From positions 1 through 37,440 of the forward strand of contig JAURMM010000044.1 in assembly GCA_030830685.1 (NCBI GenBank): 37,440 nt of DNA, written 5' to 3'. A model generated the notes under the pieces. It saw only the letters and a list, made by a program, of their open reading frames with translations. It did not search any database and was not told where the DNA came from. Numbering within the stretch: the stretch's first letter is position 1; the number at the start of each line of letters is the position of its first letter. A program made the position numbers and the translations under genes. The stretch is from Gammaproteobacteria bacterium. GTDB taxonomy: Bacteria; Pseudomonadota; Gammaproteobacteria; Ga0077536. Shown here piece after piece: positions 1 through 37,440 of the stretch.

Positions 1-1289
1 CGCACATCACCGACGAGATAAAGGCCTGTATCCGCCAGGGTGCGGGTGATGCCGAGATCGCGATGGTGGAGATAGGCGGCACGGTGGGTGACATCGAATC
101 ACTGCCCTTCCTTGAAGCCATCCGCCAGATGCGCATCGAGCTCGGGGCCCGCAATACGCTGTTCATCCACCTCACGCTCGTGCCGTTCATCAGCTCGGCG
201 GGTGAGATGAAGACCAAGCCCACCCAGCATTCGGTCAAGGAACTGCGTTCCATCGGCATCCAGCCGGATATCCTGTTGTGTCGGGCAGATCGCCCCTTGC
301 CGGCCTCCGAACGGCGCAAGATCGCACTGTTCACCAATGTGGAAGAAAACGCAGTCATCTCTGCGATCGACGCGAGCTCCATCTACAAGATCCCCATGAT
401 GCTGCACGCCGAGGGCTTGGATGACATCGTGGTGGAGAAGCTCGGGCTCAGTGCCCCGCCGGCCGACTTGCACGAATGGGAAGCGGTGGTCGAGGCCCAG
501 GAGCATCCCGCGCACGAAGTGAACATCGCGATGGTGGGCAAGTACGTGCACCTGACGGAGTCCTACAAGTCCCTGAGCGAAGCGCTGATCCATGCCGGAG
601 TGCATACGCGGACCCGGGTCAATATCCACTACATCGATGCCGAAATCCTGGAGCGCGAAGGCATTGCCGTCCTTGACGAGATGGACGCCGTATTGGTGGC
701 GCCCGGATTCGGCGAACGCGGGATTGAAGGCAAGATTCTCAGTGCCCGTCATGCGCGGGAACACAAGGTGCCCTATCTCGGGATTTGCCTCGGCATGCAG
801 GTTGCCGTGATTGAATTCGCCCGCCATTGCGCGCGGCTTGAGGGCGCACACAGCACGGAATTCAATCCGGTCACGCCGCACCCCGTGATCGCGCTCATCA
901 CCGAATGGAAGGCTGCGGACGGTTCCACCCAGCGACGGTCAGAGCAAACCGACAAGGGCGGCACCATGCGTCTCGGGGGGCAGCAGTGCAAGCTCGCCAC
1001 GGACAGCCTGGTGGCCCGCGCCTACGATGCGGAAACCATCGTCGAACGTCATCGGCACCGGTATGAATTCAACAATACCTACATGATGGAACTGGAGGCT
1101 GCGGGCATGCGTATCGCGGGCCGCTCCATGGATGGCAATCTGGTGGAGATCATCGAGATTCCTGAGCATCCCTGGTTCGTAGGTTGCCAGTTCCATCCGG
1201 AATTCACCTCCACGCCGCGCGATGGCCATCCTCTTTTCACAGCCTTTGTACGGGCCGCGCTTGCCTACCGGCAGAGCAAGGGAAAGTGA
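1..1289 (+). CDS. pyrG: CTP synthase, 5'-truncated by window edge
   Basis: CTP synthase converts UTP to CTP with ATP and glutamine, the last step of pyrimidine nucleotide synthesis in the cytoplasm. The reading frame is already open at base 3 and 428 residues are visible, so about the first 115-120 residues of a family protein of about 545 lie before the window. The visible part begins at HITDEIK and carries the synthetase motif [12 protein letters not shown]. The C-terminal class I glutamine amidotransferase domain has GICLGMQ (nucleophile Cys codon at 786-788) and FHPEF (His codon at 1194-1196, Glu codon at 1200-1202). It is followed 6 nt later by kdsA, and pyrG-kdsA-eno is a common gammaproteobacterial order. 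Its promoter and start are outside the window. Confidence 0.98.
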
Positions 1290-1295
1290 CCCGGC

Positions 1296-2120
1296 ATGCG
1301 GCTGTGTGATTTCGAAATAGGGGGCGATCAGCCGTTCTTCCTGATTGCAGGACCCTGCGTCATCGAGTCCGAGCAGCTCTGTCTTGATACCGCCGGCATC
1401 CTTGCCGAGTTGACACGGTCGCTCGGCATGGCCTTCATCTTCAAGTCATCCTTCGACAAGGCGAACCGGACCTCACATGAGAGTTTCCGGGGCCCGGGTC
1501 TCGAAGCCGGACTCACCATTCTTGAAAAAGTCCGCCGCGAGATCGGTGTGCCCGTGCTGACCGATGTGCACGAGGATTCGCCGCTCGGCGAGATTGCCGC
1601 GGTGGTGGATGTGCTGCAGACACCTGCCTTCCTCTGCCGCCAGACCAATTTCATCCAGGCTGTGGCCCGCCAGGGCAAGCCGGTCAACATCAAGAAAGCC
1701 CAGTTCCTCGCCCCTTGGGACATGGCCCATGTCGTGGCCAAGGCGCGTGCGGTGGGCAATGAGCAGATCATGGTCTGCGAGCGAGGCGCGTCTTTCGGCT
1801 ACAACTACCTGGTCTCGGACATGCGTGCGCTGGTGGTGATGCGCGCCGCGGCTCCGGTGGTCTTTGACGCCACACATTCGGTGCAGATGCCGGGGGGGCA
1901 GGGCGCAAGTTCGGGTGGCCAACGCGAATTCGTGCCCGCCCTGGCCCGTGCCGCCACCGCCGTAGGCGTCGCCGGCTTGTTCATGGAAACCCACCCTGAT
2001 CCCGACCGTGCCTTGAGTGATGGTCCCAATGCCTGGCCGCTCGGGCGCATGCGCGAATTGCTGGAGACCCTCCAGAGCCTCGATCAAACCGTGAAAAAAG
2101 CAGGTGTGATGCAGTCCTGA
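1296..2120 (+). CDS. kdsA: 3-deoxy-8-phosphooctulonate (KDO-8-P) synthase
   Basis: KdsA condenses arabinose-5-phosphate with phosphoenolpyruvate to give KDO-8-phosphate, precursor of the inner-core sugar of lipopolysaccharide, so the organism makes a Gram-negative outer membrane. The 274-residue product is close to the usual 280 or so. It shows the family motifs GPCVIES near the N-terminus, [11 protein letters not shown], and the later stretch [11 protein letters not shown]. The start at 1296 is preceded by AAGGGAAAG about 10 nt upstream, a usable ribosome site inside the end of pyrG. The 6-nt gap implies cotranscription with pyrG. Being DAHP-synthase related, it could be confused with AroF-type enzymes, but the length and the motifs fit KdsA. 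Confidence 0.97.
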
Positions 2121-2188
2121 GCGTCGCGCCTCAAGATCCAGTTCATGCGGCCCCTCGCACCTGCGTTGGTGGCGTGCCCCAGCAGTGA

Positions 2189-3481
<1,293 letters not shown>

Positions 3482-3493
3482 CACGCACACTGG

Positions 3494-3826
3494 ATGCTGA
3501 GGGTCTTTGTCGGTCTGCTGTGCCTGATCCTGCTGGGTCTTCAGGTGACCTGGTGGTTCGGCAAAGGTGGCCTGCGTGACGCGAGCAAGCTAGAGGCTCA
3601 GATCGAGGCTCAGGAGAAGGAACTCGAGGCCTTGCGCTTGCGCAACGGCAAACTCGCGGCTGAAGTGGTGAACCTCAAGGAGGGTTTTGAGGCCATCGAA
3701 GAAATCGCGCGCAGCGAGATGGGCATGGTGAGGGAGGGCGAAACCTTCTACCAGATCATCGACCCTGCCCCCGATCTCGGCCCGACCTCACCGGCGCCAG
3801 CACACTCGGGGTCCCCGCCGCCATGA
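3494..3826 (+). CDS. ftsB: Cell division protein FtsB
   Basis: FtsB is a small bitopic inner-membrane protein that joins FtsL and FtsQ in the divisome. The 110-residue product has one transmembrane helix at about residues 2-22, a charged heptad-rich coiled coil at about 28-70 (KLEAQIEAQEKELEALRLRN), and the conserved stretch EEIARSEMGMVREGETFYQI. The tail after about residue 93 is Pro/Ser rich and probably disordered, slightly longer than in E. coli (103 aa). It starts 12 nt after eno and its stop overlaps the ispD start as ATGA. The eno-ftsB-ispD order is typical for gammaproteobacteria and supports the call beyond the weak sequence conservation of the family. Confidence 0.93.
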   Translation: MLRVFVGLLCLILLGLQVTWWFGKGGLRDASKLEAQIEAQEKELEALRLRNGKLAAEVVNLKEGFEAIEEIARSEMGMVREGETFYQIIDPAPDLGPTSPAPAHSGSPPP

Positions 3827-4539
3827 GCAGCATCGACGCCCCACCGCGATGTTGGGCGGTGATTCCTGCTGCGGGCAAGGGTGCCCGCATGGGTGCGCCC
3901 TTGCCCAAGCAATACCTTCAGCTGGGTGAGCGCACGATACTCGAGCACACGCTGGAGCGTTTTCTCAGGCACCCGCGCATAGCCGGCGTCACCGTTGCGA
4001 TCGCCGCAGATGATGAACTCTGGCCGGCAGTGGCCCAGCGCCTGTCTCAGGTGCATCAGGCGGAGGGCGGAGCAGAGCGTTGTCATTCGGTGCTGAACGC
4101 ACTGGACTCATTGCGGACCACGCTCGAAGATGACGACTGGGTGCTGGTGCATGATGCAGCCAGGCCCTGCGTGCATGCGGATGACATCACACGCCTCATC
4201 GATGCACTGATGCATGAAGACTGTGGCGGCATTCTCGGTACGGCCGTTCGCGACACGCTCAAGCGCCGTGCCGCCGATGGCCGCATTGAGGAGACTGTCG
4301 ATCGAGCCGGCGTCTGGCATGCGCTGACGCCGCAGATGTTCCGCTATGGATGGCTGCACCGCGCACTGTCGAGTGCACTTGCGAGCGGCACCTTGGTGAC
4401 GGATGAGTCACAGGCGATTGAACTGGCCGGCGGAGTCGCACGACTCATCGAGGGCCGGGCCGACAACATCAAGATTACGCGCCCGGAGGACCTCGCGCTT
4501 GCCGAGTGTTTCCTGCGGACACAGGCGGAGGAGTCATGA
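3823..4539 (+). CDS. ispD: 2-C-methyl-D-erythritol 4-phosphate cytidylyltransferase
   Basis: IspD transfers CMP from CTP to methylerythritol phosphate, the third step of the non-mevalonate (MEP) isoprenoid pathway. The 238-residue protein has the nucleotide-binding loop AAGKGARMG (about residues 16-24), LPKQYLQL just after, and VHDAARPCV, all family signatures. Its start overlaps the ftsB stop by 4 nt (ATGA), suggesting translational coupling, and ispF begins 1 nt after its stop. Its substrate CTP is the product of pyrG at the start of the window. Length and motifs leave little doubt. Confidence 0.97.
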   Translation: MSSIDAPPRCWAVIPAAGKGARMGAPLPKQYLQLGERTILEHTLERFLRHPRIAGVTVAIAADDELWPAVAQRLSQVHQAEGGAERCHSVLNALDSLRTTLEDDDWVLVHDAARPCVHADDITRLIDALMHEDCGGILGTAVRDTLKRRAADGRIEETVDRAGVWHALTPQMFRYGWLHRALSSALASGTLVTDESQAIELAGGVARLIEGRADNIKITRPEDLALAECFLRTQAEES

Positions 4540-4540
4540 C

Positions 4541-5020
4541 ATGCGCGTAGGCCAGGGTATCGATGCCCACAAGTTCCGCGACGGCGACCATGTAGTGCTG
4601 GGCGGTGTTCGAATTCCCTTCACGCGTGGCCTGGCTGCCCATTCCGATGGTGATGTACTGCTGCACGCCATCTGCGATGCGCTGCTCGGCGCCGCGGCGC
4701 TGGGTGATATCGGCCGACATTTCCCGGACTCGAGCGCCGAGTTCAAGGGCATAGACAGCCGCATTTTGCTCCGCAGGGTAGCGGTCCTGGTGGCGGAAGC
4801 AGGCTACGAGGTGATGAATCTTGATGCGACAGTGATCTGCGAACAGCCACGTGTGTCGCCGCATGTTGCGCTGATGCGCACGCGCATCGCCGAGGATCTC
4901 GCCATTCCGGAGGACCTGATCAACCTCAAGGGCACCACCACGGAGAAGATGGGTTTCACCGGGCGCGGCGAAGGCATTGCTGCCATGGCGGTTGCGCTGA
5001 TCAAACCGAGAGGTGGCTGA
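4541..5020 (+). CDS. ispF: 2-C-methyl-D-erythritol 2,4-cyclodiphosphate synthase
   Basis: IspF cyclises 4-diphosphocytidyl-methylerythritol-2-phosphate with loss of CMP, two steps after IspD in the MEP pathway. The ATG at 4541 gives 159 residues, the same length as E. coli IspF, and begins MRVGQGIDAHKF; the metal ligands Asp8, His10 and His42 are visible, as is the C-terminal TTTEKMGFTGRGEG region. A longer in-frame ORF begins at 4403 inside ispD but its extra 46 residues are unrelated to the family. The ribosome site GGAGGAG lies just before the ispD stop. Downstream, the usual truD and surE are not found; instead a convergent gene ends 24 nt away. Confidence 0.97.
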   Translation: MRVGQGIDAHKFRDGDHVVLGGVRIPFTRGLAAHSDGDVLLHAICDALLGAAALGDIGRHFPDSSAEFKGIDSRILLRRVAVLVAEAGYEVMNLDATVICEQPRVSPHVALMRTRIAEDLAIPEDLINLKGTTTEKMGFTGRGEGIAAMAVALIKPRGG

Positions 5021-5044
5021 GCCGCCAAAGACACACCTGGAACC

Positions 5045-5227
5045 TTACGTCCCGGTCTGCAGGCACATCGATTCAATCCGGGCATTGGAGCCGATGGCCG
5101 TGCCGTTGATGCCCTGAACCTGGGCCGCTGCCGTGGCACACGCTGTGGCATCCTCGAACGGTATCTTGTCGATCACCAGATCATTGCCATTGGCGGTGAC
5201 GGCGATGATCCACAATATCCACTTCAT
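5045..5227 (-). CDS. Small hypothetical protein (60 aa)
   Basis: I do not recognise a named family. The 60-residue product has a short hydrophobic N-terminus (residues 3-12, WILWIIAVTA) after MK, then a polar body with two cysteines, at about residues 31 and 55. The hydrophobic stretch is short for a classical signal peptide, so export is uncertain. Support for it being real: a clear AGGAG about 10 nt before the ATG, a position 16 nt downstream of the Smr-domain gene on the same strand, and a gap that would otherwise be empty. Against: it is short and I cannot check conservation. It vaguely resembles small phage and proteobacterial proteins that begin MKW followed by a hydrophobic run and an acidic/Ala-rich Cys segment, but that is memory only. 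Confidence 0.5.
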   Translation of the reverse strand: MKWILWIIAVTANGNDLVIDKIPFEDATACATAAAQVQGINGTAIGSNARIESMCLQTGT

Positions 5228-5243
5228 GGCGTGATGCTCCTGA

Positions 5244-5804
5244 TCAGGAATGAGGGTGGCGTTTCAGCAGGACATAGACCGCACCCGTGCCGCCATCCGC
5301 GGGCCGCGCGCTGATGAAGGCGGTGACTTCTCCAAGATGGCTCAGCCAGTACGCAACGCGCGGCTTCAGCACTGGTGCGAGACCCGGCGATCGATAGCCC
5401 TTGCCGTGAACCACCCGCACACACTTCAGGCCTTCTTCAACGCCATGCCGGATGAACATGGCCAGTCGCTGCCGTGCTTCATCCACGGTCTGGCCATGCA
5501 GATCGAGTGTGGCCTGAATCGGAAACTCGCCGCGTCGCAGACGTCGCCAGAGCGCGGGCTGCAGGCCCGGCCGGCGGAATTCCAGATGGTCTGCCTCAGT
5601 CAACTCGGTCTCCGAGGGTTCCGTGAGCGACATGACCGGGGTCTGGTGCAGCCGGCGCCGTGGCGGCAATCGGGGCTGGCGCGTCGGCATCGCTGCAGTG
5701 TCGTGACTGAGCGGCCGCACGTCTGAAACGGCGGAGCGGAAGAGGGCCTCTTCTTCGGGCGAGATTGCAGGCGCGGGATTCTTGCGAGGCAGTGTTCTGC
5801 GCAT
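5244..5804 (-). CDS. Smr-domain endonuclease family protein (SmrA/SmrB-like)
   Basis: Smr domains are nuclease-like modules; E. coli SmrB cleaves mRNA between collided ribosomes and SmrA is a related paralogue. From the ATG at 5804 the product has 186 residues, like both E. coli proteins (about 185). It starts with a Lys/Arg-rich end and SPEEEALFRSAVSDVRPL, a stretch shared by this family, then a Pro/Arg-rich linker, and a C-terminal Smr domain with LDLHG (100-104) and HGKG (133-136), matching the DxH and HGxG-type catalytic motifs. The ORF runs open to 5990, but the extra 62 residues look unlike the family, and a GGAG lies about 10-13 nt before 5804. SmrA versus SmrB cannot be decided by eye. 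It is followed on the same strand by the 60-aa gene. Confidence 0.9.
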   Translation of the reverse strand: MRRTLPRKNPAPAISPEEEALFRSAVSDVRPLSHDTAAMPTRQPRLPPRRRLHQTPVMSLTEPSETELTEADHLEFRRPGLQPALWRRLRRGEFPIQATLDLHGQTVDEARQRLAMFIRHGVEEGLKCVRVVHGKGYRSPGLAPVLKPRVAYWLSHLGEVTAFISARPADGGTGAVYVLLKRHPHS

Positions 5805-5851
5805 GCGCGGGAAGACTCCGGGTGACGAGGGCGACAGATGTGCCGGCCGGA

Positions 5852-5860
5852 AATCTATCA
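5852..5860 (-). promoter_or_regulatory. Possible extended -10 promoter element for the Smr gene
   Basis: Read on the minus strand the sequence is TGATAGATT: a TGn extension followed by TAGATT, one or two mismatches from the sigma-70 consensus. It lies about 48 nt before the Smr start at 5804. No good -35 hexamer is present at 17 nt, which extended -10 promoters can tolerate. Weak evidence from pattern alone. Confidence 0.28.
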
Positions 5861-6051
5861 CGCCGGGCAGGTGCGCGTGGTACCCTTCGCGCCGGCCGTC
5901 ACCACCCCATACCGGGAGTCCCGTCGTTTTCATGCCTGCTCCGACCGATATCTTCACCGCAGAGTCGGCACCGGCCCGCAGCGCCATCACCGGACGCCCG
6001 CGCCCGCGCCGCAGGCCGCAGCCAGTCCAGGAAGAGGGTGCTTACCGCACC

Positions 6052-7161
6052 ATGATCCTCACCTCCGTTACGGACATCGATCCTCAGCGCTGGGATCGGC
6101 TGGTTGGCCCTGCCGCCATCACGCGCTCCCATGCGTATCTCAGTGCAGTCGAGGCGGCCGCGATTCCGGAATGCCGGTACTTCTATCCGGTAGTCTTCAA
6201 CGCCCGGAACGAGATCGTGGCACACGCTTGCGTGTACACCATCGGCACGGACTTCGCGCAGTTGTTGCCGCGCGCGCTGCAGCGACTGGTGGAAGTGGCC
6301 CGGCGCATCCGCCCCACCCTGCTCAAGGCACGCATCACCGAATGTGCATCGCCGCTGGTGGCCGGGCATTCCCTTTCCGTTGCGATCGATGCTCCTCGTG
6401 CGCGTCTTATCGCCCGCCTCGTCGACGCAACGGCCGACATCGCGTGGGACGAAGGCAGCTCACTGGTCGTGATCCGTGACTTCCTGCCTGAAGAAACCGA
6501 CGTGGTGGAGGCCCTGCAGGAGCGCGGCTTCAACTGCGTGGCCAATATGCCGCTCGCCCGGATCAGAGTGCGTTGGAACTCTCATGAGGAATATCTCGCG
6601 GCAATGAAACCTCGTTACCGCAAGGATGTGGTGCGGCGACTGCGTCGCGCGCGAGAGCCCGGTCTGACAGTGCGACGAATCGAACAGTTCGGTGACGCCG
6701 CACAAACCTGGTTGAGACAGGTGTTGGTGGTGCAGCAGGCCGGCTCGCGCTTCAAGCGTGAGGTCCTGACGGAGGAGTACTACCGCCAGATGGATCGTCG
6801 GCTCGGCCGGGACAGTTGTCTGCTGGTGGCCGAAAGAGACGGTGAGGCGGTCGCGCATGGCATGGTGATCACCGATCGTGACAACACGGTCGCCACCTTC
6901 TTCGGCCGGGAGGCTGGCAAGCCGGGGCGGGAATGGTTTCTGCTGGTGGACGAGGTGATTCGCGCAGGTATCGAACGCAGGAGCCGCCACATCCATCTCG
7001 GACTCGGGTCTTATGAGGCCAAGGCCTTGGTGGGCGCTGAAAGTTTACCGCTCACGATTCTCTGTCGCAGCCGTTACCGACTGGTGAATTGGCTCATGCG
7101 GCGCATCCCGGGAATCGTCAACCGTAGTGCGCGTCCCGCGCCCGAGATCTTCAGGGATTGA
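6052..7161 (+). CDS. BioF2-like GNAT acyltransferase (FemAB/peptidoglycan-biosynthesis type)
   Basis: The product looks like a double-GNAT acyltransferase of the BioF2-like / FemAB-related class (Acetyltransf_6), whose members transfer acyl or aminoacyl groups to cell-envelope or secondary-metabolite substrates; the substrate here is unknown. From the ATG at 6052 it has 369 residues and begins with DIDPQRWDRLVG and SHAYLSAVE, as family members do. Residues 181-199 (YLAAMKPRYRKDVVRRLRR) form the basic motif opening the second GNAT fold, and GLGSYEAK (317-324) is the conserved distal motif. There is no membrane segment. The frame is open from 5782, and ATG 5932 (409 residues) is an alternative start; its additional N-terminus is Arg/Pro-rich and unlike the family. 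Both starts have GGGAG/GAGGG about 13 nt upstream. Its last 11 nt overlap the end of the convergent flippase-like gene. Confidence 0.82.
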   Translation: MILTSVTDIDPQRWDRLVGPAAITRSHAYLSAVEAAAIPECRYFYPVVFNARNEIVAHACVYTIGTDFAQLLPRALQRLVEVARRIRPTLLKARITECASPLVAGHSLSVAIDAPRARLIARLVDATADIAWDEGSSLVVIRDFLPEETDVVEALQERGFNCVANMPLARIRVRWNSHEEYLAAMKPRYRKDVVRRLRRAREPGLTVRRIEQFGDAAQTWLRQVLVVQQAGSRFKREVLTEEYYRQMDRRLGRDSCLLVAERDGEAVAHGMVITDRDNTVATFFGREAGKPGREWFLLVDEVIRAGIERRSRHIHLGLGSYEAKALVGAESLPLTILCRSRYRLVNWLMRRIPGIVNRSARPAPEIFRD

Positions 7162-8056
7162 GCCCCCCAGGGGCAGTTGGACGCCTGGCCTGCGTGAGGT
7201 CCCACATCCCACCGAGGATGGCGACAGTCACGCGCAGGCAATAGAGGGAGGTCGCCAACAGGGCTGCCTGTGGCAGGCTGAGACCATGAAGTATGTAGAG
7301 CGCACCCCCCGCCAGATCTCCGAGATGCAGTCCGCCTACATTCACCGGGACCACCTGTAGCAACCCCCCGCAGGCCACCACACCGAGCACGTCCAGGAAG
7401 GCGATCTCGATCGCCCACATGCGCGCAAGATTCCAGACGGCCACGGCCAGCAGCAGCTGCATCCCAAGCGAAAAAGCGAGCGCGTAAAGCGTGTCGGGCA
7501 CACGAGTGCGCAGGGGACTCAGCATTCTCCGGGTGCGGTGTCGCAGACCACGCAGGGTCGAGAGCACGAGGATCGGCAACAGGCCCGCGCCCAGGACAGT
7601 CGCCCCGAGCCAGAGCCCTTCCCCCGCCAGCCGATCAAGCACCCATGGCATTACGAGCAGCAGCAGCGCCAGCGAGCCGAGCAGGTGATCCAGCACGATG
7701 CCGCCCGCGATCTTCCGGCGGGACATCCCGGGCGCTGCGGCCGTGCAGAGTGCGAAGCGGGTAAGGTCACCACCGACCGAGAGCGGCACGAAGGCCTGAT
7801 AGAAGCTGGCGCTCGCGGTCAGCCGCAGCGCATGCAGGGGCGGGAGATCCAGATTGACCAGACGCATCACAGTGCGGAAGCGACCGGCGTAGCAACAGAA
7901 GGCGCCGAGGGTGAGCACCAGCGAGATGAGCACGCGCACGCCTTCTGCCTGCGGCAGGGCCGCGAGTTCGCCGCGCAGACTGAAGAAGAGCAAACCAAGA
8001 CCAGTCACGGCCAGGCTCACGCGCAACAACATCAATCCGCGTCTCATGTGCACCAT
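7151..8056 (-). CDS. Flippase-like / lysylphosphatidylglycerol synthase TM-region (UPF0104) protein
   Basis: This is an integral membrane protein of the LPG_synthase_TM / UPF0104 family, the domain that in MprF flips aminoacylated phospholipids; stand-alone members are mostly uncharacterised. The 301 residues hold about seven or eight hydrophobic helices (roughly 8-26, 40-58, 116-139, 148-168, 190-211, 219-240, 263-284). Two re-entrant-type conserved motifs are visible: FVPLSVGGDLTRF near residue 90 and VPVNVGGLHLGD near 240, the latter a variant of the usual PxxxGGLGxRE. ATG 8056 and ATG 8047 are both possible; neither has a strong ribosome site. It lies 39 nt after purL on the same strand, so it may be read from the purL transcript, and overlaps the acyltransferase gene tail to tail by 11 nt. 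The transported substrate is unknown. Confidence 0.85.
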   Translation of the reverse strand: MVHMRRGLMLLRVSLAVTGLGLLFFSLRGELAALPQAEGVRVLISLVLTLGAFCCYAGRFRTVMRLVNLDLPPLHALRLTASASFYQAFVPLSVGGDLTRFALCTAAAPGMSRRKIAGGIVLDHLLGSLALLLLVMPWVLDRLAGEGLWLGATVLGAGLLPILVLSTLRGLRHRTRRMLSPLRTRVPDTLYALAFSLGMQLLLAVAVWNLARMWAIEIAFLDVLGVVACGGLLQVVPVNVGGLHLGDLAGGALYILHGLSLPQAALLATSLYCLRVTVAILGGMWDLTQARRPTAPGGLNP

Positions 8057-8095
8057 CGATGCGGCCGGTTCAGGCAGCGAGGCTGTGCTTGCGGC

Positions 8096-11000
8096 TCAAG
8101 CCACGAAACGTCGCGCGTTTGCGAACAGACCAAACCAGGGGGATTCCATCGCCTGCCAGGTGGGCGACAACCATGAGAACTGCTTGGTGAGGAACACGCG
8201 CTCGGGATGGGGCATGAGGATGGTGGCACGACCATCGTTGGAGGTCACGCCGGTGATGCCTGCTGCCGAACCGTTTGGGTTGTGCGGGTAGTGATACGCT
8301 TCGAGGCCCCGGTTGTCGACAAAACGTACGCAGACGTCCGTGGGAACATCCGCAAAAACTGCACGTCCTTCGCCATGCGACACCACCAGAGGGGCCTGCA
8401 GTCCGGCCATGTCCCGGAGCAGAACGGAAGCTGAGGGCAACACCTCTGCCATCACCAGTCGCGCCTCGTACTGCTCGGAACGATTACGCAGAAAACGAGG
8501 CCAGTGAGTCGTACCTGGAATGAGGCTTTTCAGCTGGGACAGCATCTGGCAACCGTTGCAGACACCCAGGGAGAACGTCTCCGGACGCTGGAAGAACGCA
8601 CTGAACTCGGCCTCGGTACGCGCGTTGAACAGGATTGAACGGGCCCAGCCGCCTCCCGCGCCCAGCACATCCCCGTAGGAGAAACCGCCGCAGGCCGCCA
8701 GACCCTGAAAGTTCGCAAGCGAGACGGTTCCGCTCATCAGATCCGACATGTGGACATCAAAGGCATCAAAGCCTGCTCGCGCAAACGCCGCGGCCATTTC
8801 ACGCTGCCCATTCACACCCTGCTCGCGCAGGATCGCGACGCGCGGCCGCGACAACGCCAGTGCCGGCGGGATCGTGAAAGGCAACCCCTCGGGCACTTTC
8901 AGCTGCAGGCCAGGATCCTGCCGATCGAGCACGGTGGCAAGCTCCTCATCTGCACAGTCCGGATGGTCGCGCAGCCGCTGCAGTCTGTGGGTAGTGGCAG
9001 TCCACTCTTCCAGGGGCACGAAGAGATCTTCCTGATAGAGCAGTTCGGATCCGTGCGTGATCGAAAGCACTGTGCCTGCCACCACAGGACCCAGAACATG
9101 AAGATGGGCGTCCGGTATGCCTTGCTGCGAAAACACGGCCAGTACCGCCCTGAGATCCTCGGCCCGGACTTGCACCACCACACCCAGCTCTTCGTTGAAG
9201 AGCACCTGCACCGGATCTGCTCCAAGCGTGGCGATATCAATCCTGAAGCCGCGCCGACTCGCGAAGGCCATTTCCATCAGCGTGACCAGCAGGCCACCAT
9301 CGGCTCGATCGTGCGCGGCAAGGAGGTAACCGCTCTCATTCAACAATTGCATCGCGGCGAATGTGGCGACCAGGTCCTCTGGATGTTCGAGATCCGGCGC
9401 TTCATGACCAAGGCTGTCGCAGACCTGCGCGCACACTGAGCCGCCGAGGCGATATCGGCCGCGCCCAAGGTCGACCAACAGCAGCAGCGTGTCATCCTCG
9501 GCTGCGAGCATGGGCGTCAAGGTGGCACGCACATCTGCCACGGGTGCGAAGGCAGATACCACCAGACTGACCGGAGAGGTACTGGCGTGTTCCACGCCAT
9601 CTGCTCGCCAGCTGCTGCGCATGGACATCGAATCCTTGCCGACAGGAATGCAGATCCCGAGCGCTTGGCAAAGTTCGCTGGTGGCGGCCACCGCCTGGTA
9701 AAGCGTGGCGTCCTCTCCCGGCTGGCCTGCGGCCGCCATCCAGTTGGCAGAAAGCACCACCTCGGAGAGATCGAGAATCCGGGCAGGCAGGAGATTGGTG
9801 AGTGCTTCACCGATGGCCATGCGTGCCGAGGCAGCACCATCCAGCAAGGCGAGCGGCATGCGCTCGCCGATGGCGAAGGCCTCGCCCGTGACACCCGTGT
9901 AGTCGAGCGAGGTCACGGCACAGTCCGCGACCGGCACCTGCCAGGGGCCGACCATCGGGTCGCGTACCGACAGGCCGCCGACCGTGCGATCACCAATGGT
10001 GATGAGAAATCGTTTGTCGGCCACTGCCGGGAAACGCAGGACACGTCTGATGAGCATAGGCAGTGCGGGCCAACGCCCGGGCAGAGGCTGCACCGGGAAA
10101 CGCGCGGTCTCCACCGTACGGAACATCTTCGGTGGCTTGCCAAACAGAACTTCCATCGGGAGATCGACCACCGCCTCGCCGGTGCGCGAGTCTTCCACAC
10201 GAAGATGGGGCTCTTCAGTTGCCACGCCCAACACCGCTACCGGACACCGCTCCCGCCTGCAGATCGCCAGCAGGTTGTCCAGGTCGGAGGGGGCCACGCC
10301 CAGCACATAACGCTCCTGTGCTTCGTTGCACCAGATCTCGAGCGGCGACATGCTTGCATCTGCGCTCGGAATCGCGCGCAGATCCAGCCGACCGCCCCGA
10401 CCGCTGTCGTGCAGGAGCTCAGGCACGGCATTCGAGAGTCCGCCGGCCCCCACATCGTGAATAGACAGAATGGGATTGTGCTCACCGAGCGCACAGCAGG
10501 TATCTATGACTTCCTGGACCCGGCGCTCCATCTCCGCGTTGTCTCGCTGGACCGAGGCAAAATCAAGATCGCCCTGACTGCTGCCGCCGCGTTGTGAGGA
10601 CGCGGCACCCCCGCCGAGGCCGATCAACATGGCGGGTCCGCCAAGGACCAGTACGCATGCACCTGCGGGCAGGCGCAATTTCTCCACATGGCCGGGACGC
10701 ACGTTGCCGATGCCTCCCGCCAGCATGATGGGCTTGTCGTAGGCACGACGCCTGCCATCCAGGCTGGATTGCTCGAACGTCCGGAAATATCCCCCGAGCG
10801 CTGGTCGACCGAATTCGTTGTTGAAGGCGGCTGCACCGATCGGCCCCTCCAGCATGATCTGGAGCGGGCTTGCGAGACGGGGATTGACCGGACGAGGTGC
10901 TTCCCAGTGCTGGGTGAAACCGGGAATGCGCAGATGGGACACCGTGAAACCACTGAAGCCCGCTTTGGGGCGCCCGCCGCGCCCGGTGGCGCCTTCGTCA

Positions 11001-11956
11001 CGGATTTCACCGCCCGCGCCAGTTGCCGCGCCCGGATAGGGCGAGATTCCGGTGGGGTGATTGTGGGTCTCCACCTTCATGAGCAGCTGCATCGGCTCGT
11101 GCTCGGCGTGGAAACAGCGTGTGGCGGGGTCCACCTGCCACCGTTCTCCCGTGTGACCCCGCGTCACCGCGGCATTGTCGCGGTAGGCGGAGAGGACCTG
11201 ATTGGGATGTGCTGCATGCGTGGCGCGAATCATCCCGAAGAGGCTCGGGCTGCGCGCAACACCATCAATCTGCCAGTCGGCATTGAAGATCTTGTGGCGG
11301 CAATGTTCAGAGTTGGCCTGCGCGAACATCATGAGCTCCGCATCGGTCGGATCGCGGTCGAGCGCAAGATAACAGTCGGCCAGATAGTCGATTTCATCTG
11401 GCGCGAGGGCCAAGCCGAGGCGTGCATCCAAGGCTTCGAGCGCGGTGCGGCCTTCGGCGCGGAAGGGCACCCGGCCTAGCACACCGGGCTGCAAGGTGCC
11501 GTAGAAGCAGAGCCCTTCTGCCGCCGGGTGCACGCTCTCCGTCATGCGGTCGTGGAGGAGCGGTGTGACTTCTTCCCAATCCTCGTCCCGGAAGCCATTC
11601 AGCTCCCACAGTACGGCGCGTTCGATGCGCAGGATTCCGTTCAGCCCGCAGTTGTGCGCGATATCGGTTGCCTTGCTGGCCCAGGGCGAGAGGGTGCCGA
11701 GTCGTGGCGCCACATAGCGGGCCCGCGCGGGTGGCGTGAAGTCAGCATGCGGGGTACCTAGCAGCGCCATCAGCCGCGTCAGGGTTTCCCCTGCCAGGGG
11801 CGCATGACTCCAGACCACATAGAGCCAGGTTGCACGTGCCGCTACGAGCTCGGGGTGGCGCTGCCGCAGACGCTCGAGCAGGCGCTCGATACGGAAATCG
11901 GAGAGGGCGGCGTCCCCGGCAAAAATCCGGGCGTGGGGCGTGGCGTCTGCGGACAT
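8096..11956 (-). CDS. purL: Phosphoribosylformylglycinamidine synthase (single-chain)
   Basis: PurL converts FGAR, ATP and glutamine to FGAM in step four of de novo purine synthesis. From ATG 11956 the protein has 1286 residues, matching the large single-chain gammaproteobacterial type (E. coli 1295). Visible are SPWASKATDIAHNCGL near residue 100, FAQANSEHCRHKIF, KVETHNHPTGISP and GAATGAGGEIRDEGATGRG of the synthase domain, and the glutaminase domain with GVCNGCQ (Cys1133) and PHPERVF (His1250, Glu1252), all catalytic residues present. A longer frame starts at GTG 12004 but its 16 extra residues are Pro-rich and unlike the family. A 109-nt leader with an inverted repeat separates it from the upstream DUF7931 gene on the same strand. 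Confidence 0.98.
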   Translation of the reverse strand: MSADATPHARIFAGDAALSDFRIERLLERLRQRHPELVAARATWLYVVWSHAPLAGETLTRLMALLGTPHADFTPPARARYVAPRLGTLSPWASKATDIAHNCGLNGILRIERAVLWELNGFRDEDWEEVTPLLHDRMTESVHPAAEGLCFYGTLQPGVLGRVPFRAEGRTALEALDARLGLALAPDEIDYLADCYLALDRDPTDAELMMFAQANSEHCRHKIFNADWQIDGVARSPSLFGMIRATHAAHPNQVLSAYRDNAAVTRGHTGERWQVDPATRCFHAEHEPMQLLMKVETHNHPTGISPYPGAATGAGGEIRDEGATGRGGRPKAGFSGFTVSHLRIPGFTQHWEAPRPVNPRLASPLQIMLEGPIGAAAFNNEFGRPALGGYFRTFEQSSLDGRRRAYDKPIMLAGGIGNVRPGHVEKLRLPAGACVLVLGGPAMLIGLGGGAASSQRGGSSQGDLDFASVQRDNAEMERRVQEVIDTCCALGEHNPILSIHDVGAGGLSNAVPELLHDSGRGGRLDLRAIPSADASMSPLEIWCNEAQERYVLGVAPSDLDNLLAICRRERCPVAVLGVATEEPHLRVEDSRTGEAVVDLPMEVLFGKPPKMFRTVETARFPVQPLPGRWPALPMLIRRVLRFPAVADKRFLITIGDRTVGGLSVRDPMVGPWQVPVADCAVTSLDYTGVTGEAFAIGERMPLALLDGAASARMAIGEALTNLLPARILDLSEVVLSANWMAAAGQPGEDATLYQAVAATSELCQALGICIPVGKDSMSMRSSWRADGVEHASTSPVSLVVSAFAPVADVRATLTPMLAAEDDTLLLLVDLGRGRYRLGGSVCAQVCDSLGHEAPDLEHPEDLVATFAAMQLLNESGYLLAAHDRADGGLLVTLMEMAFASRRGFRIDIATLGADPVQVLFNEELGVVVQVRAEDLRAVLAVFSQQGIPDAHLHVLGPVVAGTVLSITHGSELLYQEDLFVPLEEWTATTHRLQRLRDHPDCADEELATVLDRQDPGLQLKVPEGLPFTIPPALALSRPRVAILREQGVNGQREMAAAFARAGFDAFDVHMSDLMSGTVSLANFQGLAACGGFSYGDVLGAGGGWARSILFNARTEAEFSAFFQRPETFSLGVCNGCQMLSQLKSLIPGTTHWPRFLRNRSEQYEARLVMAEVLPSASVLLRDMAGLQAPLVVSHGEGRAVFADVPTDVCVRFVDNRGLEAYHYPHNPNGSAAGITGVTSNDGRATILMPHPERVFLTKQFSWLSPTWQAMESPWFGLFANARRFVA

Positions 11957-12019
11957 GCTGGGTCTTGGAGGTGATGGAGGTGGCGCGGGAGGCCGTATTG
12001 TCACCTCGGCCCCCGCTTA

Positions 12020-12048
12020 TCGCCACCAGTTCGACCGTCAGGTGGCGA
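12020..12048 (-). repeat. Inverted repeat in the purL leader
   Basis: The arms TCGCCACC (12020-12027) and GGTGGCGA (12041-12048) are perfectly complementary over 8 bp around a 13-nt loop, just after the end of the DUF7931 gene and about 64 nt before the purL start. In the purL mRNA it would form a hairpin not followed by a U-run, so it is not an intrinsic terminator. It does not resemble the E. coli PurR operator. A leader structure or a chance GC-rich repeat are both possible. Confidence 0.35.
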
Positions 12049-12065
12049 CAGGCAGCCCTCCCGCC

Positions 12066-12569
12066 TCACAGATGCAGTCGTTTCAGGTTGAGATCCGGCT
12101 GCGCGCGGGCCCAGATCTCATCGAAGCGGAAGGTCAGTTGCCGGGCGCGTCTGGCATCGTCGAAGGCCGCTGTCGCTTCATGGCGTGTACCCGTTCGGCG
12201 GTGCAGGTAATGGCAGCGGTCCACCACCAGCCAGGCATCTGCAGTGTCCTGGTGCTCCGGGGCGGGCACCCGTATCTCCATGAAGCTCGAAAGACGCTGG
12301 GCAAGCTCGATGAGCCGGTGTCCACGCGCGACCAGCGGCGCCACCTCACGGACAAGGACCCGCACCCGCGCACGCCGGCTGTCGACCACAAGCGCCCGTA
12401 GCGCGTCGACGAATTCACTGGTGTCGTAGAGTTGGGGATCGAGTTGGTGCGAGAAGAGATCCACTGAGCGCCGCGCCCGGCGTACCAGCTCGACACTCGC
12501 GTCGCGCACCGCAGCGGCCTCGACGAGATTGAGTGGTGCGTCGGGGGTGTCGGGACCCTCTCCGGGCAT
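12066..12569 (-). CDS. Stand-alone PLD-like DUF7931-type protein
   Basis: The 167-residue product resembles the phospholipase-D-like domain (DUF7931) that, as I recall, often forms the C-terminal part of GNAT/HPA2-type proteins encoded after purB in gammaproteobacteria. Here no GNAT part is present. Visible are the opening strand-helix AAAVRDASVELVRRARRS followed by VDLFSHQLDPQLYD, a central VRVLVREVAPLVARGHRLIEL, and the closing HYLHRRTGTRHEATAAFDD and FDEIW. The PLD catalytic HxKxxxxD motif is absent, so enzymatic cleavage is not expected. It starts 2 nt after the purB stop and precedes purL, so it is in a purine operon, but nothing in the sequence ties it to purine chemistry. No signal peptide or membrane segment. 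Function unknown. Confidence 0.8.
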   Translation of the reverse strand: MPGEGPDTPDAPLNLVEAAAVRDASVELVRRARRSVDLFSHQLDPQLYDTSEFVDALRALVVDSRRARVRVLVREVAPLVARGHRLIELAQRLSSFMEIRVPAPEHQDTADAWLVVDRCHYLHRRTGTRHEATAAFDDARRARQLTFRFDEIWARAQPDLNLKRLHL

Positions 12570-12571
12570 GT

Positions 12572-14005
<1,434 letters not shown>

Positions 14006-14043
14006 CTACAATCGGGCTCGCCCGAATCCAGTGGTTCCAATCC

Positions 14044-14670
14044 GTGACCAAGTCTGCCGTTGCTCAGCGTTTTCGCGGTTTCCTGCCGGTGGTTATCGAT
14101 ATCGAGACCGGAGGTTTCAACGCGAGCACGGATGCAATGCTCGAAATCGCTGCCGTGCTGGTGGCCTGGGATGAAGCCAAGGGCTGGCACAGATCCGAGA
14201 CCATCGCCCGGCATGTGAAGCCTTTCGAAGGTGCTCGTCTCGAAGAGTCGGCATTGAAATTCAACAAGATCGACCCTTGGCACCCCTTCCGTCTTGCAGT
14301 GGATGAGAAGGAAGCGCTGAATGACATCTTCAGCCGTGTCCGGGATGCGGTGAACCTGCACGGTTGCTCCCGCGCAATTCTCGTCGGTCACAACCCCGCC
14401 TTTGATCTCTCCTTCCTCAAGGCGGCTGTGGCGCGCGCCAAGGTCAAGCGCAACCCCTTCCATGCCTTCAGCACCTTCGATACAGCGAGCCTCGCAGGCG
14501 TGGCCTTCGGGCAGACCGTGTTGTCGCGTGCAGTGGCTGCGGCCCAGCTCGAATGGTCAGAGGAAGCCGCACACTCCGCCATCTACGATGCGGAGAAGAC
14601 AGCCGATCTGTTCTGCGTGATCGTCAACCAGTGGGATCTTTTGCGCGGATCCGATCTCCCCAGCGCATAG
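14044..14670 (+). CDS. rnt: Ribonuclease T
   Basis: RNase T is a DEDD-family 3'-5' exoribonuclease that trims tRNA and other stable RNA ends, including end turnover of tRNA CCA. The only start that fits the family is GTG 14044, giving 208 residues beginning with TKSAVAQRFRGF; the upstream in-frame ATG at 13924 would add 40 unrelated residues and run into purB. The active-site residues are all visible: Asp19 and Glu21 (VIDIETGGF), Asp121 (HNPAFD), His177 and Asp182 (HSAIYDAEKTA). RNase T-specific stretches KRNPFHAFSTFDTASLAG and LGQTVLS-like FGQTVLS are present. No clear ribosome site precedes the GTG. Its last 47 nt overlap the end of the convergent mtaD. Confidence 0.95.
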   Translation: MTKSAVAQRFRGFLPVVIDIETGGFNASTDAMLEIAAVLVAWDEAKGWHRSETIARHVKPFEGARLEESALKFNKIDPWHPFRLAVDEKEALNDIFSRVRDAVNLHGCSRAILVGHNPAFDLSFLKAAVARAKVKRNPFHAFSTFDTASLAGVAFGQTVLSRAVAAAQLEWSEEAAHSAIYDAEKTADLFCVIVNQWDLLRGSDLPSA

Positions 14671-15952
14671 CATTGGCGAGCAGCTCGCGGGTGTCAGCGA
14701 GCGTCACCTCGCCACCGCTCACCACGTGACGCCCTGCCACCCAGACTTCACGCACGTTATCCCGCTGGGCCGCGTAGACAATCTGGGCCACGGGGTCATA
14801 GACCGGCCACAGCCGGGGATCGTCGAAATCAACCGCGATGAGGTCGGCCTGTTTGCCTGGTTTGAGTGAGCCGATCTCGTGCTCCAGCCCCAGGGCGCGC
14901 GCGCCATTCAGGGTCGCCATCCGCAGGGCGGCGGAGGCAGGGAGTGCCTCTGCATTCCCGGTGATGCCCTTGGCCAGCAGGGCAGCCGTGCGCATCTCCG
15001 TCAGCATGTCGAGATCATTGTTGCTGGCACAGCCATCGGTGCCGAGGGCGCAGTTCACGCCGGCGGCCATCAGACCACTCACGGGGGCGATGCCGCTGGC
15101 GAGCTTCAGGTTCGATTCCGGGCAGTGCGCGATGGAGACGCCCGCATGCGCAAGCGCCTCGATTTCTACAGGCAGCAGCTGGGTCATATGCACGGCAAGG
15201 AGGCGAGGTGAGAGCAGGCCCAGTTCAGCGAGCCGGGTGAGCGGCCGGCGACCATCGCGGGCGACCGCCTCTGCCACCTCCTGGGCTGTCTCATGCACAT
15301 GCATGTGGATGGGAACATCGAGCTCCTCGGCCAGCACCACGATTTCGCTCAAAGCGGCATCGTCCACGGTGTACGGTGCATGTGGCGCAAAAGCCGTGTG
15401 AATGAACGGATGATCGCGGTAGCGGTCATGCACCTCCTGGCCCTTGCGCAGGTACTCGCGGGTGTCCTGCGCCCAGGCTGTAGGGAAGCCGATGACGATC
15501 ATGCCGAGCATGGCGCGGATGCCGAGCCCGCTGGCAGCGGCCGCGGCCTCATCCGGAAACATGTACATGTCGTTGAAGCAGGTCGTGCCGCCGCGCAACA
15601 TTTCCCATGCCGCGAGACGCGTTCCATCGCGCACGAAATCCGGTGCCAGCCAGCGCGCTTCGGCCGGCCAGATGTGTTCCTGTAACCAGCGCATGAGTGG
15701 CAGATCATCAGCCATACCTCGGAAGAGGCTCATGGCGGCATGCGTGTGGGTGTTCACGAAACCCGGCAGCAAGGCATGGCGGCGACAATCCACTTCGCGG
15801 TCCGCACGAATCTGCTGCTGCCAGCCGGCGGTTGGCACCAGGGCAACGATACGGCCATGCTCGATGGCCAGGCTGTGATCATCCAGCGTGCCGAGCGTAG
15901 GCTCCACGGTGATGATCCAGCGGGCATGAATGATCTGATCGGCGTGCTGCAC
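14624..15952 (-). CDS. mtaD: 5'-methylthioadenosine/SAH deaminase (TRZ/ATZ amidohydrolase)
   Basis: This amidohydrolase-superfamily enzyme most likely deaminates 5'-methylthioadenosine to methylthioinosine. GTG 15952 gives 442 residues starting [18 protein letters not shown], exactly where family members start, with AGGA about 10 nt upstream; an ATG at 15991 would add 13 unrelated residues. Metal ligands are seen in NTHTHAAM (His69, His71), the middle histidines in HVHETAQE, and the distal Asp in [15 protein letters not shown]. The superfamily alone would also allow atrazine/triazine-type or guanine-type deaminases; the MTA assignment rests on the divergent neighbour mtnA, on the same pairing in Pseudomonas (PA3170 next to mtnA, characterised as MTA deaminase, from memory), and on the MTI-phosphorylase-like gene at 32364. 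Confidence 0.88.
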
Positions 15953-16022
15953 GCGGGACAGTCCTCGCAACGGTGGCGCACACGGTAACATAGCGCCACT
16001 CCTCCAACCGGTACCGACATCC

Positions 16023-17057
16023 ATGACCGATCTACGCCTCGCACCCGTCCGCTGGGATGGCGAAGCCCTCATCCTGCTCGACCAGCGCCTGCTTCCGCGC
16101 CAGGAGAACTACCTGCGCTGCACGGACCACACCAGTGTGGTGGAGGCGATTGCGACCATGGTGGTGCGTGGCGCCCCCGCGATCGGCATCGCAGGTGCCT
16201 TCGGTGTGGTGCTGGCGGCACGTTTCGCCTCTCGCCTGCCGGAGGTGCGGCGCGTGGAATACATGGACATCGCCTTGCGTGAGTTGCGTGAGGCGCGCCC
16301 CACGGCCGTGAATCTTGCGTGGGCCGTGGACCGGATGGCGACCTGTCTGCGCGGGGCAGCAGCGCACCCCGAAGCCACACTCGCAGAGGAGGCCTGTCGC
16401 ATCTTCGAAGAAGACTTGGCAGCCAATCACCGCATGGGCGACCTTGGCGCAGCGCTGCTGTCACCTGGCGCGCGTGTCATGACCCATTGCAACGCGGGCG
16501 CACTGGCCACTGCGGGCTATGGCACGGCACTCGGCGTCATCCGCAGTGCCTGGCGGGACGGGCACCTGAGCGAAGTTTTTGCTACCGAAACCCGGCCCTG
16601 GCTGCAGGGCGCGCGGCTCACCGCCTGGGAACTGCAGCGGGACGGCATACCCGTGCGCCTCATCACCGATGGCAGCGCGGCGCATGTGATTCGGACACAG
16701 GGTGTGTCCTGGGTCATCGTGGGTGCCGATCGCGTGGCAGCCAATGGTGACGTCGCAAACAAGATTGGCACTTATGCGCTGGCGGTGGCAGCTCGCCATC
16801 ACGGGGCCCGGTTCATGGTGGTGGCACCGAGCTCCACGGTGGACTTGTCCACCGCCAGCGGCGAGGCCATCCACATCGAGGAGCGCGCGGCCTCGGAGGT
16901 GCTGGAAGTAGCCGGCACCCGCTTCGCCGCGCCCGGCGTAGAGGCGCTGAATCCCGTGTTTGACGTCACGCCCGCGGCGCTGGTGGATGTCCTCGTGACT
17001 GAGCGCGGGGTGCTGGAGCGCCCAGATTCCGCGGGAATGGCCGCTCTGATGGCCTGA
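16023..17057 (+). CDS. mtnA: S-methyl-5-thioribose-1-phosphate isomerase
   Basis: MtnA isomerises methylthioribose-1-phosphate to methylthioribulose-1-phosphate in methionine salvage. The 344-residue protein is of the usual length and shows [15 protein letters not shown], the catalytic Cys156 in [18 protein letters not shown], and the catalytic Asp236 in [17 protein letters not shown]; these features distinguish it from the related eIF2B subunits. It is divergent from mtaD across 70 nt, which likely carries both promoters, though I see only a weak TAACAT (15986-15991) and no matching -35. No clear ribosome site precedes the ATG. No gene for later salvage steps (mtnB, mtnC, mtnD) is in this window. 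Confidence 0.96.
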
Positions 17058-17100
17058 GCGGCTGCGGCCTGTGGGCGGGGTGCTTACCCCGATCGCGCCG

Positions 17101-17109
17101 TGCTACAAT
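17101..17109 (+). promoter_or_regulatory. Extended -10 promoter upstream of gyrA
   Basis: The sequence TGCTACAAT is a TGn extension followed by TACAAT, one mismatch from the sigma-70 -10 consensus, 82 nt before the gyrA start. The region 17 nt upstream (TGCTTA) is a poor -35. A predicted start near 17116 gives a leader of about 75 nt. The 133-nt gap after mtnA is otherwise without genes, so a promoter is expected here. Confidence 0.5.
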
Positions 17110-17190
17110 CGCGCCTTGCCCGGGGACAACTGATCCCTTTCATTCCAAGAACTTACCTCTCGTCCTCCGAATCAATCCCACGGCAGCCAG

Positions 17191-19788
17191 ATGGTCGATT
17201 TCGCACGCCAGCTAATTCCGGTCAACATCGAAGACGAGATGCGGCACTCCTATATGGAGTACGCCATGAGCGTGATCGTGGGCCGCGCCCTGCCGGACGT
17301 CCGCGATGGTCTCAAACCCGTCCATCGCCGCGTCCTGTTCGCGATGCACGAGTCCAACAATGTCTGGAACCGACCCTACGTCAAGTGCGCCCGCATCGTG
17401 GGCGAGGTGATGGGTAAATATCACCCGCACGGGGACAACGCGATCTACGACACCTTGGTGCGCATGGCGCAGGATTTCTCCCTGCGCTACACCCTCATCG
17501 ACGGACAGGGCAACTTCGGTTCGGTGGACGGGGATGCCCCCGCAGCCATGCGCTACACCGAATGCCGCCTGGACCGCATCGCGGCGCAGATGCTCGAGGA
17601 CATCGATCGCGAGACCGTGGATTTCGTGCCGAACTACGATGGCAAGGAACGCGAGCCTACTGTCCTGCCGGCCCGTATTCCGAACTTGCTGGTCAATGGT
17701 TCCAGCGGGATCGCCGTGGGCATGGCAACCAATATCCCGCCCCACAATCTGCGCGAAATCATCAGCGCGTGCCTCGCCCTCATCGAGACCCCTCTGCTCA
17801 CGGTTGAGGAGCTCATGCGGTATGTGCCCGGGCCCGATTTCCCCACGGCTGGCATCATCAACGGGGCGGCCGGCATCCGTGAGGCCTACCGCACCGGGCG
17901 AGGCCGGATTTATGTTCGGGCCAAGGCCGAGATCGAAGATGGAGAAGGGGATTCACCGCGCATCGTGGTGACGGAACTTCCCTATCAGGTGAACAAGGCT
18001 CGCCTGATGGAAAAAATTGCCGAGCTGGTGAAGGAAAAGAAGCTCACCGGCATCCGTGAGCTCCGAGACGAGTCCGACAAACACGGGATGCGGGTGGTCA
18101 TCGAGATCAAGCGCGGGGAGGTGCCGGAGGTTCTGCTCAACAACCTCTACTCCCAGACCCAGATGCAGACCGTGTTCGGTATCAACACAGTGGCGCTGGT
18201 GGACGGCCAACCGCGCACCCTGGACCTCAAGTCCCTGCTGGAATGCTTTCTGCGCCATCGCCGCGAGGTGGTCACCCGCCGCACACTCTTCGAACTGCGC
18301 AAGGCGCGGGATCGTGCCCATATCCTGGAAGGGCTGGCTGTCGCGCTCGCCAACATCGACGAAGTGATCGCCCTCATCAAGGCGGCGCCCGGCCCCAATG
18401 AGGCACGCACCGCGCTGACCAGCCGCGGGTGGACACCGGGCGTGGTGGAGACGATGCTCGCCAGAGCTGGCGCGACGGCCTCCCGACCCGACGACCTGCC
18501 TGCCCACTGCGGATTGCGCGAAGACGGCTACCACCTCTCCGAGCGCCAGGCCAAGGAAATCCTGGAGATGCGCCTGCAGCGCCTCACTGCGCTGGAGCAG
18601 GACAAGATTCTCGATGAATATCGTGAAATCCTGGTCCGTATCGATGATCTGCTCGACATCCTCGCCCGCCCCGAGCGGCTGCTGCAGGTGATTCACGACG
18701 AGCTGGTCGAGATCCGCGATACCTTCGGTGACGAACGGCGCACGCGCATCGAAACCACCCATGAGGATCTTTCACTCGAGGATTTGATCACGCCCGAGGA
18801 TGTGGTGGTGACCCTGTCCCACAAGGGCTATGCCAAATCCCAGCCCATCGCGGCCTACCGCTCGCAGCGCCGCGGCGGCAAGGGCAAGGCGGCGACCGTG
18901 GTGAAGGACGAGGATTTCGTCGACAAGCTCTTCGTCGCCAACACCCACGACACCCTGCTGTCCTTCTCGAATCACGGCAAGGTCTACCGACTCAAGGTCT
19001 ACGAACTGCCCCAGGCCGGCCGCACTGCGCGTGGCAAGCCGCTCGTGAACTTGCTGCCTTTGGCTGATGATGAGCGCATCACGGCGATGCTCCCGGTGAA
19101 GGAATTCACGCCGGATCGCTACATCTTCATGGCTACCCGCCACGGCACGGTCAAGAAGACCCCGTTGCAGGAGTTCGCCAATGTGCGCTCCAGCGGCATC
19201 ATTGCGGTGGATTTGGACGTGGATGACAGTCTCGTCGGGGTGGTCCTGACCGATGGCACCAGCGATGTCATGCTGGTCAGCTCCGACGGCAAGGCAGTGC
19301 GTTTCAAGGAACAGGAAGTCAGGCCCATGGGCCGGACTGCGCACGGTGTGCGTGGTATCCGTCTTGGCGAGGAGCAGCGCGTCATTGCGCTCATTCCGGT
19401 CGATCCCGAGCGGACCATCCTGTTCGCCACGGAAAACGGTTACGGCAAGCAGACTCGCGTGGACGAATTCCCGGTGCACGGTCGCGGCGGCCAGGGCGTC
19501 ATCGCGATTCAGACCTCGGCCCGCAACGGTGCCGTGGTCGGCGCAGCTGGGGTCACGCCGGAAGCCGAGATCATGCTGGTGAGCGATCGTGGAACGCTGG
19601 TGCGGACCCCGGTGGAGGGCGTCTCGCTGGTGGGTCGGAATACCCAGGGGGTGCGCCTCATTTCACTCGGCGACGGTGAAAAGCTCATCGGGATGGAACC
19701 GATCGCGGATACCGCCGGCGGTCCAGAGGTTGGGGGGGATGCATCGGAAGACGTCGAGGATGAGGGCGGGGACGAGGCCGGGCAGTGA
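17191..19788 (+). CDS. gyrA: DNA gyrase subunit A
   Basis: GyrA is the breakage-reunion subunit of DNA gyrase, which introduces negative supercoils and is the quinolone target. The 865-residue protein keeps E. coli numbering at the N-terminus: Arg121-Tyr122 (catalytic Tyr) in AAMRYTE, and the quinolone-determining loop GDNAIYD at 81-87, with Asn instead of the E. coli Ser at 83 and Asp retained at 87. The GyrA box QRRGGKG at 559-565 in the C-terminal DNA-wrapping domain identifies gyrase rather than ParC. The C-terminus ends in an acidic tail rich in Asp/Glu. No strong ribosome site is seen before the ATG. Its stop overlaps the pheA start, with serC, the usual intervening gene in Pseudomonas, absent. 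Confidence 0.98.
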
Positions 19789-20873
19789 TGCGGGAGGAAG
19801 ACGCGCTCAAGGCCGCACGGGCCAAGATTGACGCCATCGACCGGGAGATCCTCCGCCTCATCAACGAGCGTGCCAATCACGCTGTCGAAATCGGCCGCAT
19901 CAAGCGGCAGGGTGGCGCCGTCACCATGCTCTACCGGGCGGAGCGCGAAGCCGAGGTATTGCGGCGGGTGCGCGATGAAAACCCCGGCCCATTGCCTGCT
20001 GAGCACGCCGTGCGCATCGTGCGTGAAATCATGTCCGCGTGCCTTGCGCTGGAAGAACCCCTGCGCGTGGCCTATCTCGGGCCTGCCGGAACCTACACGC
20101 ATGCCGCCGCAGAAAAACATTTCGGTGGTGCCGCGCGGTTCCTGCCGGTGGCCAACATCGATGACATCGTCCGCGAAGTGGAAGCGGGTGGCGCCGACTT
20201 CGGCATTCTCCCGATCGAGAATTCGCTGGAAGGGCCGGTCAACCAGTCCCACGATGCAATTCGTGCATCGGCCCTCAGCCTGTGCGGAGAGGTAATTCTG
20301 CCGGTTCACCACCAGTTCCTGTCACGGGTGGCTACGGTAGAAGGTGTGCGGCGCGTGTACGCGCATGGCCAGGCGCTCGCCCAATGTCGGCGTTGGCTCG
20401 ATGCCCACTGTCCGGCCGCGGAACGTATCGCCACCAGCAGCAATGCCGAGGCCGCGCGCCGCGTCGTGGATGAGCCCGAGGCGGCAGCCATTGCTGGCAC
20501 CATCGCGGCGGCCCTCTATGAATTGCCAGCGCTGGCCTCGAACATCGAGGATCAGGCGGACAACACGACCCGCTTCCTGGTGCTGGGACGCTCGCCTGTC
20601 GGACCGACCGGTGACGACATTACCTCACTCGTGTTCGGAACGGCCAACCGGGCCGGTGCCTTGTGCGAAGTGTTGCAGGCGTTCTCCCAGGCAGGCATCA
20701 GCATGAGTCGCATCCAGTCCCGGCCACTGCGCCAGGGCACCTGGGAATACGTGTTCTTCGTGGACATCGCGGGCCATCAGCAGGACGCCCCGGTGGCCGC
20801 GGCGCTGGCTGAAGTGGCCCGCCATACTTCCACCTGTCGCATCCTCGGCTCCTATCCGCGCGCAGTCCTTTGA
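19788..20873 (+). CDS. pheA: Bifunctional chorismate mutase/prephenate dehydratase (P-protein)
   Basis: The protein should convert chorismate to prephenate and on to phenylpyruvate for phenylalanine synthesis. From ATG 19788 (TGATG, one base shared with the gyrA stop) it has 361 residues; GTG 19785 is the alternative. It has an AroQ-type mutase helix bundle at about 1-85 (KIDAIDREILRLINERA), a dehydratase domain from about 93 (LGPAGTYTHAAAEKHFG, then DNTTRFLVLG), and a C-terminal ACT regulatory domain from about 277. The two ACT motifs that bind phenylalanine in E. coli, GALV and ESRP, read GALC (290-293) and QSRP (310-313) here. It is followed at once by tyrA; no histidinol-phosphate-type aminotransferase gene lies between them. 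Confidence 0.96.
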   Translation: MREEDALKAARAKIDAIDREILRLINERANHAVEIGRIKRQGGAVTMLYRAEREAEVLRRVRDENPGPLPAEHAVRIVREIMSACLALEEPLRVAYLGPAGTYTHAAAEKHFGGAARFLPVANIDDIVREVEAGGADFGILPIENSLEGPVNQSHDAIRASALSLCGEVILPVHHQFLSRVATVEGVRRVYAHGQALAQCRRWLDAHCPAAERIATSSNAEAARRVVDEPEAAAIAGTIAAALYELPALASNIEDQADNTTRFLVLGRSPVGPTGDDITSLVFGTANRAGALCEVLQAFSQAGISMSRIQSRPLRQGTWEYVFFVDIAGHQQDAPVAAALAEVARHTSTCRILGSYPRAVL

Positions 20874-20878
20874 GTGAG

Positions 20879-21754
20879 ATGATCCAGCGGCTGGCGGTCA
20901 TTGGCGTCGGTCTGATCGGCGGCTCCTTGGCGGCAGCCCTGCGCCGGCGCGGGTTGGTGCGGGAAGTGGTGGGCTGCGGTCGTGATGCGCGCAACCTGGA
21001 ACAGGGTGTCACGATGGGCGTCCTTGATAGCTACACCCACGACCCGGCCGAAGCCGTCGCCGGTGCCGACATGGTGGTGGTGGCCGTCACCTTGGGCGCA
21101 ACCCGTGGAATTCTTGAGCTTATCGCGCCGGCACTGGACGCCTCGTCCATCGTGACCGATGCCGGTAGCACCAAAGTCGGAATCATCGCTGATGCACGAC
21201 TCGCGCTCGGCGCACACTTTCCTCGTTTCGTCCCCGGGCACCCCATTGCAGGCGGTGAGCGCAGTGGTGTGGAAGCCTCCAACCCGGAGCTCTATGAACG
21301 ACATCGGGTCATCCTGACACCGGTTGCCGAGACCGCGCCGGCAGCCCTGGCGGCCGTCCGGGACATGTGGGAAGCAACGGGTGCCGAGGTGGTCGACATG
21401 GCCCCTGCGCACCACGATGAGGTGCTCGCGGCCACGAGCCACCTCCCTCACATGCTGGCCTACGCTCTGGTGGACTGCCTGGCAGGTCTCGAGGATGGCC
21501 GGGGCTCCATTCTTGATTATGCCGCGGGTGGCTTCCGCGACTTCACCCGCATCGCCTCCAGCAATCCCGCGATGTGGCGCGATATCGCCTTGCAGAACCG
21601 GGCGCCACTGGAAGCCTTGTGCGCGCGCTTCGAAGCCACTTTCAATGACCTCCGGCAGGCCATCGCCCGGGGGGACGGGGCGGCGATGGAGGCCATGTTC
21701 ACGCATGCCAAGCAGGTACGCGATGCCTACCTTCGGAGGAGCGGCAAGCCGTGA
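20879..21754 (+). CDS. tyrA: Prephenate dehydrogenase family protein
   Basis: TyrA-type enzymes oxidatively decarboxylate prephenate (or arogenate) on the way to tyrosine. From ATG 20879 the product has 291 residues with a Rossmann motif GVGLIGGSL (9-17), VVVAVTLGATRGIL, TDAGSTK, GHPIAGGERSGVE and the catalytic-region HLPHMLAYAL. A TTG at 20870, overlapping the pheA stop as TTGA, is an alternative start adding three residues; neither has a good ribosome site, in keeping with coupling to pheA. It lacks the N-terminal mutase of enteric TyrA. NAD versus NADP use and prephenate versus arogenate preference cannot be told by eye. It overlaps aroA by 4 nt. Confidence 0.95.
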   Translation: MIQRLAVIGVGLIGGSLAAALRRRGLVREVVGCGRDARNLEQGVTMGVLDSYTHDPAEAVAGADMVVVAVTLGATRGILELIAPALDASSIVTDAGSTKVGIIADARLALGAHFPRFVPGHPIAGGERSGVEASNPELYERHRVILTPVAETAPAALAAVRDMWEATGAEVVDMAPAHHDEVLAATSHLPHMLAYALVDCLAGLEDGRGSILDYAAGGFRDFTRIASSNPAMWRDIALQNRAPLEALCARFEATFNDLRQAIARGDGAAMEAMFTHAKQVRDAYLRRSGKP

Positions 21755-23055
21755 GCAACGACATCCTCATCGCGCGGCCGAGGGGGCGCCTGCAGGGCAG
21801 CCTCACCGTCCCCGGCGACAAATCCATCTCGCATCGCTCGGTGATGCTTGGTGCGCTCGCCGAGGGTGTGACCGAGGTGCGCGACTGCCTCATGGGTGAA
21901 GATGTCCGCGCCACCATGGGGGCGTTTCGCGCGATGGGCGTCACGATCGATGAGCTGGAAGACGGCCGCCTGCTGCGTATCCATGGCGTCGGCCTGAACG
22001 GCCTCAAAGCGCCGACCGAGGTGCTGGATTGCGGCAATTCGGGCACGTCGATGCGCTTGCTGTGCGGCATCGTGGCGGGTGCAGGACTGCCGGCCACTCT
22101 GAGCGGCGACGCGTCACTGTGTCGTCGACCCATGCGCCGGGTGACCGAGCCACTGGGACTCATGGGCGCCCGTATCGAGACCGCGGCGCAAGGTACGCCG
22201 CCCCTGCACATCCAAGGTGGACGGGCACTGCACGGGATCGACTACGTCCTCCCCATGGCCAGTGCGCAGGTCAAGTCGGCATTGCTGCTCGCTGGACTCT
22301 TTGCCGCAGGCGAGACTTGCGTAACCGAGCCTGCCATCACCCGTGATCACAGCGAGCGGATGCTGCGGGGCTTTGGTGTCGAGGTCGCGCAGTCCGATTC
22401 CCGGGTGTGCATCAGAGGGGGGCAGGCCTTGCGCGCCACCTCCATCGTGGTGCCGGCTGATATTTCCTCCGCCGCTTTCTTCCTCGTCGGAGCGGCATTG
22501 CAGGGTCGCGAAACCCTCACCGTGCGCGCAGTCGGGGTCAATCCCACCCGTACCGGCGTCCTCGACATCCTGCGTCTGATGGGCGCGAAGCTTTCTTTGG
22601 ACAATCCACGCGAGATCGGTGGTGAGCCGGTGGCGGACATCACCGTGCACCCGGGGGAACTTCACGGGGCTGAGATTCCCGCTGATCTGGTGCCCCTTGC
22701 CATCGATGAATTCCCCGCCTTGTTCGTGGCCGCCGCCTGCGCACGGGGCCGCACTGTGGTCACCGGTGCGGAGGAACTGCGGCACAAGGAAAGTGACCGG
22801 ATCGAGACCATGGCACGGGGTCTGCGGGCCTTGGGCGTCACCGTCGAGACCCTGCCGGACGGCATGGTCATCGAAGGTTGCCAGCGCCTTGGCGCGGGCA
22901 CCATCGAGGCGCACGGCGACCACCGCATTGCCATGGCCTTTGCCATGGCGAGCCTGCGTGCCGAGGCTGATATCACCATTCATGGCGCGTCCGCGATCGC
23001 GACTTCCTTCCCGGACTTCGTGGCGCTGGCCAGAACCGCCGGCCTGCTGATCTGA
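21751..23055 (+). CDS. aroA: 3-phosphoshikimate 1-carboxyvinyltransferase (EPSP synthase)
   Basis: AroA joins shikimate-3-phosphate and phosphoenolpyruvate to EPSP, the target step of glyphosate. It begins with GTG 21751, overlapping the tyrA stop as GTGA, with GGAGGA 9 nt upstream; the product has 434 residues. Motifs quoted for class II EPSP synthases are all present: GDKS (22-25), SAQVK (171-175), RDHSE (198-202) and NPTR (264-267). At the glyphosate-contact loop it reads NSGTSMRL (96-103): Gly98 as in sensitive enzymes, but Leu103 where E. coli has Pro101. Sequence style is close to the AroA half of the Pseudomonas TyrA-AroA fusion. It supplies chorismate precursors to pheA and tyrA beside it. 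Confidence 0.97.
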   Translation: MSNDILIARPRGRLQGSLTVPGDKSISHRSVMLGALAEGVTEVRDCLMGEDVRATMGAFRAMGVTIDELEDGRLLRIHGVGLNGLKAPTEVLDCGNSGTSMRLLCGIVAGAGLPATLSGDASLCRRPMRRVTEPLGLMGARIETAAQGTPPLHIQGGRALHGIDYVLPMASAQVKSALLLAGLFAAGETCVTEPAITRDHSERMLRGFGVEVAQSDSRVCIRGGQALRATSIVVPADISSAAFFLVGAALQGRETLTVRAVGVNPTRTGVLDILRLMGAKLSLDNPREIGGEPVADITVHPGELHGAEIPADLVPLAIDEFPALFVAAACARGRTVVTGAEELRHKESDRIETMARGLRALGVTVETLPDGMVIEGCQRLGAGTIEAHGDHRIAMAFAMASLRAEADITIHGASAIATSFPDFVALARTAGLLI

Positions 23056-23063
23056 CGGCGCAC

Positions 23064-23744
23064 ATGGCTGTCCAACCTCCCGTCATCGCGGTGGATGGGC
23101 CGAGCGGCACCGGCAAGGGCACGCTGTGCCTGCGTCTGGCCGCGCAACTCGGTTGGCATTTCCTGGACAGCGGGGTGCTCTACCGCCTGGTGGGTTTCCT
23201 TGCCCTCAAACGCGGCCTTGCGCTGGATGATGCGGCAGGCCTCGCTCCGCTGGCAGCAGACTTGCCGGTGGAGTTCCGTCCCCTGGCCGAGGATCTCGAG
23301 ATTCACCTGGAAGGCGAGGATGTGACCCGATCCGTGCGCACTGAGCGCATCGGGGATGCGGCTTCCAGGGTGGCGGCCAGCCCCCCGGTGCGTGAGGCTC
23401 TGCTCGCGCGCCAGCGCGCGATGCGCCGGGCGCCGGGGCTGGTGGCCGACGGCCGGGACATGGGGACGGTGGTGTTTCCGGATGCGCCGCTCAAGATTTT
23501 CCTGACGGCAAGTGCCGAGACGCGCGCGGAGAGGCGTTATAAGCAGTTGAAGGGCAAGGGAAATGATGTTAGCTTGCCGGCGCTCTTGGAGGACATCCGC
23601 GCCCGCGACGAACGCGATGCGACACGCGCCATAGCGCCACTCGTAGCCGCGCCAGACGCCGAGATTCTTGATACGACCCTGCTCGGGATTGCCGAAGTGA
23701 CAGACCGCGTGATGCACCTGGTGCGCCAACGTGGTCTCGCCTGA
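23064..23744 (+). CDS. cmk: Cytidylate kinase
   Basis: Cmk phosphorylates CMP and dCMP with ATP, feeding CDP/dCDP pools. The 226-residue protein (E. coli 227) has the P-loop GPSGTGKG at residues 12-19, LDSGVLYR shortly after (usually LDTGALYR), the DGRDMGTVVFP signature and a basic lid region RAERRYKQL. It starts 8 nt after aroA, and aroA-cmk-rpsA-ihfB is a standard gammaproteobacterial order. It recycles CMP released by IspF and by CMP-KDO use. No clear terminator follows. Confidence 0.97.
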   Translation: MAVQPPVIAVDGPSGTGKGTLCLRLAAQLGWHFLDSGVLYRLVGFLALKRGLALDDAAGLAPLAADLPVEFRPLAEDLEIHLEGEDVTRSVRTERIGDAASRVAASPPVREALLARQRAMRRAPGLVADGRDMGTVVFPDAPLKIFLTASAETRAERRYKQLKGKGNDVSLPALLEDIRARDERDATRAIAPLVAAPDAEILDTTLLGIAEVTDRVMHLVRQRGLA

Positions 23745-23894
23745 CCCAGAGACCGCGCAAGACCGGATGTCCGTTTGTTCAACCCCTAACCCTGTCAAAG
23801 GTGGGGACGGTCATGCCCATGCCGCACCGGCGGCACTTTGCCGTTCCTCCCCGCGCCAGAACGAGAAAACACAGTGAGTACTTCAGAAGCAGTG
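23745..23894 (+). promoter_or_regulatory. rpsA leader with hairpin and a non-canonical ribosome site
   Basis: This 150-nt stretch has no gene. A hairpin TGCCGC-ACCG-GCGGCA (23820-23835, 6-bp stem, tetraloop) lies 59 nt before the rpsA ATG, followed by an A-rich region. No AGGAGG-like site precedes the ATG; there is only GAAG five bases upstream. In E. coli the rpsA leader is likewise structured, lacks a canonical Shine-Dalgarno, and is the site of S1 autogenous control, so a similar role is inferred. I see no convincing promoter hexamers. Confidence 0.42.
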
Positions 23895-25568
23895 ATGTCA
23901 GAAAGCTTTGCCGAACTTTTCGAGCAGAGCCTCACCCAGACCAAGATGAAGCCAGGCACCATCGTGCAGGGCACGGTGGTCGAGATTCGTCCGGATTTCG
24001 TGATCGTCAGCGCCGGGCTCAAGTCCGAAGGCGTTATTCCTGCCGACCAGTTCCGTAATGCCGCGGGCGAGCTCGAAATCGCCGTCGGCGATGTGGTCGA
24101 TGTGGCTCTGGATGCAGTCGAGGATGGCTATGGTGAAACCCGCCTCTCGCGCGACAAGGCCAAACGCGCCAAGGCCTGGGACGAACTCGAAAAGGCCTGC
24201 GAAGCCGGCCAGACTGTCACCGGCGTGATCAGCGACAAGGTCAAGGGCGGTTTCACGGTGGATATCACCACCATTCGCGCCTTCCTGCCCGGCTCACTGG
24301 TGGACGTGCGTCCTGTTCGCGATACGAGCTATCTCGAAGGCAAGCCGCTCGAATTCAAGGTCGTCAAAGTCGACCGCAAGCGCAACAACGTCGTCGTGTC
24401 CCGCCGCGCCGTGGTGGAGAGCGAAAACTCGGCCGAGCGCGAAGCGCTGTTCGAAAGCCTCAAGGAAGGCGCCATCTGCAAGGGACTGGTCAAGAACCTC
24501 ACCGACTACGGTGCGTTCATCGACCTCGGCGGCATCGACGGCCTGCTGCACATCACCGACATGGCGTGGAAACGCGTCAAGCATCCGTCCGAGGTGGTCA
24601 GCATCGGCGAGGAAATCACGGTCAAGGTGCTCAAGTTCGACCGCGAGCGCACCCGTGTCTCGCTCGGCCTGAAGCAGCTCGGCGATGATCCGTGGGTCGA
24701 TATTTCCCGCCGCTATCCGGAGCATGCCCGCCTGTTCGGAACGGTCACGAACATCGCCGACTACGGCTGCTTCGTGGAGATCGAGGAAGGGGTGGAAGGC
24801 CTGGTCCACGTGTCCGAAATGGACTGGACCAACAAGAATGTCCATCCCTCGAAGGTGGTTCATCTCGGCCAGGAAGTCGAAGTCATGGTCCTCGACATCG
24901 ACGAGGAGCGCCGTCGTATCTCGCTCGGCATGAAACAGTGCCGCTCCAATCCGTGGGAAGAGTTCGCCGCCACCCACAACAAGAACGACCGCGTGAGTGG
25001 CGTGATTAAGTCCATCACCGATTTCGGCATCTTCATCGGGCTGGAAGGTGGCATCGACGGCCTCGTGCATCTCTCCGATCTGTCCTGGGACATCGCGGGC
25101 GAAGAGGCGGTGCGCAACTTCAAGAAGGGCGACGAGATCGAAACCGTGGTGCTGGCCGTGGATGCCGAGCGTGAGCGTATCTCGCTGGGCGTGAAGCAGA
25201 TGGCACAGGATCCCTTCTCCTCGTACCTCGCCGACAGCGGGAAGGGCACGGTGGTCAAGGGCATCATCACTGCCGTGGACGCCAAGTCCGCAACCCTAAA
25301 CCTGGGCGATGGTATCGAGGGCGTGATTCGCGCCAGCGAAATCAGCCGCGACCAGGTGGACGATGCCCGCAAGGTGCTGAAGGAAGGCGAGGAGATCGAG
25401 GCCATGATCGTCGGCGTCGACCGCAAGCGCCGCGTCATCAATCTGTCGATCAAGGCCAAGGAAAGCGACGACGAGGCAACCGCCCTGCAGGAGTATGGTT
25501 CGGATACCGAATACTCCGGCACCACGAAGCTCGGTGATCTTCTGCGCGAGCAGCTCGAGAACCGGTAA
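23895..25568 (+). CDS. rpsA: 30S ribosomal protein S1
   Basis: S1 binds mRNA leaders on the 30S subunit and promotes initiation on structured or Shine-Dalgarno-poor messages. ATG 23895 gives 557 residues, exactly the E. coli length, beginning [16 protein letters not shown] 23874 would add seven residues (VSTSEAV), and the first ATG at 23838 would add 19 unlike the family. Six tandem S1 (OB-fold) repeats of about 85 residues are visible; repeats three to six carry [31 protein letters not shown] and [16 protein letters not shown] signatures and recurring RISLGMKQ-type ends. Between rpsA and ihfB lie two potential hairpins. Confidence 0.98.
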
Positions 25569-25620
25569 GGCCAGGCCGTAACCGGTCTCAGGCGGGGCCG
25601 CGCCACGAGGGTGCGGCTCC
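25557..25620 (+). other. Tandem hairpins at the 3' end of rpsA
   Basis: The first hairpin spans the rpsA stop: GAG-A-ACCGGT (25557-25566) pairs with ACCGGTCTC (25581-25589), nine pairs with one bulged A and a 14-nt loop. The second pairs GGGGCCGC (25594-25601) with GCGGCTCC (25613-25620), eight pairs with one G-U and an 11-nt loop. Neither is followed by a U-run, so intrinsic termination is unlikely; mRNA 3'-end protection or partial attenuation between the highly expressed rpsA and ihfB is an inference. Confidence 0.38.
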
Positions 25621-25662
25621 ACTGTTCCGGGGCGCAATGGCGATGATCAAGCGAGAACAGGA

Positions 25663-26010
25663 ATGACCAAGTCCGAGTTGATCGAGATTCTTGTGCGCAA
25701 GCAGACTCAGCTTGGCTATCGCGATGTCGAGTTGGCCGTGAAGACCATGCTGGAGCAGATGGGTCAGACCTTGGCATCCGGCAAGCGCATCGAGATTCGC
25801 GGATTCGGCAGTTTTTCCCTGCACTATCGACCACCCCGCCTGGGACGCAACCCCAAGAGCGGGGATCCTGTTTCCCTGCCCGCCAAGTACGTGCCGCACT
25901 TCAAGCCCGGCAAGGAACTACGTGAGCGCGTGAACGCACTGGATGATGCGACCATTGAACGTGGTCGCGCCGCGTCCGCGAATGATGCAGACGAGGATGA
26001 TGACGATTGA
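25663..26010 (+). CDS. ihfB: Integration host factor subunit beta
   Basis: IHF-beta pairs with IHF-alpha to bend DNA sharply at specific sites in transcription, replication and recombination. The 115-residue product begins [14 protein letters not shown] and has the beta-arm signature [24 protein letters not shown] with the intercalating Pro64. The C-terminus is about 15-20 residues longer than the usual 94-100 and ends in a strongly acidic run (DADEDDDD), not part of the fold. Gene position after rpsA is the standard one and favours IHF-beta over HU. The ribosome site is weak (GCGAGAACAGGA directly before ATG). Confidence 0.95.
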
Positions 26011-26013
26011 GCC

Positions 26014-26033
26014 TCTGCCCGCTCCCGGGCAGA
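26014..26033 (+). other. Perfect hairpin directly after ihfB
   Basis: Four bases after the ihfB stop, TCTGCCCG (26014-26021) pairs perfectly with CGGGCAGA (26026-26033) around a CTCC loop: an 8-bp GC-rich stem. The bases after it (CCTCGCGG) contain no U-run, so it is not a classical rho-independent terminator. It may protect the 3' end of the ihfB message or slow transcription before lapA. Confidence 0.5.
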
Positions 26034-26040
26034 CCTCGCG

Positions 26041-26052
26041 GTGGCATGCCAC
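26041..26052. repeat. 12-bp perfect palindrome upstream of lapA
   Basis: GTGGCATGCCAC is a perfect 12-bp palindrome in the 57-nt ihfB-lapA gap, 15 nt before the lapA ATG. It follows the hairpin after ihfB. It could be an operator half-pair or part of an RNA structure covering the lapA start region; no known regulator site is recognised. Confidence 0.35.
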
Positions 26053-26067
26053 TGCTGAGCACCGCAC

Positions 26068-26364
26068 ATGATAAGACTGCTGATTGCCCTGGTGGCAGTG
26101 GTTCTGGGGCTCGCCTTCCACAGCCGCAATCATGAAACCGTGCGCGTTGATCTCTACCTCGCCCAACTGGATGCGCCGTTGTCCTGGGTCGTGGTTGCGG
26201 CCTTGATGGGTGGCGCCGCGCTGGGGGCCCTCGCGGTGCTGCCGGGACTGTGGCTCAAGCATCGGGCCCTGCAACGCGCGCAGAAACGCGTCAGCCTGCT
26301 CACACCTGCCACTTCACCACCGCCCTCCCAGCCCGCCCCGGGAGACGCTTCGGGTGAACGCTGA
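26068..26364 (+). CDS. lapA: Lipopolysaccharide assembly protein A (LapA-domain)
   Basis: LapA is a small inner-membrane protein encoded with LapB; the pair tunes LPS synthesis with FtsH-mediated control of LpxC. The 98-residue product has two hydrophobic helices (about 2-19 and 42-63) with a short polar segment between (HSRNHETVRVDLYLAQLDAP) typical of the LapA domain (DUF1049), then a basic stretch and a Pro/Ser-rich tail. E. coli LapA has 102 residues. The stop lies 11 nt inside lapB. The lapA-lapB-pyrF order matches E. coli yciS-yciM-pyrF and confirms the call. Confidence 0.93.
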   Translation: MIRLLIALVAVVLGLAFHSRNHETVRVDLYLAQLDAPLSWVVVAALMGGAALGALAVLPGLWLKHRALQRAQKRVSLLTPATSPPPSQPAPGDASGER

Positions 26365-27544
26365 ACAGCTTTTCTTCCTGACCGCCCTGTTGCTGCCGGT
26401 CGCCGCCTTTTCCGGGTGGTATTTCGGTCGCCGGGAACCCCTGTCGACGGCGACTGCGCTGCGCGAGCACAAGCAGCAGATCGCCAGTGACTACTTCAAG
26501 GGGCTCAACTACCTGCTTCACGATCGTCCAGACAAGGCCATCGAGGTGTTTGTCCGGGTGCTCGAAGTGGAAGCGGATACCATTGAAACCCACCTCGCGC
26601 TTGGCAACCTGTTCCGGCGTCGCGGTGAAGTCGATCGGGCCATCCGCATCCACCAGAACCTTGTCGCGCGCACCAGCCTCGACTTGCCACAGCGCGGGCA
26701 GGCACTGCTTGAACTCGGACTGGACTACATGCGCTCCGGCCTGCTCGACCGCGCGGAGAGCCTGTTCCTGGAATTGCTGGATCTCGGCCTGTATCAGGAC
26801 AGTGCCCTGCGGCATCTGCTCGATATCTATCAACAGGAGCGCGACTGGCCCAAGGCACTGGAATTCAGCGCGCGTCTGGAAAGCGTCAATGGCGACAACC
26901 TCAGTGCGGAACGCGCGCACTTCCTGTGTGAACAGGCCCAGCTTGCCCTTGATACCCAGCAGCGCGCCGAAGCGCGCAACCTGCTCGACCGCGCGCTCAG
27001 TGCCGATCGCCGCTGCGTGCGTGCAAGCCTCATGCTGGCAACGGTCGCGATCAGCGAGCGTGAGTTTGAACGAGCCATACAGGCGCTCAAACGGGTGGAA
27101 CATCAGGACGCGGATCTGATCGGCGAGACATTGTTGCCGCTGGAACGCTGTTACCGCGAACTGGGCCGCATGCAGGAGTTTCGCGAGTATCTGGAGCGCC
27201 TGGCGGGGCAACGCACGGCCACATCCCCCATGCTTGCCGTTGCTGCCCTGATGGAAGAGCACGAGGGTGTGGAAGAGGCCAAGCGCTTTGTGGTGCAGGA
27301 GCTGAAAATCCGTCCCACGCTCAAAGGCATCGAGCGGCTGATCGACTATGCCCTGCAGGGCGTGCGGAGAGAGTCCTACGAGGATCTGCAGATCCTGCGC
27401 GAAACGGCCCAGCGTCTGATCGCCATCAAGGCGACCTACCAGTGCGGACAATGCGGGTTCTCGGGACGTTCACTCTACTGGCAATGCCCGAGCTGCAGGT
27501 CCTGGAACCGAATCAAACCCATTCATGGAATAGAAGGCGAATGA
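26354..27544 (+). CDS. lapB: Lipopolysaccharide assembly protein B (TPR/rubredoxin-like)
   Basis: LapB (YciM) is a membrane-anchored TPR protein that promotes FtsH degradation of LpxC and so limits LPS synthesis. GTG 26354, overlapping lapA by 11 nt and preceded by GGAG, gives 396 residues (E. coli 389) and starts with a transmembrane anchor (about 5-22) ending WYFGRRE. The body from about 40 is TPR-like ([34 protein letters not shown]). The end carries a rubredoxin-type zinc/iron knuckle with Cys364, Cys367, Cys378 and Cys381. The frame is open from 26210, but that part only shadows lapA. It connects LPS control with kdsA of the same window. Confidence 0.96.
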
Positions 27545-28254
27545 AAGACTCTCCCCGCATCATCGTGGCACTGGATCATCCCACCGGGGACGAAGCGTTC
27601 GCACTGGTCAAGGCGCTGGGTGATGCACCGTACGCGGTGAAGGTGGGCAAGGAGCTGTTCACTCGCGAAGGGCCGTCAATCGTGCGCACGCTCGTGGCCC
27701 ATGGCCGGCCGGTATTTCTCGACCTGAAGTTCCACGACATCCCGAATACGGTTGCTGCCGCGTGCCGGGCTGCCGCTGATCTCGGCGTGTGGATGATCAA
27801 CGTGCATGCCAGCGGTGGTCCGGCCATGCTGCGCGCCGCACGCGCCGCACTCGATACGTGCGCCCACAAGCCTCTACTGATTGGCGTGACCGTGCTCACC
27901 AGTCTGGATGCATCCGAGCTCTCTGCTATCGGCATCGAAGACAGCCCCGCACAGCAGGTGCTGCGCCTGACGCGGCTGGCACGCGAGTGTGGGCTGGATG
28001 GAGTGGTGTGCTCGCCGCAGGAGATCGCCGGTGTCAAAAACGAATGTGGTGCGGGCTTTCTCACGGTCACGCCCGGTATCCGGCCTGCAGAGGCGAGCCT
28101 TGATGATCAGCAAAGAGTGGCCACCCCCGCGAGTGCCGTCAGGGCTGGCGGAGATTTTCTCGTGATCGGCCGCCCGATCACACGCGCAGTTGACCCCCGC
28201 GCGGCCCTCACCAGCATTCTGACCGAGATTGAAGCCGATGCCTGCCATGGCTGA
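27541..28254 (+). CDS. pyrF: Orotidine 5'-phosphate decarboxylase
   Basis: PyrF decarboxylates OMP to UMP, the last step of de novo UMP synthesis. ATG 27541 overlaps the lapB stop (ATGA), has GAAGG just upstream, and gives 237 residues (E. coli 245). The catalytic charge network is seen in [10 protein letters not shown] (Asp61, Lys63, Asp66); IIVALDHP opens the barrel, and TPGIRP and VIGRPIT give the phosphate-binding end. A longer frame from 27442 merely overlaps lapB. UMP made here feeds the CTP synthase at the start of the window. Confidence 0.97.
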
Positions 28255-28283
28255 GGCGCGTGCTGTTGCGGGAGCGTTCACGC

Positions 28284-31200
28284 ATGGATGATCAGGTCCG
28301 GATCAGTCCGCTTGCGCCGCCGTTGCCGGCCCGCGGCGAGACCACTCGTTATTGGACTCGGTTGTTTGGTGCAGGGCGCTCACTCGCCATTGCCGAGGCG
28401 GTGCGCCAGCATGCCGGGATGACCGTGCTGGTCTGTCCGGACTCCGCGGCAGCAGTGCAATACGACGCAGAGCTGCCTTTCTTTGCACCCGAAATCCCTG
28501 TTCTGCACCTGCCAGACTGGGAGACGCTGCCTTACGACCGATTCAGCCCCTTCCAGGACATCGTCTCGGATCGCGTCTCCACCCTGAGCCAGCTGTCCGC
28601 ACAGCGCACTGGCTGCCTCATCATTTCAGTGGGATCCTTGCTGCATCGACTGCCTCCCCGCGCCTGGCTGCAGGGGCAGAGTTTCATGCTGAAAACAGGT
28701 GATCGTCTGGATCGCGAGAGCTTCCGCAGCCGCTTGAACGAGGCCGGTTACCGGCATGTGCCCCAGGTTATGGACCATGGTGATTTCGCCATTCGCGGTT
28801 CCATCATCGATGTCTTCCCCATGGGAGCGCCCAATCCGTTCCGGATTGATCTCTTCGATGACGATATAGAGACTCTGCGCCTCTTTGATGTGGAAACCCA
28901 GCGCTCCACCACCCAGATAGACCGTATCGAGTTGCTGCCGGCGCGCGAGTTTCCGCTCACGCCCGAGGCCATCACGATTTTCAAGCGGCAATGGCGACTG
29001 TCCTTTGAAGGTCGTGCCTCGGCATGTCCCATTTTCGAGGATGTGTGCAATGGCCTCGCGCCCGCGGGTATCGAATACTACCTGCCGCTGTTCTTCGAGG
29101 AAGTCTCCACGCTTTTCGATTACCTGCCGGGCGATGCGCTGTTCCTGCTCGACGGCGATGTCGGCACGGGCGCCGAGGGGTTTCTGCACACGGTGGAAGA
29201 ACGCTACGAGCAGCTGCGCCATGATATCGAGCGCCCACTGCTGCCACCGAAACGCCTGTTCCTGAACTGGCCGGAAACCCAGGAACGTCTTGCAGGCTAC
29301 CCGCGCGTTGCCTTGGGCGGTGAGGAATGGGCAGAGCGCGCTCAGGGTCAGCGTTTCGCAACCCGGCCTGCGACGCGGCTGCCCATCGACACGCGAGCAC
29401 GCGAGCCCTTGGGGGCAGTCAGCGATTACATCACCCGTTACCCGGGCCGTGTGCTGATCGTCGCGGAATCCAACGGCCGCCGCGAAACCATCTCGGAGCT
29501 CTTCAGCCGGCATCAGCTGCCACTGAAGCCCGTTGGATCATGGCAGGAGTTCCTGACCGGAGAGTGTGCTCTCGGTCTTGCGGTCGCGCCGCTGGCAGAG
29601 GGAGTGGAGATCGAGGAGCCGTCGCTTGCGGTAGTCACCGAAAGCCAGCTGTTCGGTGAGCGGGCAGCCCAGAGGCGTCGGCGTCGCCGCAGCAATGTCG
29701 ATTCCGAAGCAGTGGTGCGCAACCTCGCCGAGCTTCGCGTCGGTGCACCGGTCGTGCACGAGTACCACGGAATCGGGCGCTATCAGGGGCTGGAAGTCCT
29801 GACGGCGGGTGACACCGCCAACGAGTACATCAAGCTCGAATATGCCGATGGCGACAAGCTCTACATTCCCGTCTCGTCTCTGGGTCTTATCAGTCGCTAC
29901 ACAGGCATCGACCCGGACCGGGCTCCGCTGCACAAGCTTGGCAGCGGACAGTGGGACAAGGCACGCCGCAAGGCTGCGGAGAGAATCCGCGATGTGGCAG
30001 CGGAATTGCTGGAAATCCATGCGCGCCGCGCAGCGCGCAAAGGCCATGGCTTCAGTCTCGACAGGGATGCCTATCTGGCTTTCGAGCAGGGCTTCCCTTT
30101 TGAAGAGACCCCCGACCAGCTGGCTGCCATCGAGGCCGTGACTGCGGACATGCAGCGCGGCCAGCCCATGGACCGGCTGGTGTGTGGTGATGTCGGCTTC
30201 GGCAAGACCGAAGTTGCGATGCGTGCGGCTTTCATCGCGGTCAGCGATGGACGGCAGGTGGCGGTCCTCGTTCCGACGACCCTGCTGGCCCAGCAGCATT
30301 ACCAGAATTTCAAGGATCGCTTCGCCGATTGGCCGGTACGAATCGAACAGATGTCGCGTTTCAGTGATGCGCGGGCTACCCGCACGGCGCGCGCGGGCCT
30401 CGCCAACGGCACGGTCGATATCGTCGTTGGTACCCACAAGCTTCTTGGTCGGGACATCAGCTTCAAGAACCTGGGCCTCGTGATCATCGATGAGGAACAT
30501 CGTTTTGGCGTGCGCCAGAAGGAGCAGCTGAAGACCTTGCGTACCGAGGTCGATATCCTGACCCTCACCGCAACGCCGATCCCTCGCACACTCAACATGG
30601 CGCTTGCAGGCACCCGCGAGCTGTCCGTGATTGCGACGCCACCCTCCAAGAGGCTCGCGATCAAGACCTTCATTTACGAATGGTCTGATGAGATTGTCCG
30701 TGAGGCCGTGCTCCGCGAAATCTCGCGCGGTGGCCAGGTGTATTTCGTACACAACGAAGTGGAGACCATCGAGAGGCTCGCGGGAGAGCTGGCGGCTCTG
30801 GTGCCGGAAGCACGCATCCAGTTCGCCCACGGCCAGCTGCGCGAGCGCGACCTCGAGCAGGTCATGCTCGATTTCTACCATCGGCGTTGCAATGTGCTGG
30901 TGTGTACAACGATCATCGAGACCGGCATCGATGTCCCCAATGCCAACACGATCATCATCAACCGGGCCGATCGCTTCGGTCTGGCGCAGCTCTATCAGTT
31001 GCGGGGCAGAGTAGGTCGTTCGCATCATCGCGCCTACGCCTACCTGATCTCACCGCCGCGCAAGGCCATCTCGGCTGATGCCGTGAAGCGCCTCGAAGCG
31101 ATGGAGGCTATGGAGGATCTTGGCGTTGGTTTCACGCTGGCCACCCACGACATGGAAATTCGCGGCGCAGGGGAGATTCTCGGCGAAGAGCAAAGTGGAC

Positions 31201-31733
31201 AGATCCAGGAGATAGGATTCGGCCTGTACACCGATCTCCTCAATCGTGCGGTCTCCGCACTCAAGTCCGGCCGACAGGTGAACTTTGACGACCAGGAGTC
31301 GCGTGCGACCGAAGTGGAACTCCACATACCGGCCCTGCTGCCAGAGGAATACCTGCCGGATGTGCACGCCCGACTCATCCTGTACAAGCGCATTGCCAGT
31401 GCGCCGGATGATCAGGAGCTGGAAAACCTGAAGGAAGAAGTCATCGATCGTTTTGGCGAATGCGCCGAACCCGTACACAATCTGTTCCGCGTTGCGGCCA
31501 GAAAGCTTGCCGCCAATCGCCTCGGAATCCGGCGCATCGATTTTGGCCGCAGCGGTGGTGTGGTGGAGTTCAGAAGCAACCCGGAGGTCGATCCGGCCAA
31601 GGTCATCAAGCTGATCCAGACCACGAGCCGGTATCGGCTTGAAGGTCAGGACAGGCTGCGCCTCAAGTTCGACATGCCGGACGCAGGCTCGCGCTTCGCC
31701 GAACTCGACAACCTGCTGACGCGCCTGCAATGA
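28284..31733 (+). CDS. mfd: Transcription-repair coupling factor
   Basis: Mfd removes RNA polymerase stalled at DNA lesions and recruits UvrA for nucleotide excision repair. ATG 28284, with GGGAG about 10 nt upstream, gives 1149 residues (E. coli 1148); the in-frame GTG at 28260 is less likely. Domains in order: UvrB-like N-terminal region (to about 340), the CarD-like RNA-polymerase-interacting domain (about 475-550, VHEYHGIGRYQGLE), the RecG-like translocase with P-loop GDVGFGKTE (near 636-643) and DEEH box (from about 736), the TRG motif region GFTLATHDMEIRGAGEILG (near 950), and the C-terminal autoinhibitory domain. All motifs look intact. Its stop overlaps csiV by 4 nt. Confidence 0.98.
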   Translation: MDDQVRISPLAPPLPARGETTRYWTRLFGAGRSLAIAEAVRQHAGMTVLVCPDSAAAVQYDAELPFFAPEIPVLHLPDWETLPYDRFSPFQDIVSDRVSTLSQLSAQRTGCLIISVGSLLHRLPPRAWLQGQSFMLKTGDRLDRESFRSRLNEAGYRHVPQVMDHGDFAIRGSIIDVFPMGAPNPFRIDLFDDDIETLRLFDVETQRSTTQIDRIELLPAREFPLTPEAITIFKRQWRLSFEGRASACPIFEDVCNGLAPAGIEYYLPLFFEEVSTLFDYLPGDALFLLDGDVGTGAEGFLHTVEERYEQLRHDIERPLLPPKRLFLNWPETQERLAGYPRVALGGEEWAERAQGQRFATRPATRLPIDTRAREPLGAVSDYITRYPGRVLIVAESNGRRETISELFSRHQLPLKPVGSWQEFLTGECALGLAVAPLAEGVEIEEPSLAVVTESQLFGERAAQRRRRRRSNVDSEAVVRNLAELRVGAPVVHEYHGIGRYQGLEVLTAGDTANEYIKLEYADGDKLYIPVSSLGLISRYTGIDPDRAPLHKLGSGQWDKARRKAAERIRDVAAELLEIHARRAARKGHGFSLDRDAYLAFEQGFPFEETPDQLAAIEAVTADMQRGQPMDRLVCGDVGFGKTEVAMRAAFIAVSDGRQVAVLVPTTLLAQQHYQNFKDRFADWPVRIEQMSRFSDARATRTARAGLANGTVDIVVGTHKLLGRDISFKNLGLVIIDEEHRFGVRQKEQLKTLRTEVDILTLTATPIPRTLNMALAGTRELSVIATPPSKRLAIKTFIYEWSDEIVREAVLREISRGGQVYFVHNEVETIERLAGELAALVPEARIQFAHGQLRERDLEQVMLDFYHRRCNVLVCTTIIETGIDVPNANTIIINRADRFGLAQLYQLRGRVGRSHHRAYAYLISPPRKAISADAVKRLEAMEAMEDLGVGFTLATHDMEIRGAGEILGEEQSGQIQEIGFGLYTDLLNRAVSALKSGRQVNFDDQESRATEVELHIPALLPEEYLPDVHARLILYKRIASAPDDQELENLKEEVIDRFGECAEPVHNLFRVAARKLAANRLGIRRIDFGRSGGVVEFRSNPEVDPAKVIKLIQTTSRYRLEGQDRLRLKFDMPDAGSRFAELDNLLTRLQ

Positions 31734-32407
31734 CCGGCTTCCGGCGTGCAGCCCACTTCCTGCTGGCTGGCCTGATCACGTTCGTTGCGGGGGGCAGCGT
31801 GAGCGCCGCCGAGTGGTATCAGGTCGAGGTCATGGCCTTCCGCTACAAGGTCGAGGAAAACAGCGCCTGGTCGCCCGCGCCCGCGCTGCCGGATTTTGCC
31901 GGGGCGCTGCGGCTTGTGCCGGCGCCGGAACACTCTGCGCCGGGTGTTCCCGTGGCTTGGCAGACTTTGCCTGCGCATGAGCTCAAGCTCGCAGGAGCGC
32001 GCCAGGCATTGGCGCGGACCGGGCGCGTGGATCCGCTGTTCCACACGGGCTGGCGCCAGCCTGCAGGGGAGGGGCGGCCGGTCTATCTTTCGTCGCCAGC
32101 GGAGACCGCGGTCGCAGGCGCAGCGCCCCGACCGTTCGTCGAAGGGGCGGTGCGACTCACGCCCGCTGGTCGGGGATTCCGCCTGGACTCTCGGTTCGTT
32201 GCGCATACGGTGGAGGCTTCGATACTGCTTGGCGAGAGCCGCGCCATGGTGACGGGTGATCTGCATTACCTAGACCATCCGCTGGTGGGCGTGATTGTCC
32301 AGGTGACTGCCAACGAAGTGCCTGGCGAGAACTCACACACCCCGGCAACGGGCGCGCTACCGCTCAACCCTGCGCCGCAGACTCCCGGCGTCGCGCCGCC
32401 GCGCTGA
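31730..32407 (+). CDS. csiV: CsiV-family periplasmic protein
   Basis: CsiV of Vibrio cholerae is a peptidoglycan-binding periplasmic protein needed for LpoA/PBP1A-dependent cell-wall synthesis. This 225-residue product has a clear signal peptide (basic RR, hydrophobic 8-20, cleavage near SVSA-AEW) followed by EWYQVEVMAFRYK, the typical mature N-terminus of the family. Later, FVEGAVRLTPAGRGFRLDSRF and LHYLDHPLVGVIVQVT match the family's closing strands. The C-terminal 25 residues are Pro-rich. Overall similarity to CsiV is modest, so the call leans on position after mfd (ATGA overlap), where csiV lies in other gammaproteobacteria. Its last 44 nt overlap the convergent phosphorylase gene. Confidence 0.82.
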   Translation: MTGFRRAAHFLLAGLITFVAGGSVSAAEWYQVEVMAFRYKVEENSAWSPAPALPDFAGALRLVPAPEHSAPGVPVAWQTLPAHELKLAGARQALARTGRVDPLFHTGWRQPAGEGRPVYLSSPAETAVAGAAPRPFVEGAVRLTPAGRGFRLDSRFVAHTVEASILLGESRAMVTGDLHYLDHPLVGVIVQVTANEVPGENSHTPATGALPLNPAPQTPGVAPPR

Positions 32408-33122
32408 GTACCCCTACCACGCGGCCCATGCCTTCGCGCAGCTCGCGCAGAATCTCGTCCATCGTGATGGGTTCGGCGCTGAGACCTGCAGCCCAGTTCA
32501 CGACCAGCGCGCAGCTGGCGTAGGCGAGACCTGCCTCACGCGCCAGCGCAGCCTCCGGCATACCGGTCATGCCGACCAGCGTGCAACCGTCCCGCGCCAT
32601 GCGTCCGATTTCGGCCACGCTCTCGAGCCTTGGACCCTGCGTCGCGCCGTAGCACCCCTGCGTCACGACAGCCTGCCCGATCTGACCGGCAGCCTCGATG
32701 AGGCATTGCCGCAGTACCGGGCAGAAGGGATCTCCGAATTCCACATGTTCTACTCGCCCACCGAGGCCATCGTGAAAGGTGTGCTCGCGTCCCCAGGTGT
32801 AATCGATGATCTGATCAGGGACGACCAGAGTCCCGGGTCCGGCTTCGTGGCCGATGCCGCCGACGGCGGCCACCGCGAAGATCTCCTTTACGCCGGCGTC
32901 GCGCAGCGCGGCAATATTCGCGCGATAGTTGATGCGGTGAGGGGGCAGGTGATGCGCAGCACCATGGCGCGGCAGGAAAACCACCGGCGTACCGTCCAGG
33001 CAACCCTCCAGCAGCGGGGCAGAAGGTTCGCCCCAGGCGGTGGTGATCCGTCGCGCGCGAACGCCCGTCAGTGCGGCCAGTTGGTCGAGACCGCTGCCAC
33101 CGATGATGCCGATTCTGCTCAT
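32364..33122 (-). CDS. S-methyl-5'-thioinosine phosphorylase (MTAP-family)
   Basis: This PNP/MTAP-family nucleoside phosphorylase probably splits methylthioinosine into hypoxanthine and methylthioribose-1-phosphate. The 252-residue protein has GIIGGSGLD at the N-terminus, PRHGAAHHLPPHRINYRANI, VPDQIIDYT, and TQGPRLES, all typical of the family. In the base pocket it reads VVNWAAG with Asn209 (codon 32496-32498), where human MTAP has Asp residues that bind adenine and human PNP has an Asn that binds 6-oxopurines. With mtaD, mtnA and the coupled hpt gene this favours MTI over MTA. Pseudomonas PA3004, which follows mfd and a csiV-like gene, is the characterised relative (from memory). The start overlaps the hpt stop by 4 nt. 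A generic mtnP annotation would miss the specificity. Confidence 0.9.
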   Translation of the reverse strand: MSRIGIIGGSGLDQLAALTGVRARRITTAWGEPSAPLLEGCLDGTPVVFLPRHGAAHHLPPHRINYRANIAALRDAGVKEIFAVAAVGGIGHEAGPGTLVVPDQIIDYTWGREHTFHDGLGGRVEHVEFGDPFCPVLRQCLIEAAGQIGQAVVTQGCYGATQGPRLESVAEIGRMARDGCTLVGMTGMPEAALAREAGLAYASCALVVNWAAGLSAEPITMDEILRELREGMGRVVGVLSAAARRRESAAQG

Positions 33123-33676
33123 GCGCCTCTCACCGCGTAAATACCGGGACCGTTACGCCACCAGGTCTTGTAATCCATGCCATACCCGAACAGATAACGG
33201 TCCGGAGTACTGACAGCGTGAAAGTCGGTTTGCCTGAGGCCAGGCCGATCTGGAACCTCCTTGTGTACCAGCACCGCAGTCAGTACTTCGCGGGCGCCGA
33301 GGCGCTCACACTCCTCAACGGCTGATTGCAGCGTAAGGCCGAGATCCAGCAGGTCGTCGATGATGAGGACTGAGCGGCCTGCAATGCCGGTCGGCGGACG
33401 TTTGATCCAGTGGATCTCACCGCCACTCAGTGCTTTGCCGTAGCGTGTGAGATGGATGTAGTCGAGTTGTAGCGGGAAATCCAGATGCGGCAGCAGCAGT
33501 GCGGCCGGCACCAGTCCGCCAGTCATGGTGGCCAGCAGCAGTGGCCGCTCTGCCCCCAGGCGGGCGGTGATGCGATCACCCATCAAGCGTACGGCATCGA
33601 CGATTTGCGCCTTGGAGTAGAGCAGATCTGCTTCGGCGCGCGCGCGTCGGACCTCCTCGAATTCCTCGTCACTCAT
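33119..33676 (-). CDS. hpt: Hypoxanthine-guanine phosphoribosyltransferase
   Basis: Hpt converts hypoxanthine or guanine plus PRPP into IMP or GMP. ATG 33676 gives 185 residues and has a strong GGAGGGAGGAG ribosome site; the frame stays open to 33961, but that part only shadows the upstream ATPase gene. The PRPP-binding signature VLIIDDLLDLGLTL lies at 103-116, with the pyrophosphate-loop MTGGLVPAALLL near 51-62 and a C-terminal FGYGMDYK / WWRNGPGIYAV typical of the enzyme. It overlaps its upstream and downstream genes by 4 nt each. Placed directly before the thioinosine phosphorylase, it would recapture the hypoxanthine that enzyme frees. Xanthine use cannot be excluded. Confidence 0.94.
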   Translation of the reverse strand: MSDEEFEEVRRARAEADLLYSKAQIVDAVRLMGDRITARLGAERPLLLATMTGGLVPAALLLPHLDFPLQLDYIHLTRYGKALSGGEIHWIKRPPTGIAGRSVLIIDDLLDLGLTLQSAVEECERLGAREVLTAVLVHKEVPDRPGLRQTDFHAVSTPDRYLFGYGMDYKTWWRNGPGIYAVRGA

Positions 33677-34551
33677 GCGCTGGCTCCTCCCTCCACCGCG
33701 CAGCGACCCGCCCAATCCTTGGCAAACTGAAAGGCTGAGCGGCCACTGCGCGAGCCATGCAGCAGCGCCCATTGCAGTGCTGCGCGCTCGCAGGCGGAAT
33801 CGAGGGGCGGGTTGATGCCAAACGCGCCCAGCCAATGGGCGACGATGTCGAGATACCGGTCCTGATTGTAGGGATGAAAGGACAGCCAGAGCCCGAAGCG
33901 CTCCGAAAGGGAAATCTTTTCCTCGACCGCTTCGCTCTGGTGGACTTCGCCTTCCACCCATCGCGCATCCTGATTATCACTGAGCCGTTCAGGCACCAGG
34001 TGACGCCGGTTGGAGGTCGCGTAGATCAGCATGTTGTCGGGGGTGGCCGAAAGCGAACCGTCCAGCACGGTCTTCAGCGCGCGATAGGTTGAATCATGCT
34101 CGTCAAAGGACAGGTCGTCGCAGAACACGATGTAGTGGCCCGGCCGCCCCGCGAGCAGCTCGACAATCTCGGGCAGGTCTACCAGGTCGTTGCGATCCAC
34201 TTCCACCACCCGCAGCCCCGCGTCCACGTAGCGGTTGAAGAGGGCTTTCACCAGCGATGATTTCCCCGTACCCCTCGGGCCCCAGAGCAAAGCGTTATTG
34301 GCAGGCAGGCCGGCCAGGAACTGCCGGGTGTTGCGGTCGAGTTCATCGCGCTGGAAATCGATGTGCTGCAAATCGCTCATCGACACTGAATTGAATTGCC
34401 GGATGGCCTTGAGACGACCCACCCCGTTGTGGCGTCGCCATCGCCAAGCCACGCCGTCCTCGGGGGCTGATGAAGCGGTATCAGGCACGAGGCGCTCCAG
34501 ACGAGCAAGCAGGGCCTCGGCACGGGCGAAGAATTGGTCGGCGGTATTCAT
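33673..34551 (-). CDS. DUF815-type AAA+ ATPase
   Basis: A predicted cytoplasmic AAA+ ATPase of the DUF815 family; the cellular role is not known. The 292-residue protein has an N-terminal helical part (1-60), the lead-in DRNTRQFLAGLPANNALLWG, Walker A GPRGTGKSS at 91-99, Walker B YIVFCDDLSFDE at 140-151, a sensor-1 type LIYATSNRRHLVPE and a C-terminal lid (SERFGLWLSFHPYNQDRYLDIV). It is first of three genes with 4-nt overlaps (then hpt and the thioinosine phosphorylase), a strong sign of one transcript, though the family itself shows no link to nucleotide salvage. It diverges from glyA over 256 nt. Confidence 0.9.
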   Translation of the reverse strand: MNTADQFFARAEALLARLERLVPDTASSAPEDGVAWRWRRHNGVGRLKAIRQFNSVSMSDLQHIDFQRDELDRNTRQFLAGLPANNALLWGPRGTGKSSLVKALFNRYVDAGLRVVEVDRNDLVDLPEIVELLAGRPGHYIVFCDDLSFDEHDSTYRALKTVLDGSLSATPDNMLIYATSNRRHLVPERLSDNQDARWVEGEVHQSEAVEEKISLSERFGLWLSFHPYNQDRYLDIVAHWLGAFGINPPLDSACERAALQWALLHGSRSGRSAFQFAKDWAGRCAVEGGASA

Positions 34552-34587
34552 GCGGAAATCCGGATGGAAGGACTGCGGAAGCGTCGA

Positions 34588-34593
34588 ATTGTA
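34588..34593 (-). promoter_or_regulatory. Possible -10 element of the DUF815-hpt operon
   Basis: On the minus strand the hexamer is TACAAT, one mismatch from the sigma-70 consensus, 37 nt before the start at 34551, which would give a leader of about 30 nt. No good -35 is visible at 16-18 nt. The position at the head of a three-gene operon makes a promoter likely, but this exact element is only a candidate. Confidence 0.35.
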
Positions 34594-34628
34594 ACGGAGT
34601 AAGCGGCTGAAAGTAGGCAGAAAACGGA

Positions 34629-34657
34629 TTGAGCTTGCAAGGCTAATGCGAAATAAT
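34629..34657 (+). promoter_or_regulatory. Sigma-70-like promoter for glyA
   Basis: TTGAGC (34629-34634) and AATAAT (34652-34657) are separated by exactly 17 nt, a good sigma-70 match in an otherwise very GC-rich context. The predicted start near 34664 gives a leader of about 140 nt before glyA. This AT-rich patch lies in the 256-nt divergent gap between the DUF815 operon and glyA. Confidence 0.55.
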
Positions 34658-34663
34658 CGATGA

Positions 34664-34807
34664 CTCGCCGCGCCGGCTGTGCCCCTGTTTCACCCCACCG
34701 CGCGCCGTCGGGGTTCGCGCCCGCCGCCCCCTGTTCCTCTGCCCCCGCGGCTGTCCGCAAGCCGCGCCCGGCACAACCGATTCGTCTTCGTTTTGAGGTA
34801 ACACACC
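34664..34807 (+). promoter_or_regulatory. Long C-rich leader of glyA
   Basis: The predicted glyA leader is unusually C-rich and has long runs of C with scattered U (about 34685-34746). It then carries a perfect 7-bp hairpin CGCGGCT (34746-34752) / AGCCGCG (34760-34766) with a 7-nt loop, and ends in a good ribosome site TGAGGT about 8-10 nt before the ATG. I do not see a glycine-riboswitch core. C-rich, little-structured leaders can serve as Rho entry sites; that is only a hypothesis here. Confidence 0.35.
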
Positions 34808-36067
34808 ATGTTCAGCCAGGATATGCGCATCAGCGGGTTCGATCCGGAGCTGGCGGCCGCCATGGCCGCCGAGTCACAGCGCCAGGAAGACCACGTGGAG
34901 CTTATCGCTTCAGAAAATTACACCAGCCCGCGAGTCCTCGAGGCAGTAGGTTCGCTGCTCACCAACAAGTATGCCGAAGGTTACCCGGGCAAGCGGTACT
35001 ACGGTGGGTGCGAGCATGTGGACGTGGTGGAAGTGCTCGCCATCGAGCGGGCCAAGGCCTTGTTCGGCGCCGCCTATGCCAATGTCCAGCCGCACTCGGG
35101 GTCGCAGGCGAATGGCGCGGTGTATCTCGCGCTGCTCAATGCGGGAGATTGCGTACTCGGCATGAGCCTCGCCGATGGCGGGCATCTCACGCATGGCGCC
35201 AGCGTCAATTTTTCCGGCAAGACCTACCGTGCCGTGCAGTACGGCATCGACCCCGCGACCGGACATATCAATTATGACCAGGTTGTGCGCCTCGCCCGGG
35301 AACACAAGCCGCGGCTGATCATGACCGGCTTCTCTGCTTATTCCCGCATCCTGGACTGGGCGAAGTTCCGTGAGATCGCGGATGAGGTCGGCGCCTATCT
35401 GGTATCGGATGTCGCCCATGTGGCGGGCCTTGTGGCGGTCGGCCTGTATCCGAGCCCGGTGTCCATCGCGGATGTCACCACCACGACCACGCACAAGACC
35501 CTGCGCGGCCCGCGCAGCGGCCTCATCATGGCCCGCGCCAACGAGGAAATAGCGCGCAAGCTGAATTCAGCCGTCTTCCCGGGTATCCAGGGCGGGCCTT
35601 TGATGCATGTGATCGCCGGCAAGGCCGTGGCCTTCAAGGAGGCCATGGAGCCCGGCTTCCGCAACTACCAGGAACAGGTGCTGCGCAACGCCAAGGCCAT
35701 GGCCGAAACGTTCCTCGCACGCGATTTCAAGGTCGTGTCGGGCGGCACCGACAACCATCTCTTTCTGGTTGACCTGAGCCCCAAGGGTTTGACGGGCAAG
35801 GCCGCAGATGCTGCCCTCGGCTCCGCGCACATCACCGTGAACAAGAACGCGGTGCCCAATGATCCGCAGTCGCCGTTCGTCACCAGTGGTATCCGCATCG
35901 GGACACCGGCCATGACCACACGTGGTTGTAACGAGGGTGATGCAAGAACGCTCGCCGGCTGGATGTGCGATGTGCTGGAGCACATGGAGGATCCGCAGGT
36001 GCTTGCCCGCGTGCGAGGCCAGGTGACCGAGCTCTGTCGGCAATACCCGGTCTATCGCCCAGCCTGA
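34808..36067 (+). CDS. glyA: Serine hydroxymethyltransferase
   Basis: GlyA interconverts serine and glycine while loading methylene-tetrahydrofolate, the main one-carbon source for purine and thymidylate synthesis. The 419-residue protein (E. coli 417) begins [15 protein letters not shown] and has [44 protein letters not shown], and the PLP-binding [13 protein letters not shown] with Lys230. The ATG is preceded by TGAGGTAACACACC. It is followed 12 nt later by nrdR, and glyA-nrdR-ribD is a common proteobacterial order. It links to purL/purB (folate-dependent purine synthesis) by pathway, not by operon. Confidence 0.98.
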
Positions 36068-36079
36068 GCCTAGCGTCCC

Positions 36080-36598
36080 ATGTATTGCCCGTTCTGCACG
36101 CATCCGGATACCCGGGTCATCGACTCCCGTCTCCTCGGCGAGGGTGATCAGATCCGGCGGCGGCGGGAATGCATGGAGTGCAAGTCACGATTCACCACCT
36201 ATGAAGTTGCGGAGCTGACCCTCCCTCGGGTGGTGAAGAGCGATGGCCGGCGCGAGACCTTCAACGAGGACAAGCTTCGTCGAGGAATCCTCAAGGCGCT
36301 GGAAAAACGCCCTGTGGCCATGGAGCGGGTCGAGGCTTCGATCAACCACATCAAGCGGCGCATGCTCGAAGGGGGAGAACGCGAGATCGACTCACGACGC
36401 ATCGGCGAGTATGTGATGGAGGCCCTGAGAGGGCTCGACCAGGTGGCGTATGTACGTTTTGCCTCGGTCTATCGGAGTTTCGAAGACGTCAAAGCCTTCC
36501 TGGAAGAAATCGAGCGTCTGGAAAATGAACTGCCGCCGGATCTGCGCGAGCAGCAGCTTGCGCTGATACCGAGCGAGCCCGCGGCACGCAAGCGCTAG
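36080..36598 (+). CDS. nrdR: Transcriptional repressor NrdR
   Basis: NrdR senses ATP/dATP through an ATP-cone and represses ribonucleotide reductase operons. The 172-residue protein opens with a zinc ribbon having Cys3, Cys6, Cys31 and Cys34, followed by the basic RRRREC stretch, then the ATP-cone from about residue 49 ([18 protein letters not shown]). The signature [15 protein letters not shown] is present. It is about 20 residues longer than E. coli NrdR (149), the extension being a charged tail ending RKR. No nrd gene and no NrdR box is seen in this window, so its targets are elsewhere. No clear ribosome site; probably coupled to glyA. Confidence 0.96.
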
Positions 36599-36606
36599 GG
36601 CCCGGC

Positions 36607-37440
36607 ATGCCGGAAGCGTCAGGAAAGTTTTCGCGCCAGGACCGTGCCTACATGGCGCGCGCGCTCAAACTGGCGCTGGGCGGACGCTACTCCACCCGAC
36701 CGAATCCCCGCGTGGGGTGTGTGCTTGTCAACGAAGGCCGCATTGTTGGTGAAGGTTTTCACTACCGAGCTGGCGAAGACCATGCAGAGGCGGCAGCCCT
36801 GAAGCTTGCAGGGTCGGCAGCGCACGGTGCCACCGCCTATGTCACTCTGGAACCCTGTGCCCACCAGGGACGCACCCCGCCATGCGCGCGTGGCCTGATT
36901 GAAGCGGGCGTGGCACGTGTGGTCTATGCCGCCGGGGATCCCAATCCGCGGGTGGCCGGCGGCGGTGCGCAGCTGCTGCGCACGGCGGGTATCACCTGCG
37001 AGGGGGGATTGCTCGCCGATGAGGCTCGCGCCCAGAACCGCGGATTCCTCATGCGCTGCGAACGGGGTCGGCCCTTCGTCACGCTCAAACTCGGAATGAG
37101 TCTCGATGCGCGTGTGGCGCTCGCAGATGGTTCCAGTCAGTGGATCACCAGTGCAGAAGCACGGGCCGATGTACAGCGGCTGCGCGCCTCCAGCTGCGCC
37201 GTGCTGACGGGCAGCGGTACCGTGCTGGCGGATGATCCGGGGCTGGATGTGCGGGATCCGCGTTTCGATCTGGGTGGGCATCCCCCGGCACGGATCATCC
37301 TCGATTCCACGCTGCGAACACCCCCGGGCGCCCGCATTCTCGCTCTGCCGGGTCAGGTGTGGATTTTCTGCGCCGAGGGCGCGGAACGTGGCAGGGCCGA
37401 ACGTCTGCGCGCGCAGGGCGCACAGGTAGAGACGCTGCCA
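36607..37440 (+). CDS. ribD: Bifunctional riboflavin deaminase/reductase RibD, 3'-truncated by window edge
   Basis: RibD deaminates the pyrimidine product of GTP cyclohydrolase II and then reduces its ribosyl group in riboflavin synthesis. ATG 36607 opens a frame that stays open for 278 codons to the window end, so roughly 90 of an expected 365-370 residues are missing. The N-terminal deaminase domain has SxNPRVGCV-like RPNPRVGCVLV, zinc ligands in HAE (His59, Glu61) and PCAHQGRTPPC (Cys84, Cys93). The reductase domain begins near 156 (VTLKLGMSLDARVA, SQWITS). It follows nrdR by 8 nt; nrdR-ribD is a standard pairing that usually leads into ribE and ribBA. Confidence 0.97.
   Translation, partial: MPEASGKFSRQDRAYMARALKLALGGRYSTRPNPRVGCVLVNEGRIVGEGFHYRAGEDHAEAAALKLAGSAAHGATAYVTLEPCAHQGRTPPCARGLIEAGVARVVYAAGDPNPRVAGGGAQLLRTAGITCEGGLLADEARAQNRGFLMRCERGRPFVTLKLGMSLDARVALADGSSQWITSAEARADVQRLRASSCAVLTGSGTVLADDPGLDVRDPRFDLGGHPPARIILDSTLRTPPGARILALPGQVWIFCAEGAERGRAERLRAQGAQVETLP

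Follow-up and report, generated by a model that had tools for sequence, protein, structure and literature searches.

A FemAB_like transferase gene and a stand-alone flippase-type gene kept tail to tail in an uncultured gammaproteobacterial family: a candidate two-gene envelope-lipid module

The gene pair and its surroundings

The window, as we call the whole stretch of DNA analysed here (37,440 nucleotides), is one contig of a draft genome of 3.09 Mb that is 91% complete. Between an Smr-domain gene and purL it holds two genes that run towards each other and share their last nucleotides: a FemAB_like tandem-GNAT transferase, hereafter AT, and a stand-alone membrane protein of the lipid-flippase type, hereafter FLP. 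The features are the following:

5244..5990, minus strand: Smr-domain gene (context), divergent from AT
6052..7161, plus strand: FemAB_like tandem-GNAT transferase (AT), 369 aa, ATG start; from ORF, Pfam and AlphaFold2 model
7021..7023, plus strand: codon of AT Lys324, invariant in 26/26 family orthologues and in 17 other aligned FemAB_like proteins
7151..7161: tail-to-tail overlap of the AT and FLP coding sequences, 11 nt, with both stop codons inside
7151..8056, minus strand: stand-alone LPG_synthase_TM lipid-flippase-type membrane protein (FLP), 301 aa; from ORF, Pfam and AlphaFold2 model
8096..12004, minus strand: purL (context), on the same strand as FLP and upstream of it

The original prediction had placed here a double-GNAT transferase on the plus strand and an LPG_synthase_TM protein on the minus strand, tail to tail with 11 nt shared, and the open reading frames, the translations and the Pfam matches agree with it. 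The AT frame remains open upstream to a TTG at 5782; the orthologue alignment begins only at about 6052, and there is no homology before this point. On the other side, 39 nt separate the purL stop (8096) from the FLP start (8056). In Pfam, AT matches FemAB_like (PF04339; E 6.8e-15, 55.5 bits against a gathering cut-off of 27), Acetyltransf_6 (PF13480; E 1.5e-6, over the cut-off) and, weakly, PF00583, and FemABX (PF02388) is absent from its matches listed to E 1. FLP matches LPG_synthase_TM (PF03706; E 8.2e-13, over the cut-off), and no NCBIfam model names either protein at E 0.001. The scan of promoters and terminators gave no promoter-like sites and three terminator-like sites, where 1.2 were expected, none of them near the AT/FLP junction. 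We take COG3146 to be the COG of PF04339. A benzoate-hydroxylase role for COG3146 has been tested and was not supported, according to an excerpt of PMC3223725.

Distribution of the pair among relatives

We examined 144 genomes of relatives, 36 of them from the window's own family, and defined an AT orthologue by an E value below 1e-90. AT orthologues were present in 26 and FLP in 24 of the 144, and every carrier lies within this family. Co-occurrence and adjacency in relatives were the check that went with the original prediction, and the distribution of the two genes is not independent: among the 36 family genomes, 24 have both, two have only AT (G014 and G025), none has only FLP and ten have neither (Fisher p 2.6e-7), and in the 23 that are at least 90% complete the corresponding numbers are 16, 1, 0 and 6 (p 7e-5), both p-values being optimistic because the genomes share kinship. 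The genomes counted without AT and FLP are G001, G006, G007, G009, G011, G013, G017, G023, G024 and G028; in G011, scored as having neither, the AT match is no more than a weak paralogue (E 2e-6). A profile search confirmed the absence of FLP from the 12 family genomes without it. In the other 108 relatives, outside the family, FLP was found in none at E 0.001 and AT gave weak matches in 19, with a best E of 8e-11.

Genera g1, g3 and g6 each contain carriers of both genes and one genome with neither (G001, G007 and G024, 92-99% complete), so that AT and FLP were gained or lost jointly more than once. The mirror-tree correlation between the two proteins is 0.85 over 231 pairs, a value that, calculated without a housekeeping control, shows only that the trees are similar. 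A search with the AT alignment returned 25 named loci from uncultured assemblies, mostly labelled Gammaproteobacteria, and FLP was not found in viral contigs. Adjacency of PF04339 and PF03706 was rejected as a general rule: outside the family, they lay beside each other in none of the seven genomes of the class with matches to both profiles, being on different contigs in six and 400 kb apart in one. Relatives of FLP are present in G189 and G299, genomes without an AT match; the neighbours in G299 were examined by Pfam.

Arrangement and changing neighbourhoods

AT and FLP are on one contig in 23 of the 24 genomes with both (on different contigs in G020), and in all 23 they are convergent, so that the earlier description of a convergent pair and not an operon extends to the relatives. 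In 21 of these 23 pairs the distance between the stops is -25 to +357 bp, and 12 of the 21 overlap. The exact 11-nt overlap appears again in G002, G015, G021 and G026, and the remaining adjacent pairs have overlaps of 16-25 nt or gaps of 3-357 bp. Convergent genes are not co-transcribed, an observation that speaks against a module. In G012 and G019 the two genes are 4.7 and 8 kb apart, respectively, and an AMP-binding/carrier-domain/acyltransferase gene lies between FLP and AT, identified by Pfam in G019 and by clustering in G012; its presence there is in keeping with lipid chemistry.

The flanks, annotated with Pfam in one member per genus, differ between genera. In g1 the pair lies between smr and purL; in most of g4 the neighbours are a short-chain dehydrogenase, an aldehyde ferredoxin oxidoreductase and CbtA, in g3 they are folE, a flavin reductase and an Lrp-type regulator, and another neighbourhood contains ABC, Sir2 and Rieske genes. 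Apart from AT and FLP, the clustering gave seven clusters common to more than one genus, two of which are antisense frames of AT or FLP. The five believable ones are SDR (g3, g4 and g10), aldehyde ferredoxin oxidoreductase (g4 and G018), a luciferase-like monooxygenase and a glyceraldehyde-phosphate dehydrogenase (each in g4 and g8), and a fatty-acid hydroxylase (G025 and G035). A wider common pathway around the pair was considered and rejected, as the neighbours vary from genus to genus and share no route. In G001, which belongs to the genus of the window, purL is directly followed by smr and both AT and FLP are missing; the purL and smr ORF calls overlap there by 43 nt, with an uncertain start. 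AT and FLP behave as a cassette, because the pair is kept or lost jointly and remains convergent while most flanks change, and because G001 lacks both. The original prediction carried the concern that the flippase gene may simply ride on the purL transcript; this fails outside g1, the only genus, among the stretches compared, where purL is next to FLP.

In g10, an MsbA-related ABC transporter was considered as a substitute flippase. In G014 and G025 such a gene faces AT in convergent orientation, a hydrolase gene separates the two in G020, and the AT-adjacent copies are over the TIGR02204 cut-off. This candidate was set aside as no more than a possibility, and the placement of the gene beside AT may be incidental, because genes over that cut-off are present in 25 of the 36 family genomes, including some with FLP or without AT.

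Folds and conserved residues of the two proteins

The AlphaFold2 model of AT has a mean pLDDT of 90.8, and its best matches among solved structures are FemX (Z 22.6), FemA (21.7) and the tRNA-dependent enzymes Sba18/Sbb17 (21.5-20.9). MprF/aaPG synthase entries follow at Z 17.7-19.6, aligned over both GNAT folds of MprF; a tandem GNAT of M. abscessus reaches 17.9 and mycothiol synthase, which binds CoA, 17.4. Tandem-GNAT folds include acyl-CoA enzymes, which is a point against a module of the proposed kind. At the sequence level, an AT alignment profile matched the MprF synthases of these and other genomes over residues 156-320 (E 3e-5, probability 73%), and the single AT sequence gave no match to the MprF synthase profile (probability 1.4%). 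Neither the AT nor the FLP profile found anything significant among PDB sequences, FemX appearing at E 0.67. Lys324 does not mark the use of tRNA, since it is general to the aligned FemAB_like proteins.

For FLP (mean pLDDT 83.6), six MprF entries match at Z 17.6-20.7 and the next match falls to 5.8. The match is limited to MprF residues 55-354, mainly Subdomain 1, which in R. tropici MprF comprises residues 24-325 (subdomain limits as given in a portion of PMC8131360), and flippase Subdomain 2 (TM9-14) is absent from this protein of 301 aa. In a weak profile alignment (E 0.004, probability 8%), the Glu280-Arg304 gate of MprF maps to FLP positions 247 (D/E in 22/22) and 275 (R/K in 22/22), and Asp234, which binds LysPG in MprF, has no acidic counterpart. 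If this alignment is right, FLP would handle a different head group. The FLP alignments (A2 and A4) omit G016 and G018, whose first match read through one stop; a later profile search reads both without stops.

Sister transferases in rhizobial plasmids and other genomes

The closest relatives of AT that we found outside the family belong to rhizobial and gammaproteobacterial clusters that hold small EamA proteins. They are encoded in eight Rhizobium/Agrobacterium plasmid records (24-27% identity over 88-95%) and in eight genomes of a 398-genome sample of the phylum. The plasmid records are non-independent, three being from Agrobacterium larrymoorei and two being plasmids of one Rhizobium acidisoli strain. 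A tree was built with 10 of the 26 family AT proteins and 17 outside relatives, using four of the eight plasmid proteins and the eight genome relatives minus G575 and G681. One group joined the family AT, the plasmid proteins, G647, G623, G486 and G502; a second, distinct from it with support 1.0, comprised G555, G702 and ordinary FemAB_like proteins. Arg/Lys142-Asp143 and Tyr321 are shared on the AT side of the tree, and Lys324 is invariant on both sides.

All 16 sister loci were inspected. In the eight plasmid loci, AT is part of an operon-like run together with a response regulator, a kinase-like protein, an MtnX-like phosphatase, a class III aminotransferase, an arginase-like protein (hypothetical by annotation in L160, Arginase by Pfam), an alpha/beta hydrolase and two small EamA genes, one of them annotated as "permease" in four records. 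A desaturase is present in five of the eight records, and four of these also have a cyclopropane synthase. Among the genome loci, EamA homologues are near AT in four of eight (two in G647, G623 and G486, one in G681), with none in G575, G502, G555 and G702. We tested two EamA proteins from one sister cluster: their best NCBIfam matches are ArnE (7e-14) and ArnF (2e-11), below the cut-offs, SMR drug exporters being weaker, and one of them matches EmrE in the PDB (E 0.001). EamA proteins also resemble drug exporters of the EmrE type, and this speaks against reading them as part of a lipid module. Homologues of FLP were found in none of the sister loci, and we found no description of the Rhizobium/Agrobacterium plasmid cluster in the literature.

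Thus, the plasmid cluster has the same AT subfamily with a small flippase-like pair, which is however of the SMR/EamA type and not LPG_synthase_TM, and it is bigger than the AT/FLP pair, as it adds a regulator, a kinase-like protein, an aminotransferase, an arginase-like protein and fatty-acid enzymes. Given these other lipid and amine enzymes, the AT of the rhizobial cluster may perform a different step. That two different flippase-like families accompany the AT subfamily across lineages is, in our view, the strongest hint that the product of AT is a lipid that has to cross the membrane.

Proposed function and alternative explanations

The linkage of AT and FLP is strong within one uncultured family, and the folds of both proteins are clear. 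As the genes are kept and lost together across relatives, they are probably paired in the modification of a lipid and its outward flipping, and we hold, with moderate confidence, that AT and FLP constitute an envelope-lipid module of two genes whose mode of action resembles that of a split MprF, without being itself an MprF. AT would be a soluble enzyme with a tandem-GNAT fold, located on the cytoplasmic side, that attaches an aminoacyl group to the head group of either a membrane lipid or a lipid-linked carrier. Aminoacyl transfer is favoured because the nearest structures use aminoacyl-tRNA, which would be the most likely donor; acyl-CoA or another donor is proposed less surely. FLP would carry the AT product outward, or scramble it as PaMprF does. 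The lipid acceptor, the donor and the movement of the AT product by FLP are what we infer here. The original idea of a split system that modifies and flips thus stands in part: it gains from the co-occurrence, from adjacency amid changing flanks, from the folds of both MprF halves and from the sister AT beside EamA genes, and it is weakened by an AT outside the PF09924 family, by two genomes with AT and no detectable FLP, and by three in which the pair is apart.

The pairing could also be real and the chemistry unlike that of MprF. In that case AT would be an N- or O-acyltransferase dependent on acyl-CoA or acyl-ACP, and FLP would flip its product, an acylated amine or amino-acid lipid. GNAT enzymes typically move acyl groups from acyl-CoA (PMC4964394), N-myristoyltransferases and mycothiol synthase align to the AT model at Z 15.9-17.4, and among the genes of the rhizobial sister cluster are those for a desaturase of fatty acids, a cyclopropane synthase and an aminotransferase of class III. 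A degenerate CoA-like motif, [QR]xxGx[GA], is also found at the expected loop in 8 of the 26 AT. Against this reading, the canonical CoA loop is not conserved. Furthermore, FemX, FemA and the tRNA-dependent peptide synthases are 3.5-5 Z above mycothiol synthase, a lead that is just 0.3-2.2 for the MprF entries. On this evidence we consider an acyl-CoA or acyl-ACP chemistry rather unlikely.

We judge it improbable that AT and FLP are functionally unrelated, AT modifying a peptidoglycan precursor or a soluble metabolite, FLP scrambling bulk lipid like YbhN, and the adjacency being inherited. It is true that Pfam FemAB_like means peptidoglycan, by name only, that the nearest solved folds belong to peptidoglycan synthesis, that convergent pairs do not require co-regulation, that AT occurs without FLP in G014 and G025, and that kinship in the family makes the Fisher test overstate independence; in addition, YbhN and other domains of the MprF type that stand alone are believed to transport lipid in unmodified form (PMC11980842). 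However, the pair is intact while neighbourhoods are largely reshuffled between genera, g1, g3 and g6 each hold carriers and joint non-carriers, and flippase-like genes also accompany the sister AT. The pair might instead descend from an ancestral MprF gene that degenerated or was split, which would fit the match of the two folds to the two MprF ends. This seems highly improbable to us, because AT belongs to PF04339/PF13480 and not to PF09924, because its sisters are found in rhizobial and other clusters, and because full-length MprF frames (875-899 aa) are found alongside the pair in G004, G010 and G018, where the pair is therefore not a broken MprF. PF09924 has no match in the window's own genome and is present in 5 of the 36 genomes of the family; the pair accompanies it in four of these and is lacking from the fifth, G013, and the match in G033 is a contig-edge fragment. 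MprF as an alternative to the pair was likewise rejected, as there is no mutual exclusion across the 36 genomes.

If the proposed AT/FLP module is true, lipid modification by synthesis and flipping is not tied to MprF and can be built from separate, exchangeable parts; a family labelled only "peptidoglycan biosynthesis/recognition" would gain membrane lipids as a testable substrate class; and an unknown lipid would be predicted in uncultured Gammaproteobacteria, Rhizobium and Agrobacterium.

Comparison with known systems

FemX and FemA, the nearest solved folds to AT, have 9-13% identity to it. FemA acts in peptidoglycan synthesis, and neither FemX nor FemA is known to have a flippase partner. 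In the literature searched, we found no description of a FemAB_like protein paired with a flippase. ArnEF, an undecaprenyl-phosphate-aminoarabinose flippase by the name of its NCBIfam model, is the best NCBIfam match of the sister-cluster EamA proteins and is not beside AT in the window.

MprF, which takes aminoacyl-tRNA as donor and phosphatidylglycerol as acceptor, joins synthase and flippase in one polypeptide, whereas AT and FLP are two convergent genes. The likeness lies in the folds, as FLP has that of flippase Subdomain 1 and AT that of the tandem-GNAT cytoplasmic domain. The differences are that the MprF synthase domain is LPG_synthase_C (PF09924), which is not in the Pfam list of AT to E 1, and that MprF has Subdomain 2 and the LysPG-binding Asp234, while FLP is without the former and without a clear equivalent of the latter. 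The two halves of S. aureus MprF, flippase and synthase, function as two separate proteins (PMC2774229), which makes a natural split mechanistically plausible. PaMprF, for its part, scrambles lipid without an energy source (portion of PMC11980842).

The nearest precedent for separate lipid-head-group enzymes with an MprF-like flippase is, in excerpts of the two sources (PMC12713373; PMC10128005), that of GpgSDF of Pseudomonas aeruginosa and HexSDF of Clostridioides difficile, in which, like in AT/FLP, these enzymes are separate from an MprF-like, AglD2-YbhN-type flippase gene. In those systems the enzymes are a deacetylase and a synthase of the glycosyltransferase type, encoded in a single operon with the flippase, and the chemistry is that of sugars, whereas the neighbours of FLP are AT, in convergent orientation, and purL. 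Tentatively, and as a possibility somewhat short of even, a previously undescribed FemAB_like subfamily may produce modified lipids of the membrane in several lineages of proteobacteria, and each lineage would have recruited its own flippase: here a tail-to-tail gene of the MprF type, in rhizobial plasmids and other genomes a pair resembling ArnE/ArnF; this would be a third, FemAB-based route beside MprF and GpgSDF/HexSDF.

Gene clusters around relatives of the transferase and of the flippase-type protein

The rhizobial-type relatives of AT, the FemAB_like tandem-GNAT transferase, lie in a conserved cluster, found at:

L148, 635-10776: conserved FemAB_like cluster, Rhizobium acidisoli pRapFH23c

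The same cluster is kept at L146, L147, L149 and L158-L161, and in part at L150, L154 and L155. It comprises genes for a response regulator and a kinase-like protein, an MtnX-like phosphatase, a class III aminotransferase, an arginase-like protein, a hydrolase, the FemAB_like transferase itself and two ArnE/ArnF-like EamA proteins; a desaturase and a cyclopropane synthase are also present in some copies. The cluster looks like an envelope-lipid modification operon. A description of it was not found in a literature search.

Within the family of the window, other genes lie beside AT. In genus g8, the following gene sits between AT and FLP, the stand-alone LPG_synthase_TM flippase-type protein:

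L069 (G019), 13611-16514: AMP-binding/phosphopantetheine/acyltransferase protein, about 965 aa (Pfam on this copy)
L064 (G012), 4224-7109: its counterpart

In genus g10 (L065, L070 and L074, from G014, G020 and G025), an MsbA-related ABC transporter (TIGR02204) lies tail to tail with AT, with a poly-gamma-glutamate hydrolase gene separating the two in G020. Three public assemblies titled Klebsiella pneumoniae (L090, L102, L107) hold contigs that belong to this uncultured family, so their labels look wrong.

The nearest FLP relatives found beyond the family (L114 in G299 and L115 in G189, E about 1e-41) have as neighbours one gene of DsbD type and another that is APH/AAA kinase-like (Pfam for L114 only), and no AT. 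The genome of the window itself encodes other LPG_synthase_TM proteins:

Contig C87, L084, 4052-7976: second LPG_synthase_TM protein with its flanking genes
Contig C195, L085, 1496-2371: third LPG_synthase_TM protein

The C87 gene is flanked by genes for a CDP-alcohol phosphatidyltransferase and a group-1 glycosyltransferase, and this locus is possibly a separate glycolipid system; an alpha/beta hydrolase gene lies beside the C195 gene, as does one for an EamA transporter. As to MprF, in which flippase and synthase are fused, stand-alone LPG_synthase_C frames were observed at L136 (G109), L137 (G064) and L138 (G056); at 341-401 aa, these are too short to leave room for the MprF flippase domain.
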